A DNA stretch of 64,000 bases, taken from contig NZ_JARDUB010000001.1 of NCBI RefSeq assembly GCF_029360665.1, positions 558,001 through 622,000 on the forward strand, written 5' to 3'. The translations under genes and the position numbers were made by a program. The notes beneath the pieces are model-generated. The model was not told where the DNA came from, did no database searches, and worked only from the letters and a program-made list of their open reading frames with translations. This document shows positions 1 to 64,000 of this stretch, one piece after another. How positions within the stretch are numbered: position 1 is the stretch's first letter; every line of letters starts with the position of its first letter. Origin of the DNA: Eudoraea chungangensis (lineage in GTDB: Bacteria > Bacteroidota > Bacteroidia > Flavobacteriales > Flavobacteriaceae).

Positions 1-555
1 CGTCTTAGCTCTGAAGTAATGGTGATGCTAGTAGTATTAATATTATCAACATTTTGGAATTTAGTATATGCTGTAGGCATAGGACTGGTTATTGCTTCCC
101 TAATGTTTATGAAAAAAATAGGCGATCTCACGGCCAAAAGGTCTGAGGTAAAAGCGCTTCCTAAAGAAAAACTCTGGCCAGATGAAAGAAATTTTCCTAT
201 AAATTTAAAAGAGCAGGTTTTCATTAAACATTTAAAGGGGCCTCTATTTTTTGGTACTACTAGCGAATTTTTAGCACTTTCTGAACAAATTCCTAAAACA
301 GCCGAATTTGTAATCCTAAGGCTTGATCTTATGCAGTATATGGATCAATCAGGATTATATGCCATGGAAGAAGTATTATTGGAGTTGAAAAAAAATGATA
401 TCACTCCACTTTTTGTGGACATCCTGGACCAACCAAAATACATGATGGAACGTATTGGTATAATCCCAGATTTAGTTCCTCCAGAACATATTTTTGCCAA
501 ATTTAGCAAATGTGTTAAATGGATCCAAAAAACCATCAATAGATCCCAAGTATAA
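1..555 (+). CDS. SulP-family anion transporter, C-terminal part with STAS domain (5' truncated by window edge)
   Basis: The reading frame is open from base 1, so only the last 184 residues are visible. They comprise the final hydrophobic segment (about residues 7-38) followed by a cytoplasmic STAS domain. The STAS signature is clear: GPLFFGTTSEF early in the domain, then ILRLDLMQYMDQSGLYAMEE, the loop where SulP STAS domains carry a conserved Asp-Ser/Thr-Gly. SulP proteins are inner-membrane carriers for sulfate, bicarbonate or dicarboxylates; the substrate cannot be told from this end of the protein. It ends about 90 bp before pheS and is probably transcribed separately, because a -7 box lies in that gap. 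The family call is secure, the substrate is not. Confidence 0.85.
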   Translation, partial: RLSSEVMVMLVVLILSTFWNLVYAVGIGLVIASLMFMKKIGDLTAKRSEVKALPKEKLWPDERNFPINLKEQVFIKHLKGPLFFGTTSEFLALSEQIPKTAEFVILRLDLMQYMDQSGLYAMEEVLLELKKNDITPLFVDILDQPKYMMERIGIIPDLVPPEHIFAKFSKCVKWIQKTINRSQV

Positions 556-602
556 TTTTCCCTATATTTTTCTTTTAATACCAACCATCAAAGGAATTAT
601 TT

Positions 603-610
603 TAAATTTG
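603..610 (+). promoter_or_regulatory. Putative -7 box of the pheS promoter
   Basis: TAAATTTG is an exact match to the Bacteroidetes -7 consensus TAnnTTTG, 32 nt before the pheS ATG. No convincing -33 TTTG is visible at the usual distance. Confidence 0.4.
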
Positions 611-642
611 CACTTAATTTATCCGTAGTCCTTTAAGAAAAA

Positions 643-1662
643 ATGATAGACGAACTAAAAAAACATTTGGAAATAGTAAACAACTTTTCCTCTGATAGCC
701 CAGAGACCATTGAGGCTTTTAGGATTGAATATTTAGGAAAAAAAGGCTTACTAACACATTTCTTTTCTGAATTTAAAAATATAGCTCCTAAAAACAAAAA
801 AGAGTTTGGGCAGACCATCAATGAATTAAAAAATAAGGCTACAAACAAAGTAAACGACCTTAAGCAGCAGCTAGAAAAAAAGGACGGACTAAACAAGGCC
901 TTTAAAGATCTCACGAGGCCTTCAGAACCTCTGGAGATTGGCGCAAGACATCCTATCTCTATTGTAAAAAATCAAATTATTGATATTTTTTCTCGTATTG
1001 GTTTTAATGTCTCAGAAGGTCCTGAAATAGAAGACGACTGGCATAATTTTACAGCCCTGAACCTCCCGGAACACCATCCGGCGAGAGATATGCAAGACAC
1101 CTTTTTCATTCAGACCAATCCCGATGTCTTATTACGCACACACACCTCCTCCGTTCAGGTAAGGTATATGGAAAATAATAAACCCCCTATCCGTACTATT
1201 TCTCCCGGAAGAGTCTACAGAAATGAGGCTATATCTGCCAGATCTCACTGTTTTTTTCATCAAGTAGAAGGTCTCTACATCGACAAGAATGTCTCTTTTG
1301 CTGATTTAAAACAGACATTACAATTTTTTACAACAGAGCTTTTTGGGAAGTCTAAAATTCGCTTAAGACCTTCTTATTTCCCATTTACTGAACCCAGTGC
1401 AGAAGTAGACGTTTATTGGGGACTAGAATCCGAAACAGACTATAAAATGACCAAGGGTACAGGGTGGTTAGAAATAATGGGTTGCGGTATGGTTGATCCT
1501 AATGTTTTGGAAAATTGTGGAATAGATAGCAATATTTATTCTGGTTTTGCTTTTGGTATGGGGATAGACAGAATTGCACTTTTACTACATCAGATTTCCG
1601 ACATTCGCTTACTTAGTGAAAATGATATTCGTTTTTTAGAACAGTTTAAAAGTGCCTTATGA
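643..1662 (+). CDS. pheS: Phenylalanine--tRNA ligase alpha subunit
   Basis: Charges tRNA-Phe as part of the alpha2-beta2 synthetase; the alpha subunit holds the class II catalytic core. The 339 residues begin with the helical, coiled-coil tRNA-binding arm (about 1-90). The aminoacylation domain follows: [10 protein letters not shown], the [11 protein letters not shown] segment, [12 protein letters not shown], motif 2 at about 190-210 (RVYRNEAIS...HQVEG) and motif 3 near the end ([15 protein letters not shown]). Length and motif order match the family. The beta-subunit gene pheT is not adjacent, which is common in Bacteroidetes. The ATG at 643 gives the usual N-terminus and sits 32 nt after a -7 box. 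Confidence 0.97.
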
Positions 1663-1696
1663 GATGGGATATTGGAGTATAGCTTTTCCTAAATTC

Positions 1697-2173
1697 TCAG
1701 TCTTTAATCCATTGTTTATAAGGAACTTTACTAAGTCTTGAATTGTAATACCTAATTTCTCCTGTTACCTCATCTCCCATCCATGACGGTTTATAAAACA
1801 CCTCCGCTTCATTATTTAACTCGATCTCTGCCACAACCAAACCTTTATTTTCTCCTTTAAAAACGTCAACTTCAATTATATGCCTATCTGATTTCACATA
1901 GTATCTGTCTTTTTCTAAAACACCATCTTCGCACAGATCCAAAAGAGCCCGGGCATCTGTAAATGAAATTTCTCTTTCCCATTCAAACCTGCTGGCGCCG
2001 GAACTATTCGATTTACCTTTTACAGTAATATACCCCTTCTTATTAATCACACGAATACGTACCGTTCTTTCTGGGTGTGTATTTAAGAAACCTTGTTTGA
2101 TAAACTCTTTCTTAAATGCCAAAGAAATATATTCTTCATTATTAACCAAAAATTTCCTTTCAATTTCTAACAT
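1697..2173 (-). CDS. CYTH domain protein (triphosphate tunnel metalloenzyme family)
   Basis: A 158-residue single-domain protein. The N-terminal EIERKFLV is the ExExK signature of CYTH enzymes, whose beta-barrel tunnel binds metal and triphosphate. Further tunnel-lining charged strands are visible: RIRVINKKGYITVKGK, RFEWEREI, YYVKSDRHIIEVDVF, and the acidic VAEIELNNEAE near the C-terminus. Small bacterial members hydrolyse inorganic tripolyphosphate or related substrates; which one applies here is unknown. Its ATG lies 3 bp after the stop of the upstream NAD(P)-binding gene, so the two form an operon. No CHAD domain is attached. Confidence 0.85.
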   Translation of the reverse strand: MLEIERKFLVNNEEYISLAFKKEFIKQGFLNTHPERTVRIRVINKKGYITVKGKSNSSGASRFEWEREISFTDARALLDLCEDGVLEKDRYYVKSDRHIIEVDVFKGENKGLVVAEIELNNEAEVFYKPSWMGDEVTGEIRYYNSRLSKVPYKQWIKD

Positions 2174-2176
2174 AAC

Positions 2177-2872
2177 TCACTTTATTGGGCGTGTTTCGCC
2201 TACGTATCTCCTACTCAACTCCACAATTTTATCAGATATTAGTCTTCCTGATGGATAGGTATTATTTGCAAGCCAGATCATGGATTTAGCTATGCACATT
2301 GGTTCAATAGATCTAAATTTTCTTAATCTCCCAATTAGTAATGGGTTTACAATATAAAATAAGTGCTTTATAAATTGCTCCATAAGTCTTCTCTCATCCC
2401 TAGAACTATCAATCAGTGAGGGTTGAAGAATATATACAAATGGTATACTTAGCTCTAAAATAATCGATTCCATCTCTCCTTTTACTCTATTATAAAAGAT
2501 TGGGCTGCCAACTTTGGCTCCTAATGCAGATATTACCATAAAAGTTTTAATTTTATTAGATATACATAATCTTCCCGCCGCCACCGGAATCCCCAAGTCT
2601 ATTTTAATATATTCTTCTTCCTTGGGTGTTTTAGCTTTTGTAGTGCCAATGCAGCAGTAAACCTCATCTCCCAGAAAGTCATTTTTATAATCTAACAAAT
2701 TAAAAAGATCGATAATGTGTTCCTGTAATTTAAAATGGGTAATGCCTGTAGATCTTCGTGCAAAAACCACAACACTCTTGTATCTAGTATCTGTCAATAA
2801 TAGCTGCAAAACTAATTCTCCGGTGACTCCGGTAGCTCCAAGGACAATTGCGGTTTTACCCTCATTTTTCAT
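2177..2872 (-). CDS. NAD(P)-binding Rossmann-fold protein (atypical SDR / NmrA-HTATIP2-like)
   Basis: A 231-residue protein starting with AIVLGATGVTGELV, a GxxGxxG dinucleotide-binding loop. An ARRS segment follows the second beta-strand, as in NADPH-binding members. VISALGAK and the active-site-like YNRVKGEME (YxxxK) are present. Short atypical SDRs of this type resemble HTATIP2/NmrA proteins that act as redox sensors or reductases; no substrate can be assigned. First gene of a two-gene minus-strand unit with the CYTH gene, and divergent from dinB across 27 bp, so the two promoters must overlap. Confidence 0.75.
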   Translation of the reverse strand: MKNEGKTAIVLGATGVTGELVLQLLLTDTRYKSVVVFARRSTGITHFKLQEHIIDLFNLLDYKNDFLGDEVYCCIGTTKAKTPKEEEYIKIDLGIPVAAGRLCISNKIKTFMVISALGAKVGSPIFYNRVKGEMESIILELSIPFVYILQPSLIDSSRDERRLMEQFIKHLFYIVNPLLIGRLRKFRSIEPMCIAKSMIWLANNTYPSGRLISDKIVELSRRYVGETRPIK

Positions 2873-2888
2873 AGACTTAAATATACCT

Positions 2889-2896
2889 TAAATTTG
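2889..2896 (+). promoter_or_regulatory. Putative -7 box of dinB, almost abutting the start codon
   Basis: TAAATTTG matches TAnnTTTG exactly and ends 3 nt before the ATG at 2900. With the usual 4-7 nt from box to transcription start, the mRNA would begin at or next to the start codon. Confidence 0.45.
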
Positions 2897-2899
2897 AAT

Positions 2900-4003
2900 A
2901 TGCAGCTCCAGGGACCCTTTCGAAAGATTATTCATGTTGACATGGATGCATTTTATGCCTCCGTTGAACAACTAGATTCCCCTGAACTTCAAGGGAAGCC
3001 AATAGCTGTGGGGGGTAATGAAATTCGTGGGGTCGTTTCTGCAGCGAGCTATGAAGCAAGAAAATATGGTGTAAAAAGCGCGATGAGTGGGGTTTTAGCC
3101 CGAAAGTATTGCCCAAATCTCATCTTTGTAAAACCAAGGTATAATAGATATAAAGAAGTATCAAAAGCTATCAGAGACATATTTCATAAGTTTACCGACC
3201 TTGTAGAGCCTCTTTCTTTGGATGAAGCCTATTTAGATGTTACGGAAAATAAAAAGGGAAATCCCTCGGCCACTCTTCTCGCAGAGGAAATTCGAAAACA
3301 AATTTATGCTAAAACCAATCTTACGGCATCTGCAGGAATCTCTATTAACAAATTTATCGCTAAGGTAGCTAGCGACTACAATAAACCGAATGGACAAAAA
3401 ACAGTAACCCCTGAAGAAGCGTTATCTTTTCTAGAAGGTTTAGATATTCGGAAATTCTATGGAATTGGCAAAGTCACTACTCAAAAGATGTATGCCCTTG
3501 GTATTTTTACTGGTAAAGATTTAAAAGCGCAGTCTTTAGAATTTTTAGAAGCTCATTTTGGGAAAAGTGGTTCCTTTTACTACAAAGTGGTCCGAGGAAT
3601 TCATAATAGTCCCGTTAAGTCTAAAAGGCCGCCTAAATCCGTTGGTGCCGAAAGAACCTTTGAAACCAATTTGAGCAGTGAAATATTTATGGTAGATAAG
3701 CTTCAAAAAATAGCCAATGAATTGGACAGTCGTTTAAAGAAATCGGTAATTGCTGGACGAACTCTAACTTTAAAAATAAAGTACAGTGATTTTAGCACAC
3801 AGTCTCGAAGCAAAACACTTCCATTTTATATTTCTGATAAAAGTATGATATTGGAAACTGCCAAAGAACTTCTACTTCAAGACCAACTAGAAAACTCTGT
3901 CAGATTACTGGGCATATCCCTGTCTAACTTAAATACTCAAAACCAGAATAAAAATACTATGGAAGATGAAAAAGTATCTGTTCAATTGCGTATCGATTTT
4001 TAG
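2900..4003 (+). CDS. dinB: DNA polymerase IV (Y-family translesion polymerase)
   Basis: An error-prone polymerase that copies past lesions. The 367 residues show the Y-family palm: IIHVDMDAFYASVEQ at the N-terminus (first catalytic Asp), AASYEARKYGVKSAM, SLDEAYLDV with the catalytic Asp-Glu pair, and the KFIAKVASDYNKPNG finger/palm segment. A thumb with helix-hairpin-helix and a little-finger domain follow. The last residues, QLRIDF, fit a beta-clamp-binding hexapeptide. I chose ATG 2900 rather than the in-frame TTG 2894 because it is the first ATG and TTG would overlap the -7 box. Confidence 0.95.
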   Translation: MQLQGPFRKIIHVDMDAFYASVEQLDSPELQGKPIAVGGNEIRGVVSAASYEARKYGVKSAMSGVLARKYCPNLIFVKPRYNRYKEVSKAIRDIFHKFTDLVEPLSLDEAYLDVTENKKGNPSATLLAEEIRKQIYAKTNLTASAGISINKFIAKVASDYNKPNGQKTVTPEEALSFLEGLDIRKFYGIGKVTTQKMYALGIFTGKDLKAQSLEFLEAHFGKSGSFYYKVVRGIHNSPVKSKRPPKSVGAERTFETNLSSEIFMVDKLQKIANELDSRLKKSVIAGRTLTLKIKYSDFSTQSRSKTLPFYISDKSMILETAKELLLQDQLENSVRLLGISLSNLNTQNQNKNTMEDEKVSVQLRIDF

Positions 4004-4192
4004 GTTTAAAACCATCAAAGTAAAGAACTTACCCTTACTCTTAAAGCATTTTTTCTATAAAGTAAGCTTTTTCTTGTTTATCCTTTTAGGGAATTAAGGT
4101 ATAATAGAAGTAGTTTTATTAAACAAAACTGTTAATACTATATATAAATTTTACAGGTCTTATTATAATTAGTAGTATTGATAAAAATTGCT

Positions 4193-4252
4193 ATGAAAAA
4201 GAATCTCTTAACAACCGGTTCTTTCTTTAAAACACCTAGCCTGGTTTTATAA
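4193..4252 (+). CDS. Possible 19-codon upstream ORF before the PAS gene
   Basis: ATG at 4193 opens a 19-residue frame (MKKNLLTTGSFFKTPSLVL) that stops 8 nt before the PAS start. A near-consensus -7 box (TAGTATTG, 4173-4180, one mismatch) precedes it. It could be a leader peptide, or simply chance in the transcribed leader; nothing in the peptide itself is recognisable. Confidence 0.2.
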   Translation: MKKNLLTTGSFFKTPSLVL

Positions 4253-4260
4253 TTTATAGT

Positions 4261-4782
4261 ATGAAAGAATTAATGGAATACGACAATGCGGCATCGCATT
4301 TTTATACAAAGCACAATCTTCATTGTTTACCTTTTAATTCTTGGGATATTTCGGGAAGATATTTTGATGAAATCTGTAAAGAGTTCAAAAATCTAAATAC
4401 TTTAGATTCTCTTGCCAAAAATAAGAAGTGGACCAAACCATTGGCTTTAAAAGCTAAAGTTATGGAAGAAGGATATGTGGTTCTCGTTACGGACGCAGAT
4501 TTAAGGATTGTCCATGCTACAAATAATATTAAAAAAATGAATGGGTATACCCCAGAAGAAGTCAAGGGTAAAAGACCGAGCATATTTCAAGGGGCCGAGA
4601 CTAAAAGTAGTAGCAAAGAACTCATACGAGAAGCACTAAGGGAAAAAAGACCTTTTGAAACTGTCGTAATTAATTATAAAAAAGACGGAACCACTTATAA
4701 ATGTTGGATCAAGGCAGAACCATTATTTAATAAAAAAGGCGACTTAATAAATTTTATTGCTTTTGAAAAAGCGGTTGCTTAA
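4261..4782 (+). CDS. PAS domain protein with LOV-like sequence
   Basis: A 173-residue soluble protein: an uncharacterised N-terminal stretch of about 70 residues, then one PAS domain to the C-terminus. The domain reads GYTPEEVKGKRPSIFQGAET, then INYKKDGTTYKCWI, then PLFNKKGDLINFIAFEK, the order seen in LOV and LOV-like PAS domains. The photoactive cysteine position of true LOV domains (GxNCRFLQ) is occupied by proline here (GKRPSIFQ), so a cysteinyl-flavin adduct is not expected. No kinase, cyclase or DNA-binding output domain is attached. It is convergent with pyk: the two stop codons are immediately adjacent. Confidence 0.8.
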   Translation: MKELMEYDNAASHFYTKHNLHCLPFNSWDISGRYFDEICKEFKNLNTLDSLAKNKKWTKPLALKAKVMEEGYVVLVTDADLRIVHATNNIKKMNGYTPEEVKGKRPSIFQGAETKSSSKELIREALREKRPFETVVINYKKDGTTYKCWIKAEPLFNKKGDLINFIAFEKAVA

Positions 4783-6225
4783 TTAAAAACTGCAGGTTTC
4801 AATTTCCGTAACTCTCAGTGTATTTACCATCCCCTTATCTTTTATAGGCATGGCCGCAAGGCTAATAAGCATATCTCCCACATCTAAAAACCCCTTTTTA
4901 CAAGCTATGCTATTTACATCTTCGATAGTTTCATCGGTAGAAACAAACTTATCGTAATAGAATGCCTTCACCCCCCATAGTAAATTAAGTTGGGTAAGTA
5001 TTCTCTTGTTAGAGGTAAAAACCAAGATATGAGCACTTGGTCGCCAAGCAGAAATCTGAAAAGCAGTGTACCCACTATTTGTTAAAGTAGATATTGCCTT
5101 TGCCTTTATTTCGTTAGCCATTATCGCGGCATGATAACACACAGACTTGGTAATATAACGCTTGGTTCTGATATGCGGAGGTTCCTGTGGTACGTTGATA
5201 AGATCGGAGCTCTCTACACTGTGCAAAATACTAGCCATTTTTTGAATTACTTGTACTGGATAATTCCCAACAGAAGTTTCTCCAGAAAGCATTACAGCGT
5301 CTGCCCCATCCATTACTGAATTTGCCACATCATTTACCTCTGCCCTGGTGGGAGTTAGGCTTGTGATCATTGTCTCCATCATCTGAGTTGCAATAATTAC
5401 AGGAATTCTGGCTTTCTTAGCCCTTAAAACTAATTGTTTTTGAATTAGAGGAACCTCTTGAGCCGGAACCTCAACACCGAGGTCTCCTCTGGCCACCATT
5501 ATTCCGTCGCAATAGGAAACAATCTTATCAATGTTTTTTACGGCTTCAGGTTTTTCAATTTTCGCTATTATCGGAATTTTATGTTCTGAATTCTCATTAA
5601 TCAAATTCTGAAGATCAATTAAATCCTGACTAAATCTTACAAAAGAAAGTGCTATCCAATCCACATCTAAAGAAATTGCAAACAAGGCATCTTGAATATC
5701 TTTTTCAGTGAGTGCCGGTAGACTGATATTAGTATTTGGAAGGTTAACTCCTTTTTTTGACTTTAAAGGTCCTCCCTGAATAACCTTGGCTCTTACTTCA
5801 TTTTCGTTATTGGTTGTAAGAACCTCAAACATAAGTTTGCCGTCGTCAAGTAAGATTCTTTCTCCAGGTTTAACATCTTTTGGAAAACTAGAGTAATTCA
5901 TATAAACCCTGTCTGCATTACCCTCAAAAGCTTCTCCGGTAACAAATGTAATTTCATCGTCGGGAGAAACAATTACCTCTCCTGCCATAACACCAACTCG
6001 AAGTTTTGGCCCTTGTAAATCTCCTAAAATAGCCGTGTAGATTCCCATTTCCTCATTTAAACCACGTATCATATCTACACGTGCTTTGACATCGTCATAA
6101 TCGGCATGCGAAAAATTAATCCGAAAGACATCAACGCCAGAAAGTATCATTTCCTTAAGAACCTCTTTTTTGCTAGTTGCAGGACCCAAGGTGGCTACAA
6201 TTTTTGTCTTTTTAATATCAGGCAT
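4783..6225 (-). CDS. pyk: Pyruvate kinase
   Basis: Converts phosphoenolpyruvate and ADP to pyruvate and ATP. The 480-residue sequence carries TKIVATLGPAT at the start, FRINFSHAD, the catalytic signature IIAKIEKPEAV around residue 220, MVARGDLGVEVP, and TRAEVNDVANSVMDGADAVMLSGETSVG of the active-site barrel. The C-terminal allosteric-type domain contains the conserved CYHAAIMAN and SAWRPSAHI segments. It is the last gene of the acpP-fabF-rnc-IPExxxVDY-pyk group and starts 3 bp after its upstream neighbour ends, so it is probably co-transcribed with it. Confidence 0.97.
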   Translation of the reverse strand: MPDIKKTKIVATLGPATSKKEVLKEMILSGVDVFRINFSHADYDDVKARVDMIRGLNEEMGIYTAILGDLQGPKLRVGVMAGEVIVSPDDEITFVTGEAFEGNADRVYMNYSSFPKDVKPGERILLDDGKLMFEVLTTNNENEVRAKVIQGGPLKSKKGVNLPNTNISLPALTEKDIQDALFAISLDVDWIALSFVRFSQDLIDLQNLINENSEHKIPIIAKIEKPEAVKNIDKIVSYCDGIMVARGDLGVEVPAQEVPLIQKQLVLRAKKARIPVIIATQMMETMITSLTPTRAEVNDVANSVMDGADAVMLSGETSVGNYPVQVIQKMASILHSVESSDLINVPQEPPHIRTKRYITKSVCYHAAIMANEIKAKAISTLTNSGYTAFQISAWRPSAHILVFTSNKRILTQLNLLWGVKAFYYDKFVSTDETIEDVNSIACKKGFLDVGDMLISLAAMPIKDKGMVNTLRVTEIETCSF

Positions 6226-6228
6226 ATT

Positions 6229-6693
6229 TTATAAAATTAAATTTTGTTTGGATTTAATAGTGCTAACCTCAATTGGATAAGCAGTAATTACTTTGGATAT
6301 TTTTAAAAGGGATTCCATAAGCCATTCGTCTAAATCTTCTCCTTCTTGCTCTATTTTAAGAAAATAATCCACATCTTTAAACTCTGGCATTAAATGATAA
6401 ACTGTTGAAGTTTCTTCATTACTAAACAAATCATCTCTTCTTAAGTTTTCTTCTTTTATACTGGTATTGACAATTAAAGACCAGTTTCTTTCATTAATGG
6501 CATCTTTCCACTCATAACAAGGGAAAGAGGACTGTCCGGAGATATCAATATCAATAAGCGATCTTTTCAGACGAATATCCAGCATTAAATTAAGTGAATA
6601 AGCCAAAGCATAATCTTCCAAGTCACTGTGAATAGCAAAAAGACTGAAGTCTTCTTCATAAAACTCATCCGAAAACTTAAGAGTTGTAATCAT
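6229..6693 (-). CDS. IPExxxVDY family protein
   Basis: A 154-residue protein of the Bacteroidetes-specific family named after a short motif; here it reads MPEFKDVDYFLKI (about residues 102-114). The family almost always lies between rnc and pyk, as here. The sequence is soluble and acidic with no signal peptide. Its biochemical role is not known; synteny suggests a housekeeping role tied to the surrounding operon, which is inference. Confidence 0.85.
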   Translation of the reverse strand: MITTLKFSDEFYEEDFSLFAIHSDLEDYALAYSLNLMLDIRLKRSLIDIDISGQSSFPCYEWKDAINERNWSLIVNTSIKEENLRRDDLFSNEETSTVYHLMPEFKDVDYFLKIEQEGEDLDEWLMESLLKISKVITAYPIEVSTIKSKQNLIL

Positions 6694-6724
6694 GGCCTAG
6701 ACTAAGTTGTAAATATAATATTAA

Positions 6725-7468
6725 TTATAACTGTATTCTTCCCATTTTATCCTGCAAGGCAAAAAATGCTCTTTTTGAGGCTTTTTCTTCTGCCTTTTTT
6801 TTTGATGTTGCTCTAGCCTTGGCCATTACACGTTCATCAATAGACAACTTTACCGCAAAGTGCTTTAGAGCATCATTCCCATTATCTTCATATACTTTGT
6901 AGTGAAACTCTTTTTTCTGTTTTTGACACCATTCTATAACCAAACTCTTGTAACTTATTACTTTACCTTCTAATTGTTCAATATCAACATAAGGCTCAAT
7001 TACCCGTTCTGAAATAAACTTTTCACAATATTTATACCCTTTATCTAAATAAATTGCCCCTACTAAGGCTTCAAAAACATTTCCATGAATATTGTCTCCA
7101 AAATGAGATTTAGGAATTCTACTTTCCACATACTTTATTAGATTAAGGTCTTTCCCCAATTCATTAAGATGTTTTCGACTTACTATTTTAGATCTCATTT
7201 TAGTAAGATATCCCTCATCCCCATTGGGTACTTTATTATAGAGATAGTGAGAAATAATAGTTCCAAGCATAGAATCACCTAAAAATTCTAGTCTTTCATA
7301 ATTAAGAGGAATTCCGCTTTTATCTCGTTTATTGGCCGATCTGTGTAAGAATGCCTTTTTATAAATATTTAATGATTTTGGTTTAAATCCTAAAATCTTT
7401 GATATCCCTAAAAAAAAATCCCCATCCTCTCTGGAATGGGAATTAAATATATTTGACGGGAAATTCAT
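6725..7468 (-). CDS. rnc: Ribonuclease III
   Basis: Double-strand-specific endonuclease that matures rRNA precursors and cleaves structured mRNAs. The 247 residues have the RNase III signature NYERLEFLGDSMLG (about 56-69), the second acidic cluster HGNVFEALVGAIYLD, and a C-terminal double-stranded RNA-binding domain ending in ARATSKKKAEEKASKRAF. The ATG lies 7 bp after the fabF stop, consistent with one operon. The N-terminus is about 20 residues longer than in E. coli, as usual in this phylum. Confidence 0.96.
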   Translation of the reverse strand: MNFPSNIFNSHSREDGDFFLGISKILGFKPKSLNIYKKAFLHRSANKRDKSGIPLNYERLEFLGDSMLGTIISHYLYNKVPNGDEGYLTKMRSKIVSRKHLNELGKDLNLIKYVESRIPKSHFGDNIHGNVFEALVGAIYLDKGYKYCEKFISERVIEPYVDIEQLEGKVISYKSLVIEWCQKQKKEFHYKVYEDNGNDALKHFAVKLSIDERVMAKARATSKKKAEEKASKRAFFALQDKMGRIQL

Positions 7469-7475
7469 TATTTGA

Positions 7476-8726
7476 TTAGCTTATTTTTTTAAATATAACA
7501 CAGGCATTATGCCCTCCAAAACCAAAAGTATTACTCATAGCAACATTTACTTCTCTTTTCTGGGCCTTGTTTAGTGTTAAATTTAAATTTGGATCTATAT
7601 TTTCATCCACCGTTGAATGATTTATAGTTGGTGGCACCAAACTATGCTGCATACTTAAAATAGAAGCAATCGCCTCAATTGCACCAGCCGCACCCAGAAG
7701 ATGTCCGGTCATAGATTTGGTAGAATTTATATTGATATTTGGGGCATGCTTACCAAAAACCTCAGTGATTGCCTTTAGTTCAGCAACATCCCCTAAAGGA
7801 GTGGAAGTTCCATGTGTATTAATGGCGTCAATATCTTCTGGTTTTAGGTTTGCATCGCGGAGTGAATTCTCCATAACCCTAACAACTCCAATTCCATCAG
7901 GGTGTGGTGCCGTCATATGGTAGGCATCACTAGACAATCCTCCTCCTACCAATTCGGCATATATTTTTGCTCCTCTTGCCTTTGCATGTTCATATTCTTC
8001 AAGGATTAGGGCTCCAGCTCCTTCTCCTAAAACAAACCCATCTCTTGTTGCATCAAAGGGTCTTGATGCTGTTTCAGGGCTGTCATTTCTTGTAGACAAG
8101 GCATGCATCGCATTAAAACCTCCCATTCCGGCAATAGCCACGGCAGCTTCACTTCCTCCTGAAACGACAACATCACAATGACCAAGTCTTATATAATTAA
8201 GAGCATCTATCATTGCATTTGCCGAAGATGCACATGCAGAAACTGTAGTGTAATTGGGACCCATAAAACCATGTTTTATGGAGATATGCCCAGGGGCAAT
8301 ATCGGCTATCATTTTAGGAATAAAAAAAGGATTGAATCTTGGAGTACCATCACCGGCAGCAAAATTAAGCACTTCATTTTGAAATGTTTCTAAGCCTCCA
8401 ATACCTGCACCCCAAATTACCCCAACTCTGAACTTATCGATCTTTTCTAAATCTAAGCCAGAATCTAGAATCGCCTCGTCAGAAGAGATTAAGGCATATT
8501 GAGCAAATCTGTCTAATTTTCGTGCTTCTTTACGGTCAAAGTAGTCCGTAGCACTAAAATTCTTTAATTCACAAGCAAACTTAGTCTTAAACTTTTCGGT
8601 ATCGTAATAGGTAATTGGAGCGGAGCCACTTTTCCCCTCTTTCAAGGCTTCCCAATACTCTTGGATGTTGTTTCCTATTGGTGTTAAAGCACCCAGTCCT
8701 GTAACCACAACTCGCTTTAATTGCAT
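7476..8726 (-). CDS. fabF: 3-oxoacyl-ACP synthase II
   Basis: Elongating ketosynthase of type II fatty acid synthesis. The 416 residues carry the Cys-His-His triad: Cys165 in VSACASSANA, His in NTHGTSTPLGD, and His in SMTGHLLGAAGAIEA. GFGGHNACVIFK at the C-terminus is typical. It lies downstream of acpP across a 109-bp gap that contains a hairpin, and 7 bp upstream of rnc. Confidence 0.97.
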   Translation of the reverse strand: MQLKRVVVTGLGALTPIGNNIQEYWEALKEGKSGSAPITYYDTEKFKTKFACELKNFSATDYFDRKEARKLDRFAQYALISSDEAILDSGLDLEKIDKFRVGVIWGAGIGGLETFQNEVLNFAAGDGTPRFNPFFIPKMIADIAPGHISIKHGFMGPNYTTVSACASSANAMIDALNYIRLGHCDVVVSGGSEAAVAIAGMGGFNAMHALSTRNDSPETASRPFDATRDGFVLGEGAGALILEEYEHAKARGAKIYAELVGGGLSSDAYHMTAPHPDGIGVVRVMENSLRDANLKPEDIDAINTHGTSTPLGDVAELKAITEVFGKHAPNININSTKSMTGHLLGAAGAIEAIASILSMQHSLVPPTINHSTVDENIDPNLNLTLNKAQKREVNVAMSNTFGFGGHNACVIFKKIS

Positions 8727-8766
8727 CTAACCAAATTTTAATTGATGTTCAACCTACGTGTAAATT

Positions 8767-8807
8767 AAAAAAAATTATCCATGCAGCACGATTACCACAT
8801 GGATAAT
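8767..8807 (-). terminator. Hairpin terminator or attenuator between acpP and fabF
   Basis: A perfect 10-bp stem (ATTATCCATG / CATGGATAAT, 8774-8783 and 8798-8807) followed on the minus strand by a run of seven T. It should end part of the acpP transcription and lower the fabF level relative to acpP. Confidence 0.65.
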
Positions 8808-8835
8808 TATAAATCTTTATCAAGAAATCATAAAA

Positions 8836-9069
8836 TTATTTGGCTTCTTCTATATAACTAATAGCTTGGCCAACAGTTGCGATGTTTTCTGCTTGATCAT
8901 CAGGGATTTGAATATCGAATTCCTTTTCAAATTCCATTATCAACTCAACAGTATCCAATGAATCTGCCCCTAGGTCGTTGGTAAAGCTAGCTTCGGCTAC
9001 AACTTCGTTCTCATCAACACCTAATTTATCAACGATGATAGCTTTTACTCTTGATGCAATGTCTGACAT
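8836..9069 (-). CDS. acpP: Acyl carrier protein
   Basis: A 77-residue carrier that shuttles acyl chains in fatty acid synthesis. The phosphopantetheine attachment serine is Ser37 in [15 protein letters not shown]. The protein is acidic and helical and of the usual length. It is the first gene of the fabF-rnc-pyk group, with its own promoter and an intrinsic hairpin behind it, fitting the very high expression typical of ACP. Confidence 0.97.
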
Positions 9070-9102
9070 AATTATTTTGGTTTTAAAAATTTAAATCGTT
9101 GG

Positions 9103-9110
9103 CAAAAATA
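9103..9110 (-). promoter_or_regulatory. Putative -7 box of acpP
   Basis: Read on the minus strand, TATTTTTG matches TAnnTTTG exactly, 33 nt before the acpP ATG. No clear -33 TTTG is seen. The remaining 9111-9334 stretch is AT-rich and shows nothing else I can support apart from the purN promoter. Confidence 0.4.
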
Positions 9111-9321
9111 AAAAACTTTGGTGTAATTACACTATTTGTCGTTAAAATGTGATGTAATTTAAGAAATTTAAACTCAAGTATAAGATAATAGCTCTAATTT
9201 TTATACATATCAAATTTATATTAATACGGCTTAAGACCGCCGCAACCCCTAGTCGGTTAGCGAATATTGGGCTATTCTTTTAGTTTATTTCTTCTTTACA
9301 TATACTTCAAAACAAAAAGAA

Positions 9322-9329
9322 TAAATTTG
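9322..9329 (+). promoter_or_regulatory. Putative -7 box of purN, 5 nt from the start codon
   Basis: TAAATTTG is an exact consensus match and ends 5 nt before the purN ATG at 9335. This predicts a leaderless or nearly leaderless transcript. Confidence 0.45.
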
Positions 9330-9334
9330 TCCAT

Positions 9335-9907
9335 ATGAAACGAATTATTCTTTTTGCCTCAGGATCTGGCAGTAATGTTGAAAACATCTACAACTATTTT
9401 AAAGAAAATAAGGCCATAAATATAGATCTTGTTCTTACCAACAAAAAAGATGCCTTAGTTTTGGAAAGATGCCAAAGACTCGGGATTGCTTGTATGTACT
9501 TCAACAAAATTGCCTTCACAGAAAAAGAGATTGTATTGTGTTTACTAAAATCTCTGAATCCCGACCTTATAGTTTTGGCGGGCTTTCTCCTAAAAATCCC
9601 GCAAAGTATAGTTCATGCCTTTCCAGATAAAATTATTAATATACATCCGGCATTATTACCTAAATATGGAGGGAAAGGAATGTACGGCCACAGAGTTCAC
9701 CAAGCTATAAAGGAGAATAACGAAAAGGAAACGGGTATTAGCATACACTTTGTGAACGAAAATTACGATGAAGGCTCAATCATTAAGCAAGTAACTATTC
9801 CTGTTCCATCACAAGCAACGGCGGAAGAAATCGGCGCGGCAGTGCACCAATTAGAATACCAATATTTTCCTGTAGTTATTAAAGAGCTATTAGATCAAGA
9901 CAAGTAA
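9335..9907 (+). CDS. purN: Phosphoribosylglycinamide formyltransferase (GART)
   Basis: Transfers formyl from 10-formyl-THF to GAR in purine synthesis. The 190-residue protein shows FASGSGSNVENI (phosphate-binding loop), the catalytic IINIHPALLP (Asn102, His104) and the catalytic Asp145 in NENYDEGSII. The enzyme is otherwise standard in length. Its stop codon overlaps the next ATG by one base (TAATG), so translation of the RNase HI gene is coupled to it. Confidence 0.96.
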   Translation: MKRIILFASGSGSNVENIYNYFKENKAINIDLVLTNKKDALVLERCQRLGIACMYFNKIAFTEKEIVLCLLKSLNPDLIVLAGFLLKIPQSIVHAFPDKIINIHPALLPKYGGKGMYGHRVHQAIKENNEKETGISIHFVNENYDEGSIIKQVTIPVPSQATAEEIGAAVHQLEYQYFPVVIKELLDQDK

Positions 9908-10539
9908 TGGCCGATAAAAAACACTATGTAGTATGGAAAGGAAAAAAGCCAGGAATCTATGATTCCTGGAAAGAATGTAAGGCAGCAATTGACGGCTTCA
10001 AAGGAACTCAATATATGTCTTTCCCTGATGTGCATTCTGCCAAAATCGCATTTAATAAAAGTTATTCTGACTACAAAGGCAGGTCTAAACAAAAGAAGAC
10101 CGTTTCCGCTCAATACTTAAAATCAGTTGGGCAACCAAATATGTTTTCCATTTCTGTTGATGCCGCAAGTAGTGGGAATCCTGGGGTGATGGAATACCGA
10201 GGAGTGGAAACAAAAAGTGGCAAAGTTATTTTTAAACAAGGACCATTTGAAGAAGCCACGAACAATATTGGAGAATTTTTAGCCATAGTTCATGGTTTAG
10301 CGCTCTTAAAAAGTATAAACAGTCCAAAAGTTTTATATACCGATTCGAGAACCGCGATGAGTTGGGTACGCAAGAAAAATTGTAACACAAAGCTAAAACA
10401 AAATCAAAAAAACAAAGAAATATTCGCCTTAATAACCAGGGCAGTAAATTGGCTTAAAACCAATACTTATCATACTGAGATTATTAAATGGGAAACTAAA
10501 GCCTGGGGAGAAATTCCTGCCGATTTTGGCAGAAAGTAG
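9907..10539 (+). CDS. Ribonuclease HI with N-terminal viroplasmin domain
   Basis: Cleaves RNA in RNA-DNA hybrids. Residues 1-50 form the viroplasmin/RNase H N-terminal domain (HYVVWKGKKPGIYDSWKEC...GFKGTQYMSF), which binds duplexes. The catalytic RNase H fold follows, with acidic residues in SISVDAASSGNPG, NNIGEFLAIVHGLALL and LYTDSRTAMSWV, and a final Asp near the C-terminus (IPADFGRK). Length (210) and layout match the flavobacterial form. Translationally coupled to purN by a one-base overlap. Confidence 0.92.
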   Translation: MADKKHYVVWKGKKPGIYDSWKECKAAIDGFKGTQYMSFPDVHSAKIAFNKSYSDYKGRSKQKKTVSAQYLKSVGQPNMFSISVDAASSGNPGVMEYRGVETKSGKVIFKQGPFEEATNNIGEFLAIVHGLALLKSINSPKVLYTDSRTAMSWVRKKNCNTKLKQNQKNKEIFALITRAVNWLKTNTYHTEIIKWETKAWGEIPADFGRK

Positions 10540-10588
10540 GGAAGGTCCATTTTGTTTTTAAATCTTCTTTTTTAGCCAAGCAAAAGTG

Positions 10589-10596
10589 TATCTTTG
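10589..10596 (+). promoter_or_regulatory. Putative -7 box of the PfkB kinase gene
   Basis: TATCTTTG matches TAnnTTTG exactly and lies 22 nt before ATG 10619. It overlaps the reading frame upstream of that ATG, which argues for the later start. Confidence 0.45.
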
Positions 10597-10618
10597 CCGG
10601 ATAAATCAAAACCTCTAT

Positions 10619-11545
10619 ATGGGTAAATTATTAATCGTTGGAACTGTCGCCTTTGACGCTATCGAAACTCCCTTTGGGAAGACTGATAAAATTTTAGGTG
10701 GTGCAGCGACTTTTATTGGCCTCGCAGCCTCCCAATTTGATATTGATATGGCTATAATCTCCATTGTAGGGGATGATTTACCCGAAGAATACCTCGGTAT
10801 TCTTGCAGCAAAAAATATTGATTTATCTGGAATTGAAGTAATTAAAGGGGGGAAAACTTTCTTTTGGAGTGGTAAATACTACAACGACCTTAATACGCGA
10901 GAAACACTTGTTACCGAGTTAAACGTTTTGGCAGATTTTGATCCGGTAGTCCCTAAAAATTATCGAGATTCAGACGTAGTAATGCTAGGTAACTTGCACC
11001 CATCTATTCAGTTAAGTGTAATAAGCCAGATGGAAAAAAAGCCCAAATTGATTGTTTTGGATACCATGAATTATTGGATGGATAATACTTTGGAGGAACT
11101 TAAGGAGGTAATTAAGAAAGTAGATATTATAACCATCAATGATGAAGAGGCCAGACAGTTAACAAATGAACATTCTCTAGTCAAAGCCGCTAGTATTATC
11201 CAAACTATGGGGCCGAAATTTGTAGTAATTAAAAAAGGTGAAAATGGAGCCCTGCTTTTTCATAAAGACAATATTTTCTTTGCACCGGCATTACCCCTAA
11301 AAGAAGTTTTTGATCCAACAGGTGCTGGAGATACATTTGCGGGAGGTTTTGTTGGATATCTGGCAGAATCTAAAAATATTTCCTTTAATAATTTAAAGAA
11401 TGCTGTAATACACGGTTCAAACTTGGCATCTTTTTCTGTAGAAAAATTTGGCACAGAGCGAATGAAGGATCTAGAAAAGTCGGAAGTTAAAAGCAGACTA
11501 CGACAATTTAAGGAATTGACACAATTTGATATTGAATTACAATAA
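10619..11545 (+). CDS. PfkB family carbohydrate/nucleoside kinase
   Basis: A ribokinase-fold sugar kinase of 308 residues. The N-terminus (LLIVGTVAFDAIETPFG) and GGAATFIGLAASQFD match the PfkB N-terminal motif. The C-terminal ATP/anion-hole motif DPTGAGDTFAGGFVGYL carries the catalytic Asp. Members phosphorylate ribose, adenosine, fructose or other sugars; the close neighbours do not decide the substrate. ATG 10619 is chosen over an upstream in-frame start at 10586 because a -7 box lies between them and conserved sequence begins at residue 3. An intrinsic terminator follows it. Confidence 0.88.
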   Translation: MGKLLIVGTVAFDAIETPFGKTDKILGGAATFIGLAASQFDIDMAIISIVGDDLPEEYLGILAAKNIDLSGIEVIKGGKTFFWSGKYYNDLNTRETLVTELNVLADFDPVVPKNYRDSDVVMLGNLHPSIQLSVISQMEKKPKLIVLDTMNYWMDNTLEELKEVIKKVDIITINDEEARQLTNEHSLVKAASIIQTMGPKFVVIKKGENGALLFHKDNIFFAPALPLKEVFDPTGAGDTFAGGFVGYLAESKNISFNNLKNAVIHGSNLASFSVEKFGTERMKDLEKSEVKSRLRQFKELTQFDIELQ

Positions 11546-11550
11546 TAAAT

Positions 11551-11577
11551 ACGCCTCGTTTTTCGGGGCTTTTTTAA
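11551..11577 (+). terminator. Intrinsic terminator after the PfkB gene
   Basis: A six-pair stem (GCCTCG / CGGGGC with one G-U pair), a loop of five T and then a run of six T. It separates the PfkB gene from the PurF-like gene. Confidence 0.7.
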
Positions 11578-11589
11578 TTTATACAAACT

Positions 11590-13488
11590 ATGAGTGATGC
11601 TATTAAACACGAATGTGGTGTTTCACTAATCCGATTGCTAAAACCATTAGATTATTACAGGGATAAATACGGCTCTGACTTCTTTGGTGTAAATAAGATG
11701 TATCTGATGATGGAAAAGCAGCACAATCGTGGTCAGGATGGAGCTGGTTTTGCAAGTATTAAATTAGATATGTTACCAGGGGAAAGGTATATGAGTCGTG
11801 TAAGGTCTATCGCTTCCCAACCAATACAGGATATATTTGATCAAATCAATAATAGAATTAATACCGCCCTTGAAGAACACCCGGAATATATAGGAAACAC
11901 AGAACTTCAAAAAAAACACATTCCCTATATCGGCGAAGTATTACTCGGACACGTTCGCTATGGCACATTTGGAAAAAACAGCATAGAAAGTGTTCATCCT
12001 TTCCTAAGGCAGAATAATTGGATGCATAGAAATTTAATTGTCGCTGGGAATTTCAACATGACTAATGTAGATGAGCTATTTGACAATTTAGTTCAGTTGG
12101 GGCAACATCCTAAGGAAATGGCAGATACCATAACCGTAATGGAAAAAATAGGGCATTTCCTAGATGATGCAGTAGCCAAGCTTTACAGGCAAATAAAGAA
12201 AGAAGGATTTACTAAAATGGAGGCCTCGCCTTTGATTGCAGATAGACTTAAGGTTGGTAAAATATTAAAAAAAGCAGCAAAAAACTGGGATGGAGGCTAT
12301 ACCATGGCAGGCTTGTTTGGGCATGGAGATGCCTTTGTCTTAAGAGATCCGGCGGGTATTAGACCAGCTTATTATTTTAAAAACGACGAAATTGTTGTAG
12401 TTGCTTCAGAAAGACCGGCAATACAAACCGTATTTAATGTCGACTACGATGAAATACAAGAAATTAATCCGGGAAATGCTCTTATTATCAAAAAAAATGG
12501 TATCGTAAAGGAGACTCAAATACTTGAGCCAACAGAACGAAAAGCATGCTCTTTTGAAAGAATATACTTTTCCAGAGGAAGTGATAAAGAAATATACCAA
12601 GAAAGAAAGAACCTAGGAAAATTAATTTTTCCTCAGATTCTTAAGGCGATAGACGAGGATATCAAAAATACGGTCTTCTCCTATATTCCAAATACTGCGG
12701 AAACTTCTTTCCTCGGGATGGTAAAAGAAGCCCAGAATTATTTAAACAAAAAGAAAGAAGAGCAAATATTAACTCTAGGTAGAACAATTAGCAGAGAAGA
12801 ACTCCATAATATACTGGAGATAAGACCTCGGATCGAGAAAGTAGCTATTAAAGACGCCAAGCTAAGAACATTCATTACCCAAGACAGCAGTCGAGACGAT
12901 TTAGTGGCGCATGTTTATGATGTTTCTTATGGCTCTGTTAAGGAAGACGACAATCTCGTGATTATAGATGATAGTATTGTACGAGGCACCACCCTCAAGA
13001 AAAGTATTTTAAAAATTCTTGATAGACTATCTCCAAAAAAGATAATAGTAGTATCCTCTGCTCCACAGATCAGGTATCCGGACTGTTATGGAATAGATAT
13101 GGCAAAATTGGAAGACTTTATTGCATTCAAGGCCGCTTTGGCACTGCATAAAGAAAAAAACACCATGCATCTTGTGGATGAGATTTATACTAAATGTAAA
13201 AGTCAATTAAATACAGCAGATAAAGATGTGATTAACTATGTCAAGGATTTTTACAAACCATTTTCTGCAGAACAAATCTCCGAGAAAATTGGCCAATTGT
13301 TAAGTCATCCTGAAATGAAAGCAGAAGTACAAATAATTTTTCAAACCATAGAATCTTTACACCAAGCATGTCCAAAAAATCTTGGGGATTGGTACTTTAC
13401 CGGCAACTATCCCACCCCTGGTGGCAATAGAGTTGTTAACAAAGCCTTTATTAATTTTTACGAAGGTAAAAACGAACGCGCATACTAA
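11590..13488 (+). CDS. Divergent PurF-like amidophosphoribosyltransferase (class II glutamine amidotransferase)
   Basis: 632 residues, longer than ordinary PurF (roughly 470-510). The class II glutaminase domain begins after a short propeptide: Cys9 in HECGVSLIRLL, then EKQHNRGQDGAGFAS, GHVRYGTFG and the YYF/SERPAIQT segments. The phosphoribosyltransferase half keeps the PRPP loop VIIDDSIVRGTTL and the RYPDCYGIDM segment of PurF. The usual PVPDSG-type segment is replaced by SYIPNTAETSFLGM, and about 100 extra residues follow the PRPP domain. It may be a second PurF-type enzyme with a changed acceptor or a regulatory role. Start ATG 11590 places the nucleophilic Cys at residue 9. An inverted repeat follows the stop. 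Confidence 0.82.
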   Translation: MSDAIKHECGVSLIRLLKPLDYYRDKYGSDFFGVNKMYLMMEKQHNRGQDGAGFASIKLDMLPGERYMSRVRSIASQPIQDIFDQINNRINTALEEHPEYIGNTELQKKHIPYIGEVLLGHVRYGTFGKNSIESVHPFLRQNNWMHRNLIVAGNFNMTNVDELFDNLVQLGQHPKEMADTITVMEKIGHFLDDAVAKLYRQIKKEGFTKMEASPLIADRLKVGKILKKAAKNWDGGYTMAGLFGHGDAFVLRDPAGIRPAYYFKNDEIVVVASERPAIQTVFNVDYDEIQEINPGNALIIKKNGIVKETQILEPTERKACSFERIYFSRGSDKEIYQERKNLGKLIFPQILKAIDEDIKNTVFSYIPNTAETSFLGMVKEAQNYLNKKKEEQILTLGRTISREELHNILEIRPRIEKVAIKDAKLRTFITQDSSRDDLVAHVYDVSYGSVKEDDNLVIIDDSIVRGTTLKKSILKILDRLSPKKIIVVSSAPQIRYPDCYGIDMAKLEDFIAFKAALALHKEKNTMHLVDEIYTKCKSQLNTADKDVINYVKDFYKPFSAEQISEKIGQLLSHPEMKAEVQIIFQTIESLHQACPKNLGDWYFTGNYPTPGGNRVVNKAFINFYEGKNERAY

Positions 13489-13491
13489 GTT

Positions 13492-13531
13492 TTATCGATG
13501 AAATGCATAAAATCGTGCATTTCATCGATAA
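13492..13531. repeat. Perfect 16-bp inverted repeat after the PurF-like gene
   Basis: Two 16-base arms (13492-13507 and 13516-13531; outer part TTATCGATGAAATGCA) with an 8-base spacer, starting 3 nt after the stop codon. It should form a very stable hairpin in the mRNA. It lacks a proper T run, so it may protect the 3' end or act as a terminator by another route; a palindromic protein-binding site is also possible. Confidence 0.6.
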
Positions 13532-13590
13532 TATGTGTTGTTTAACGGCTTTATAGTCCTATAGCCCCCTTGGAGTTTACTTTAGTTTCG

Positions 13591-13662
13591 CCATAGCATA
13601 AGTAGGTTAAGTTCATGGTAAGATTTGGGGCAAAAAAGGTGGAGACTTCTCCACCTTTTTTA
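13591..13662 (+). ncRNA. Putative small RNA, array copy 1
   Basis: The core begins CCATAGCATAAGTAGG and ends GATTTGGGG at 13630. The terminator stem is GGTGGAG/CTCCACC (13638-13644, 13649-13655), flanked by A and T runs. The -7 box is TACTTTAG at 13578-13585, 5 nt before the core. This copy lacks the upstream AGGCGTTTATC element seen in copies 2-4. Confidence 0.68.
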
Positions 13663-13750
13663 TTTACTACAACTCCCAATTCTAGCTGTAGGAGTATTCT
13701 TTAATAAAAATAGTACTATTAAGCCCTTTTCACTTTTAAACTTATAAACA

Positions 13751-13761
13751 AGGCGTTTATC
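13751..13761 (+). promoter_or_regulatory. Conserved element 55 nt upstream of small RNA copy 2
   Basis: AGGCGTTTATC starts exactly 55 nt before the core of copy 2. The same 11-mer lies at the same distance before copies 3 and 4. It sits upstream of where the -33 region would be, so it may be an activator site. Confidence 0.4.
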
Positions 13762-13805
13762 TAAATTCTTTCCTGAGGCTGACACTTCCATATATATTTG
13801 AAGAA

Positions 13806-13874
13806 CCATAGCATAAGTAGGTTAAGTTCATGGTAAGATTTGGGGAAAAAGGTAGGCGAAAGCCTGCCTTTTTT
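13806..13874 (+). ncRNA. Putative small RNA, array copy 2
   Basis: Core 13806-13845 is identical to copies 1, 3 and 4. Its -7 box TATATTTG (13793-13800) is an exact consensus match, the best in the array. The terminator stem is GGTAGGC/GCCTGCC with a GAAA loop and one G-U pair, then six T. Confidence 0.72.
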
Positions 13875-13976
13875 ATTTCGGTTATAGCCGGTCTTCAATA
13901 GTTCCAAATATCCATTACACTTATATCATACAAAATTGTTCTGCTTTTCTCTCCCAAGCCATTTAACCCATTTAAT

Positions 13977-13987
13977 AGGCGTTTATC
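13977..13987 (+). promoter_or_regulatory. Conserved element 55 nt upstream of small RNA copy 3
   Basis: Second instance of AGGCGTTTATC, again starting exactly 55 nt before the core. It lies inside the 150-nt block shared with copy 4. Confidence 0.4.
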
Positions 13988-14031
13988 CAATACATTTTTA
14001 TGATACTATCCCTTAGCTTACTTTCGAAGAA

Positions 14032-14100
14032 CCATAGCATAAGTAGGTTAAGTTCATGGTAAGATTTGGGGAAAAAGGTAGGCAGTAGCCTGCCTTTTTT
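14032..14100 (+). ncRNA. Putative small RNA, array copy 3
   Basis: Core 14032-14071, -7-like box TACTTTCG (14019-14026, one mismatch). The terminator stem is GGTAGGC/GCCTGCC (14077-14083, 14088-14094) with loop AGTA and six T. RNA and promoter are almost identical to copy 4. Confidence 0.7.
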
Positions 14101-14203
14101 ATTTCCGAAAAAAAAGGTTTTCAATAGTCTGTACTATCCATTTTTCTTACTCCACAAAAAATATATCCCATTTCTCCCTCCCAAGTTCTTTAACCCATTT
14201 AAT

Positions 14204-14214
14204 AGGCGTTTATC
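14204..14214 (+). promoter_or_regulatory. Conserved element 55 nt upstream of small RNA copy 4
   Basis: Third instance of AGGCGTTTATC at exactly 55 nt before the core. Confidence 0.4.
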
Positions 14215-14258
14215 CAATACATTTTTATGATCCCATCCCTTAGCTTACTTTCGAAGAA

Positions 14259-14327
14259 CCATAGCATAAGTAGGTTAAGTTCATGGTAAGATTTGGGGAA
14301 AAAGGTAGGCAGTAGCCTGCCTTTTTT
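14259..14327 (+). ncRNA. Putative small RNA, array copy 4
   Basis: Core 14259-14298, -7-like box TACTTTCG 5 nt upstream, terminator 14304-14327 with the same stem and AGTA loop as copy 3. The predicted transcript is the same as that of copy 3. Confidence 0.7.
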
Positions 14328-14426
14328 ATTTCTGATTATCAAGAATTTATGCCCATTATAGTCTTTATTATAGGGACAAAAGGAGCGGAATAAAGGGTTC
14401 AAAAGTCTAAAAATTCACAAATTTTC

Positions 14427-14457
14427 TTTGTTATTTCTCACAATACCAGTAATTTAG
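14427..14457 (+). promoter_or_regulatory. Promoter of small RNA copy 5
   Basis: TTTG (14427-14430), a 19-nt spacer and TAATTTAG (14450-14457) match the Bacteroidetes promoter layout, with one mismatch in the -7 box. It ends 5 nt before the core. Confidence 0.55.
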
Positions 14458-14462
14458 TAATG

Positions 14463-14533
14463 CCATAGCATAAGTAGGTTAAGTTTATGGTAAGATTTGG
14501 GACGAAAAGGGTGGAGACTTCTCCGCCCTTTTC
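14463..14533 (+). ncRNA. Putative small RNA, array copy 5
   Basis: Core with one substitution (GTTTATGG instead of GTTCATGG), which extends the possible CCAT/ATGG closing stem of the core to CCATA/TATGG. The terminator stem is GGGTGGAG/CTCCGCCC with loop ACTT, the type of copy 1 lengthened by one pair. The AGGCGTTTATC element is absent. Confidence 0.66.
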
Positions 14534-14536
14534 TAT

Positions 14537-14579
14537 TAAAAAAAAAATCATCCAATTTAAATTGGATGATTTTTTTTTA
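14537..14579. terminator. Bidirectional terminator between the small-RNA array and sodB
   Basis: A perfect 24-nt palindrome (14547-14570, outer half ATCATCCAATTT) flanked by A on one side and T on the other, so it forms a stem with a U run on either strand. It should end sodB transcription and back up the last small RNA. Confidence 0.75.
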
Positions 14580-14601
14580 ATGTGCGGTATAGCTTCGCTT
14601 T

Positions 14602-15210
14602 TTATTTATTTGCAGCGTACAATTCCGAAACTTTAGACCAATTAATAAGATTAAAAAATGCCTCAACATAGTCTGGTCTTCTATTCTGGTAATTCAAATA
14701 ATAAGCGTGTTCCCAAACATCCAAACCAAGTATAGGTGTACCACCACACGAAACACCAGGCATTAATGGGTTGTCCTGATTTGGAGTAGAGCATACCTCT
14801 ACCTTCCCTCCAGGGTGCACACAAAGCCAAGCCCAACCTGAGCCAAATCTAGTTCCAGCGGCTGCACTGAAGGTCTTTTTAAACTCTTCAAATGATCCAT
14901 ATGCTTCATCAATTGCCTCTGCCAGTTGTCCTTCTGGACTTCCTCCTCCGTTAGGTGACATTATTTCCCAAAATAAGGAATGATTATAAAAACCTCCTCC
15001 ATTGTTTCGTACTGCCCCATTGTCCATATCCAAATTGGCAAGTATATCTAAAATTGAAGAGTTTTCTAATGTAGTATTTGCAATAGCTGCATTTAACTTA
15101 GAAGTATAGCCATTGTGATGCTTTGTATGGTGTATTTCCATCGTTCTAGCATCAATATAAGGTTCTAACGCGTCATAGGCGTAAGGTAATTTAGGTAATT
15201 CAAATGCCAT
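14602..15210 (-). CDS. sodB: Superoxide dismutase (Fe/Mn family, Mn-like signature)
   Basis: Dismutates superoxide in the cytoplasm. The 202 residues include all four metal ligands: His27 (IHHTKHH), His77 (FYNHSLFW), Asp164 and His168 ([14 protein letters not shown]). The glutamine in TPNQDNPL (Gln145) sits where Mn-type enzymes keep their outer-sphere Gln, and PNGGGSPEG also looks Mn-type; metal preference cannot be proven from sequence. The gene symbol is therefore provisional (sodA is equally defensible). It stands alone, with a strong terminator behind it. Confidence 0.95.
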
Positions 15211-15327
15211 ATTTAGTTTCTTTAATTAATTATTAATCTCCGGTAAATTTACTCTATTTAACATATATATGAACCTAATAATATGTTAAGAACTCTTTAA
15301 GATTCCGTAATTTGCAAATAAAAATAA

Positions 15328-18300
15328 GTGTCTTCTAATCCTTTTAGAATATATAATGCCTCGGCTGGCTCCGGAAAGACCTACCAACTTGTCTCTGAAT
15401 ATCTATATATAATACTCTCTTCAAACAATTCCTTTAATTTTGATCAAATTTTGGCTATCACTTTTACCAATAAGGCAGCCAATGAAATGAAATCTAGAAT
15501 TCTAGAGCGCTTGTTTGAATTTAGTTCATCAGAAATTCTTGACAATTCAAATGAACTTTTTAAAACGCTTTCTGAGGCGCTTGAATTAGAACCAATTGTG
15601 CTGCACAAAAGAGCAAAAAAAACGCTTAAACTTATTCTCCATAATTATGCTTTCTTTGATATTTCTACTATAGACAAGTTTAACTTTCGTCTTTTGCAAA
15701 CATTTGCTAAAGACCTTAAGCTTCCGCCAAATTTTGAGGTGGTCCTTGACCAGGAACTTCTTCTTACAGAGGCCGTGGAAAGGTTAATAAACAAGGCAGG
15801 GAGTGATAAAACCCTGACTGCATTTCTCGTAAATTTTGCTGCCGAAAAAATTGACAATGATAAAAGCTGGGATATTTCTTACGACCTTAACCTCGTTGGG
15901 AAGCTACTTTTTGACGAAAAACAGCTGGCCCACTTAAATAGGATTAAGAATACAACAATTAAGGACTTTCAGACTTATATAGAAGTCTTTAACAAATCTA
16001 TCGGCCAACTCGAAAATGACATGACCTTTGAGGCTCAACAATCCCTTGAACTTATAAATTTTTGTGGAGTGCCATTGGAGGCCTTTAACCGTGGAACACT
16101 TCCAAAACACTTTAGATACATAGTTCAAAAAGAATACGGAGTAAAAAAGCTGTATGGTAATAGCTTACTCCAATACTTCCAAGAAGGAAGACTATTAAAG
16201 AAAGCCTTCCAATTCCCGGACCCTAATACGGAAATGTTGCTTTATAATAAATATCTCCGTATAAAGGAAATATTTTATCGAAGACTATTCTTAAAAAATG
16301 CCTATCAGAACATTGTACCCCTTACTCTCCTAAAGGAAATTCAACATGAAATAGACTTAATACAACAAGAAAGAGATCAAATCTCCATTGGGTTTTTTAA
16401 TGAAATCATCTCGAAGGAAATACAAAATCAGCCGGCCCCATATATTTACGAAAGATTAGGGGAAAAATACAGGCACTATTTTATTGACGAATTTCAAGAT
16501 ACCTCTACCATGCAATGGTCTAATCTCATTCCTTTGATAGAAAATGCCATGCAAAGCGCAGACCATCTCGGCAAAGTGGGTACCCTTATACTCGTTGGGG
16601 ATCTCAAACAAGCCATCTACAGATGGAGAGGAGGGGAGGCCGAACAATTTCTTAACCTTATAAATAATGAAGAAAATCCATTTGTTGCGACACCCGTGGT
16701 TAGCTCATTAGATACTAACTATAGAAGTAGAAAAAACATTATAGCTTTTAACAATGATTTTTTTCAATGCATCTCTACTTCACTATTGAATAAGGAATAT
16801 GCAAAGTTATATTTTGACGGAAATAAGCAATTAAATTATGGGAAAGAAGGAGGCTTGGTTCAGATCAGCTTTTTAGAACAACTTCCTGAAGAAAAGGATA
16901 TTATTTTCTGTGCTACCGTTTTAGATTCTATTTTGCAATCCGTAAAAGAGTCCTATAGCTATTCGGATATGTGTGTCTTAACGCGGACTAAAAATCAAGG
17001 TGTGCAAATAGCCAATTATTTAGTGGATAACAATATTCCGATAATTTCTTCAGAAACCTTGCTCCTTAAAAACAACCGAAAAATCCTCTTTCTAATAAAT
17101 CTGATAAACTTTGTTTTATCTCCAAATGATTACTCCAGAGCGTTTGAAATATTAGAATTCCTGTCCGAACGGAAACATCATAAACACAAATTTATTAGCC
17201 AATACCTGCGCCACCTAGACCATTTTCTAAAAATGGAATATGGATTTAATTCTTTCCTTTTCAAACAAAATACACTCTTTGACAGTCTTGAAATCGTTAT
17301 TAAAAAAATGAACTTAGCACATAGTTCGGATGCTTACTTAAACTATTTCATGGAACTAGTTTTAGAAGTGGAGCAGAAAGATGATCCTTCTATTTTTACT
17401 TTTTTAAAGGAATGGGAAAAAGTGAAGGAAAGAATAAGCATCGTTGCTCCGGAAAGTATTAATGCGGTTCAGATAATGACCATACACAAATCCAAAGGTT
17501 TAGAATTTCCAGTTGTAATTTATCCTTTTGCCAGCTCAAAAATATTTGATTCTAAAGAAGGCTATCTGTGGATGCCCATTGATGAAATTGACCCCAAAAA
17601 AGAATTTCTTATATCTTATAAAGCGGAGGTTGAAAATTATGGAGACTATCCTTCTCTGTTATACAATTCTGAGAAGAGCAAACTTCAACTAGATGCCTAC
17701 GACTTGTTATATGTTGCACTAACAAGAGCTATAGACAAATTGGTTATCCTAACAGAAGAGAAAAAAAATGTTCAAGCCGAAGGAGAACTAAAAGATTACG
17801 GAGATTTGTTCATAAACTTCCTTAAAAATAAAATGCTCTGGAACAGTAGTCAAAACACCTATATATTTGGCAATTTTAACGGCCCAAAAACAAATAATAA
17901 AGTACTTCTGTCCCAAAACTTCGTCCCATACTCTCTGACCAATAAGGATTCTAATCGTTTTAAAATTATCACGAAAAATGCTACGGAATGGGATACTATA
18001 CAAAATGATGCAATAGAACGAGGGAACTTGGTTCATTATGCTTTAGGACTAATCCACACAAAAAAGGATATTGATTCAGCCATCCATCATCTCGTAAAAA
18101 AGAAACCTCTGCTTAAGGAAGATATATCAGATTTACGGGAAACGCTCTATAAAATAGTGGAACACCCCTTGTTGAAAACCTATTTTTCATCAAATGTCAC
18201 CATTAAAAACGAAAGTGAAATAATAACTGAAAATGGGTTAATTTTGCGGCCAGATCGAATTGTGATTCAAAATAATAAAGTGAGTGTCTTAGACTATAAA

Positions 18301-18432
18301 ACAGGCAAAAAATATACGAAATATAAAGAGCAACTCTATCAATACGCAGATACCTTAGTGCAAATGGGTTACGAGGTAGAAAATAGAATACTAATCTATA
18401 TTGGAGATAAAATAATTACAGAATTCTTATAA
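15328..18432 (+). CDS. AddA/RecB-like UvrD-family helicase with C-terminal PD-(D/E)XK nuclease
   Basis: A 1034-residue recombinational-repair helicase-nuclease. The N-terminus carries Walker A ([12 protein letters not shown]), then [12 protein letters not shown] (motif Ia), the Walker B segment [28 protein letters not shown] (motif III) and [13 protein letters not shown] (motif V) with [15 protein letters not shown] (motif VI). The last 80 residues hold a RecB-type nuclease: [16 protein letters not shown] and [10 protein letters not shown]. The start is a GTG at 15328; no earlier start exists and residues 5-20 are the conserved P-loop region. Its likely partner, the AddB-like protein, is encoded 2.7 kb downstream, with kbl and the ompA-like gene between them. 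Confidence 0.9.
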
Positions 18433-18439
18433 CGAAAAC

Positions 18440-19633
18440 ATGTACGGTAAAATTGAAGAACATTTAAAAAAAGAATTAGCCGCTATTGAAGCTGCAGGTC
18501 TATTCAAAGAAGAGAGAATAATTACTTCACCCCAAGGCCCAGAAGTAACTTTGGCCGACGGAAAAAAAGTATTAAACTTTTGCGCCAATAACTATCTTGG
18601 ACTTTCTTCCCATCCGGAAGTTATAAAAGCAGCTATAAAAACCCTAGAAAGTCATGGATTTGGCATGTCTTCTGTAAGATTTATTTGTGGTACACAGGAC
18701 ATTCACAAAGAACTGGAAAATAAAATTGCAGAATTCTATGGAACAGAAGATACTATTCTTTATGCAGCTGCTTTTGATGCGAATGGAGGCATTTTTGAAC
18801 CACTTTTAGGTGCAGAAGATGCTATCATATCAGATTCTCTTAATCACGCTTCTATAATTGATGGAGTAAGGCTCTGTAAAGCAAAGCGATACAGATATGC
18901 CAATGGAGACATGGAAGCTTTGGAAGCGCAATTAATGCAGGCAGACCAGGACAATTCTCGATTTAAGATTATTGTTACAGATGGTGTCTTTTCCATGGAT
19001 GGATTATTGGCCCCCCTTGATAAAATTTGTGATTTGGCAGATAAATATGATGCATTGGTCATGATTGACGAATGTCATGCCACTGGCTTTATAGGCGACA
19101 CCGGGAAAGGAACCCTGGAAAAAATGGGTGTGATGAATAGAATCGACATTATTACAGGCACGCTCGGTAAAGCTTTGGGAGGCGCAATGGGTGGGTATAC
19201 AACTGCCAAAAAAGAAATTATTTCCATGCTTAGACAAAGGTCCAGGCCCTATTTGTTTTCAAATTCCTTGGCGCCTAGCATTGTGGGCGCCTCCATAAAA
19301 GTTTTTGAAATGCTTCAAAACGATACGGCACTCAGAGATCAGTTAGAATGGAATACTAACTATTTCAAAAGCGGTTTAAAAGAGGCCGGATTTGATATAA
19401 TAGACGGGGATTCGGCCATAGTTCCAGTAATGTTATACGATGCTAAGCTATCACAGAAAATGTCCAACTTGCTGTTAGACAAAGGTATATATGTTGTAGG
19501 TTTCTTTTTTCCCGTAGTACCAAAGGGAAAAGCAAGAATTAGAGTGCAGCTTTCAGCGGCCCATACACAGGCTCATTTAGACCTCGCCTTAAAGGCCTTT
19601 ACGGAAGTAGGACAATTGTTAAAAATTATATAG
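18440..19633 (+). CDS. kbl: Glycine C-acetyltransferase (2-amino-3-ketobutyrate CoA ligase)
   Basis: PLP enzyme that splits 2-amino-3-ketobutyrate with CoA into glycine and acetyl-CoA in threonine breakdown. The 397 residues match the alpha-oxoamine synthase family: [45 protein letters not shown], and the PLP-lysine segment [16 protein letters not shown]. Without a neighbouring tdh, serine palmitoyltransferase- or BioF-like activity cannot be fully excluded, but the residues fit Kbl best. It starts 7 bp after the AddA-like gene and is probably co-transcribed with it. Confidence 0.92.
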
Positions 19634-19680
19634 GAAGCGTATTTTCCTTACAAAAGAGCATAAAAAAATAGGAAATTGAT

Positions 19681-19711
19681 TTTGTTAATAATTTTTAACA
19701 ACTTACATTTG
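19681..19711 (+). promoter_or_regulatory. Promoter of the OmpA-like gene
   Basis: TTTG (19681-19684), a 19-nt spacer and TACATTTG (19704-19711): a textbook Bacteroidetes promoter with no mismatch, 35 nt before the ATG. It fits strong expression of an abundant outer-membrane protein. Confidence 0.75.
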
Positions 19712-19746
19712 CAGCTAAATAAACACTTAAACTTAAAATTTTGAAC

Positions 19747-21111
19747 ATGAAACAGCTTAGCAGATTATTTGTTGTTGGCCTACTTGTATTGGGGTTTAAC
19801 AGCTTACAAGCGCAAGACGAGGATAATCCTTGGCAGATTAGTTTTGGAGTCAATGCAGTTGATTTTTATCCTACGAGTGATCTTAGCTCTTGGGGTAATG
19901 AATATTTCAATGTAAACGACCACTGGAATATTTTGCCTTCTCTCTCTTATGTTGGTATTAGCCGATCCATAGGAGATGGTCTCTCGGTTGGCGTTAGAGG
20001 TTCTATAAACCGTATTGATAAATTTGGAGACGTTGAAGTTCCTGACTTGTCTTATTATGGATTAGACGGAACTATCAAGTACAACTTCATCAATCCTAAC
20101 GACATGGAAGGTTTCTTCTCTGTAGTAGACCCATTTGTTGAAATAGGTGGTGGTTATACTTGGGTAAGCGATATAGGAGCTGGTACAGTAAATGGAGGTG
20201 TTGGTATGAACGTATGGTTCAGCGAGCAAGTTGGTCTTACTTTACAATCTTCTTATAAGCACTCTTTTGAAGATTACTTAAATTCTCATTTCCAGCACAT
20301 GTTAGGTATTGCCATTAAATTTGGTGGTACAGATACTGACGGTGATGGTATTTACGACAAAGATGATGCTTGTCCTGAAGTACCTGGTTTAGAGATTTTC
20401 AACGGTTGTCCTGATTCTGACGGAGACGGTATCGAAGATAGCAAGGACAGATGTCCTAACGATGCAGGTCCTAAAGAATTCAACGGATGTCCTGATTCTG
20501 ACGGAGACGGTATCCCAGATATTGATGATGCTTGTCCAAATGAAGCTGGCTTAGCTGAATTAAACGGATGCCCTGATGCAGACGGAGATGGTATTGCTGA
20601 TAAAGATGATGAGTGTCCTAACGAAGCAGGTCCTGCTGAGAATAATGGATGCCCATGGCCAGATAAAGACGGTGACGGAATATATGACAAAGATGATTTA
20701 TGTCCTGATGTTCCTGGTGTAGTTGCTAACAGAGGTTGTCCAGAAATTACTGAGGCAGTTAGAAAAACATTAAATGACTACGCTAAGACTATTTTATTCG
20801 ATACAGGTAAAGCTTCTATCAAAGAGCGTTCTGCTGAAGTACTACAAAACATTGTAGGTATCTTAAATGAGTACTCTTGGGCTAAGTTTACTATCGATGG
20901 TCATACAGACAGTGTAGGTAGTGAAAGCTTAAACCAAAAACTTTCTGAAGAAAGAGCTTACTCTGTAATGAATTACTTAATCGAAAACGGAGTTGCTTCT
21001 AACAGACTGAAGGCTGCTGGTTATGGAGAATCTAGACCAATTGCAGACAATAAGACTAGTTCTGGAAGAAAAACAAACCGTAGAGTTGAAATTAACTTAG
21101 TAAAAGAATAA
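19747..21111 (+). CDS. OmpA-family outer-membrane protein with thrombospondin type 3 repeats
   Basis: A 454-residue envelope protein. A signal peptide (residues about 1-23, ending LQAQ) leads into an eight-strand-like beta-barrel. Four to five calcium-binding TSP3 repeats follow (about 195-330), each a DxDGDGI..DxDD.CP unit. The OmpA C-terminal peptidoglycan-binding domain closes the protein: [35 protein letters not shown], and RRVEI. It probably anchors the outer membrane to the cell wall. ATG 19747 is preferred over an in-frame TTG at 19741 because it gives a normal signal peptide. A terminator follows. Confidence 0.93.
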
Positions 21112-21131
21112 TTATAACTCACATAAATAGT

Positions 21132-21162
21132 AAAAAGCCTCGCAAATGCGAGGCTTTTTTTA
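21132..21162 (+). terminator. Intrinsic terminator after the OmpA-like gene
   Basis: A GC-rich stem AAGCCTCGC / GCGAGGCTT with an AAAT loop and a run of seven T, ending 10 nt before the next start codon. The A run at the 5' side also permits termination on the other strand. Confidence 0.85.
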
Positions 21163-21171
21163 TTTTTATAC

Positions 21172-23925
21172 ATGCGTAGTTTTTTACATCAAGTGACTTC
21201 TGATTTATGGGACAAACATGGTTCCTTCGAGAATGTCACTATGATTGTTCCCAGTAAAAGAGCAGGGACCTTTATAAGGGATGGAATCCCTGATATAACT
21301 AAGAAGACGGTCTTCGCTCCAGAGATTTATAGTATCGAATCCTTTGTTGAATTAATAGCTAATCTCAGTCTAAGTACCCAGACTATATTACTATTTGAAT
21401 TATATGAGGCACATCTCTCTGTAAGCAAAGACTCTTCAGAATCTTTTGCTACATTTTCAAGATGGTCTACAAGTATTTTACAGGACTTTAATGAAATTGA
21501 TCGTTATTTAGTTCCTGCCAAGGATCTCTTCGACTCCTTAGGCTTTATAAAAGAAATTGAGCTTTGGTCGCTAGAATCCAATTCCGTCAAACTAGTACAA
21601 GATTATTTAGAGTTTTGGAAGGGACTTTTTAAGCTATACGAGGTCTTTACTGCCAATCTGAAAAGGAAAGGCTTAGGCCATCAAGGTCTTCTCTATCGAG
21701 AGGCTATTGCCCAATTAGACGGGTTTCTTGAACAAAATGCTACCACTAACTTTATATTCGTTGGTTTTAATGCCTTAAATAAAGCAGAAGAAAAACTAAT
21801 TAATACTTTTTTAGCAACAGGCAATGCGGATATTTATTGGGACTTAGACAATAGTTTCTTAGAAGATCCTATTCATGATGCAGGATATTTTATACGACAT
21901 CATTTTGAAAATTGGAAATTTTACCAAGAAAACATTCCTAAGGGGATAAGCCATCACTTTAGAACTCCCAAAAATATTCAAATTATAGGAGTCCCCAAGA
22001 AAGTAGCTGAGGCCAAACTTGTTGGAAGTCTTGTTAAGGAATTATCGACTTCTTTTCCTAATCGCCTCCACAGTACGGCAATTGTTTTAGGTGATGAAAG
22101 CTTATTAAATCCCCTGCTTAATTCCCTGCCAAGTACTCCCGAAAAGGTAAATATTACCATGGGTTATCCTTTAAATAAAACCTCTCTAACTGGGCTGTTT
22201 CATTCTCTATTTGAACTTTACATATCTCTTGATCCTAAGGGCTGGTATCACAAAAATTTACTCGGTGTTCTCTCACATCCCGCAATACAAGATGGATTGG
22301 TATTAGATTCTGGCAATTCTTCCGCAGATGTTATAAATAGCATTAAAAAAGAAAATGCCATCTATATAAATCCTCAACGGTTGGTGAAATTAATGCCAGA
22401 TGCATCTCCCATAGTGAAACTAGTGTTTTCAGGAGCTAATAGAAGTCCGAAAGGTTTTATAAGAATGCTGCTTGGCCTTATTAATATTTTAAAAGCAAGC
22501 TTCGAACAACGTAACAATGACCTAGGACTAGAATACTTATTTAAATATAATGAGATATTTAAGGAATTGGAAGTACTACTTTTTGAATATCCCTATATAA
22601 ATGATCTAAAATCTTTACACAGTCTTTTTAAAGAACTTATAAGCTCTGAGAGTGTAGATTTTTTAGGAGAGCCCTTGGATGGCCTGCAAATAATGGGCAT
22701 GCTTGAAAGTAGAAATTTAGACTTTGAAACTGTGGTTATTACCTCAGTAAATGAAGGATTCCTCCCCTCAGGAAAAACGAATACGTCATTTATTCCTTTT
22801 GATTTAAAACGTCGTTTTGGTCTTCCAACTTATAAGGAAAAGGATGCCGTTTATACTTATCATTTCTACCGGCTCTTACAACGGGCCAAAAATATACATC
22901 TGCTATACAATACAGAGGCAGACGTTGTAAAGGGAGGAGAGAAAAGTAGATTTATTCCACAATTAATTATGGATGAATTTCATGGCAATAATGTGTCCCA
23001 AGAGTTAAGAATGCCAGAAATAATTACTTCGACAAAACCAGAGCTTAAAATTGAAAAAGATGCGAACGTAATAGATGCAATTAGCTTGTACTTCGCAAAA
23101 GGATTGTCACCTTCTTCCTTAAGCAACTACATTAAAAATCCTATTCAATTTTATAAAGAAAAGATCCTTGGTATTAAAGAAACTACAGAAATTGAAGAAA
23201 CAATTGCCTTTAACACCCTAGGCACAGTAATTCATAATGTACTCGAGAAAATTTACGCACCGTTTATTGATAAAAACATAGAAATAGAACTTCTATTATT
23301 GCAGCTAAAAGAAGTTAAACGACTAGTACAAATTGAATTGCTTAAATTTTTTAAAGAAGACACCATTAAAAGTGGAAAAAATCTTATTGCATCCAGAATT
23401 ATCGAAAAATATATAAAACGTTTTATACGGTCCGAAATAGCAGACCTCAAGCATAACACTATAAAGATTCTTGCATTAGAAGAAGAGTTGTCTTATACGT
23501 TTAAAATAAATGGTAAGCAACAAGAAATAAAACTAAAAGGGATAATTGACAGGGTAGATGAGCGAAATGGGATTAAAAGAATATTGGACTATAAAACTGG
23601 AAAAGTAAGCCCTGTAGAGGTTGAAATTACTTCCTGGGAAGATCTAAGGACTAAAGTAGAGCGTGCAAAGGCTTTACAAGTATTGTGTTATTCCCTACTT
23701 TATATGAGAAACTATCCAAAAACGAAAAGCCTTCAAACTGGGATAATTCCCATTAAACAAAAAGCTTTGCAACCTTTTCTATTTTGTCAAAAATCTTCGG
23801 CGAGAAGCAGGGATAAAAACCATACAGTTACCGAAACTACTTTGAGTGACTTTGAAATTCAATTGAAAGAAATTATAAAGGAAATAGCAGATCCAAGTAT
23901 CCCATTCGTGAACTTAGAAAACTAG
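21172..23925 (+). CDS. AddB-like protein with PD-(D/E)XK nuclease
   Basis: A 917-residue protein of the type that pairs with AddA. The N-terminus (VTMIVPSKRAGTFIRDGI) resembles the degenerate helicase core of AddB, and LDFETVVITSVNEGFLPSG is a helicase motif-like segment near residue 525. The C-terminal nuclease is intact: LKGIIDRVDERNG, RILDYKTGKVSP and QVLCYSLLYM. The iron-sulfur cysteines found in Bacillus AddB are not evident. Together with the AddA-like protein it would process double-strand breaks for RecA loading. The start codon lies 10 nt after a terminator, so it probably has its own promoter or relies on readthrough. Confidence 0.82.
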   Translation: MRSFLHQVTSDLWDKHGSFENVTMIVPSKRAGTFIRDGIPDITKKTVFAPEIYSIESFVELIANLSLSTQTILLFELYEAHLSVSKDSSESFATFSRWSTSILQDFNEIDRYLVPAKDLFDSLGFIKEIELWSLESNSVKLVQDYLEFWKGLFKLYEVFTANLKRKGLGHQGLLYREAIAQLDGFLEQNATTNFIFVGFNALNKAEEKLINTFLATGNADIYWDLDNSFLEDPIHDAGYFIRHHFENWKFYQENIPKGISHHFRTPKNIQIIGVPKKVAEAKLVGSLVKELSTSFPNRLHSTAIVLGDESLLNPLLNSLPSTPEKVNITMGYPLNKTSLTGLFHSLFELYISLDPKGWYHKNLLGVLSHPAIQDGLVLDSGNSSADVINSIKKENAIYINPQRLVKLMPDASPIVKLVFSGANRSPKGFIRMLLGLINILKASFEQRNNDLGLEYLFKYNEIFKELEVLLFEYPYINDLKSLHSLFKELISSESVDFLGEPLDGLQIMGMLESRNLDFETVVITSVNEGFLPSGKTNTSFIPFDLKRRFGLPTYKEKDAVYTYHFYRLLQRAKNIHLLYNTEADVVKGGEKSRFIPQLIMDEFHGNNVSQELRMPEIITSTKPELKIEKDANVIDAISLYFAKGLSPSSLSNYIKNPIQFYKEKILGIKETTEIEETIAFNTLGTVIHNVLEKIYAPFIDKNIEIELLLLQLKEVKRLVQIELLKFFKEDTIKSGKNLIASRIIEKYIKRFIRSEIADLKHNTIKILALEEELSYTFKINGKQQEIKLKGIIDRVDERNGIKRILDYKTGKVSPVEVEITSWEDLRTKVERAKALQVLCYSLLYMRNYPKTKSLQTGIIPIKQKALQPFLFCQKSSARSRDKNHTVTETTLSDFEIQLKEIIKEIADPSIPFVNLEN

Positions 23926-23927
23926 TA

Positions 23928-24641
23928 CTATTTTTTATCCGGTCTACTAGGCCTTACCTCAATTTTACTTGGTAAGGTTCTAGGGTTCATTTGTAATAAG
24001 CCCACTACCAAATCTCCAATATCTTCTGGCTGAATTTTCCAATTATCCTTTTCCGAAGGTTCATTATTATTAAAATGTGTAGCCACAGAACCAGGCATAA
24101 TGGTGGAAACCTTAATGTCGTACTTTCTTAAATCGAGCATTGCCGCCTGGGTAAACCCAACTAGCCCAAACTTAGAAGCATTATATCCTGTCCCTGAAGC
24201 AAAAAAATTTGTTCCTGCCAGACTAGCCAAGGTGATATAATAGCCTTTTGAAATTTTCAATGCTTCTACAGAGGCTTTTAGCGTATAAAAGGCACCACTT
24301 AAATTCGTATTAATCATGGCATCCCAATCCTTTATAGACAATTCGTCAATAGGAGCAAAAACACCAAGCCCGGCGTTGGCAAGCACTAGGTCTACCTGAC
24401 CCCATTTATTTAATACTTCATGTACTGCTTTTTGTTCGTCCTTTGGATTAGACACATCACTTTTTATAAGTAAGATCCTATTTGGTGCGTCAAGTACGGT
24501 TTCTGCCCTTTCTAAACTATCCCAGTTCCTTCCACTAATGGCAACTTTCATACCAGTTTTGAGCAGGCTTTTGGCTACTCCCAATCCTATTCCCTTGGAA
24601 CCCCCGGTTATATAGGCCACTTTGTCTTTTAAATTCTGCAT
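23928..24641 (-). CDS. Short-chain dehydrogenase/reductase (SDR)
   Basis: A 237-residue classical SDR with AYITGGSKGIGLGVA (cofactor loop), LANAGLG and the catalytic YNASK, preceded by an active-site serine/threonine in ITLASLAG. Cofactor-binding SGRNWDS after the second strand suggests NADP. The substrate is unknown; 3-oxoacyl reductase-like or sugar-alcohol activities are typical. It is convergent with the AddB-like gene, with stops 2 bp apart. Confidence 0.88.
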   Translation of the reverse strand: MQNLKDKVAYITGGSKGIGLGVAKSLLKTGMKVAISGRNWDSLERAETVLDAPNRILLIKSDVSNPKDEQKAVHEVLNKWGQVDLVLANAGLGVFAPIDELSIKDWDAMINTNLSGAFYTLKASVEALKISKGYYITLASLAGTNFFASGTGYNASKFGLVGFTQAAMLDLRKYDIKVSTIMPGSVATHFNNNEPSEKDNWKIQPEDIGDLVVGLLQMNPRTLPSKIEVRPSRPDKK

Positions 24642-24651
24642 GTTTACTATT

Positions 24652-24690
24652 TTTTATAAAAAAACCCTTCAAAATAATTAAGAAGGGTTA
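24652..24690 (-). terminator. Intrinsic terminator behind tRNA-Ala
   Basis: On the minus strand, AACCCTTC / GAAGGGTT forms an eight-pair stem followed by a T run. It lies directly after the tRNA and before the SDR gene. Confidence 0.8.
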
Positions 24691-24691
24691 T

Positions 24692-24769
<78 letters not shown>

Positions 24770-24840
24770 TTATTAAGATGTTCAAAGGAAATACATTTTA
24801 ACAAAGATTCAAAGGACTATCTTCGAAAAATTGAGCTTTA

Positions 24841-25638
24841 TTAGTCTTTCTTAACGCTAAGAACCAAAACTGGAATTCTAGCTGAAAACTCGGACTTTAA
24901 AATGGTGTTTTTCTCCCATAACTTCTTAAAAAAACCTCTCTTTCTTCTAAATACGCAAAGCAAATCAGGTTTCGATGTTTGTAATTGCTCTAAAGCCCCC
25001 AAATAAGTGGTTGCATGTTCCGTAACGGAAAGGTGAGAACAGATATTCATTAAAGCCGTATTTATTTTTAAATCTTCATCTGAATACCCTGGAGTTTTTA
25101 CAAGCAGTAAATTTACGGTCGAATTAAACTTTTTCTTAATTTCATTTAACGGCTCTAAAATTCGTCGCTGTTTTAGAATTCCCGATTTAAAAGCTGTCAG
25201 GATAACATTTATTGGTGTAAACTTAGTGCTCCTTGGAACAACCAAAGTGGGAATATCTGTCCTTTTAATAATTCTTCCAGACGTTGGTCCCAAATAGAGT
25301 TCCTCTTGGATGGTATTACACCTAGAAGCTATTATTATTAAATCGATTCCTAATTTCTTATCCAATTCTTTAAGTCCATCTATCAAATCCCCATTGTAGG
25401 TGGTAATTTTCATCTCTATATTCTTGGAATCAACCATTCCTATCAGCTCTTGTAGTCTTTTTTTACTACTCTCTTCCACTTTTTTAGAAACATTTGTCAA
25501 ATCCCCTGCCCCTACTTTTGCTGAAAAAACTTCCATAACGTATATCTTTGATGAAAATTCTGCAGCAAAATCTACTGCATATTGAAGTGTTTCATGAGCA
25601 TTTGGAGAGGTTCCTATTGGCACTAATATATTCTTCAT
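24841..25638 (-). CDS. Universal stress protein, two-domain
   Basis: A 265-residue protein with two UspA-like domains in tandem. The first opens with KNILVPIGTSPNAHETLQYAVDFAAEF and ends with a weak ATP-binding-loop pattern near GPTSGRIIKRTDIPTLVVP. The second begins near INVILTAFKSG and is less conserved. Such proteins bind ATP or AMP and respond to starvation and oxidative stress; a specific role cannot be given. The gene is preceded by the tRNA-Ala gene only on the far side and is probably monocistronic. It is divergent from the GNAT gene. Confidence 0.85.
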   Translation of the reverse strand: MKNILVPIGTSPNAHETLQYAVDFAAEFSSKIYVMEVFSAKVGAGDLTNVSKKVEESSKKRLQELIGMVDSKNIEMKITTYNGDLIDGLKELDKKLGIDLIIIASRCNTIQEELYLGPTSGRIIKRTDIPTLVVPRSTKFTPINVILTAFKSGILKQRRILEPLNEIKKKFNSTVNLLLVKTPGYSDEDLKINTALMNICSHLSVTEHATTYLGALEQLQTSKPDLLCVFRRKRGFFKKLWEKNTILKSEFSARIPVLVLSVKKD

Positions 25639-25686
25639 AAGGACAATGTTTATTTAGATAATTAAAAGCTTAATAAAGATATTCAA

Positions 25687-26187
25687 ATGATTAGACATGC
25701 AAAGATACTGGAAATACCTGACATTCTTAAACTTACAGAGGCCTGTGCCAAAGATATGATTCATAGAGGCATATATCAATGGAACGAAGATTATCCTTCA
25801 AAAGAAATTTTTAAAATTGATATTTCCAGAAATGAATTATTTGTTTTGGAGGAGGACAGAAATATTTGCGGTATAATTGTTTTAACCCCTTTGATGGATA
25901 AAGAATATCGGGATATAATATGGACAACTCCAAATAAGGATAACCTTTATATACATAGACTTGCTGTTTTACCGGAATTACAAGGAAAAGGGAAGGCTCA
26001 ATTATTAATGGATTATGCAGAAAATTTTGGACGAAAAAATAGATACAAATCGATAAGGCTAGATACATTTAGTGAAAACATCAGAAATCAGCGCTTCTAT
26101 GAAACAAGAGGTTATAAAAAACTTGGATCCATATATTTTCCAAAGCAAAGTGAATCTCCATTTTACTGTTATGAACTGGTATTATAA
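25687..26187 (+). CDS. GNAT family N-acetyltransferase
   Basis: 166 residues with the GNAT acetyl-CoA-binding motif A: IHRLAVLPELQGKGKAQLLMDYAE (about residues 94-117, Q/RxxGxG/A form). This is followed by SIRLDTFSENIRNQRFYETRGYKKLG, the usual motif B region. The acceptor substrate is unknown. It ends 9 bp before the MATE gene and probably shares its mRNA. Confidence 0.88.
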   Translation: MIRHAKILEIPDILKLTEACAKDMIHRGIYQWNEDYPSKEIFKIDISRNELFVLEEDRNICGIIVLTPLMDKEYRDIIWTTPNKDNLYIHRLAVLPELQGKGKAQLLMDYAENFGRKNRYKSIRLDTFSENIRNQRFYETRGYKKLGSIYFPKQSESPFYCYELVL

Positions 26188-26196
26188 CTCTCTTAT

Positions 26197-27531
26197 TTGA
26201 AAACCAAAGTTACTTTTAAAACCATTAATAAACTGGCTATTCCAGCTACAATAGCCGGAATTGCAGAACCCATTCTGTCTATCACGGATACCGCCATTGT
26301 AGGAAATATTAAGACTGATGGATTAGAATCATTAGCGGCAGTTGGTATTGTTGGTGCTTTTTTATCCATGCTTATTTGGATTCTAGGACAGACAAGAAGT
26401 GCCATTTCAGCCATAATATCGCAATATCTGGGAGCCGGTAAAATAGAGGAGATTAAAAGCCTTCCTGCACAGGCAATTTTTTTTAATCTTATCCTGAGCA
26501 TTATTTTACTTCTAGCCACAATATTTATAATCGAAGAAATCTTTGTGCTGCTTAACGCTTCCGGCAAAATTTTAGTGTTTTCGGTAAAATATTACTCTAT
26601 AAGAGTCTGGGGCTTCCCTTTAACCTTATTTGTATTTGCTGTGATGGGCATCTTTAGAGGACTCCAAAATACCTATTGGCCAATGCTTATTGCAATAACG
26701 GGAGCGGTTTTGAATATTATACTCGATTTTATTTTAGTATATGGAATTTCTGATGTTTTAGATCCTATGAACATTGAAGGAGCTGCTTGGGCCAGTCTAA
26801 TTTCACAAGCCGTTATGGCAATAATGGCCTTCGTCTTATTAAAACAAAAGACCGATGTAAGTCTTCTACCCCAATTACCTATTCATTCCGAATTGAAACG
26901 TCTCATTTTTATGAGTTTTAATTTATTTGTAAGGGCATTAGCATTAAATATCACTTTAATCTTAGCCGTAAGAGAAGCTGCATCGCTAGGAGATAGTTCC
27001 GTTGGGGGCCATACTATAGCCATTAATCTATGGCTTTTTTCTGCTTTTTTTATTGACGGATATGGCGCTGCCGGTAATATTATGGGAGGCAAGTTACTGG
27101 GTGCAAAGGACTATGATGGCCTTTGGCTTCTGGCTAAAAAAATTGTTCTCTATGGGGTATTGATTAGCCTTTGTCTAGTTTCAATAGGCTTCCTTTTCTA
27201 TCATCCTTTGGGGAGAATATTTTCATCCGACCAGGCAGTTCTCCATTCTTTTTACGGAGTTTTCTATATTTTAATATTAGGGCTACCAATAAACTCTGTC
27301 GCTTTCGTTTTTGACGGATTGTTTAAGGGACTTGGAGAAATGAAGTATCTGAGAAATACTCTAATTATTGCAACTTTTCTTGGTTTTATTCCTGTTCTGC
27401 TTATAAATAGAGAAGTAAATATGGGCCTTACAGGAATATGGATAGGCCTTTCGGTATGGATGCTCATAAGAGCACTTGCTTTAGTCTGGAAGTTTAATAG
27501 AAAATTTCGCCCTCAGATTCAAAAGGTTTAA
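26197..27531 (+). CDS. MATE family efflux transporter
   Basis: A 444-residue integral membrane protein with about 12 hydrophobic segments, in the two-times-six arrangement of MATE (NorM/DinF-like) exporters. Conserved features include IPATIAGIAEPILSITDTAIVG in the first helix and the VFDGLFKGLGEMKYL region in the second half. Such transporters export cationic drugs or metabolites using Na+ or H+. No ATG lies near the start of homology, so a TTG at 26197 is the likely start; this gives the normal N-terminus. Confidence 0.9.
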   Translation: MKTKVTFKTINKLAIPATIAGIAEPILSITDTAIVGNIKTDGLESLAAVGIVGAFLSMLIWILGQTRSAISAIISQYLGAGKIEEIKSLPAQAIFFNLILSIILLLATIFIIEEIFVLLNASGKILVFSVKYYSIRVWGFPLTLFVFAVMGIFRGLQNTYWPMLIAITGAVLNIILDFILVYGISDVLDPMNIEGAAWASLISQAVMAIMAFVLLKQKTDVSLLPQLPIHSELKRLIFMSFNLFVRALALNITLILAVREAASLGDSSVGGHTIAINLWLFSAFFIDGYGAAGNIMGGKLLGAKDYDGLWLLAKKIVLYGVLISLCLVSIGFLFYHPLGRIFSSDQAVLHSFYGVFYILILGLPINSVAFVFDGLFKGLGEMKYLRNTLIIATFLGFIPVLLINREVNMGLTGIWIGLSVWMLIRALALVWKFNRKFRPQIQKV

Positions 27532-27550
27532 TTTTATTAAAAAAATAAGG

Positions 27551-28318
27551 ATGACCACTAATAGAGTTAATGGAAGTTTATATACCAAACTAGACAACAA
27601 CATTGCGTTTATAGAATTTGGACACCCCGCAAGTAATTCATTTGTCAAAGAACTTTTGGAAAGGCTTACCGATGAAATAAAAAAAGTTTCTGAAAATGAA
27701 GACATTTCCCTAATTGTATTAAAATCAGAAGGTGATAAAGCATTTTGCGCAGGAGCTTCTTTTAATGAATTGCTGTCAATTTCATCCTTAGATGAGGGGG
27801 TTGATTTTTTTAGCGGTTTTGCCCACTTGCTCATCGCAATGCGCAATTGCAAGCAACCTATAATAGGGAGAGTACAAGGTAAAGCTGTAGGTGGTGGCGT
27901 GGGAATAATAGCGGCTTGTGATTATGTTTATGCCACAGAAAATGCCTCTGTAAAGCTTTCTGAGCTAGCCATTGGAATTGGTCCGTTTGTTATTGCCCCT
28001 GCAGTTGAGCGTAAAATTGGAAAGTCCGGATTATCTGAATTAACTCTTGCCCCTACAGAGTGGAAGAACGCTTATTGGGCAAAAGAAAAAGGATTGTACT
28101 CCAAGGTCTTTTCCAGCATAAAAGAAATGGATAAAGCCCTAGACCAAAACCTTCAGGCCTTATCAAGTTACAATCCCAAGGCTTTGAGTAATATAAAATC
28201 TATGTTATGGGAAAAAACCGAAGATTGGGAAAATCTACTTTTTGAAAGAGCAAGAATTTCTGCAACATTGTCCCTGAGTGAACATACTAAACAAACACTC
28301 GCTAGGATTAAGAAGTAA
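27551..28318 (+). CDS. Enoyl-CoA hydratase/isomerase family protein
   Basis: 255 residues of the crotonase fold. The oxyanion-hole segments KAFCAGASFNEL and GRVQGKAVGGGVGIIAACDYVYA are visible, followed by KLSELAIGIGP. Candidates include methylglutaconyl-CoA hydratase or enoyl-CoA hydratase of beta-oxidation; the sequence alone does not decide, and no pathway neighbours help. The ATG lies 19 bp after the MATE stop. Confidence 0.86.
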   Translation: MTTNRVNGSLYTKLDNNIAFIEFGHPASNSFVKELLERLTDEIKKVSENEDISLIVLKSEGDKAFCAGASFNELLSISSLDEGVDFFSGFAHLLIAMRNCKQPIIGRVQGKAVGGGVGIIAACDYVYATENASVKLSELAIGIGPFVIAPAVERKIGKSGLSELTLAPTEWKNAYWAKEKGLYSKVFSSIKEMDKALDQNLQALSSYNPKALSNIKSMLWEKTEDWENLLFERARISATLSLSEHTKQTLARIKK

Positions 28319-28348
28319 TTATTGATTAAATGTATAGTAAAAAACAGG

Positions 28349-28444
28349 ATGAATAAAGAACTATTTTTTCCGCTACTGGCCCTTGTTGTAATTGGGGTAT
28401 ATCTAATAAGACGCTATAGGACAAAGAAACGTTTTAAGCGATAA
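28349..28444 (+). CDS. Possible 31-residue single-span membrane protein
   Basis: ATG at 28349 opens 31 codons: a short polar start, a hydrophobic stretch (FFPLLALVVIGVYLI) and a basic tail (RRYRTKKRFKR), the typical layout of a small inner-membrane protein with its C-terminus in the cytoplasm. It lies in the 253-bp gap between the enoyl-CoA hydratase gene and queD. Not recognised; the composition is not chance-like, but there is no second line of evidence. Confidence 0.4.
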   Translation: MNKELFFPLLALVVIGVYLIRRYRTKKRFKR

Positions 28445-28524
28445 TTTCACTTGGCATCCAAAAAATGCTAAATAGGGGATTTTCGTATTCCCATAATACT
28501 AATTGGATGATTTAATTTGGTGTA

Positions 28525-28554
28525 TTTGAAGTTAAAAACTAATGCCTATTTTTG
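28525..28554 (+). promoter_or_regulatory. Promoter of queD
   Basis: TTTG (28525-28528), an 18-nt spacer and TATTTTTG (28547-28554, exact -7 match), 17 nt before the ATG. Confidence 0.65.
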
Positions 28555-28571
28555 CCTCGGAATAAGAAATT

Positions 28572-29021
28572 ATGAGTAAAATAAGAATTACAAAAGAGTT
28601 TAATTTTGAAACCGGACATGCTCTATTTGGCTATGATGGGAAATGTAGAAATGTTCATGGGCATAGTTATAAACTAGCCGTTACAGTCATTGGAGAACCT
28701 ATTTCAGAACCAGATAATGTTAAGTTAGGAATGGTGATAGATTTTGGAGATCTAAAAAAAATTGTCAAAGAAGAGATTGTAGGGCCATTTGACCATGCTA
28801 CGGTATTTAATCGGAATACCCCGCATCTGGAGTTGGCAAAAGAATTGCAAATTAGAGGACATAAAGTTATACTAGCTAATTATCAGCCAACCAGTGAAAA
28901 TATGGTAATTCATTTCGCCGAAAAGATAAAGAACAGACTCCCTAAAAATATAGAATTGTATTCTTTAAAATTAAGGGAAACTGAAACTGCCTTTGCCGAG
29001 TGGCACTCCCAAGATAACTAG
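28572..29021 (+). CDS. queD: 6-carboxytetrahydropterin synthase
   Basis: Makes 6-carboxytetrahydropterin from dihydroneopterin triphosphate, the first dedicated step of queuosine synthesis. The 149 residues keep the zinc ligands and catalytic residues: His16 (ETGHALF), Cys25 (GKCRNVHGHSY), His29 and His31, an Asp-His pair in GPFDHATVF, and the C-terminal glutamate in LRETETAFAEW. A PTPS-type enzyme for another pterin is a less likely alternative. It is followed 25 bp later by the lpxH-like gene. Confidence 0.9.
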   Translation: MSKIRITKEFNFETGHALFGYDGKCRNVHGHSYKLAVTVIGEPISEPDNVKLGMVIDFGDLKKIVKEEIVGPFDHATVFNRNTPHLELAKELQIRGHKVILANYQPTSENMVIHFAEKIKNRLPKNIELYSLKLRETETAFAEWHSQDN

Positions 29022-29046
29022 GTTTTTTTTTCTAACTTTAAAACTG

Positions 29047-29817
29047 ATGAAAAGTGTTATCCTTCCTGAAGGGAAAAAAATATATTTTGCAAGTGATAAT
29101 CACTTGGGCGCGCCCGACTCCATTAAAAGTCTGTCACGAGAAAAGAGATTTGTTAAATGGTTAGATGAAATAAAAGACGACGCTGCTGCCATTTTTTTAT
29201 TGGGAGATTTATTTGATTTTTGGTTTGAATACAAAACGGTAGTGCCAAAAGGCTTCACGAGGACTTTAGGTAAACTCGCCGAAATTACGGACAACGGAAT
29301 ACCCATTTTCTATTTTGTTGGGAACCATGATTTGTGGATGAACGGATATTTTGAAAATGAACTAAACATCCCTGTTTTTCACAAACCTCAAGAATTTATA
29401 ATAGGGGGAAGTACTTTTTTTATAGGTCATGGTGATGGTTTAGGGCCAGGAGATAAGGGATACAAGCGAATGAAGAAGTTATTTACAAATCCGGTTGCGA
29501 AATGGTTTTTTAGATGGTTACATCCCGACTTAGGTGTCCGAATAGCGCAATATTTCTCAATAAAGAACAAGCTTATATCGGGAGATGAAGATATCCGCTT
29601 CTTGGGAGAAGACAAAGAATGGCTTGTTCAATACGCCAAAAGAAAATTAGAAACCAAGCATACAGATTATTTTATTTTTGGCCATAGACATTTGCCCTTA
29701 GATATAGATTTAGGCCATACCTCTACCTATATAAACCTGGGAGACTGGATTAATTACTTTACCTATGGAGTTTTTGACGGTAAGAAATTTGACTTAAAAA
29801 AATTTGAGGCTTCCTAG
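29047..29817 (+). CDS. UDP-2,3-diacylglucosamine diphosphatase-like metallophosphoesterase
   Basis: A calcineurin-type phosphoesterase of 256 residues with all metal-site motifs: ASDNHLGAPD, GDLFDFWFEY, VGNHD, GHGDGLGPGD and FGHRHLP. DFWFEY and the GDGLGPGDKGY segment are typical of LpxH, which removes UMP from UDP-diacylglucosamine in lipid A synthesis. Downstream of queD. ATG 29047 is preferred over an upstream in-frame start at 28993 that would overlap the queD coding sequence. Confidence 0.85.
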   Translation: MKSVILPEGKKIYFASDNHLGAPDSIKSLSREKRFVKWLDEIKDDAAAIFLLGDLFDFWFEYKTVVPKGFTRTLGKLAEITDNGIPIFYFVGNHDLWMNGYFENELNIPVFHKPQEFIIGGSTFFIGHGDGLGPGDKGYKRMKKLFTNPVAKWFFRWLHPDLGVRIAQYFSIKNKLISGDEDIRFLGEDKEWLVQYAKRKLETKHTDYFIFGHRHLPLDIDLGHTSTYINLGDWINYFTYGVFDGKKFDLKKFEAS

Positions 29818-29818
29818 T

Positions 29819-31507
29819 CTATTTTATATCGCGCAGTTTAAGTTGTAATTGCGATTTACCATTCCACTGATTTTCGTCTAATGAAAATACTGCGCTAAAG
29901 TATTTTTTCGATTTAACCATAGTTAATTTACTGCCTAAATTAAAACCAATAGCCGGGAAAATTTTAGAGCCAAATTGTTTAACATCCAGTTTTAGATGTT
30001 TCCCGTCTTTTCCAACAGTTCTTGCACTGCCCGAATCACTTAGGTCCTCACTCAGAAATATCGGCCTCATGTTTCCTGGACCAAAAGGGCCAAATTGTTT
30101 TATGATTCGCAGCAATCTCGGAGTTACTTCCTGTAGGTTTATTTCTATATCTACTTGTACCTCAGGCACTAAAAGTTCTGGATTAATCGAATTGGCAACA
30201 ACTTTTTCAAATTGCGTTTTAAAGCCTGCATACTGCTCTTCTTTTAAGGTGAGTCCTGCCGCGTATTTATGGCCCCCAAATTGTTCAATATGTTCTGCAC
30301 AGTGTTCCAAGGCGTTATAAACATCAAACCCCTTGACCGACCTTGCAGAGGCCGCTAGTTTATTGCCACTCTTGGTAAAAACCAAGGTAGGTCTGTAATA
30401 TGTTTCCGTTAATCTTGATGCTACTATTCCTATAACTCCTTTATGCCATGAGTCTTTGTATACCACGGATGTAAATCCCTCTTCTTCTTTATTATCCGCA
30501 ATCATCATTAGGGCTTCATCGGTAATAAGTTGGTCTAGGCCCCTGCGCTCTGCATTAAAGGCTTCTATTTCAGCAGCCATAAATTCTGCAGTTCCCGCAT
30601 CTTTCTCAATTAATAAATTTACAGCGTTAATTCCATGTTTCATCCTACCAGCAGCGTTGATTCTAGGGGCAATTATAAAAACAACATCTGTTATAGTCAG
30701 GACTGGTTTTTTGGCTTCCATTATAATTGCCCTAAAGCCAACTCTTGGATTAGTCCTAATTACTTGAAGACCATAAAACGCCAGAATCCTATTTTCGCCT
30801 GTTACAGGAACAATATCGGCCCCTATGGCGGTAGCAACTAGGTCTAAATAAGGAACTAATTCCATAAAATCCCTACCTTGTTTTTGCTGAATGGCCTGAA
30901 TTAACTTAAACCCAATACCACACCCACACAATTCGTCATAAGGGTAGTTGCAATCTTCCCTTTTCGGATCTAATACTGCAATGGCATCGGGTAATTCCTT
31001 TCCTGGTCTATGATGGTCACATATGATAAAATCAATTCCTTTTTCTTTTGCATATGCCACTTGAGCCATAGCCTTTACTCCACAGTCCAAAGCAATTATA
31101 AGGGCAATGTCATTGTCTCCCGCATAGTCTATTCCCTTCTTAGAAACCCCGTATCCTTCTAGGTAACGATCTGGAATATATGTGGCTACATTCGGATAAA
31201 TCTGCAATAAGTAAGAAGATACTAAGGCCACCGCTGTGGTTCCATCAACATCATAATCCCCGTATATGAGAATATTTTCTTCCCTTTCAATGCTCTTTTC
31301 GATTCTTTCAATGGCCAATCCCATATCGGTCATTAAAAAAGGGTCGTGAAGATCAGATAACTGCGGTCGAAAAAAACTTTTGGCTCCCTCAAAGGAAGTG
31401 ATTCCTCTTTGAACCAAAAGCTTTGCAACCAGTTTGTCAACACCGAGATCCTGTTCTATTCTGGCTACAGTTTCCTCATCTGGTTTTGGTTTTAAAGTCC
31501 ACCGCAT
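29819..31507 (-). CDS. recJ: Single-stranded-DNA-specific exonuclease RecJ
   Basis: 5'-3' ssDNA exonuclease of repair and recombination. The 562 residues carry the DHH-domain motifs YGDYDVDGTTAV, ALDCGVKA, CDHHRPG and NAAGRMKHG, and the DHHA1 motif GGHKYAAGLTL followed by the OB-fold. Length and order are normal. It is convergent with the lpxH-like gene with almost no gap. Confidence 0.95.
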   Translation of the reverse strand: MRWTLKPKPDEETVARIEQDLGVDKLVAKLLVQRGITSFEGAKSFFRPQLSDLHDPFLMTDMGLAIERIEKSIEREENILIYGDYDVDGTTAVALVSSYLLQIYPNVATYIPDRYLEGYGVSKKGIDYAGDNDIALIIALDCGVKAMAQVAYAKEKGIDFIICDHHRPGKELPDAIAVLDPKREDCNYPYDELCGCGIGFKLIQAIQQKQGRDFMELVPYLDLVATAIGADIVPVTGENRILAFYGLQVIRTNPRVGFRAIIMEAKKPVLTITDVVFIIAPRINAAGRMKHGINAVNLLIEKDAGTAEFMAAEIEAFNAERRGLDQLITDEALMMIADNKEEEGFTSVVYKDSWHKGVIGIVASRLTETYYRPTLVFTKSGNKLAASARSVKGFDVYNALEHCAEHIEQFGGHKYAAGLTLKEEQYAGFKTQFEKVVANSINPELLVPEVQVDIEINLQEVTPRLLRIIKQFGPFGPGNMRPIFLSEDLSDSGSARTVGKDGKHLKLDVKQFGSKIFPAIGFNLGSKLTMVKSKKYFSAVFSLDENQWNGKSQLQLKLRDIK

Positions 31508-31580
31508 GCTTTTAAATTTTACTTATTATAATTCTAGTTGACGAAAATTGGGTGCACCTAAAAAAGTCTTTTAATTGTAA

Positions 31581-32012
31581 CTAACTGTTATGATCAAAAG
31601 TTGTTCTAATTTCTAAAGTGGCAAAGCGTCTAAACATTTCCATAACCCCACAGTACTTTTCAACAGATAAATCTACCGCTCTTTGCAGTTTTTTTTCTTC
31701 CAATGCCGAACCTTTAAAAACGTAGGTAACCACTACACTGTCGTAATACTTAGGATGTTCATCCGTGAGATTTGCTGCTGTTTCTATATAAAATGCTTCT
31801 ACATTTAATTTCATTTTTTTGATAAGCATGGCTACATCAAGTCCCGAGCACCCTGCCAAGGCCGAAAGCATAAGGGCTTTGGGCCTAAGTCCATTCCCTG
31901 TTCCTCCGTCTTCTCCACCAGCATCAATCTTTAGATTTATTCCCGAAGGGTTATCGCTTTCAAAAGCCATATTTCCCAACCATTTAGTGGTAATTACATT
32001 TGTAGTGCTCAT
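31581..32012 (-). CDS. OsmC/Ohr-family peroxiredoxin-like protein
   Basis: A 143-residue protein of the OsmC fold. LMLSALAGCSGLDVAMLI carries the first redox cysteine and KYCGVMEMF the second, as in thiol peroxidases of this family. These reduce organic peroxides. ATG 32012 gives the family N-terminus (MSTTNVITTKWLG); the longer in-frame start at 32066 would overlap the divergent gene. It diverges from the AhpD-like gene across only 39 bp, so the two may respond to the same peroxide signal. Confidence 0.88.
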   Translation of the reverse strand: MSTTNVITTKWLGNMAFESDNPSGINLKIDAGGEDGGTGNGLRPKALMLSALAGCSGLDVAMLIKKMKLNVEAFYIETAANLTDEHPKYYDSVVVTYVFKGSALEEKKLQRAVDLSVEKYCGVMEMFRRFATLEIRTTFDHNS

Positions 32013-32051
32013 ATTTTTTTGTTTCTTGTGTGGCATAAAAATACAATCACT

Positions 32052-32645
32052 ATGCCACTTGTACAACCATTAGATGCAAACCACGACCTTGAGACTAAAG
32101 CTTTGGCGGACTTCTTCAATGAAACTCTGGGATTTTGCCCAAATTCAGTACTAACGATGCAGCACCGGCCTGAAATATCAAAAGCCTTTATTAATTTAAA
32201 TAAGGCTGTGATGGCCAATCAAGGAAGAGTTACTTCTGCTTTAAAACGCATGATTGCCTGGGTAAGCAGCAACGCTACCGGATGCAGATACTGCCAGGCA
32301 CATGCTATTAGAGCTGCAGAACGCTATGGTGCAGAACAAGAGCAGTTAGATAATATTTGGGAATACAAAACGCATTCCGCCTTCTCAGAAGCGGAAAGGG
32401 CTGCTTTAGATTTCTCTCTCGCAGCATCGCAAATCCCAAATGCGGTGGATGAAAAAATTAAGGAACAATTATATTTATATTGGGACGAAGGAGAAATTGT
32501 AGAAATGTTAGGGGTAATTTCTCTTTTTGGATACTTAAACAGATGGAATGATTCTATGGGAACTACTATAGAAGAAGGTGCTGTAGAAAGCGGGAATCTC
32601 TATTTAAGTAAAAATGGATGGGTAAAGGGGAAACACGGGAATTAA
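32052..32645 (+). CDS. AhpD-like peroxidase-related protein (carboxymuconolactone decarboxylase family)
   Basis: 197 residues of the AhpD/CMD fold. The CRYCQAHAIRAAERYGAE segment contains the CxxC...H redox site of AhpD-type enzymes, followed by a helical second half (VEMLGVISLFGYLNRWNDSMG). Such proteins reduce peroxides or serve as reductants for peroxiredoxins. ATG 32052 is the start nearest to the conserved N-terminus. It is divergent from the OsmC-like gene. Confidence 0.88.
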   Translation: MPLVQPLDANHDLETKALADFFNETLGFCPNSVLTMQHRPEISKAFINLNKAVMANQGRVTSALKRMIAWVSSNATGCRYCQAHAIRAAERYGAEQEQLDNIWEYKTHSAFSEAERAALDFSLAASQIPNAVDEKIKEQLYLYWDEGEIVEMLGVISLFGYLNRWNDSMGTTIEEGAVESGNLYLSKNGWVKGKHGN

Positions 32646-32679
32646 GAGCATCTTTACAGAGGCAAATACCTTTGTCTGA

Positions 32680-33366
32680 TTACTTCTTTTTTTCTTTATA
32701 GCCGCTTACTATGATTACAAACTCGCCTTTGGGTGGAATATTTGCAAAATGATCCATTACCTCAGCAATACTCCCCCTAATGGTTTCTTCATAAAGTTTG
32801 CTGAGCTCTCTTGATATAGATATTAATCTATCTTCTCCAAAGTATTCCTGAAATTGTAAAAGAGTTTTAACTAACTTATGTGGAGATTCGTAAATAATAA
32901 CGGTTCTCGGTTCCACCGCCAACTCTTTTAATCTTGTTTGCCTCCCTTTTTTAAGTGGTAAAAATCCTTCAAAGACAAAGCGATCACTAGGAAGACCACT
33001 ATTTACAAGAGCAGGAACAAAGGCTGTTGCACCGGGTAGGCACTGCACTTCGAAACCCTCTTTAATACAGGCTCTAGTAAGTAAAAATCCAGGGTCGGAA
33101 ATGGCAGGCGTTCCGGCATCAGAAATTATGGCAAGTTGTGCTCCAGCTTTTATTTTAAGTATAATTCCATCAAGGGTTTTATGTTCATTAAACATATGAT
33201 AACTCTGCATGGGGGTATCAATGTTATAATGAGATAATAGTTTTTTACTTGTTCGTGTATCCTCTGCAAGAATAAGATCTACCTCCTTTAAAACCTTAAG
33301 AGCACGTAAAGTAATATCTTCCAAATTGCCAATAGGAGTAGGTACCAAGTATAGTCTGCCACTCAT
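32680..33366 (-). CDS. rsmI: 16S rRNA (cytidine-1402-2'-O)-methyltransferase
   Basis: A tetrapyrrole-methylase-fold rRNA methyltransferase of 228 residues. Typical segments: LVPTPIGNLEDITLRAL, LAEDTRTSKKLL, ISDAGTPAISDPGF and LPGATAFVPALVNSG, followed by FVFEGFLP. It methylates the decoding-site cytidine with RsmH. It is shorter than the E. coli protein because the C-terminal extension is missing, as in other Bacteroidetes. Confidence 0.94.
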   Translation of the reverse strand: MSGRLYLVPTPIGNLEDITLRALKVLKEVDLILAEDTRTSKKLLSHYNIDTPMQSYHMFNEHKTLDGIILKIKAGAQLAIISDAGTPAISDPGFLLTRACIKEGFEVQCLPGATAFVPALVNSGLPSDRFVFEGFLPLKKGRQTRLKELAVEPRTVIIYESPHKLVKTLLQFQEYFGEDRLISISRELSKLYEETIRGSIAEVMDHFANIPPKGEFVIIVSGYKEKKK

Positions 33367-33472
33367 CTAAATTGATTTAATTTTAACAGAAGATAGTAAG
33401 AATTCAATACGTTTTTTAACTCGAGAGTCTGGCAAATAGGTATAATTGTATATACTTTAAAAATTAGATAGT

Positions 33473-34162
33473 CTAAGAAAATCTTCGCTCAACGAGTTTA
33501 ATAAGTCGTAGCTCGTACTCTTCTTGACCCGCCCAGCCATCATAATCCGGTTTCACCATATTATCTATAAAAGCCTTGGCCCGTTCTTCGGAATCTATGG
33601 TGTTAAGTTGTGAAATAACCCTATTAAAATCTTCTGTACTATCGTTAAAAAGATGTTTAACAAAAGCAAGTCTGTCATTTAAACCTACTTCAATTTCTCT
33701 TTTTACTAATCTGTCATTTAAGGACTTAGCAGCAGATACGGTCTCTATCTTCCGATCTTTTTCTATTTCGTTAATAGGTTTATCATTCTTTAAAGTTTCT
33801 GTTTTGGCTACAAACTCAGCAAACAGCCTGTCTACTTCTTCATTACTAGGCATTTCAGAAACCATTCCTTTTATGGTATCTATCCCCTGGGTGATTATAT
33901 CCTCCTCATGGGGGTTGTTCTCTGGAACTAATTTATTTTCATTTATCACAGCATTAGCCATTTTTTCGAACTTAGCGGCCAGAATATTCTTAGATACATC
34001 GATTTCGATATCATTTAACTTTTCCTCAATAAACTTTAATACTGCTAATTTCTCATAAAGGTTCTTAGCCGTCTCATATAAGCGAGGAATGTCTTCTAAT
34101 CCTTGAGAAGTAATAATGTCTGTAGACAATTTTACCAGTTCCTCTTTAAGTTTTCTCTTCAT
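33473..34162 (-). CDS. Conserved Bacteroidetes protein of unknown function
   Basis: 229 residues, predicted soluble and mostly helical, with a charged N-terminal half and a more conserved-looking C-terminal part: LNDRLAFVKHLFNDSTED, VISQLNTIDS, and KPDYDGWAG. No catalytic motif, signal peptide or membrane segment is visible. It lies between rsmI and tdk on the opposite strand from tdk. I do not recognise a function and none should be inferred from the neighbours. Confidence 0.7.
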   Translation of the reverse strand: MKRKLKEELVKLSTDIITSQGLEDIPRLYETAKNLYEKLAVLKFIEEKLNDIEIDVSKNILAAKFEKMANAVINENKLVPENNPHEEDIITQGIDTIKGMVSEMPSNEEVDRLFAEFVAKTETLKNDKPINEIEKDRKIETVSAAKSLNDRLVKREIEVGLNDRLAFVKHLFNDSTEDFNRVISQLNTIDSEERAKAFIDNMVKPDYDGWAGQEEYELRLIKLVERRFS

Positions 34163-34269
34163 TTCTTTTTGTTTACTCTAAAGGGTAAAGGTCTATCTTT
34201 TTTAATACTTTTATAATCCAATTACCACTAAAGCATAAATAGGTCTTTACTTTGGTTTAAAATTACAAA

Positions 34270-34914
34270 ATGTTTCTCGAAAACACTGTTAATCATAAAG
34301 AACAATTCGGCTGGATAGAAGTCATCAGTGGCAGTATGTTTTCCGGGAAGACTGAAGAACTGATAAGGCGTCTAAAAAGAGCACAATTTGCTAAACAAAA
34401 AGTAGAGATTTTTAAACCCATAGTTGATACCAGATATCACGAAGAAAAAGTTATTTCTCATGATGAAAATGAGATTAGATCTACCCCTGTTCCTGCAGCT
34501 GCAAATATTAGGTTGCTGGCAGATAATTGTGATGTGGTAGGAATAGATGAGGCCCAATTCTTTGATGATGAGATTATAACCGTTTGTAACGACTTGGCCA
34601 ATATGGGAATTCGGGTAGTGGTGGCCGGCCTTGACATGGACTATAAAGGAAATCCATTCGGGCCAATGCCTGCTCTTATGGCCACAGCAGAATATGTTAC
34701 CAAAGTACATGCAATTTGCACCAGAACAGGAAATCTGGCCAATTATAGCTATAGAAAATCAAACAACAATAAACTTGTTATGCTTGGGGAAACCGAAGCC
34801 TATGAGCCCCTGAGTAGGGCTGCCTTCTACAAGGCAATTCTAAAAGAAAAAATCAGTAAAATGGAGGTGCAGGCAGAAGAGGTTAAGGAACTAAAAAAAG
34901 GTATGGATGCCTAA
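34270..34914 (+). CDS. tdk: Thymidine kinase (type II)
   Basis: Phosphorylates thymidine for salvage. The 214 residues show the P-loop GSMFSGKTEELI (21-32), the GIDEAQFFD Walker B-like segment and GLDMDYKGNPFG. The zinc-binding lasso that normally has four cysteines has only one left (AICTRTGN...YEPLSRAAF), so this is a zinc-poor version. It overlaps the alr start by 8 bp. Confidence 0.93.
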   Translation: MFLENTVNHKEQFGWIEVISGSMFSGKTEELIRRLKRAQFAKQKVEIFKPIVDTRYHEEKVISHDENEIRSTPVPAAANIRLLADNCDVVGIDEAQFFDDEIITVCNDLANMGIRVVVAGLDMDYKGNPFGPMPALMATAEYVTKVHAICTRTGNLANYSYRKSNNNKLVMLGETEAYEPLSRAAFYKAILKEKISKMEVQAEEVKELKKGMDA

Positions 34915-36016
34915 TTTTTCAGAAACTCATTTAGAAATAGACCTCAATGCCTTAGAACACAATTATCGTTATTTGCGTTCCAAACTTAAGCGGGGCACAA
35001 AATTTTTAGGGGTTGTAAAGGCTTTTGCATATGGAAGCGACTGTATTGTAATTGCCAAAAAACTAGAGCAGCTTGGAGCGGATTACCTGGCTGTAGCATA
35101 CATCTCTGAAGGAATTTCTTTAAGAAAAGGAGGGATTCGACTCCCTATTCTTGTGCTGCACGCACAGCCGCAAGGATACCCTTTAATGATTAAGCATTGT
35201 CTGGAGCCGAATATTTATTCTCTTCGAGTTCTGCAGAAGTTTCTAGAAGAAGCCAAGAAGTTAAAACAATCAAATTACCCAATCCATATTAAGTTTAACA
35301 GTGGTTTAAATCGACTTGGTTTTGGTACTGATGTGATTTCAAAAATCAAAACTCTCTTAAAAGATAGGTCGGAAGTTAATGTTAAATCGGTATTCTCTCA
35401 TCTCGCTGCCTCAGAGGATGTCTCTGAAGATAAATTTACATTAAGTCAAATAAAACTTTTCCAAAGCCAAGCCAATTTGTTTAGTGAGAATTTAGAATCC
35501 CGGCCCTTTAGACACATCCTTAACACTTCCGGGATCCTAAATTATCCAGAGGCACAATTAGACATGGTCCGCAGTGGTATTGGTTTATATGGTTATGGGA
35601 ATGAAGATAGGTTCGATTCCGACTTAAAAGTTGTAGCTAGCTTAAAAACAATTATATCACAGATACATTCACTACAACCAAATGAAACTGTTGGGTATAA
35701 TCGTGCGTTTACAAGTGCCCAATCCAGGCGAATTGCTACCTTACCTTTAGGCCATGCCGATGGAATAGGAAGACAATATGGAAATGGAAAAGCTTCCGTC
35801 ATAATAAATGGTAGCAAAGCACCCATTATTGGAAATGTTTGTATGGATATGATTATGGTAGATATTACAGGTATAGACTGCGACGAAGGCGATGAAGTAC
35901 TAATTTTTGGAAAAGGGCATTCTGCGGAAGATTTCGCAAAAACCGCAGATACGATTTCTTATGAACTCTTGTGTGGAATTTCCCAGCGAATAAAAAGAAC
36001 TTTTGTGGGAGACTAG
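34907..36016 (+). CDS. alr: Alanine racemase
   Basis: Interconverts L- and D-alanine for peptidoglycan. The 369 residues have the PLP-lysine segment GVVKAFAYGSD (Lys38), the catalytic Tyr in NETVGYNRAF, and PLGHADGIGR and NVCMDMIMVDIT of the C-terminal domain. It is a stand-alone enzyme without the MurF fusion found in some Bacteroidetes. It overlaps tdk by 8 bp and is likely translated from the same mRNA. Confidence 0.95.
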   Translation: MPNFSETHLEIDLNALEHNYRYLRSKLKRGTKFLGVVKAFAYGSDCIVIAKKLEQLGADYLAVAYISEGISLRKGGIRLPILVLHAQPQGYPLMIKHCLEPNIYSLRVLQKFLEEAKKLKQSNYPIHIKFNSGLNRLGFGTDVISKIKTLLKDRSEVNVKSVFSHLAASEDVSEDKFTLSQIKLFQSQANLFSENLESRPFRHILNTSGILNYPEAQLDMVRSGIGLYGYGNEDRFDSDLKVVASLKTIISQIHSLQPNETVGYNRAFTSAQSRRIATLPLGHADGIGRQYGNGKASVIINGSKAPIIGNVCMDMIMVDITGIDCDEGDEVLIFGKGHSAEDFAKTADTISYELLCGISQRIKRTFVGD

Positions 36017-36094
36017 CGCGTTTCATTGGTGCCTATATATACTTTATTTTCATAACTTTATGGAAATATTTAACTAACTATTAAACACAAAACT

Positions 36095-36499
36095 ATGCTA
36101 AAGGAATTTAAGAGTTTTATAATGACGGGCAATGTTGTTGAATTTGCTGTGGCTGTAATTATGGCAGGAGCAATGGGCCTTGTAATTAATGGCTTTGTAG
36201 CTGATATAATCATGCCAATTGTAGGTCAATTTTCTGGAGGGGTTGATTTTGCAAACCTTAAAATTATCCTTACCGAAACCTCAGGAGTTGAAGGAGAAGC
36301 TGGATATATCCCCGAAAATGCTATTAGGTGGGGCGCCTGGGTAAACACAATAGTAAACCTTATTGTTGTAGGCCTGGTAATGTTCTTCATTGTTAAAGCC
36401 TATAATAAAACAAAAACTCCACCCGCACCACCGGCCCCCAAAGGGCCTACTCAGGAAGAATTGTTAGCAGAAATTCGGGACCTTTTAAAAAAACAATAG
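36095..36499 (+). CDS. mscL: Large-conductance mechanosensitive channel
   Basis: 134 residues with two membrane helices. The first contains GNVVEFAVAVIMAGAMG, the second WVNTIVNLIVVGLVMFFIVKA, and the C-terminal bundle helix ends in EELLAEIRDLLKKQ. It opens on hypo-osmotic stretch to release small solutes. Confidence 0.96.
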   Translation: MLKEFKSFIMTGNVVEFAVAVIMAGAMGLVINGFVADIIMPIVGQFSGGVDFANLKIILTETSGVEGEAGYIPENAIRWGAWVNTIVNLIVVGLVMFFIVKAYNKTKTPPAPPAPKGPTQEELLAEIRDLLKKQ

Positions 36500-36598
36500 T
36501 AAATAAGTAAGTCTTCTGGACTGAAGATGGTGCATTTCTATTAATACATTGTTGGTTTTACAACAAATTGTTATATAATTCTAATATTGCAAATAAAA

Positions 36599-36630
36599 TT
36601 TGTACCAAAGTATTGGTTGGAATACCTTTG
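36599..36630 (+). promoter_or_regulatory. Promoter of asd
   Basis: TTTG (36599-36602), a 20-nt spacer and TACCTTTG (36623-36630, exact -7 match), 17 nt before the ATG. Confidence 0.65.
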
Positions 36631-36647
36631 ATAATTAATTTTTTAGA

Positions 36648-37646
36648 ATGAAAATAGCAATCATTGGAGCGACTGGTATGGTAGGAGAGGTAATGCTCAA
36701 AGTATTATCCGAAAGGAATTTTCCTTTTAGTGAAATAATGTTAGTGGCCTCTGAAAGATCTAAAGGAAAGAAAATAGACTTTAAAGGCAAGACCCGTACT
36801 ATTATTGGTATGGAGGAAGCAGTATCTAGTAAACCAGATTTGGCTATCTTCTCAGCTGGAGGAGATACCTCATTAGAGTGGGCGCCTAAGTTTGAAGAAG
36901 TCGGTACCACAGTAATTGATAATTCTTCTGCCTGGCGAATGGATCCTTCCAAAAAGCTCATAGTTCCGGAAATAAACGCCACCGCTCTGACAAAAGAAGA
37001 TAGAATTATTGCCAACCCCAATTGCTCCACTATTCAGTTGGTTATGGTCTTGGCCCCTCTTCATAATAAATATAAAATGAAAAGGGTGGTTGTCTCTACC
37101 TATCAGTCCGTTTCAGGTACCGGTGTTAAAGCTGTGAGGCAATTAGAAAATGAAATGGCAGGTGTTGATGGAGAAATGGCCTATCCTTATCCCATTAATA
37201 GAAATGCTCTACCGCATTGTGATGTGTTTATGGATAATGGTTATACTAAAGAAGAAATGAAACTAGCCCGTGAACCCAAGAAAATTCTAGATGACAATTC
37301 TTTTTCTATTACGGCTACTGCCGTTCGTATTCCAACTTCTGGAGGGCATTCCGAAGCGGTCAATGTAGCCTTCGAAAATGAGTTTGAGTTAGAAGAAGTA
37401 CGCTCCCTATTGCAAAATTCCCCAGGGGTAATTGTACAAGATAATCCGGTTACTAATACCTATCCTATGCCGGTTTATGCACATAACAAAGATGATGTAT
37501 TTGTTGGTCGTATAAGACGAGACGAAACCCAGGAAAATACCCTTAATATGTGGATTGTTGCAGATAATTTGCGAAAAGGAGCTGCTACCAACGCAGTACA
37601 AATAGCCGAGTATTTGCATGAAAATGGACTTCTTGGCAAAGGATAA
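36648..37646 (+). CDS. asd: Aspartate-semialdehyde dehydrogenase
   Basis: Makes aspartate semialdehyde for lysine, diaminopimelate, threonine and methionine synthesis. The 332 residues show GATGMVGEVMLKVL (NADP loop), the catalytic Cys126 in ANPNCSTIQLVM, and VRIPTSGGHSEAVNV with the active-site His. Standard length and a clear promoter. Confidence 0.96.
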   Translation: MKIAIIGATGMVGEVMLKVLSERNFPFSEIMLVASERSKGKKIDFKGKTRTIIGMEEAVSSKPDLAIFSAGGDTSLEWAPKFEEVGTTVIDNSSAWRMDPSKKLIVPEINATALTKEDRIIANPNCSTIQLVMVLAPLHNKYKMKRVVVSTYQSVSGTGVKAVRQLENEMAGVDGEMAYPYPINRNALPHCDVFMDNGYTKEEMKLAREPKKILDDNSFSITATAVRIPTSGGHSEAVNVAFENEFELEEVRSLLQNSPGVIVQDNPVTNTYPMPVYAHNKDDVFVGRIRRDETQENTLNMWIVADNLRKGAATNAVQIAEYLHENGLLGKG

Positions 37647-37700
37647 CTTAAATTTTGTTAAATCGGGGGATGCCCATCTTTTAAGTAGTGAATTTTGTAG

Positions 37701-37708
37701 TAATTTTG
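37701..37708 (+). promoter_or_regulatory. Putative -7 box of the prolyl oligopeptidase gene
   Basis: TAATTTTG is an exact TAnnTTTG match 21 nt before ATG 37730. It lies inside the longer in-frame extension that begins at 37688, which argues for the later start. Confidence 0.5.
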
Positions 37709-37729
37709 TCCTTTGCTGACAAAAGCACC

Positions 37730-39886
37730 ATGAAATGTCCTTTACCCATACTATTTGTACCCTTATTAGCCATAGGTTGTCAGGATTTTCAAGAACCAAA
37801 AAAGAGTCAAGTGAATTATCCAGCTACTGAGAAAAAAATTATAATCGACAATTATTTTGGAGAAGAAGTTAAAGATCCGTTTAGATGGTTAGAGGATGAT
37901 AATAGTGAAGCCACCAAGGCATGGGTTACTCTTCAAAATGAAACTACTCATGCTTATTTAGAAAACATTCCTTTTCGTAAAAACCTAAAAGATCGTCTAC
38001 AAGAATTATGGAACTATGAAAAAATAACTACTCCATTTAAGGAGGGAGATTATACTTATTTCTATAAAAATGATGGGCTTCAAAATCAATATGTTTTATA
38101 TAGGTTTGAAGAAGGGGAAAAAGCACAAGTATTTTTAGACCCCAATAGGTTTTCTGAAGACGGTACAACCTCATTAATGGCCATCAGCTTTACAGAGGAT
38201 GGAGAATTATTGGCCTATACCATATCTGAAGGAGGAAGTGATTGGAGAAAGATAATTGTAATTGAAACGCAGAACTGCACTATAAAGGAAGACACCATAA
38301 AAGATGTAAAATTCAGCAATATCTCCTGGTATAAAAATGAAGGCTTTTATTACTCGAGTTATGATAAGCCGCTGGGCAGTGAACTCTCCGACAAAACAGA
38401 TCAACATAAACTCTATTATCATAGACTAGGTACCAAACAGTCAGAAGACAAACTAATCTTTGGGGGGACTCCAAGCGAGAAACATAGATATATAACAGCT
38501 AAGGTTACAAAAGACAATAATTATCTGTTGATATCCGCAGCCAATTCAACTGCGGGAAACAAACTGTTTCTTAAAAATTTAGTTGAAAAGAATTCTTCCT
38601 TGATCCCTATAATTTCTAATGAAGAATCGGACACTTATTTAATTGACAATCGAGGAGCAAATTTGTTCTTAGTTACCAATTACAAGGCTCCTAACCAGAA
38701 GATAGTGCAGGTCCCCGCTTCCAGTCCTACTCCTGAAAACTGGATTGATATAATCCCGGAAACAGAATATGTTCTAAACCCTACCAAAGGTGGTGGATAC
38801 TTTTTTGCGGAATATATGGTAGATGCCAATTCTAAAGTTTTGCAATACAATTATGACGGGGCTTATATAAGAGAAATTCAACTGCCTGGAATTGGGAGTA
38901 CAAGCGGGTTTAGTGGTAAAAAGGATGATAAGGAGGTCTATTTTAATTTTACTAACTACTACACCCCCGGCTCGTCCTATAAATTTAGTGTGAATTCAGG
39001 GCATTACGAGCAATATTGGAGTCCACAAATTGATTTCGATCCGCAGCTATACGAATCAAAGCAAGTTTTTTATCCCTCAAAGGATGGAACCGAAATACCT
39101 ATGATCATTACCTATAAAAAAGATTTAGATTTAAATGCTAAAAATCCAACCATCTTATATGGCTATGGCGGCTTTAATGTTAGCTTAACTCCCTATTTTA
39201 GTATAGTAAACGCCATATGGTTAGAGCAAGAAGGCGTATATGCTGTACCCAATTTAAGAGGTGGGGGAGAATATGGCAAAGACTGGCATGATTCCGGAAT
39301 AAAATTAAAAAAACAAAATGTTTTTGATGATTTTATCGCTGCGGCAGAGTACCTAATTAAACACAAATATACCTCAAATAAATACCTAGCAATTAAAGGA
39401 GGTTCAAATGGAGGCCTGCTTGTAGGTGCTACCCTAACACAACGACCAGATTTAATGCAAGTAGCTTTACCAGCAGTTGGTGTTTTAGATATGCTACGTT
39501 ACCATACCTTTACTTCCGGGGCTGGCTGGCACTATGACTATGGCACCTCTGAGGACAGTGCCGAAATGTTTACTTATTTAAAGGCTTACTCCCCATTACA
39601 TAATATTAAAAATGGTATTACTTATCCAGCTACACTTATAACAACCGGAGACCATGATGACAGGGTTGTGCCAGCGCATAGTTTTAAATTTGCTGCTGAA
39701 CTACAGGATAAACAATATGGAGACAAACCCGTATTAATTAGAATCGAGACTAATGCAGGGCATGGAGCCGGCACACCTGTTAATAAGACAATTGAACAAT
39801 ATGCAGATATTTTTGGTTTTACGTTTTACAATATGGGTTATAAAGAATTACCCAATAAGAAAGTAAACAAAATCTTCAAAGAGTAA
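37730..39886 (+). CDS. Prolyl oligopeptidase family serine peptidase, predicted lipoprotein
   Basis: Cleaves short proline-containing peptides. The 718 residues begin with a lipoprotein-type signal (MKCPLPILFVPLLAIGC, Cys17), then a beta-propeller domain and the alpha/beta-hydrolase catalytic domain: IKGGSNGGLLVGA (Ser), GDHDDRVVP (Asp) and NAGHGAGTP (His). The residues after the Cys (QDFQE) are acidic, vaguely like surface-export signals of Flavobacteria, but this is weak. ATG 37730 is chosen over an upstream start at 37688 because a promoter box falls between them. Confidence 0.9.
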   Translation: MKCPLPILFVPLLAIGCQDFQEPKKSQVNYPATEKKIIIDNYFGEEVKDPFRWLEDDNSEATKAWVTLQNETTHAYLENIPFRKNLKDRLQELWNYEKITTPFKEGDYTYFYKNDGLQNQYVLYRFEEGEKAQVFLDPNRFSEDGTTSLMAISFTEDGELLAYTISEGGSDWRKIIVIETQNCTIKEDTIKDVKFSNISWYKNEGFYYSSYDKPLGSELSDKTDQHKLYYHRLGTKQSEDKLIFGGTPSEKHRYITAKVTKDNNYLLISAANSTAGNKLFLKNLVEKNSSLIPIISNEESDTYLIDNRGANLFLVTNYKAPNQKIVQVPASSPTPENWIDIIPETEYVLNPTKGGGYFFAEYMVDANSKVLQYNYDGAYIREIQLPGIGSTSGFSGKKDDKEVYFNFTNYYTPGSSYKFSVNSGHYEQYWSPQIDFDPQLYESKQVFYPSKDGTEIPMIITYKKDLDLNAKNPTILYGYGGFNVSLTPYFSIVNAIWLEQEGVYAVPNLRGGGEYGKDWHDSGIKLKKQNVFDDFIAAAEYLIKHKYTSNKYLAIKGGSNGGLLVGATLTQRPDLMQVALPAVGVLDMLRYHTFTSGAGWHYDYGTSEDSAEMFTYLKAYSPLHNIKNGITYPATLITTGDHDDRVVPAHSFKFAAELQDKQYGDKPVLIRIETNAGHGAGTPVNKTIEQYADIFGFTFYNMGYKELPNKKVNKIFKE

Positions 39887-39931
39887 ATTGAAATCCATAA
39901 ATAGTTATTTTGAAATACCACAAACCCAACT

Positions 39932-40906
39932 ATGCTCCAAATAAATGATATTTCATTTTCTTATAAAGAAAATCTAGTGCTACATGATCTTAGCTTTTCC
40001 GTAAAAAAAGGGGAGCATTTTGCAATTATGGGAGAAAGTGGTTGTGGTAAGAGCACTTTACTACAGCTTATTTATGGTATTTTACAGCCTAATACTGGTA
40101 GTATTCGATGGGGTGAACAATTTATTGAAGGTCCCTTGTTTTCTCTGGTTCCCGGAAAACCTTTTATGAAATATATGTCCCAAAGTTTTGATTTGATGGG
40201 CGTTACTACGGTTGCAGAAAATATAAGTGAATATTTAACGGTGACGAACCCAGTAGAATTAAAAACCAGAACAAAAGAACTCCTGGAGATGATTGAAATG
40301 TCTTCATATGAAAACAAAAAAGTCAAAGAACTAAGTATTGGGCAACAACAGCGAGTTGCGCTGGCCAGAGCTCTTGCCCAAGAACCAGAATTACTACTGC
40401 TAGACGAACCTTTTAGCCATATAGATAATTTTAAAAAGAATAGTCTAAGAAGAAGTCTTTTTGCTTATTTAAAAGAAAAAAAAATCACCTGTCTCACTGC
40501 CACCCATGACCATCAAGACATACTTCCATTTGCGGATAGGGTAATGGTACTAAAGGATAAAGGGATTATAGCTAATAAGCCAATTATGGAGCTTTATAAA
40601 AATCCCAAAGAATTATATGTTGCTTCCCTTTTTGGTGAGGCCAATTCTATTCCGATAGAAGTTCTAAAATCCTATGCCAACACAAAAAGAAGAATTATTG
40701 TCTATGCCCATGAGTTTAGGATTTCATATAGTTCAGGCTTGCCAGCTAAGGTTATTCAATCGTATACTATGGGAAGTTATTACTTAATTAAGGCTTTAAG
40801 TTCAGATATTGACGTTTATTTTCATTCAGATAAGGACATATCTCCCGAAACAGAATTATTTTTGAATATCCCTTTAGAGGTTATTAATTTACGCCTCAGG
40901 GAGTAA
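39932..40906 (+). CDS. ABC transporter ATP-binding protein (orphan ATPase)
   Basis: 324 residues: an ATPase domain with Walker A (GESGCGKSTLL), the signature LSIGQQQRVALARAL and Walker B LLLLDEPFSHID, followed by a C-terminal extension of about 90 residues (from about IPIEVLKSYANTKRR) resembling the regulatory domain of importer ATPases. Strong similarity of layout to molybdate/polyamine-type subunits. No permease or binding protein is nearby, so substrate and partner are unknown. It ends 11 bp before arfB. Confidence 0.88.
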   Translation: MLQINDISFSYKENLVLHDLSFSVKKGEHFAIMGESGCGKSTLLQLIYGILQPNTGSIRWGEQFIEGPLFSLVPGKPFMKYMSQSFDLMGVTTVAENISEYLTVTNPVELKTRTKELLEMIEMSSYENKKVKELSIGQQQRVALARALAQEPELLLLDEPFSHIDNFKKNSLRRSLFAYLKEKKITCLTATHDHQDILPFADRVMVLKDKGIIANKPIMELYKNPKELYVASLFGEANSIPIEVLKSYANTKRRIIVYAHEFRISYSSGLPAKVIQSYTMGSYYLIKALSSDIDVYFHSDKDISPETELFLNIPLEVINLRLRE

Positions 40907-40917
40907 GAGGAAGAAAA

Positions 40918-41322
40918 GTGAATTGGAATCAAATAGTAAAAGAGCTCAAAATTAAGGCCACCCCAAGTGGTGGCCCCGGAGGACAGCATGCAAACAAAGT
41001 GTCGACCAGAATAGAAATTAGCCTCGATATTCCTAATTCTCTTGGACTTAATGAAAAAGAGAAGTCGAGAATAATAAACTCGAAACTCCTAAAATTAAGT
41101 AATCAAAACTGTTTAATAGTTCAATCGGGAGAAACTAGAAGTCAGGCAAGAAACAAAGAGATAGGGATAAAAAGAATATACAACTTATTAATAGAGGCCT
41201 CGCATATCCCAAAGGTTCGTAAAAAAACTAGTCCTTCAAAAGCATCTGTAGAAAAACGGTTAAAAACAAAAAAACACCTTTCAGACAAAAAAACTAACCG
41301 ACAAAAACCCGATTCTTTATAA
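40918..41322 (+). CDS. arfB: Peptidyl-tRNA hydrolase ArfB-like ribosome rescue factor
   Basis: Releases stalled peptides on ribosomes. The 134 residues hold the GGQ motif (TPSGGPGGQHANKV, residues 16-27) and a basic C-terminal tail that inserts into the mRNA channel. No RF1/RF2 codon-recognition domain is present, so it is not a normal release factor. GTG 40918 is the start; no ATG precedes the conserved region. Confidence 0.9.
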   Translation: MNWNQIVKELKIKATPSGGPGGQHANKVSTRIEISLDIPNSLGLNEKEKSRIINSKLLKLSNQNCLIVQSGETRSQARNKEIGIKRIYNLLIEASHIPKVRKKTSPSKASVEKRLKTKKHLSDKKTNRQKPDSL

Positions 41323-41327
41323 TTTTT

Positions 41328-42170
41328 CTACGCAGAAACCGTATTTCTTAAAGTCCCAATCCCTTCTATACTAATTTCAATTATATCGCCCTTTTTTAAG
41401 GTGAATTCAGAGGTGGGTACCACTCCCGTTCCCGTCATAAGATAACTGCCAAAGGGAAAGCTGTTTTCTGCATATAGGTAATGTACAAGATCTTCGAATT
41501 TTCGCTTTATCTGATCTATCTTAATCTTACCATAAAAAGCCTCTACAGAGCCTCTACGGATTCTTAAAGATATAGTGGTGTCTTTAGACAGGGAATCTTT
41601 AAGAACCAGAATACATGGCCCAATTGCGGCAGAACCATCATAACTTTTTGCTTGGGGCAGGTATAAGGGGTTCTCTCCTTCTATGCTTCTAGAACTCATA
41701 TCATTTCCGATGGTATAGCCTACTATGGTACCCGAAGAAGTAATAACTAATGTTAGTTCAGGTTCTGGTACGTCCCAACTAGAATCTCTGCGAATTCTTA
41801 CATGCCCCTCAGGCCCAATTGCTCTATACCCCAATGCCTTAAAAAACAATTCCGGTCTTGCGGCATCATAAACACGGGCATAAAAGTCGCTTCCTCCTGT
41901 ATCCTTAGATTCTTCTTCTCTACCTAACTTACTGCTATAATAGGTTACACCACTAGCCCATATTTCCTGATTTTTACCAATAGGGGCTAATATTCCTGCC
42001 CTTAAATAAGATTGAGAGTCTTCTAAAGGGGTTCTTTCCTTTGCCAAAGCAAGTAAGGTTTCATACAACTCGTCTCTGTTAATCAAGGCTTCCCATTCCA
42101 TACCTTCAATTAGGTAAAAATCTTGTTCCTGTTCTAGCAAAATTCCTTTTATATGCTTGTATAATTTCAT
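41328..42170 (-). CDS. Fumarylacetoacetate hydrolase (FAH) family protein
   Basis: 280 residues with the FAH metal site (WDVPEPELTLVI) and the GNDMSSRSIEGENPLYLPQAK segment that is typical of 2-keto-3-deoxy-sugar-acid dehydratase-like members. Substrate assignment among fumarylpyruvate, keto-acids or keto-deoxyarabonate is not possible from the neighbours, although the last is the closest motif match I recognise. It is convergent with arfB (5 bp between the stops). Confidence 0.8.
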   Translation of the reverse strand: MKLYKHIKGILLEQEQDFYLIEGMEWEALINRDELYETLLALAKERTPLEDSQSYLRAGILAPIGKNQEIWASGVTYYSSKLGREEESKDTGGSDFYARVYDAARPELFFKALGYRAIGPEGHVRIRRDSSWDVPEPELTLVITSSGTIVGYTIGNDMSSRSIEGENPLYLPQAKSYDGSAAIGPCILVLKDSLSKDTTISLRIRRGSVEAFYGKIKIDQIKRKFEDLVHYLYAENSFPFGSYLMTGTGVVPTSEFTLKKGDIIEISIEGIGTLRNTVSA

Positions 42171-42244
42171 GCCAATGATTTGTTTTAGAGAAATAATTAT
42201 CTCTAACTATACTAAAAAAGAGAATTCTTAGCTAATCATCCTCT

Positions 42245-42706
42245 TTATTTGACCTTTAAAATACTACTTTTAACTCCGTTAAATTCAAAAAAATCTCCCT
42301 TTTGCTTCCCAAGTAACAAAATGCCAATGGGACTTTTTACTGAGATACAATATATTTCATCCTGCCCTAAAGTAAAGCATCCGGAAGGAGTTGCAATATA
42401 AAAATTATTATTAGTGGTATGTACCAAACTTCCAAGCCCTATTCTTTCACTTGTCTCATTCGGGTCTATAGAACGTAGTATTTTTTGCATATTTTCTGCT
42501 TGCCTTAGTCTTTCGCCTATTTTTTCTCTTTCTATCTGCAACATTGCCCTTCCTGTTTCATGTTTATCACCAGCTGTACTCTTGGTTTCAGAAGTTAGTC
42601 CTTCTTGAACATCTTTTAGGCTATTTTGAATAGTCTCTAACTTCTTACTTACTACCAGCTCGCAAAATCTATGTAGCTCTCCTTTTAAGTCGTCTTTATA
42701 AAGCAT
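42245..42706 (-). CDS. GreA/GreB C-terminal-like protein
   Basis: 153 residues: a coiled-coil N-terminal region (KLETIQNSLKDVQEGL...ERLRQAENMQKIL) and a C-terminal domain that follows the GreA/GreB FKBP-like fold (GLGSLVHTTNNNFYIATPSG, CISVKSPIGILLLGK). True GreA has two catalytic acidic residues at the coiled-coil tip; this region has different residues (TSETKSTAGDKHET), so transcript cleavage activity is uncertain. It starts 0 bp after the FAD-oxidoreductase stop, indicating an operon. Confidence 0.65.
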   Translation of the reverse strand: MLYKDDLKGELHRFCELVVSKKLETIQNSLKDVQEGLTSETKSTAGDKHETGRAMLQIEREKIGERLRQAENMQKILRSIDPNETSERIGLGSLVHTTNNNFYIATPSGCFTLGQDEIYCISVKSPIGILLLGKQKGDFFEFNGVKSSILKVK

Positions 42707-43819
42707 CTAGGTAATATCTGCTATTTTTTTTCCAACTAAACTCCCTATAGCAATCCCCATTCCTCCCAATCTTACACCGCAAAATATTCTTTCGGAAATT
42801 TGTTTAACAATGGGTTTTTTTTTGTTACCAACACCCATAATCCCACTCCATCTTTGATCAATTTCAAAGTTGATTCTTGGCAGAATAACATCTCGAAGTA
42901 GTCTTTCCAGGTTTTCCTGTACCAGGGTGGTCCGGCCAAATTCTATCGTCTCTTCGGCCTTAAAATCTAAGTTCCTGCCCCCGCCAAAAAGTATACGATT
43001 CCCAATATTCCTGAAATAATAGTAGCCTTCTTCCAAGTGAAAACAACCTTTTATTGGTAAACCAGGAATTTCTTTTGTAATTAAAACCTGAGCTCTTGCA
43101 GGTTTTATATCCTCATTAAAAAATTTACCTGCAAATCCGTTGGTTGTAATTACAAGTTTTTCCGAAATAAATTCAAAGGAATTAGTTTGAATCTTAACCC
43201 CGAAGGTTTTTTCTTCGAAGGATAACACCTCTATAGCATTTAATATTTCAATTTTCGCTTTCCGGGTTTCATTGAGCAAATTCTTCATCATTTTTCCCGT
43301 ATCTATTTGACCCTCGAATTTATTGGTGATATACTGATCTTGAATACCTGTAAAACCAAATATGTTTTGGCTCACCTGGAAAGGACTTTCTCTATATATT
43401 GGTCTTAACAAGTTGTTTATGTTTTGCATTTTATCCAGGCAGTTATCCAAAAGATTTTCTTCTTCTTTTAAAAATAACTCATGACCCCCTAGTTGTTCGT
43501 ATTGTATTCCTTTATCACCTAAAGTGTCTCGCAATACTTTTATACCTTCCCATCTCGACTTTACAAGTTGAAAGACTTCCTCTTCACTATGAAAATTTAA
43601 ATCACTCAGAATTTCAGAAATGCTTCCAAAACATGCAAATCCCGCATTCTTTGTGCTAGCTCCCTGGGGCAAAACCCCTCTTTCTAAGATTAATATCTTG
43701 GCCTCTGGGTATTTTTTAGACAATTGCAGGGCACAATTTAAACCAACTATACCACTTCCAATTATTGTAATATCAATATTGGAAAGCCATGTTGTTTTTT
43801 CCCAATAGCTTAATTCCAT
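42707..43819 (-). CDS. FAD-dependent oxidoreductase (DAO family)
   Basis: 370 residues starting with an FAD-binding loop (DITIIGSGIVGLNCALQL), the GASTKNAGFACFGS segment typical of D-amino acid/glycine oxidase relatives, and a C-terminal RLGGMGIAIGSLVGKKIA. It probably oxidises an amine or hydroxy-acid; the substrate is unknown. Its stop abuts the start of the GreA-like gene. It starts just after the accC terminator. Confidence 0.85.
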   Translation of the reverse strand: MELSYWEKTTWLSNIDITIIGSGIVGLNCALQLSKKYPEAKILILERGVLPQGASTKNAGFACFGSISEILSDLNFHSEEEVFQLVKSRWEGIKVLRDTLGDKGIQYEQLGGHELFLKEEENLLDNCLDKMQNINNLLRPIYRESPFQVSQNIFGFTGIQDQYITNKFEGQIDTGKMMKNLLNETRKAKIEILNAIEVLSFEEKTFGVKIQTNSFEFISEKLVITTNGFAGKFFNEDIKPARAQVLITKEIPGLPIKGCFHLEEGYYYFRNIGNRILFGGGRNLDFKAEETIEFGRTTLVQENLERLLRDVILPRINFEIDQRWSGIMGVGNKKKPIVKQISERIFCGVRLGGMGIAIGSLVGKKIADIT

Positions 43820-43823
43820 AGTA

Positions 43824-43853
43824 TTAAAAAAAAACTCCAGCAGCAGCTGGAGT
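43824..43853 (-). terminator. Intrinsic terminator of the fabH-accB-accC operon
   Basis: Minus-strand stem CTCCAGC / GCTGGAG with a 4-nt loop and a run of eight or more T. It lies directly behind accC. Confidence 0.85.
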
Positions 43854-43861
43854 TGTAAATC

Positions 43862-45214
43862 TTATTCTTCTGGTTTAGGATTCATTTTAAAGTCTTCCAT
43901 AAATTTGGTCGTGTAGTTCCCTGCCAAATAATCTGGATTATCCATTAATTGTCGATGAAAAGGTATTGTCGTAGCAATCCCTTCAATTACAAATTCATCG
44001 AGCGCCCTCCTCATTTTATTAATCGCTTCTTCCCTAGTCTGGGCGGACGTAATTAATTTGGCAATCATAGAATCATAGTTAGGTGGAATGGTATACCCAC
44101 TATAGACATGCGTGTCTAAACGGACACCGTGACCCCCTGGGGTGTGTAGTGTAGTAATTTTTCCTGGAGAAGGTCTAAAGTCATTATATGGATCTTCAGC
44201 ATTAATCCTACATTCGATAGCATGGAGTTTTGGTGTGTAGTTTTTACCAGAAATAGGCACACCTCCCGCCACTAAAATTTGTTCCCTAATAAGATCGTAA
44301 TCTACCACCTGCTCCGTTATGGGATGTTCTACTTGAATTCGTGTATTCATCTCCATGAAGTAGAATTCCCTGTGTTTATCTACCAAAAACTCAACCGTCC
44401 CTGCTCCTTCGTATTTTATATACTCTGCAGCTTTAACAGCAGCTTTACCCATCTCTTCTCTTAAACTATCCGTCATAAAAGGTGAGGGGGTTTCTTCGGT
44501 TAGCTTCTGGTGTCTTCTTTGTATGGAGCAATCCCTTTCCGACAGGTGGCAGGCATTTCCGTATTGGTCTCCAACAATTTGTATTTCAATATGTCGGGGT
44601 TCTTCAATAAGCTTTTCCATGTACATTCCACCATTACCAAAAGCCGCACTCGCCTCTTGTACTGCGCTTTCAAATGCCGCCTCAATATCTTCTTCTTTCC
44701 AAACCGCTCTCATTCCTTTACCACCTCCGCCAGCAGTTGCTTTAAGCATTACGGGGTAACCCATTTTTTTGGCGTCCTTTTTGGCATGTTTTACATCCTT
44801 GACCAAACCTTCAGACCCCGGGATAGTAGGAACTCCTGCCTTCTTCATCGTTTCTTTTGCAGTGGCCTTATCTCCCATTTTATCGATATGTGCTTCCGAG
44901 GCCCCGATAAATTTTATTTCATGTTCTGCACAAATTTTAGAAAACTTAGAATTTTCAGATAAGAATCCATATCCTGGGTGTATAGCATCGGCATTGGTAA
45001 TTTCCGCAGCCGCTATAATATTAGGAATTTTAAGATAGGATTCACTACTTGGTGCAGGACCTATGCATACCGCTTCATCAGCAAACCTAACGTGCAGACT
45101 TTCTTCGTCTGCTTTGGAATAAACAGCGACTGTTTTAATGCCCATTTCTCTGCATGTTCTGATAATACGCAATGCTATTTCTCCTCTATTGGCAATAAGT
45201 ATTTTTTTAAACAT
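43862..45214 (-). CDS. accC: Acetyl-CoA carboxylase biotin carboxylase subunit
   Basis: Carboxylates biotin on AccB with ATP and bicarbonate, the committed step of fatty acid synthesis. The 450 residues show the ATP-grasp core: [50 protein letters not shown] and [16 protein letters not shown]. It is the end gene of the minus-strand block fabH-accB-accC and is followed by a terminator. Confidence 0.97.
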
Positions 45215-45290
45215 AACTTAATTTATAGAATTCTAAAAAGCTAATTCCGAAAGCGGATAAGATTTAAATTGATTATTCAAAACACTGAAT

Positions 45291-45788
45291 TTAGGATGGA
45301 TCAACCAAAAATAAAGGCTGATCAAATTCTACAGGAGAAGAGTCGTCAACCAATACTTTAACAATTTTACCAGAAACTTCAGACTCGATATCGTTAAATA
45401 ACTTCATTGCCTCTATCACGCATAAAACATCTCCTTGAGCGATAGTAGACCCAACTTCAACAAAGGAAGGTTTATCAGGAGAGGGCTTTCTATAGAAAGT
45501 CCCGATAATTGGTGATTTGATAGTTATATAATTTGATTCTTCGTCAGAAGAAGCAGCTTCAGTTGTTACTTCTGGTGTTGCGGGTGCTTGCTGAGGCGCA
45601 GGCGGATTCATTAACTGGGCTGCCGGAGCAGCGGCAACTGGAATTTGTTGAACATAGGCAGTTTCCTGTGTGTTGCCCAAAGCACCCGTGCGTATGGTTA
45701 TTTTGATTTCTTCTGTCTCTAGTTTAACTTCACTAGCTCCAGATTTTGCCACAAATTTAATTAGACTCTGAATTTCTTTAATATCCAT
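45291..45788 (-). CDS. accB: Acetyl-CoA carboxylase biotin carboxyl carrier protein
   Basis: 165 residues: an N-terminal helical domain (MDIKEIQSLIKFVAKSG), a Pro/Ala-rich linker (MNPPAPQQAPATPEV) and a biotinyl domain with the biotinylated lysine in CVIEAMKLFNDIESE. It passes biotin between AccC and the carboxyltransferase. Lies between fabH and accC in the usual flavobacterial order. Confidence 0.96.
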   Translation of the reverse strand: MDIKEIQSLIKFVAKSGASEVKLETEEIKITIRTGALGNTQETAYVQQIPVAAAPAAQLMNPPAPQQAPATPEVTTEAASSDEESNYITIKSPIIGTFYRKPSPDKPSFVEVGSTIAQGDVLCVIEAMKLFNDIESEVSGKIVKVLVDDSSPVEFDQPLFLVDPS

Positions 45789-45812
45789 TTAGTTCTTATT
45801 TAATCGATTTTA

Positions 45813-46805
45813 TTAATTATAGGCCCATTTCAAATATATTGACCCCCATGTAAATCCGCCTCCAAAGGCTGCAAAGACCAAATTATCTCCTTTTTTCAAT
45901 TGCTTTTCGTAGTCGGCAAGCAGGAGTGGTAATGTCGCAGAGGTTGTATTTCCGTATTTATCAATATTCATCATGACTTTGGAAGAATCTACATCCATCC
46001 TCCTGGCTGTTGCATCAATGATTCTTTTATTTGCCTGATGGGCTACTAGCCAGTCCACATCATCATGTGAAAGACTATTCCTATCCATTATTTTAGCGGC
46101 TACATCTGCCATGTTTGAAACAGCAAACTTAAATACAGACTTCCCATCTTGGTAAACGAAATGTTGTTTGTTTTTAACCGTTTCCTCGGTGGCCGGTAAG
46201 ATAGATCCTCCGGCTTCTATTTTCAAATATTCTCTCCCTGAACCATCAGAGCGGAGGAATTCATCCTGTAAGCCAAATCCTTCCGTATTAGGTTCAAAAA
46301 GTACCGCCCCTGCACCATCTCCGAAAATTATGCAGGTAGTTCTATCTGTATAATCTAAAATAGAGGACATTTTATCTGCACCTATTAGAAGAACTTTTTT
46401 ATATCTTCCAGATTCGATGTATCGAGCAGCAGTTGACATCCCGTAGAGAAAATTCGAACATGCAGCCTGCATATCAAATGCGAAAGCATTGGAAGCGCCA
46501 ATTTTAGCAGCAACATAAGCACTAGTTGACGCTACTGGTAAATCAGGCGTAGCAGTTCCTACAATGACTAAGTCTATTTCTTTAGTATCAATATTTGCTT
46601 TAGAGATAAGCTCTTCAGCCGCTTTTATTGCTAAATACGAAGTACCCTTACCCTTGTCTTTAAGGATCCTCCTCTCTTTTATACCTGTTCTGGTAGTTAT
46701 CCACTCATCGTTGGTGTCTACCATGGTTTCCAACATTTTATTGGTTAACCTAAATTCTGGTACATAAGCCCCTACAGCTGTAATTGCTGCTGTTATCTTA
46801 CCCAT
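45813..46805 (-). CDS. fabH: 3-oxoacyl-ACP synthase III
   Basis: Initiates fatty acid synthesis by condensing acetyl- or branched acyl-CoA with malonyl-ACP. The 330 residues have Cys116 in QAACSNFLYG, the His in VAHQANKRII and the Asn in KYGNTTSATLPL. Flavobacteria typically use such enzymes with branched primers. First of the fabH-accB-accC genes; the rpmF terminator precedes it. Confidence 0.96.
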   Translation of the reverse strand: MGKITAAITAVGAYVPEFRLTNKMLETMVDTNDEWITTRTGIKERRILKDKGKGTSYLAIKAAEELISKANIDTKEIDLVIVGTATPDLPVASTSAYVAAKIGASNAFAFDMQAACSNFLYGMSTAARYIESGRYKKVLLIGADKMSSILDYTDRTTCIIFGDGAGAVLFEPNTEGFGLQDEFLRSDGSGREYLKIEAGGSILPATEETVKNKQHFVYQDGKSVFKFAVSNMADVAAKIMDRNSLSHDDVDWLVAHQANKRIIDATARRMDVDSSKVMMNIDKYGNTTSATLPLLLADYEKQLKKGDNLVFAAFGGGFTWGSIYLKWAYN

Positions 46806-46921
46806 ATTACGTTTGGTTTTTATCGAGAAACCTTTAAAAATGGTCGAAAATCGTTGAAAATTAATGATTTTTTAGGACAAATTGAGAAAAATGACGATTT
46901 AATAGAATTAAATCTATTTCA

Positions 46922-46953
46922 TAAAAAAACTCCCAACTAAAAAATTGGGAGTT
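46922..46953 (-). terminator. Intrinsic terminator behind rpmF
   Basis: Minus-strand stem ACTCCCAA / TTGGGAGT with an 8-nt loop, followed by seven T. It separates the yceD-rpmF pair from fabH. Confidence 0.8.
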
Positions 46954-46972
46954 ATATCTAAAGTAAACTCGA

Positions 46973-47170
46973 TTACGCAGTTTCTTCTTCTGTTTTGTCA
47001 ATCAGCACTTGTCCTCTGTAATACAATTTCCCTTCATGCCAGTGCGCGCGATGGTATAAGTGAAGTTCTCCCGTAGTAGGATCCTTGGCAAGAGTTGGAG
47101 CAACTGCTTTGTAGTGTGTTCTCCTTTTGTCTCTTCTAGTCCTAGATATTTTTCTTTTAGGATGTGCCAT
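46973..47170 (-). CDS. rpmF: 50S ribosomal protein L32
   Basis: 65 residues, highly basic at the N-terminus ([21 protein letters not shown]), with the [10 protein letters not shown] segment. The cysteines of zinc-binding L32 are absent, as in many Bacteroidetes. It starts 8 bp after yceD and is co-transcribed with it. Confidence 0.96.
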
Positions 47171-47178
47171 AATGTAAT

Positions 47179-47712
47179 CTATTTATCCGTTAGTAAATTT
47201 TTTAATGCGTCCCATCTGGGATCAATATTGTCTTTATTCTTTTGTTCGTTCTCTTTTGGTTGTAATTCTTCTAATTTTTTTAATGCTTTTGAGTCTAAAG
47301 TACCATCGGTTACACCTGGATGAATTAGTTTTGAAGGTACTGCCAAAACAATCATCTCATATACATACTGGGCAATATTAACTTGATGCTCCCCATGTGG
47401 TATAATCAAAATTTCGTCATCGTCGTCGTTATACTCTTGTCCAAACTTAACTAATAACTCTAAATCCGCTTCAAGAGGCTGATCATAGGACTCATTCGTT
47501 AGATCACAGTTTACATTAACCAAGCCTGTGGCTGTCATCTCAAATTCCAATACGGTCGACATACGGTTTAGTACAACTCTTAACTTGAGTGTTACATCAT
47601 TAAACTCGTTATAATCAAAAGATTCAAAGAACGTTTTATCTAAATCAAACTCAAACTTGTGCTTCCCTTGTTTTAATCCCGCAAAAGGAATTCTGTATTC
47701 CTTATTCTCCAT
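47179..47712 (-). CDS. DUF177 domain protein (YceD family)
   Basis: 177 residues of the YceD/DUF177 family, almost always encoded beside rpmF; here 8 bp upstream of it. Visible pattern: the acidic [16 protein letters not shown] segment and [16 protein letters not shown] near residue 120. In other bacteria the family is tied to ribosome assembly or 23S rRNA accumulation. The function here is inferred from family and synteny. Confidence 0.88.
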
Positions 47713-47783
47713 CTGTTAATACACTAGATTAAGGCGTGCAAAGATACTTTTTTTTTCTAAAACACCAATAAAAATAATCATTT

Positions 47784-48839
47784 CTAATTCCCTTTCCGAA
47801 TTGGCTTTTGTTTAAGTAAAGGATTTTTATTTAAATCTGTATATTCCTGCCTCTTCTTGAAGATACTTATTGCCATAAACAATGCCTCCTTAAACGAACT
47901 TGGATCGGCTTTCCCCTGTCCAGCTATTTCATATGCCGTGCCATGATCTGGGGAAGTTCTAACCTTTGATAAACCTGCTGTATAGTTAACACCTTTTCCA
48001 AAGGAAAGAGTCTTAAAGGGTATTAGGCCTTGATCGTGGTACGCTGCCAATATCGCATCAAAATTTTTATGCCCTTCACTTCCAAAAAAACTATCTGCGG
48101 CATAGGGCCCAAACACCAATTCGCCTTCCTCTGAAAGTGTTTTAATCGTTGGCTTTAGGACATCTTCATCCTCCGTACCTATTACTCCGTTATCTCCACT
48201 ATGTGGGTTAATCCCCAATAATGCAATTTTTGGTTTTCTAATCCCAAAATCCATTTTTAAGGACTTGCTAATAATGCTAACTTTTTTTCTGATTAATTCT
48301 GCTGTAATAGCTGTACTTACCTCTTTTACTGCAAGATGATCGGTAAGCAGGCCAATACGCAAACCATCTGTCACCATAAACATTAAACTCTCTCCCTCCA
48401 ATTCCTGAGCCAAATAATCCGTATGCCCTGGAAAGTTAAACTCATTCGATTGAATATTGTTCTTATTTATTGGCGCCGTTACCAAAACATCAATGCTTCC
48501 AGCCTTTAAGGCTTTTACTGCAGATGTCAAGGATTTGATCGCATAGGTTCCCATGTCCTTTGAAAGCTTGCCATATTCAATTTTTGGGATCTCTTGCCAA
48601 ACATTTACCACATTAATTTTCCCGTCAATGGCTTTAGATGCTTCTCTAATTCCATTGTAGTTTAGAACAATCCCCAAATCTGACTTCTGTTTTGAAATAG
48701 TTTTATTCGAGGCAAAAATAACAGGAGTGCAAAATTCGGTCATTCTGATGTCTTCAAATGTTCTTAAAACAATTTCGCACCCAATCCCATTTAAATCTCC
48801 TATTGAAATTCCTACCTTAATTTTTCCTTTTTCCTTCAT
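47784..48839 (-). CDS. pdxA: 4-hydroxythreonine-4-phosphate dehydrogenase
   Basis: Oxidises 4-hydroxythreonine-4-phosphate in the DXP-dependent route to vitamin B6. The 351 residues show VGISIGDLNGIGCEI, the metal-binding PGHTDYLA, GINPHSGDNGVIG and AAYHDQGLIPFKTLS. ATG 48839 is preferred to an in-frame start at 48875 because it gives the family N-terminus and leaves room for a promoter toward the divergent ribE. Confidence 0.94.
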   Translation of the reverse strand: MKEKGKIKVGISIGDLNGIGCEIVLRTFEDIRMTEFCTPVIFASNKTISKQKSDLGIVLNYNGIREASKAIDGKINVVNVWQEIPKIEYGKLSKDMGTYAIKSLTSAVKALKAGSIDVLVTAPINKNNIQSNEFNFPGHTDYLAQELEGESLMFMVTDGLRIGLLTDHLAVKEVSTAITAELIRKKVSIISKSLKMDFGIRKPKIALLGINPHSGDNGVIGTEDEDVLKPTIKTLSEEGELVFGPYAADSFFGSEGHKNFDAILAAYHDQGLIPFKTLSFGKGVNYTAGLSKVRTSPDHGTAYEIAGQGKADPSSFKEALFMAISIFKKRQEYTDLNKNPLLKQKPIRKGN

Positions 48840-48897
48840 GCAATCAATAGCTTTATTTCTACTTTTACATGGCAAAACTACTTATTTTAAACGACAC

Positions 48898-49488
48898 ATG
48901 TTTACAGGTATAATTGAAACTTTAGGAAGTGTATCTGCACTTGAAATGGAAGAAGGAAATCTTCACATAAAAATTCGATCCAGTTTAGCGGATCAATTAA
49001 AAATAGACCAGAGTGTTTCACATAACGGGGTATGCTTAACAGTAGTCGACGTTGCTACTCCATTTTATTCGGTTACCGCCATAGAGGAAACCTTGTCTAA
49101 GACAAACTTGTCTACTCTAAAAGAAGAGCAGCTTGTAAATTTAGAACGAGCCATGATCATGGGTTCAAGATTGGATGGTCATATGGTTCAAGGCCATGTA
49201 GATCAAACGGGTATATGTGAAAAAATAGAGAGAAAAAATGGTAGTTGGATTTTTATGTTTACCTATGATGCAAGCCTGAACCATTTAACTATCGAAAAAG
49301 GATCCATAACCGTCGACGGCGTTAGTCTTACGGTCATAGATTCGGCTAGAAGTAGTTTTAGTGTAGCAATTATTCCCTATACTTATGAAAACACCTGTTT
49401 CCATACATATGAGGTTGGGACGGAAGTAAACCTAGAATTTGATGTAATTGGAAAATATGTAAGTCGATATATGGGGTTAAAACCATAA
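48898..49488 (+). CDS. ribE: Riboflavin synthase
   Basis: Dismutates two lumazines to riboflavin. The 196 residues contain two similar lumazine-binding repeats: MFTGIIETLG with NGVCLTVVDV, and HMVQGHVDQTG with DGVSLTVIDS. The long open frame from 48727 is not used; ATG 48898 is the normal start of the family. Diverges from pdxA with 58 bp between the starts. Confidence 0.95.
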   Translation: MFTGIIETLGSVSALEMEEGNLHIKIRSSLADQLKIDQSVSHNGVCLTVVDVATPFYSVTAIEETLSKTNLSTLKEEQLVNLERAMIMGSRLDGHMVQGHVDQTGICEKIERKNGSWIFMFTYDASLNHLTIEKGSITVDGVSLTVIDSARSSFSVAIIPYTYENTCFHTYEVGTEVNLEFDVIGKYVSRYMGLKP

Positions 49489-49505
49489 GTTCTATCCTCT
49501 TTTGT

Positions 49506-50594
49506 TTACACCTTAATAAATATCTTTTTTTTATACATAACATAAGCCAGCATTAAGTAAAAAGAAACTACGGCCAAAGCATAAAGTAAGGAAGATAATT
49601 CTAGAGGTAAAGCTTTATAAACAAACACATTATTAAATATCCATTGATGTATACTAGTATTCTCCTGGACTTTTATAGAATAAAAAAGTTTAGTTATAAA
49701 ACTAGATAAGAAGTATACGGTAATGGCATTTGCTCCAGCGTACCTAAAAATACTGCCAAATTTAACCCCTTTTACATCGGTTAAGTAATAAATAATTGCC
49801 AAGGTAATATTTGCCCATCCGGCGGTAACTAAAACAAAGCTGCTAGTCCACAGTGCCTTATTTATAGGGAACCACGTATCCCAGAGGTGGCCAAGTAGTA
49901 ATAAAATTATTCCCATAAGTGCCAATAAAAAGGTTTTGTTTTCACGTTTTGATAGCAAAAGCAGGCCTGTAAAAATCCCCATTAGTGACGTAGCTATTGA
50001 AGGGAGTGTGCTCATAAGACCTTCCGGGTCGTAATCGGCTTTATACATATGCGATCCAAACACTTGTAAATCTATGAAATTTGCCCAGTTATTAGAGGCT
50101 CTCTCAAAGCTTGGCGCCAAACCATTTATGGGAATAAAACCCATCCATAACCAATAACCCAAAAGAAGAGCTACACAAATGCCCAAAAGTGTTTTCCAAT
50201 TGAAGTTTATATATAGTATTGAGGCGAAAAAGAAAACAACCCCAATCCGTTGTAAAACACCTGGAAATCGAATGGAATCAAAATCTTTTAAAAATGGAAA
50301 AGCTATCGTAAATGCTCCTAAGAACAGACCTAAGCCTATTAATTTAAGGGCTCTTATGGTTATTTTTTTGTACGTTTTTTTATTCGCTTTTTTATTCTGG
50401 TACGCAAAAACTATAGATGTCCCAACAATAAATAAGAAAAAAGGAAAAACAAGATCAGTAGGGGTGTAGCCATGCCAAGTGGCATGTAAAAATGGAGGAT
50501 AAACATTAGACCATGTGCCCGGAGTATTTACCAATATCATTAAAACAATGGTTAAGCCTCTAAAAATATCAACTGAAATAATTCTTTCTTTCAT
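49506..50594 (-). CDS. DUF5009 / heparan-alpha-glucosaminide N-acetyltransferase-like membrane protein
   Basis: 362 residues with about ten membrane helices and the family N-terminus (SVDIFRGLTIVLMILVN), followed by HATWHGYTPTDLVFPFFLFIVG, which holds the His thought to take part in transmembrane acetyl transfer. In Bacteroidetes such genes often accompany sugar importers and are linked to N-acetylglucosamine or peptidoglycan-sugar handling. It starts 1 bp after the SSS symporter gene, a likely operon. Confidence 0.8.
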   Translation of the reverse strand: MKERIISVDIFRGLTIVLMILVNTPGTWSNVYPPFLHATWHGYTPTDLVFPFFLFIVGTSIVFAYQNKKANKKTYKKITIRALKLIGLGLFLGAFTIAFPFLKDFDSIRFPGVLQRIGVVFFFASILYINFNWKTLLGICVALLLGYWLWMGFIPINGLAPSFERASNNWANFIDLQVFGSHMYKADYDPEGLMSTLPSIATSLMGIFTGLLLLSKRENKTFLLALMGIILLLLGHLWDTWFPINKALWTSSFVLVTAGWANITLAIIYYLTDVKGVKFGSIFRYAGANAITVYFLSSFITKLFYSIKVQENTSIHQWIFNNVFVYKALPLELSSLLYALAVVSFYLMLAYVMYKKKIFIKV

Positions 50595-50595
50595 C

Positions 50596-52404
50596 TTAAA
50601 GTATATTATCCTTCATTTTATTCCATGCTTTTATCAGCAAATATCCTGAAACCACAGCGATTACAGATAGTATGATTGCGGAAGTACTCCAACCATAAAT
50701 CCAATATCCGGTAGCAAACATCAAAGAGTAAACCAATATCACTCCTAAAAGCATGGCTTTAAGTCCGGACGGTACACTCCATTTCTCTCCTGAATCGATT
50801 TCAATATTATCTTTTTCTGCGTCTTTTACTACTTTACTCCATCCGGGTCCGCCAGGTTGAATTCTTTTATAAAAAGACCTCAATACTTCATTTGATTCTG
50901 GCTTGGTCGTAAATGTCGCAATTAACCATATGGATGTTGTTATTAGCATTACAAATGGAATTTCCCCCCAACTAGGAAAGATTCCGGAATCTACAGAAAA
51001 CAACATAGCCCCTAAAGGTGTGGCCTTAAGTAATATCGATAAAATTCCCGAGGCAAACATGGCAGAAATTTCTGTCCATGCGTTTATTCTCCACCAGAAC
51101 CATCGAAGAATAAAAATTAGTCCTGTTCCGGCCCCAAAAAGTAAAAGTAATTCAAAGATTTGTTGCGCATTTTGCATTGCCAAAGCAAGAAAGGCGCTTA
51201 ATACCATTAATACCACGGTAGATATTCTCCCAACTGCAACCAATCTTTTTTCTGACGCATCAGGATTAATTTGTTCTTTGTAAAAGTCAAAAACAATATA
51301 GGAGGATCCCCAGTTCAGCTGGGTTGAGATAGTACTCATATATGCAGCAATTAACGAAGCTAAAACTAGTCCAAGTAATCCGCTTGGTAGTTTCGTTAAC
51401 ATGGCTGAATACGCCAAATCATGTCCCAATTTTCCCTCCGCAACATTTGGAAAAGCTTCAGAAATACTAGCAATATCGGGGTAAACCACTAAAGAAGCCA
51501 AGGCTACTAAAATCCAGGGCCAAGGTCGAAGGGCATAGTGCATAATATTAAAAAAGAAGGTCGCTCCAATAGCATGATTCTCGTTTTTTGCGGCCAGCAT
51601 TCGCTGTGCAATATATCCGCCTCCTCCAGGTTCTCCTCCGGGATACCATGAGCTCCACCATTGAACAGCAAGGGGCACCACAAGAAGTGTTATAAACATG
51701 TTTGTATCGCTAGCGTCTGGCAAAATATCTAATTTAGAGGATACCAATGGATTCGCCATCATAGCCTCAATCCCACCAACCTCTGGGATATTTATTAGGT
51801 AATATGCCGCTCCTATTGCACCGCCCATGGCAACAAAAAAGAGTAAAAAATCGGTATAAACCACCCCTTTAAAACCTCCCAAAGCACTAAATACTACTGT
51901 AATAAGCCCTGCGCCAATTACGGTTTGCCAATCTTCCAGGCCTAACATAATTCCTCCGATTTTTATGGCAGCCAAGGTAACCGCAGACATTGTAATAACA
52001 TTAAAAATAATCCCAAGGTAAACTGCCCTGAATTTTCGCAAAAACCTTGCAGGTTTCCCGCCATATCGCAACTCGTAAAACTCCAGATCTGTCTTTACAT
52101 TAGACTTACGCCATAATTTGGCATATACGAAAACCGTCAGCATACCCGTCAAGAGAAAACACCACCATCCCCAGTTTCCTGAAACTCCCTTATCTCTAAC
52201 CAAATCTGTTACTAGATTTGGTGTATCTGTAGAAAATGTAGTAGCCACCATCGACAAACCAAGTAACCACCAAGGCATGGTTCTTCCGGAGAGAAAAAAT
52301 TCGTTGGAATCCTTGCCCGACTTTTTAGAAACATATATTCCAATAAGTAAAACAAGAGAGAAAAATCCAATAATTAGTGTGTAGTCGAATGTACTAAGTT
52401 CCAT
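50596..52404 (-). CDS. Sodium/solute symporter (SSS family)
   Basis: 602 residues with about 14 hydrophobic helices. The N-terminus (YTLIIGFFSLVLLIGIYVSKKSGKDSNEFFLSGRTMPW) and the ALGGFKGVVYTDFLLFFVAMGG core are typical of the Na+:galactose/glucose-type symporters. The substrate is unknown but coupling with the DUF5009 gene suggests a sugar or amino sugar. Confidence 0.9.
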   Translation of the reverse strand: MELSTFDYTLIIGFFSLVLLIGIYVSKKSGKDSNEFFLSGRTMPWWLLGLSMVATTFSTDTPNLVTDLVRDKGVSGNWGWWCFLLTGMLTVFVYAKLWRKSNVKTDLEFYELRYGGKPARFLRKFRAVYLGIIFNVITMSAVTLAAIKIGGIMLGLEDWQTVIGAGLITVVFSALGGFKGVVYTDFLLFFVAMGGAIGAAYYLINIPEVGGIEAMMANPLVSSKLDILPDASDTNMFITLLVVPLAVQWWSSWYPGGEPGGGGYIAQRMLAAKNENHAIGATFFFNIMHYALRPWPWILVALASLVVYPDIASISEAFPNVAEGKLGHDLAYSAMLTKLPSGLLGLVLASLIAAYMSTISTQLNWGSSYIVFDFYKEQINPDASEKRLVAVGRISTVVLMVLSAFLALAMQNAQQIFELLLLFGAGTGLIFILRWFWWRINAWTEISAMFASGILSILLKATPLGAMLFSVDSGIFPSWGEIPFVMLITTSIWLIATFTTKPESNEVLRSFYKRIQPGGPGWSKVVKDAEKDNIEIDSGEKWSVPSGLKAMLLGVILVYSLMFATGYWIYGWSTSAIILSVIAVVSGYLLIKAWNKMKDNIL

Positions 52405-52494
52405 AGTTTGGTTTTGGTTTAGGGATAAAGATATTATTTTTTAAGATACATTTGTCTGATATAACAAAACACTACAGCTCATTTAATTGAAATT

Positions 52495-53232
52495 TTGGAA
52501 TTAAGCGACACTACTTGGATTATAGCTTTAATAGCTGCCGTTATTCTCGGTATTTCAAAAGCAGGAATAAAGGGTATTGGAATTATCATTGTGACCTTAA
52601 TGGCTTTAGCATTTGGCGCAAAGGAATCTACCGGTTTAATGGTTCCTCTTTTAATTGTAGGAGACATATTTGCCGTTGTGTATTACAATAGGCATGCCCA
52701 ATGGAAATATATAATCCGTTTTTTACCTTGGATGATACTCGGATTGCTTATTGGTGTTTTTGTAGGCAAAGACCTGCCTGAGAATACTTTTAAGTACGGT
52801 ATGTCTGCGATAATTTTGGCCAGTGTCGTTCTGATGTATTGGTGGGATATCAGGAAGTCTAAGTCTGTGCCCAGCCATCCCGCCTTTGCAGGTTTTACTG
52901 GTATTATGGCGGGTTTCACCACGATGATAGGAAACCTTGCAGGGGCGTTTTCTAACATCTATTTCTTGGCAATGCGATTGCCTAAAAACGTATTTATAGG
53001 AACAGCGGCTTGGCTCTTTTTAATAATAAATACGATTAAACTTCCTTTTCACATTTTTATTTGGAAAACCATTACAAAAGAAAGCCTCCTGATTGATCTT
53101 AAGTTAGTACCCGCAGTTCTAGTAGGCCTCTTTTTGGGTATTCGACTAGTGAAAATAATAAGGGAAAGATTTTATCGAAAAATGATTCTGATACTTACCG
53201 CACTTGGGGCTATTCTTATCCTTTTCCGCTAA
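52495..53232 (+). CDS. TSUP family (TauE/SafE) permease
   Basis: 245 residues with seven to eight membrane helices. Typical features: AAVILGISKAGIKGIGIIIVTLMAL, and a second-half GFTTMIGNLAGAFSNIYFL. TSUP proteins carry sulfite, sulfoacetate or other small anions out of or into the cell. No ATG is near the conserved start, so a TTG at 52495 is used. It is convergent with the next gene, with 4 bp overlap. Confidence 0.85.
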   Translation: MELSDTTWIIALIAAVILGISKAGIKGIGIIIVTLMALAFGAKESTGLMVPLLIVGDIFAVVYYNRHAQWKYIIRFLPWMILGLLIGVFVGKDLPENTFKYGMSAIILASVVLMYWWDIRKSKSVPSHPAFAGFTGIMAGFTTMIGNLAGAFSNIYFLAMRLPKNVFIGTAAWLFLIINTIKLPFHIFIWKTITKESLLIDLKLVPAVLVGLFLGIRLVKIIRERFYRKMILILTALGAILILFR

Positions 53233-54086
53233 AAACTTAGCAACGCAAATACAGGGAAATGATCAGACGGGTATCGCATATCTTTAGAATCGCTCAAGAT
53301 GGCATATTTTTGAAGCGTTATTCCTTTCTTAGAAAGAAATAAATAATCTATTCTTCTGTTAACCGCTTGATTAAAATCAAAACCATTATAGGTCCCAATT
53401 GGTCCAAAAGCTTCCTCTCCTGCCAATAAATGGGCATCGTGAAATATGGTATTTAGGAAAGCTATTGTTTCATTATCCGGTTCCAGGTTGAAATCGCCCA
53501 TCAGAATTACCGGGAGATTTTCCGTATTTAGCTTTGAAATCTGATCTGCTATTAACCTTGCACTTTCTTTTCTAGCCAATTCCCCCTGATGATCAAAATG
53601 TGTATTAAAAACAAAAAATTTTGTGCCTTCCTCTTTTAATTCGAACATCCCGTATGTACATACCCTATTATAGGAAGCATCCCAGCCCAAAGATGGTTTG
53701 TTCGGGTTTTCCGATAACCAAAAGGTATTAGCACTTAGTAAATCAAGGACTTGCGTGTCGTAAAAAATAGCACTGAATTCTCCTTTCTCTTCCCCATCCT
53801 CTCTTCCTTTTCCTATATATTCGTATCCCGGCATTCCATCTTTTACTGCTTCAAGCTGATGCTTAAAGCCTTCCTGTGTGCCAAATACGGATGGTCCATA
53901 AAACTTTAATTGTCCAATTAAAAAATCCTTTCTTTTGTCCCATCTATTGTCTAAATCGGAAGCCACATCCAATCTCAAATTATAGGTGATAATTTTCAAC
54001 TCTTGGGAAGATAGCAGGCCGCACATAAGAAATAAAACTAAAAAAATACTAGATGATCTATTAAAACTATTGTCTATGTGTATCAT
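53229..54086 (-). CDS. Endonuclease/exonuclease/phosphatase family protein, secreted
   Basis: 285 residues with an N-terminal signal peptide (SSIFLVLFLMCGLLSSQ) and the EEP-fold motifs: FGTQEGFKHQL, NTHFDHQGELARKES, VILMGDFNLEPDNET, RRIDYLF and PSDHFPVFA. Secreted members in this phylum are usually phosphodiesterases or nucleases; substrate unknown. Its 3' end overlaps the TSUP gene by 4 bp on the opposite strand. Confidence 0.86.
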   Translation of the reverse strand: MIHIDNSFNRSSSIFLVLFLMCGLLSSQELKIITYNLRLDVASDLDNRWDKRKDFLIGQLKFYGPSVFGTQEGFKHQLEAVKDGMPGYEYIGKGREDGEEKGEFSAIFYDTQVLDLLSANTFWLSENPNKPSLGWDASYNRVCTYGMFELKEEGTKFFVFNTHFDHQGELARKESARLIADQISKLNTENLPVILMGDFNLEPDNETIAFLNTIFHDAHLLAGEEAFGPIGTYNGFDFNQAVNRRIDYLFLSKKGITLQKYAILSDSKDMRYPSDHFPVFALLSF

Positions 54087-54238
54087 TAGAACTGTATTAG
54101 GGAAAATGAATAAAGAGTTTAAACTTTTTTATGATTATACTGAGAAAGTCTCAAAGTAATTGGTCTTAATTTTATTACCTTGTGTTCTTATACATTTTAA
54201 GGTTTAAAAAATACCTACCAACTCATTAAATATACAAT

Positions 54239-54574
54239 ATGGATTTTAATTTAGCAGAAAAACTGGCCATTGTTAAGGCAATAGATGAGGTAATACTTGT
54301 TGATGGGCAAGTTAAGAAAAGTGAAATAGACCTTCTAACCCAATTGATGAATATTTTAAAATTTGATCGGGTATTAATAGAAGAAGCAAGAAATATCACT
54401 GCAAAAGAATGTATGCATATTCTAAAAGGGATGCCAGAAAATAAAAAGCATGCTCTAGGAGTAATGTTAAATGAAATGGCTAATGCGGATGGTGAATTCA
54501 ATGAGGCAGAATATCGATTAATATTTAATATAATGCTCGAGGCAGGAATTGAAGTTGATCACAATCCCGATTAA
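54239..54574 (+). CDS. TerB-like protein
   Basis: 111 residues, helical. The repeated acidic pattern AIDEVILVDGQVKKSEI and NEMANADGEFNEAEYRLI is that of TerB/DjlA metal-binding domains. Function unknown; TerB proteins are linked to tellurite resistance and stress in other bacteria, but no other ter gene is present here. It stands alone and ends 7 bp from sbtA, which faces it. Confidence 0.7.
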   Translation: MDFNLAEKLAIVKAIDEVILVDGQVKKSEIDLLTQLMNILKFDRVLIEEARNITAKECMHILKGMPENKKHALGVMLNEMANADGEFNEAEYRLIFNIMLEAGIEVDHNPD

Positions 54575-54581
54575 TCTGAAT

Positions 54582-55544
54582 TCAAAAATTTTGTATTAAT
54601 AACAAATACCAAGGCATACCAAAGGTGATATTAAATGGGAATGTTATCGCGAGAGCCATCGGTAGATACAAACTTGGATTAGCTTTTGGCACTGCCAATC
54701 GCATGGCGGCGGGTACTGCAATATAAGACGCACTAGCTGCCAGTATTGCAAATAAAAATCTATCTCCAACTTCTTGTGTAAAACTACCTGTAATCCATGC
54801 TATCAAAGAACCATTTATTAACGGGATAATAATCGCAAAAACAAAAGCAAACCAGCCCTTCTTTAAAAAATCTGTTAGTTTCTTTCCACTAGTAATTCCC
54901 ATATCTAACAGAAAAACAGCTAAAAACCCTTTAAAAATATCCGTGGTAAAAGGCTCAATTCCACGAGCCTGCTCATCACTGGCTAAAAACCCGATTATTA
55001 AACTTCCCATAATCAGAATAACGCTACCATTTGTAAGAGAGTGATTAAGAATACCTTTAAGGGAAAATTTATTATTGCAATTTTTTTGAAAGATTGATAT
55101 TAATAACACCCCTACAATTATTGATGGTGCCTCCATAAGCGCCATAACGGCAACCATATGACCCCCAAAATCAATATTTTCCATTTCGAGAAAAGACACT
55201 GCTGTTACAAAGGTAACTGCGCTCACCGACCCATATGCGGCGGCAATAGCTCCGGAGTTTTCGACACTAAATTTTCGTCTTAAAATAAAATATGTATAAA
55301 AAGGAACAACTACAGCTAATATAATTCCAAATACCAGGGACCATAAAATCTGTAGATTTAGTTCACTGTGCGACAATTCTAAACCTCCTTTAAATCCAAT
55401 AGAAAACATTAGATATAAGGAAATAAATTTAGAGGAGTTTTGGGGAATTTCCAGATCACTTCTAAGCTGAACCGCTAGGATTCCAAGAAAGAAAAAAAGA
55501 AGCGCTGGATTGGATAGGTTATCAACCAATAAATGTAAATCCAT
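54582..55544 (-). CDS. SbtA-type sodium-dependent bicarbonate permease
   Basis: 320 residues with about ten helices in two homologous halves. The FLGILAVQLRSDLEIPQNSSKF and YLMFSIGFKGGLEL segments, GAIAAAYGSVSAVTFVTAVSFLE, and the C-terminal AASASYIAVPAAMRLAVPKANPSLYLPMALAITFPFNI match SbtA. The cyanobacterial protein takes up bicarbonate with Na+. In this heterotroph it may feed carboxylases. The PII-like partner SbtB is not present; the two preceding small genes (55576-55869 and 55884-56123) are likely co-transcribed. Confidence 0.82.
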   Translation of the reverse strand: MDLHLLVDNLSNPALLFFFLGILAVQLRSDLEIPQNSSKFISLYLMFSIGFKGGLELSHSELNLQILWSLVFGIILAVVVPFYTYFILRRKFSVENSGAIAAAYGSVSAVTFVTAVSFLEMENIDFGGHMVAVMALMEAPSIIVGVLLISIFQKNCNNKFSLKGILNHSLTNGSVILIMGSLIIGFLASDEQARGIEPFTTDIFKGFLAVFLLDMGITSGKKLTDFLKKGWFAFVFAIIIPLINGSLIAWITGSFTQEVGDRFLFAILAASASYIAVPAAMRLAVPKANPSLYLPMALAITFPFNITFGMPWYLLLIQNF

Positions 55545-55575
55545 AAAAGAAGCCTAAAGGCAAAAGAGAGATTAC

Positions 55576-55869
55576 TTAAAATACCTTTTCAGGGGTTTTA
55601 ACTAAGGTAACCTCTACTCTGCTATTTAAGCTTAAGGTATATCCTTTGTCTCGTGCTTCCAGTATAATTTCTTTTACTAAGTTCTTGGAAGCTTTTAATT
55701 CTTCGATTCTTTTAAGAGAATGAGACATATCTCCGCCGAACCTTTCCTGGTTGCTGAGCATTTGAAGGTTGTGGAATTTTATTTTATCCCCTATTAATGA
55801 GAATAATACATCTGCGGCTTCTACCGGTGTGAATTCTCCTTCTACTAATTTAAACGATTGATTCTCCAT
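55576..55869 (-). CDS. Small protein of unknown function in the sbtA operon
   Basis: 97 residues, soluble, acidic-basic mixed, with a helical middle (SHSLKRIEELKASKNLVKEIILEA) and a beta-rich C-terminus (SLNSRVEVTLVKTP). Not similar in any visible way to PII proteins. It lies 31 bp upstream of sbtA on the same strand, so it could modulate the transporter, which is inference only. Confidence 0.6.
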   Translation of the reverse strand: MENQSFKLVEGEFTPVEAADVLFSLIGDKIKFHNLQMLSNQERFGGDMSHSLKRIEELKASKNLVKEIILEARDKGYTLSLNSRVEVTLVKTPEKVF

Positions 55870-55883
55870 ATTTAAAATACTAT

Positions 55884-56123
55884 TTAGTTTACTTTATTGA
55901 GTGCCTTAATTAAAAGGATGCAGAACAAGATTGCCCCAGCGATTAAAAGTTGGTTCATAAAAATCATATTACTATAGAATGACATTGTGAGGACTGTTAT
56001 ATAAACAAGGATTGAAAAAACGATTCCAAAATTTGATGTTGAGTAAGAGTCCTTCTTTCTTCTTACTGATTGAAATTTTATTTCTGCCATACCCTTTAAG
56101 AAATTTGTTGTCTTATTTATCAA
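55884..56123 (-). CDS. Small two-span membrane protein of unknown function
   Basis: 79 residues with a basic, polar N-terminus and two hydrophobic helices (FGIVFSILVYITVLTMSFY and QLLIAGAILFCILLIKAL). A later start at residue 12 (MAEIKF) is also possible. First gene of the probable sbtA operon, divergent from the LysR gene. Not recognised. Confidence 0.5.
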   Translation of the reverse strand: MINKTTNFLKGMAEIKFQSVRRKKDSYSTSNFGIVFSILVYITVLTMSFYSNMIFMNQLLIAGAILFCILLIKALNKVN

Positions 56124-56191
56124 TGCAAAGTTGCTAATTGTTTTTCATAAATTTTTATTTATATTTATTATCACATACATAATTTATTTTT

Positions 56192-57115
56192 ATGAATTAC
56201 ACTTTACATCAGCTTCAGATATTTTTAAAAATAACACAGCATCAAAGTATTACTAAGGCATCTCAGGAGCTTCACCTAACGCAACCAGCTGTTTCTATTC
56301 AACTGAAAAATCTACAAGACCAGTTTTCTATCCCCCTAACCGAGGTGGTGGGGCGCAAGCTTTATGTAACCGATTTTGGGAAGGAAATAGCTGTAGCGGC
56401 AGAGAATATTTTAAACGAGGTAAATGCTATTAATTACAAGACCCTTTCGTATAAAGGGCAACTAGTTGGCAGATTAAAAATTGCAGTAGTATCTACCGGT
56501 AAGTATGTAATGCCCTATTTTCTTTCTAATTTCATGGAAAAGCATAATGGCATTGACCTTACCATGGACGTTACCAATAAAGCAAGTGTAATTGAAAGTT
56601 TAGAAAAAAACGAAGTAGACTTTGCCTTAGTATCCGTTTTACCTAAACAATTGAAAATTGAAACAGTTCGTTTAATGGAGAACCGTCTTTTCTTGGTAGG
56701 GAAGAAACAACTTAATAGAAAACCGTTTAAAAGTAAAAAACAGTTTTTTGAAGAAATCCCCCTTATATACAGGGAGGTCGGTTCTGCGACTAGAAATGCC
56801 ATGGAAACCTTTATAAATAAAAATAAAATTCCTATTTATAAAAAAATAGAACTAAAGTCGAATGAAGCGGTCAAACAAGCTGTTTTAGCTGGACTTGGAT
56901 ACTCTATTCTTCCTTTAATAGGTATTAAAAACGAATTGAAAAACGGAGATTTAGAAATTATAGAAGTTAAGGGGTTGCCTATAAGAACACATTGGAATCT
57001 AATATGGTTAAAATCAAAAAACTTATCCCCAGCAGCAAGTTCTTATTTACAATATTTAGAAGATGAAAAAAAGCAAATTATTTCAACCGACTTCGAATGG
57101 ACTAATAGCTATTAA
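56192..57115 (+). CDS. LysR-family transcriptional regulator
   Basis: 307 residues: an N-terminal winged helix-turn-helix (YTLHQLQIFLKITQHQSITKASQELHLTQPAVS) and a substrate-binding domain (from about residue 90) with the AVVSTGKYVMPYFL and GLGYSILPLIG segments. It faces the small genes and sbtA over 68 bp, the standard layout of a LysR gene and its target; CbbR/CcmR-type control by carbon status is plausible but unproven. Confidence 0.9.
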   Translation: MNYTLHQLQIFLKITQHQSITKASQELHLTQPAVSIQLKNLQDQFSIPLTEVVGRKLYVTDFGKEIAVAAENILNEVNAINYKTLSYKGQLVGRLKIAVVSTGKYVMPYFLSNFMEKHNGIDLTMDVTNKASVIESLEKNEVDFALVSVLPKQLKIETVRLMENRLFLVGKKQLNRKPFKSKKQFFEEIPLIYREVGSATRNAMETFINKNKIPIYKKIELKSNEAVKQAVLAGLGYSILPLIGIKNELKNGDLEIIEVKGLPIRTHWNLIWLKSKNLSPAASSYLQYLEDEKKQIISTDFEWTNSY

Positions 57116-57124
57116 AAACCCCAT

Positions 57125-58231
57125 TTATAATGGCTGCTCTTTATTCCCATCTTCCTTCGGCTTTTCAATTTTTTTAACGGGATCAATATTCTTACCCATT
57201 TCTGAAAATAGAATAGCATAGGGACTAAATTTGGGGTTTCCTTCTAAAATTATTTTTATTACGCCAACTGTGGGAATAAACAAAATCATTCCTGAGACTC
57301 CCCATATGGTGCCGCCAACTACGATTGCCAAAAACACAATAAAGGCATTGACTTTCATCTGGTCTCCAACTAGCCAAGGTCTAAACACATTATCCTGTAA
57401 AAAGTTTACTATAAATAACGCAATAAAAATAAACAATGGCACCAGCGAACTTTCTTTGGTTAGGATTGCAAAGAGCATTATTACCACTAGCCCAATGGCA
57501 TTTCCCACAAAAGGGATCAGGTTAAGAATTGCCAAAAAGACCGCAAAAAAGACGGCAAATTGAAGGCCAAAAATTAGAAATACCAAATAGTTGGTAAGCG
57601 CAGACAATAAGGTTAAGACCATAAGGCCAAAAATATAACTTCTAATAAGTTTTAATGATTTTCTAAATCGTTCTTTCATCTCCTTCAATTCCGTTTCGTC
57701 TGTAATATTCTTTTGAAAAAAACTAGGAATTAAATCTCTGTAGTAAAGGATAAAAAATAGGAAGCATAAAATAAGTACAATGGCCCAAATTTCTAATCCT
57801 AGTTCAGAGATAAATGAAAATATTGTTTTACTATGGGTTTGGACCCAATTCCCCACAATATTCTTGTCAATTTGCTCTGGCATATCGATTCCAACTAGCC
57901 GTAATGTATCTGAAAGTTCCTGGATTCTTTCTGATACTCTATCGTTAATAGAAGGTAAGTTCCTAAATATTCGGCGCACCTCCTTAAAGAAAAATAGTCC
58001 GATAAGAAAAATCCCTCCAAGTATAAAAAGGATATATACAAATACAATTAGTCCTCTATTCCACCTAGTCTTATCTTCCAGCTTTTGCACAATCCCAATA
58101 CTAGCCAAACCAATCAGCAAGGCCCAGGCAAGTGGCACTAAAAAGGATTTCCCTAGAACCATCCCTAGAATAATAAACCCCAAAATGATTAATCTAAGGG
58201 TAATCCTAAACAGAGGTGAGTTATTTTCCAT
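57125..58231 (-). CDS. AI-2E family (PerM-like) transporter
   Basis: 368 residues with seven to eight helices and the family core (LNLIPFVGNAIGLVVIMLF, VFRPWLVGDQMKVNAFIVFLAIVVGGTIWGVSGMILFIPTVGVIK). Members move small solutes or autoinducer-like compounds; direction and substrate are unknown. A long cytoplasmic middle region (FKEVRRIFRNLPSINDRVSERIQEL) is normal for the family. Confidence 0.86.
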   Translation of the reverse strand: MENNSPLFRITLRLIILGFIILGMVLGKSFLVPLAWALLIGLASIGIVQKLEDKTRWNRGLIVFVYILFILGGIFLIGLFFFKEVRRIFRNLPSINDRVSERIQELSDTLRLVGIDMPEQIDKNIVGNWVQTHSKTIFSFISELGLEIWAIVLILCFLFFILYYRDLIPSFFQKNITDETELKEMKERFRKSLKLIRSYIFGLMVLTLLSALTNYLVFLIFGLQFAVFFAVFLAILNLIPFVGNAIGLVVIMLFAILTKESSLVPLFIFIALFIVNFLQDNVFRPWLVGDQMKVNAFIVFLAIVVGGTIWGVSGMILFIPTVGVIKIILEGNPKFSPYAILFSEMGKNIDPVKKIEKPKEDGNKEQPL

Positions 58232-58389
58232 TAAATGAATTTACTGTTTTTACTTAAATATGGGTCAATTGATCAAAACAAAATATAGTTTTACTCCTCA
58301 AAAAGCAGCTAAATAGTCTTTGTCTGATATTATTGCTATAAAAACTCTACCTTGTTAAATTCATCACCAACCAATTTTCCGCTTTTTCC

Positions 58390-59724
58390 ATGAAAAAATT
58401 TCCAAATGCCCTAGTAATTATGATTAGCATAATCTTTATTGCTACTATTTCAACCTATATTATTCCACAAGGAAAATACGAAAGAAAAATCTCAGAGGTC
58501 AGCCAGGAATTAAAAGTTGTTCCAAATTCTTTTTCCCTAGTTGAAGCTCCCTCGGTAAGTATTGCTGAAACATTCATGGCCATTCCCGAAGGCATAATAC
58601 TGCGGGCCGATGTCATTGCGCTAATATTTCTTATTGGAGGAAGTTTCTTTGTGCTTGAAAAAACTGGGGCATTACACAACGGGATAGCCTTTCTAACTGA
58701 AAATTTAAAGGGCAAAGAGGAGATTGCTCTAATTGTTGTTTCTCTGGCTTTCCTTGCCGGTGGTGCTTTGTGTGGCCTGCAGGAAGAAATAATAGCCATG
58801 ACCCCTGTAATGCTATTTCTCTGTCACAGAATGGGATATGATTCTTTTGTTGCCATCGCCATAAGTTTTGGATCGGCAATTTTAGGAGCATCGTTTAGTC
58901 CTATAAATCCATTTGCAGTAGTTCTTGCTCAGAAAGAAACCAATTTAGAATTCTTATCTGGTAGCACCTTTCGACTAATGGCCATGGGCTTGGCCTTTGT
59001 ATTATGGATGATATTAATTATCAGATATGCCAATAGGAACAGGATATCAAAATCTGTCGATAATTTAAATAGTAAAACCAAGCTAACCAGAAAGACCATA
59101 GGCATTTTTGGTGTTCTGGGATTAACATTTATTGTATTAATCATTGGAATTCTTCAATATGATTGGGGCTTCAATGAAATGTCTGCCGAGTTTTTTGCAA
59201 TGGGAATCCTAGTAGGCATTCTTGGAGGGTTAGGAATAAACGGTACAGCGGAAGCCTATACCGAAGGTTTTAAAACCGTAGCCTTTGCGGCCATAATAGT
59301 TGGATTGTCGAGCAGTATTTCTATTATTCTCGAGAAAGGGTTGATAATTGACAGCGTAATTAATGGTTTGTTTACACCTCTGCAATATATGCCAAAAAGT
59401 ATCTCTGCAGTTTCTATGTTTCTTTCTCAAGCCGTTCTTCATATTATAGTCCCTAGTTATTCCGGGCAAGCTATATTAACTATGCCTATTTTGGCGCCAT
59501 TATCTGATTTAATAGGGATTTCTCGGCAGGTATGTGTCTTAGCGTATCAATACGGGGCTGTTATGATGGACCTATTAATTCCTACCAATGGTGGTCTAAT
59601 GGCAATTCTCTCTATTGCAGGAATTCCATTTAACAAGTGGTTTGGATTTGCTTTTAAATTAATGCTTCCATTATTTCTATTTGCCGCTCTGACGATAATC
59701 GTTAGCGTCTATATAGCCTTCTAA
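58390..59724 (+). CDS. YfcC-like (C4-dicarboxylate/basic amino acid-type) permease
   Basis: 444 residues with about 12 helices. ATISTYIIPQGKYER at the start and FGSAILGASFSPINPFAVVLAQKE and IPTNGGLMAILSIAGIPFNKW near the end are characteristic of the YfcC/DcuC-like superfamily. The substrate cannot be assigned; peptides, arginine-type amino acids and dicarboxylates are known for relatives. Its last 48 bp overlap the 3' end of the C39 ABC exporter gene on the other strand. Confidence 0.82.
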   Translation: MKKFPNALVIMISIIFIATISTYIIPQGKYERKISEVSQELKVVPNSFSLVEAPSVSIAETFMAIPEGIILRADVIALIFLIGGSFFVLEKTGALHNGIAFLTENLKGKEEIALIVVSLAFLAGGALCGLQEEIIAMTPVMLFLCHRMGYDSFVAIAISFGSAILGASFSPINPFAVVLAQKETNLEFLSGSTFRLMAMGLAFVLWMILIIRYANRNRISKSVDNLNSKTKLTRKTIGIFGVLGLTFIVLIIGILQYDWGFNEMSAEFFAMGILVGILGGLGINGTAEAYTEGFKTVAFAAIIVGLSSSISIILEKGLIIDSVINGLFTPLQYMPKSISAVSMFLSQAVLHIIVPSYSGQAILTMPILAPLSDLIGISRQVCVLAYQYGAVMMDLLIPTNGGLMAILSIAGIPFNKWFGFAFKLMLPLFLFAALTIIVSVYIAF

Positions 59725-61896
59725 AGAAGGAAGTCTAAAGGTTAAAGATTTTGGCAATTGTGAGTGCCACAATTTATGATATTGCCCTTTAACTGCTAAT
59801 AGATCTTCGTGGGTACCCTGTTCTGAGACCCTTCCTTTGTCTAAAACAACAATCTTATCGGCATTAGCTATTGTGCTTAGTCTATGTGCTATTATTATTA
59901 CTGTTTTGTTAGTGCGCCTCATCTCTTTTATGGCATTATAGACCTGTTTTTCGGCCATAGAGTCTAGAGAAGAGGTAGCCTCATCAAGAATTAGAATCTC
60001 CGGTTCTTTGTACAAGGCTCTTGCAATCGCTATACGCTGTCTTTGCCCTCCTGAAAGAGAAACACCATTCTCCCCAAGGTAGGTGTAATATCCTTCAGGT
60101 AATGTCTCAATAAATCCTGTTATATCAATTGTTTTACAAATTTTATCTATTTTTTTGGTGTCCGGATTAAAGTCTCCTACAGCAATATTTTCTATAACAT
60201 TCCCAGCAAATAAATCTATTTTTTGGGGCACAACGGCTATTAGGTGCCTTAAACTGGATTTTTTGAACATGTTGATATTCATTCCGCCAAGACTAATTTG
60301 TCCGTTTTGAACAGAATATATGTTTTGAAGTAAAGAAGCAAGTGTAGTTTTTCCACAACCGCTTTCTCCGACCACAGCAGTTACTTCTTTATGATGAATA
60401 CATAAATTTAGTTTTTTGAAAACCCTCTTTCTACAGCCGTATCTAAAGTCTACACTTCTAAATATAATATCCCCAACTAATTCTCTTTGAAGTCTTATTT
60501 TTTTCATTTCATCTTCTTGTTCAAGATCGATAATTTCAAATAATCTATCCGCGGCAATAAGGGCATTTTGTATATCTCTATTGGAGTTAATAAGATAAAC
60601 AAGGGGGCTTGTAAAATATCCCATTATTGCATAAAAAGACATTAATTCCCCTGGCGATATCTCTTGTTCTAAAACAAAATAAGAACCCGTCCACAGCAAT
60701 ACTATAGTTGATAGTTTAGAAACTGCACTACTACTGCTATTAGAAAAAATACGGTTTAATGAAGAATGGTAGCCGGTTTTCATCAGGCGTATAAACCTTG
60801 TTTCTGTCCTGAGGTTGGCAAAGTCTTCCAATTGAAACTTTTTAACGGTACTTATTGTATTGAGAGATTCCACTAATTGGCTTTCCAAACTAGCAGATTC
60901 TTCCATAATTCTGCGTTCCGTTTTTTTGTTTAAAAAGTTCATCAAATAGTAGATTCCAAAATAAATAGGAATAAATGAGCAAATTACAAGAGCTAGTTTC
61001 CAGTAATAAGTAAACATTAGAACAAAAGAAAAACCAATAATCAGACAATTTACGGTTAGGTTTAAGGCAACGCCATTAATAAAAGTCCTTATTTTAATTG
61101 CATCGTTTAATCTGGAGATAATTTCTCCTACGCGCATAGTATCAAAGAATCGCTGTGGAAGTTTTAATAAATGCCTATAATAGCCTAAAATAAGTCGGAT
61201 ATCTATTTGCTGCCCAGTCTTTAATAGAAATACGTCTTTAAAAGCGCCAATTACGATTTGAGCAAACCAAAGCAAAACCATCAGCATACCTAAAATGTTT
61301 AGAAGACTCCTATTCCCTCCAACAAAGACAAAATCTGTTAATTTTTGAATATATATGGCGGTAGAAAACCCTAGCAATGTATATATAACGGAAGCAAAAA
61401 GAGCGTGCAATAGAATCCATTTATGTGGTTTAAGCAAAATCCACAGTCTTGAATAAACAGATATTTTTAGGCTTCTTTTTTCAAACTTTTCCCCTGGAGT
61501 AAGTAAAATAAGAACCCCTGTCCACTGTTTAGCAAAACCCTCATAGGTCCAATTATGAAATTCCCCATCTGCCGGATCCATAATCCTAACACTTTTTTTA
61601 CCCGTCTTGTATATTACTATGAAGTGATACATCACCCTATTAATTAGCATATGGGAAATACATGGTTTGGGGACGTATTTTAAACTAGCTAGATCTGCCT
61701 TAACTCCTTTTCCCTCAAAACCAAACTTAGCAGCAGCTTCAATCAGACCAAAGGCATTTGTTCCGCTTTTATCGGTCCCGGCAATTTGCCTTATTCTTGA
61801 AATGGGAATATGTAAGTTGTAGTGCTCAAAGACAGATGCTAAACAGGCTGCCCCACAATCTGTAGTATCGTGCTGTTTAACTCTTTTTTTGGCCAT
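59677..61896 (-). CDS. Peptidase C39-containing ABC exporter (PCAT, bacteriocin/peptide secretion)
   Basis: 739 residues in three parts. N-terminal C39 peptidase (about 1-135): QHDTTDCGAACLASVFEHY with the catalytic Cys14, and MYHFIVIYKTG with the His. Middle membrane domain with six helices. C-terminal ATPase: VVGESGCGKTTLASLLQ (Walker A), LSGGQRQRIAIARALY (signature), ILILDEATSSLD (Walker B). It cleaves double-glycine-type leaders and exports the mature peptide. It is downstream of the HlyD-type adaptor gene. No precursor peptide with a clear GG leader lies in the window. Confidence 0.92.
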   Translation of the reverse strand: MAKKRVKQHDTTDCGAACLASVFEHYNLHIPISRIRQIAGTDKSGTNAFGLIEAAAKFGFEGKGVKADLASLKYVPKPCISHMLINRVMYHFIVIYKTGKKSVRIMDPADGEFHNWTYEGFAKQWTGVLILLTPGEKFEKRSLKISVYSRLWILLKPHKWILLHALFASVIYTLLGFSTAIYIQKLTDFVFVGGNRSLLNILGMLMVLLWFAQIVIGAFKDVFLLKTGQQIDIRLILGYYRHLLKLPQRFFDTMRVGEIISRLNDAIKIRTFINGVALNLTVNCLIIGFSFVLMFTYYWKLALVICSFIPIYFGIYYLMNFLNKKTERRIMEESASLESQLVESLNTISTVKKFQLEDFANLRTETRFIRLMKTGYHSSLNRIFSNSSSSAVSKLSTIVLLWTGSYFVLEQEISPGELMSFYAIMGYFTSPLVYLINSNRDIQNALIAADRLFEIIDLEQEDEMKKIRLQRELVGDIIFRSVDFRYGCRKRVFKKLNLCIHHKEVTAVVGESGCGKTTLASLLQNIYSVQNGQISLGGMNINMFKKSSLRHLIAVVPQKIDLFAGNVIENIAVGDFNPDTKKIDKICKTIDITGFIETLPEGYYTYLGENGVSLSGGQRQRIAIARALYKEPEILILDEATSSLDSMAEKQVYNAIKEMRRTNKTVIIIAHRLSTIANADKIVVLDKGRVSEQGTHEDLLAVKGQYHKLWHSQLPKSLTFRLPSLEGYIDANDYRQSGK

Positions 61897-61905
61897 TGTC
61901 TTATA

Positions 61906-61995
61906 TTAATAAATCTTCGGCAAACCCTTTTTTTGAATAAACCTCTGGGCCGCAGTTTTATAAAGATCATGTTGAAGGGTGCATTTGCTTTGCAA
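61906..61995 (-). CDS. Possible 29-codon ORF between the HlyD and PCAT genes
   Basis: A TTG at 61995 opens 29 codons (MQSKCTLQHDLYKTAAQR...KKGLPKIY) that stop 10 nt before the PCAT ATG. It is in the same frame as the HlyD gene beyond that gene's TAG. No double-glycine leader is visible. It may be a real small gene, or leftover reading frame; I give it low weight. Confidence 0.15.
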   Translation of the reverse strand: MQSKCTLQHDLYKTAAQRFIQKKGLPKIY

Positions 61996-62013
61996 ACAAT
62001 AAAATCCTTTTTG

Positions 62014-63183
62014 CTAAAAATCCGCAAGTTTAAAATCTTGCGAAGAAGGGTATAACCAATCTTCCAATTGATCAAAAAGCAATTCCCATAAAGACCTTTT
62101 ACTAAGAACGAAATGTACCGTAACAGTCATTCCCTTTTTCAATAATCCCTTAAATCCATTTTTTAGGGTTAATGTATTCTTAAACATCTCGCATTTTACC
62201 AAGAAAAAAGGGGTGTCCCCGTTAAACTGAAGATCACGACCTATTTCTGACACCCGACCAGAGATGGTTCCCCATTGGTTGTAATTGAAGGCATCTACTT
62301 GAAATTTTGTTTTCATATTTTCCCTAATTAGTCCAATGTCTAATGGGCTCACAAAGCATTCAACTATAAGGCTATTTTCGGGTGATATCTCCGCTATTCT
62401 AGTCCCAGAAGTGACATAATTGCCAGGGGAAACCGCGATAACTTTGTTTAATGTGCCATTGGCAGAGGCCGTAACATAGTGCTTTTTTATTTGTTCTTTA
62501 GTTTTATTCCTATCCATTCTTATCTGTCGCAATCTATGATTTTGCGTTTCCAGATCCTTTTCGCAAGATTCTCTGAACTCATTTAGTTGTTGTCGAGATT
62601 TTGAAAGAACGGTTTCATACACATATTTCGCTTCCAAATACTCTTTTTCTGAAACAACGCCTTTTAAAAACAAATGCTTCTGCCTCTTTAATTCTGTTTC
62701 TGATTTTATTTTTTCTAAGAAGACCGACCTCATTTTTTCTAAAAATATCGAAGTCAATTTTTGGTATTTGGAAGATCGTAATCCTTGTGTATCAATATTT
62801 TCTTTACTAAGGAGAGCTTCCAAGTCTATTTTCAATACCGATATGATTTCCATTTCTTGCTTTAATAAGAAATCTCTTTCTTGAAGAAAATTGCTGTTTA
62901 AAACTAGGAGTGTGTCACCCATATAAACTCTAAGGTTATTTTGTAGGTTACTATGAAGAACTTTTGCAGAAACAATAACGTATAGATCTTCTTTAGAAAT
63001 ATCTGACCTAATTACTCCTTTTGCAGAAGAATAAACATCTACTTTTAACAGAGGTAATAAACAAATCCCCAGAATCATTATAAACAGCAATACCCCCAAA
63101 AACCATACGGATTTCGTACGGTGTTTAAATAAATATACTTCAGAAGTATTTTCTAATATTTCCTTTGGAAATACTTGTTTCAT
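62014..63183 (-). CDS. HlyD-family membrane fusion protein (peptide exporter adaptor)
   Basis: 389 residues: a cytoplasmic start, one membrane anchor (SVWFLGVLLFIMILGICLLPLL, about 28-49), a long coiled-coil hairpin (from about 130 to 235, rich in K/E), and a lipoyl/barrel region with SANGTLNKVIAVSPGNYV and VECFVSPLDIGLI. It links the ABC exporter to an outer-membrane channel. It is upstream of the PCAT gene with 117 bp between them, so co-transcription is likely. Confidence 0.9.
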   Translation of the reverse strand: MKQVFPKEILENTSEVYLFKHRTKSVWFLGVLLFIMILGICLLPLLKVDVYSSAKGVIRSDISKEDLYVIVSAKVLHSNLQNNLRVYMGDTLLVLNSNFLQERDFLLKQEMEIISVLKIDLEALLSKENIDTQGLRSSKYQKLTSIFLEKMRSVFLEKIKSETELKRQKHLFLKGVVSEKEYLEAKYVYETVLSKSRQQLNEFRESCEKDLETQNHRLRQIRMDRNKTKEQIKKHYVTASANGTLNKVIAVSPGNYVTSGTRIAEISPENSLIVECFVSPLDIGLIRENMKTKFQVDAFNYNQWGTISGRVSEIGRDLQFNGDTPFFLVKCEMFKNTLTLKNGFKGLLKKGMTVTVHFVLSKRSLWELLFDQLEDWLYPSSQDFKLADF

Positions 63184-63312
63184 CCCATCAAAATATTTTC
63201 AATTATTTCAAAAAATCATAGGTCTGAAACTAATGGCTTCAGCCGCAATATATTTGCAAATTGAAAAAATTTATGCCTCTGAGGTGTGAATATTTTAGGA
63301 TGGTAATATCTA

Positions 63313-64000
63313 TTAGTCGAAACAATCTATGGTACTGTTAATAGCGGAATTTTCAATGGCTGTATTCTTGTTTATGGACGTCTCAAAAAGCATTGCCTTA
63401 TCTATGGCATGGCCAGAAGATCTTGCGGAAATTTCCATTTTATATATGCCTGCTGCTCCAAACTCCACGAAAATATCATGCGCATTATTGTCATAGGTAG
63501 ATGCCTGCCATTTAAAATCAAGATTATTGCCACTTCTGTACACTTTAAACCACCCTTCTGCCCCGGCACCTTCAGGATTCGGAGATTTTCCACTTCCTTT
63601 GGGGTATACTATACTCGTTCCTTTTTTTCCATAAAAGTCAGCAGCATCTGGGAATCTCAACCAAGTATCATTATGGTCGGTTCCACTATTGCCCATAACA
63701 ACAGCTGAATGCCAAATAAATTGATAAGTTCCAGGCTTATCGATCTTTAGATTGTATGTTACCATGCCATTACCAGGACTACCTAAATACTGATCTCCCT
63801 CCCAAAACATATAACCTTCACCAGAGGTCATTGCACTAATATCCTCTAGACTCCATGGCGATGTAAAAGCCTCATTTTCAAATTCGAAAACAACCAAGCC
63901 ATCTTTTTCGCTAATCATTTGATTCTCTACGGAGCAGGGCAGTTCTTCCTGTTCTATTTCATTTGGATTATCATCTTCCACTGATTCATCCGATATTGCT
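63313..64000 (-). CDS. Probable carbohydrate-binding (jelly-roll) domain protein, 5' truncated by window edge
   Basis: The frame is open to the last base; only the C-terminal 229 residues are seen (the GTG at 63981 is internal valine, not a start). An acidic linker (EDDNPNEIEQEELP) precedes a domain with FEFENEAFTSPWSLE, GTYQFIWHSAV, HNDTWLRFPDA and SARSSGHAIDKAMLFE. The last pattern is like the SGRS.GHAIDRI strand of carbohydrate-binding modules in marine polysaccharide-degrading enzymes. Probably a secreted or surface protein; binding specificity unknown. Ligand-binding role is inference from sequence pattern. Confidence 0.55.
   Translation of the reverse strand, partial: AISDESVEDDNPNEIEQEELPCSVENQMISEKDGLVVFEFENEAFTSPWSLEDISAMTSGEGYMFWEGDQYLGSPGNGMVTYNLKIDKPGTYQFIWHSAVVMGNSGTDHNDTWLRFPDAADFYGKKGTSIVYPKGSGKSPNPEGAGAEGWFKVYRSGNNLDFKWQASTYDNNAHDIFVEFGAAGIYKMEISARSSGHAIDKAMLFETSINKNTAIENSAINSTIDCFD

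Follow-up and report, generated by a model that had tools for sequence, protein, structure and literature searches.

In this study we describe an array of five near-identical small RNA genes in Eudoraea chungangensis, for which we computed the genes, their conservation, their complementarity to mRNAs and the position of this complementarity at start codons. The best explanation of the array is that it encodes multicopy trans-acting sRNAs that would block the translation of envelope mRNAs and that come with a candidate sponge RNA (probability about 0.78). As such, the array RNA is best read as a new family of multicopy trans-acting sRNAs. It might work like the Bacteroides RNA FopS, while a kinship with FopS was not upheld.

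The array and its RNA genes

The window is a stretch of 64,000 nucleotides (G000:C1:558001-622000), part of a genome of 3.73 Mb. In the ORF listing the array lies in a gap of 1,113 bases between a purF-like and a superoxide dismutase (SOD)-like gene, both named after their sequences. Coordinates, strands and features are:

11590..13488, +, purF-like gene, left flank, co-oriented with the array (flank in 86 of 86 two-flank loci among the matches listed)
13492..13531, +, hairpin 3' of purF, separating purF from the array
13578..13585, +, -7 box TACTTTAG of copy 1 (type A)
13590..13661, +, sRNA copy 1 (type A): 5' hairpin, single-stranded GAUUUGGGG, terminator at 13632-13661
13597..13607, +, pairing segment 1 of copy 1, CAUAAGUAGGU, complement of ACCUACUUAUG
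13622..13630, +, pairing segment 2 of copy 1, GAUUUGGGG, complement of CCCCAAAUC
13793..13800, +, -7 box TATATTTG of copy 2
13805..13874, +, sRNA copy 2 (type B), terminator at 13845-13874
14019..14026, +, -7 box TACTTTCG of copy 3
14031..14100, +, sRNA copy 3 (type B)
14246..14253, +, -7 box TACTTTCG of copy 4
14258..14327, +, sRNA copy 4 (type B), terminator at 14298-14327
14427..14457, +, promoter of copy 5, made up of TTTG, 19 nt and TAATTTAG; type C copies of other genera keep its box and spacer
14462..14534, +, sRNA copy 5 (type C: UUUAUGG, GGGAC)
14539..14578, no strand, perfect inverted repeat bearing A and T runs, situated between copy 5 and SOD and likely to terminate in both directions
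14602..15210, -, SOD-like gene, right flank, convergent with the array

The five-copy array of the original prediction is real: its 39-nt cores (CCATAGCATAAGTAGGTTAAGTTYATGGTAAGATTTGGG) start at 13591, 13806, 14032, 14259 and 14463 on the forward strand, and their spacing (215, 226, 227 and 204 bp) is as had been claimed. No cores appeared in 100 shuffles of the sequence, and the whole genome holds just these five (up to 3 mismatches to a 35-nt core). As predicted, the -7 box ends 5 nt upstream of the core in all five copies, a hairpin and T run follow every core, and no protein frame explains the array; three mechanical ORFs of 50-67 aa overlap it and none tracks the repeats. Four cores had been called identical and one a variant. 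The variant is copy 5, with a C>T change in the core, and it differs also in the base after GGG. The flanks had been described as diverged, which is not true of all of them: over a length of 177 nt, copies 3 and 4 share 92% identity. The selection on the RNA sequence that had been claimed is borne out across genera, while copies 3 and 4 owe their likeness in part to recent duplication. The family consists of near-identical copies, each with a promoter and a terminator, as in a multicopy sRNA.

In Flavobacterium psychrophilum the sigma-A box lies at -12 to -5 (PMC9723704), and we therefore placed the RNA 5' end at the base before CCAU; for copy 1 the predicted end, inferred from the -7 box, is 13590. 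Boxes in the array are TAnnTTTG-like, and of 279 copies (named loci, among the matches listed) 214 carry TAnnTTnG exactly 5 nt upstream of the core. The predicted fold has a 5' hairpin with an ACCAU/AUGGU base, after which come UAAGAUUUGGGG, which is single-stranded, and the terminator hairpin. All five predicted RNAs fold better than every one of 200 shuffles, with z scores of -4.2 to -4.9. Among 58 copies taken from genomes of the family, the terminator has changed on both sides at 7 pairs, and almost none of the core pairs have. Given this covarying stem, the anatomy and the cross-genus conservation, the view that each copy is an sRNA gene of about 70 nt with a promoter and a terminator of its own, predicted from sequence, stands. 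The loop of copy 1 at 13597-13610 reads AGUAGGUUA, which we take to resemble a tRNA D-loop and to which we assign no meaning; AAGUAGGU, presumably like a Shine-Dalgarno sequence, was set aside.

The bases after GGG differ by type, A being the purF-side, B the middle and C the SOD-side type. Type C copies carry UUUAUGG, and those of different genera have about 35 upstream bases in common, the promoter spacer included (consensus of 70 copies, among the matches listed). Because these bases and the copy's own promoter are conserved, the SOD-side copy is probably regulated apart from the others. We also noted that at 14427-14457, as in type C promoters elsewhere, the entire spacer is kept, beyond the -33/-7 boxes. 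This conservation of the whole spacer suggests a bound regulator, which is putative.

Conservation in the Flavobacteriaceae

The core (up to 3 mismatches in 30 nt) was found in 93 of 249 genomes of the family and in 89 of 235 genera. In a search with model R1, the matches listed include 72 same-family genomes, of which 60 (row count) reached E 4.5e-9 or better, 5 matched weakly and 7 showed no match; other families of the order reached no better than E 4.9e-4. With model R2 and 392 genomes of the phylum, just two weak matches (E 2e-4 and 9e-4) fell outside the family. The RNA is Flavobacteriaceae-wide in both searches, with no strong match in other families. Diverged tandem copies occur in the large genus g146, which we took for Flavobacterium and whose RNA reads CAUUAGUAGG.

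When relatives were searched for the core and its copy number, as had been suggested, the array proved to be kept at purF-SOD. Our survey comprised at least 119 named stretches (both flank genes visible in 86, one in 30, none in 3), and in 86 of 86 two-flank loci among the matches listed purF and SOD enclose the counted copies, which run sense to purF, with SOD convergent. These loci, again among the matches listed, hold one copy in 25 cases, two in 6, three in 31, four in 17, five in 5 and six in 2, all of them lower bounds because variants are missed. Dose control by copy number is a plausible candidate role. Core copies away from purF-SOD, or without those genes in view, were noted at L169, L173 and L208, and solitary copies exist elsewhere, one example being G256:C68:215988. 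A search for phage or plasmid transfer of the array gave no match. AGUAGG and AUUUGGG, the stretches that vary least among the diverged copies, are inside the two mRNA-matching segments.

Complementarity at start codons and a candidate sponge

The RNA has two nearly invariant segments, and their complements (ACCUACUUAUG and CCCAAAUC) are found at the starts of genes for surface or secreted proteins that belong to recurrent families. As the invariant parts of the RNA are complements of start sites and the targets recur, base pairing at start codons is supported. The target scan used 16 genomes, hand-chosen among the core carriers, and covered about 1/8 of the E. chungangensis genome; a simple ORF rule served to call starts, and secretion was judged mostly by eye.

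Start pairing via GUUCAUGGUA, a candidate inspired by FopS, gave no clear signal in seed counts or duplex energies. Its single-seed test had 33 matches, 5 of them the array itself, which leaves 28 non-self matches vs 22 in the control. An undirected duplex test (359 genes of the E. chungangensis genome, 29 TonB-receptor starts) was mostly null, with 27, 23 and 35 of 60 shuffles as good for the kernel, and of the six core measures a single one came close to significance (2 of 60); the strongest single duplexes were inspected and dropped. Likewise, the enrichment of CCCCAAATC before ATG in 4 genomes was too low to stand alone. Two of the CCCCAAATC rows also bore the hairpin-loop complement ACCTACTTATG at start codons, and a scan of E. 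chungangensis sequence gave a third case; the loop complement was then tested alone.

The pattern CCTACTTATGD yielded 97 rows in the 16 genomes, of which one is an sRNA copy and was dropped. Start-like positions were found for 31 of the remaining 96 CCTACTTATG sites, compared with 302 of the 6588 ATGs that served as controls within those loci (p 8e-18). Without the two discovery cases, 29/94 were start-like vs 16/403 for permuted 7-mers (p 1e-12), a control that stood at 17/568 with the RNA's own antisense strand included, and with homologous starts collapsed the figure was 14/79 (p 6e-5). The number of sites was not raised, neither for CCTACTTATG (97 rows vs 145 for the backward pattern, 16 genomes) nor for the two-part pattern (about 80 non-self vs 68, 8 genomes); the enrichment is confined to position at starts. 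CCCAAA, the complement of the single-stranded segment, played no part in picking these sites and lies up to 60 nt upstream of 14/31 starts, 4/65 non-start sites and 4/359 other starts of the E. chungangensis genome. For CCCAAATC, within the same distance, the counts in these three sets were 9, 2 and 0. In 8 of 64 two-part sites a start follows within 15 nt downstream, and in five more, found by eye, the start codon is inside the site (L457, L458, L498, L493, L497). The duplexes of ten example targets are predicted at -25 to -35 kcal/mol. A test for compensatory sites (CCTACTA before ATG) in 400 kb of one diverged genome, G427, yielded neither these nor sites of the original kind. The matching site for the CAUUAGUAGG-type Flavobacterium RNA would be CCTACTAATG, at the starts of homologous genes.

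Judged by eye, 27 of the 31 start-like targets open with a signal peptide or lipoprotein signal; the other four are not envelope-like (L372, a histidine kinase; L407, RteC; L389; L420). Homologous targets recur in several genera, with L310, L458 and L486 as members from the E. chungangensis genome, so that complementarity is concentrated at recurrent mRNA starts. With domains assigned by Pfam and NCBIfam matches, the target clusters are:

SCSKDxDLL lipoproteins with Ig-like or beta-helix domains, several genera
CSDETTV lipoproteins with LVIVD repeat, E. chungangensis member L310
AQEIP..SDRYKYST proteins, several genera
NNDPIxGIWS small lipoproteins, several genera
Ig/SprB-repeat proteins, several genera
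106-107-aa protein with type IX sorting domain, E. chungangensis member L458
160-aa membrane protein, E. chungangensis member L486
29-41-aa membrane ORF, missed by the length rule, several genera

The last of these, the NNYIVLFCFFAICFV membrane ORF, starts at the target motif in three genera (L373 1508-1630, L390 1415-1504, L447 1487-1573) and is likely an unannotated small protein. A 33-aa ORF in the E. chungangensis genome (L384 1406-1504) opens with both target motifs.

Some sites precede a terminator, not a start. At G000:C4:313372 in the E. chungangensis genome (L307 13372) we found a short element made up of a CATCTTTG box, a stretch of about 34 nt that complements the core, and a terminator; it is conserved at the same place in Eudoraea adriatica (L488). 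The element/core duplexes of the two genomes reach -36.7 and -39.0 kcal/mol, with 0 of 1000 shuffled cores as good, and a loose scan of a 464-kb sample of the E. chungangensis genome revealed no second element. As a candidate sponge RNA, it probably titrates the sRNA. Sponges of sRNAs are short, terminated and complementary to their sRNA, and so is this element, which is predicted from sequence only. Longer elements with several complementary sites are present in Zobellia (L499) and in G082 (L491, three tandem units). Upstream of these sponge-like elements (L491 600-1850; L499, reverse strand, about 1390-1500) G082 and Zobellia share two TTCACAACA-like direct repeats about 21 bp apart and a TTACAnTGTAA dyad, which we take to resemble sites of LytTR-type regulators.

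We propose that each copy would be transcribed, as its Bacteroidota-type sigma-A promoter and intrinsic terminator predict, into its own RNA of about 70 nt. CAUAAGUAGGU, in and beside the 5' hairpin loop, would pair with ACCUACUUAUG, the AUG therein being the start codon. The other segment, GAUUUGGGG, which is single-stranded and precedes the terminator, would pair with CCCAAAUC upstream of the start codon. Such pairing should block the initiation of translation of mRNAs for type IX secretion cargo, adhesin-like proteins and lipoproteins of the surface. Having several copies would provide a higher dose, and the element at G000:C4:313372, complementary to almost the whole core, is predicted to titrate the sRNA. 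Repression rather than activation is predicted by analogy, because pairing of FopS at the start blocks translation (PMC11697453). We hold it slightly more probable than its opposite that all this forms a family-wide surface circuit, in which a one-locus array would pair with CCCAAAUC/ACCUACUUAUG around the starts of lipoprotein, adhesin and type IX cargo genes and would be opposed by dedicated target-mimicking sponge RNAs.

Relation to known RNAs and alternative explanations

In Rfam 15 the sole match of the whole window at gathering score is a tRNA, so the array RNA is neither Flavo-1, which the original prediction had considered, nor another Rfam 15 family. Matches below the threshold (STnc40, sraA, FopS and others) rest mostly on the terminator. 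FopS are paralogous Bacteroides sRNAs that block translation by pairing at the start, and they resemble the array RNA in being multicopy and about 65-70 nt long, in their sigma-A-type promoters and Rho-independent terminators, and in pairing, predicted or shown, at the start codons of envelope-protein mRNAs (PMC11697453). Hence one might see in the array a Flavobacteriaceae branch of FopS, with SusC-like targets bound via UUCAUGGUA..GAUUU and an RRM protein as antagonist. RF04319 does align UUCAUGGUA, AGAUUU and GG with the array RNA, the Eudoraea core is locally similar to the consensus of FopS at a level that just 5/1000 shuffled cores and 8/1000 shuffled FopS reached, and both RNAs are multicopy, about 70 nt long and have sigma-A-type promoters. 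However, the FopS (RF04319) covariance model gave the array 19.8 and 17.4 bits vs a gathering score of 56, and in the whole genome it found nothing over the cut-off, scored up to 25.1 elsewhere and did not place the array among the ten best places listed. The Flavobacterium-type core has no similarity to FopS (621/1000 shuffles as good), and the FopS R1' seed has a partial likeness in the Eudoraea core and none in the Flavobacterium-type core. The genome has no match for an RRM_1 protein such as the FopS partner RbpB, while two control genomes do; the 29 TonB-receptor starts show no excess pairing, with other envelope mRNAs matching at the start; and the start-codon match falls in another segment. 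Homology to FopS, raised by the sub-threshold alignment, was not upheld by the RRM_1 search, the genome scores and the shuffles, and we consider it unlikely. Unlike FopS, the array RNA has a 5' hairpin predicted in all five copies (the FopS 5' end is single-stranded), no model match, different pairing segments and no RRM_1 protein in its genome; it forms one tandem array instead of scattered loci, its predicted targets are other than SusC, and it comes with a small element complementary to it.

For the protein sponge that had first been suggested we found no evidence; the invariant segments match mRNA start regions instead. A role mainly in titrating an RNA-binding protein, with mRNA complementarity as a secondary matter, would fit the near-invariant core of about 30 nt across genera, the several copies and the structured 5' end, but the invariant stretches are complements of start regions, two separate complements co-occur at the same starts and no partner was found in a search that covered RRM_1; this makes the role quite unlikely. 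That the sRNA pairs with its targets and activates or stabilises them seems very unlikely, given that pairing covers the start codon itself, which is repressive in FopS (PMC11697453). Untranscribed repeats, either DNA elements or inactive remnants, have a practically negligible chance, with a promoter box at fixed distance in 214 of 279 copies among the matches listed, terminators kept through paired changes and a core kept across genera.

Blocking of envelope mRNAs by multicopy sRNAs thus remains our preferred reading, and other bacteria offer parallels for it. Listeria LhrC and Vibrio Qrr are tandem multicopy sRNAs, which like the array have near-identical copies, a promoter and a terminator for each, and pairing at translation starts, but they are of unrelated sequence and from other phyla, whereas the array is fixed at one place across a family. 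Rfp18 of Flavobacterium psychrophilum is, like the array RNA, a conserved flavobacterial sRNA with predicted mRNA pairing; it is described as acting on metalloprotease mRNAs with its third stem-loop, whereas the array RNA has one hairpin and the terminator (PMC9723704). In a search of openly accessible papers we found no earlier description of the array RNA.

In conclusion, our findings suggest a new RNA system that would control the bacterial surface. Flavobacteriaceae are major marine polysaccharide degraders and depend on large sets of surface proteins; to our knowledge, little is known about small-RNA control in this family. If our reading is true, one conserved RNA would control part of the surface set across the Flavobacteriaceae, its target sites would be legible in the sequence and a natural antagonist would be available. 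Culturable genera, Zobellia and Maribacter among them, would then allow tests of how envelope composition is controlled.
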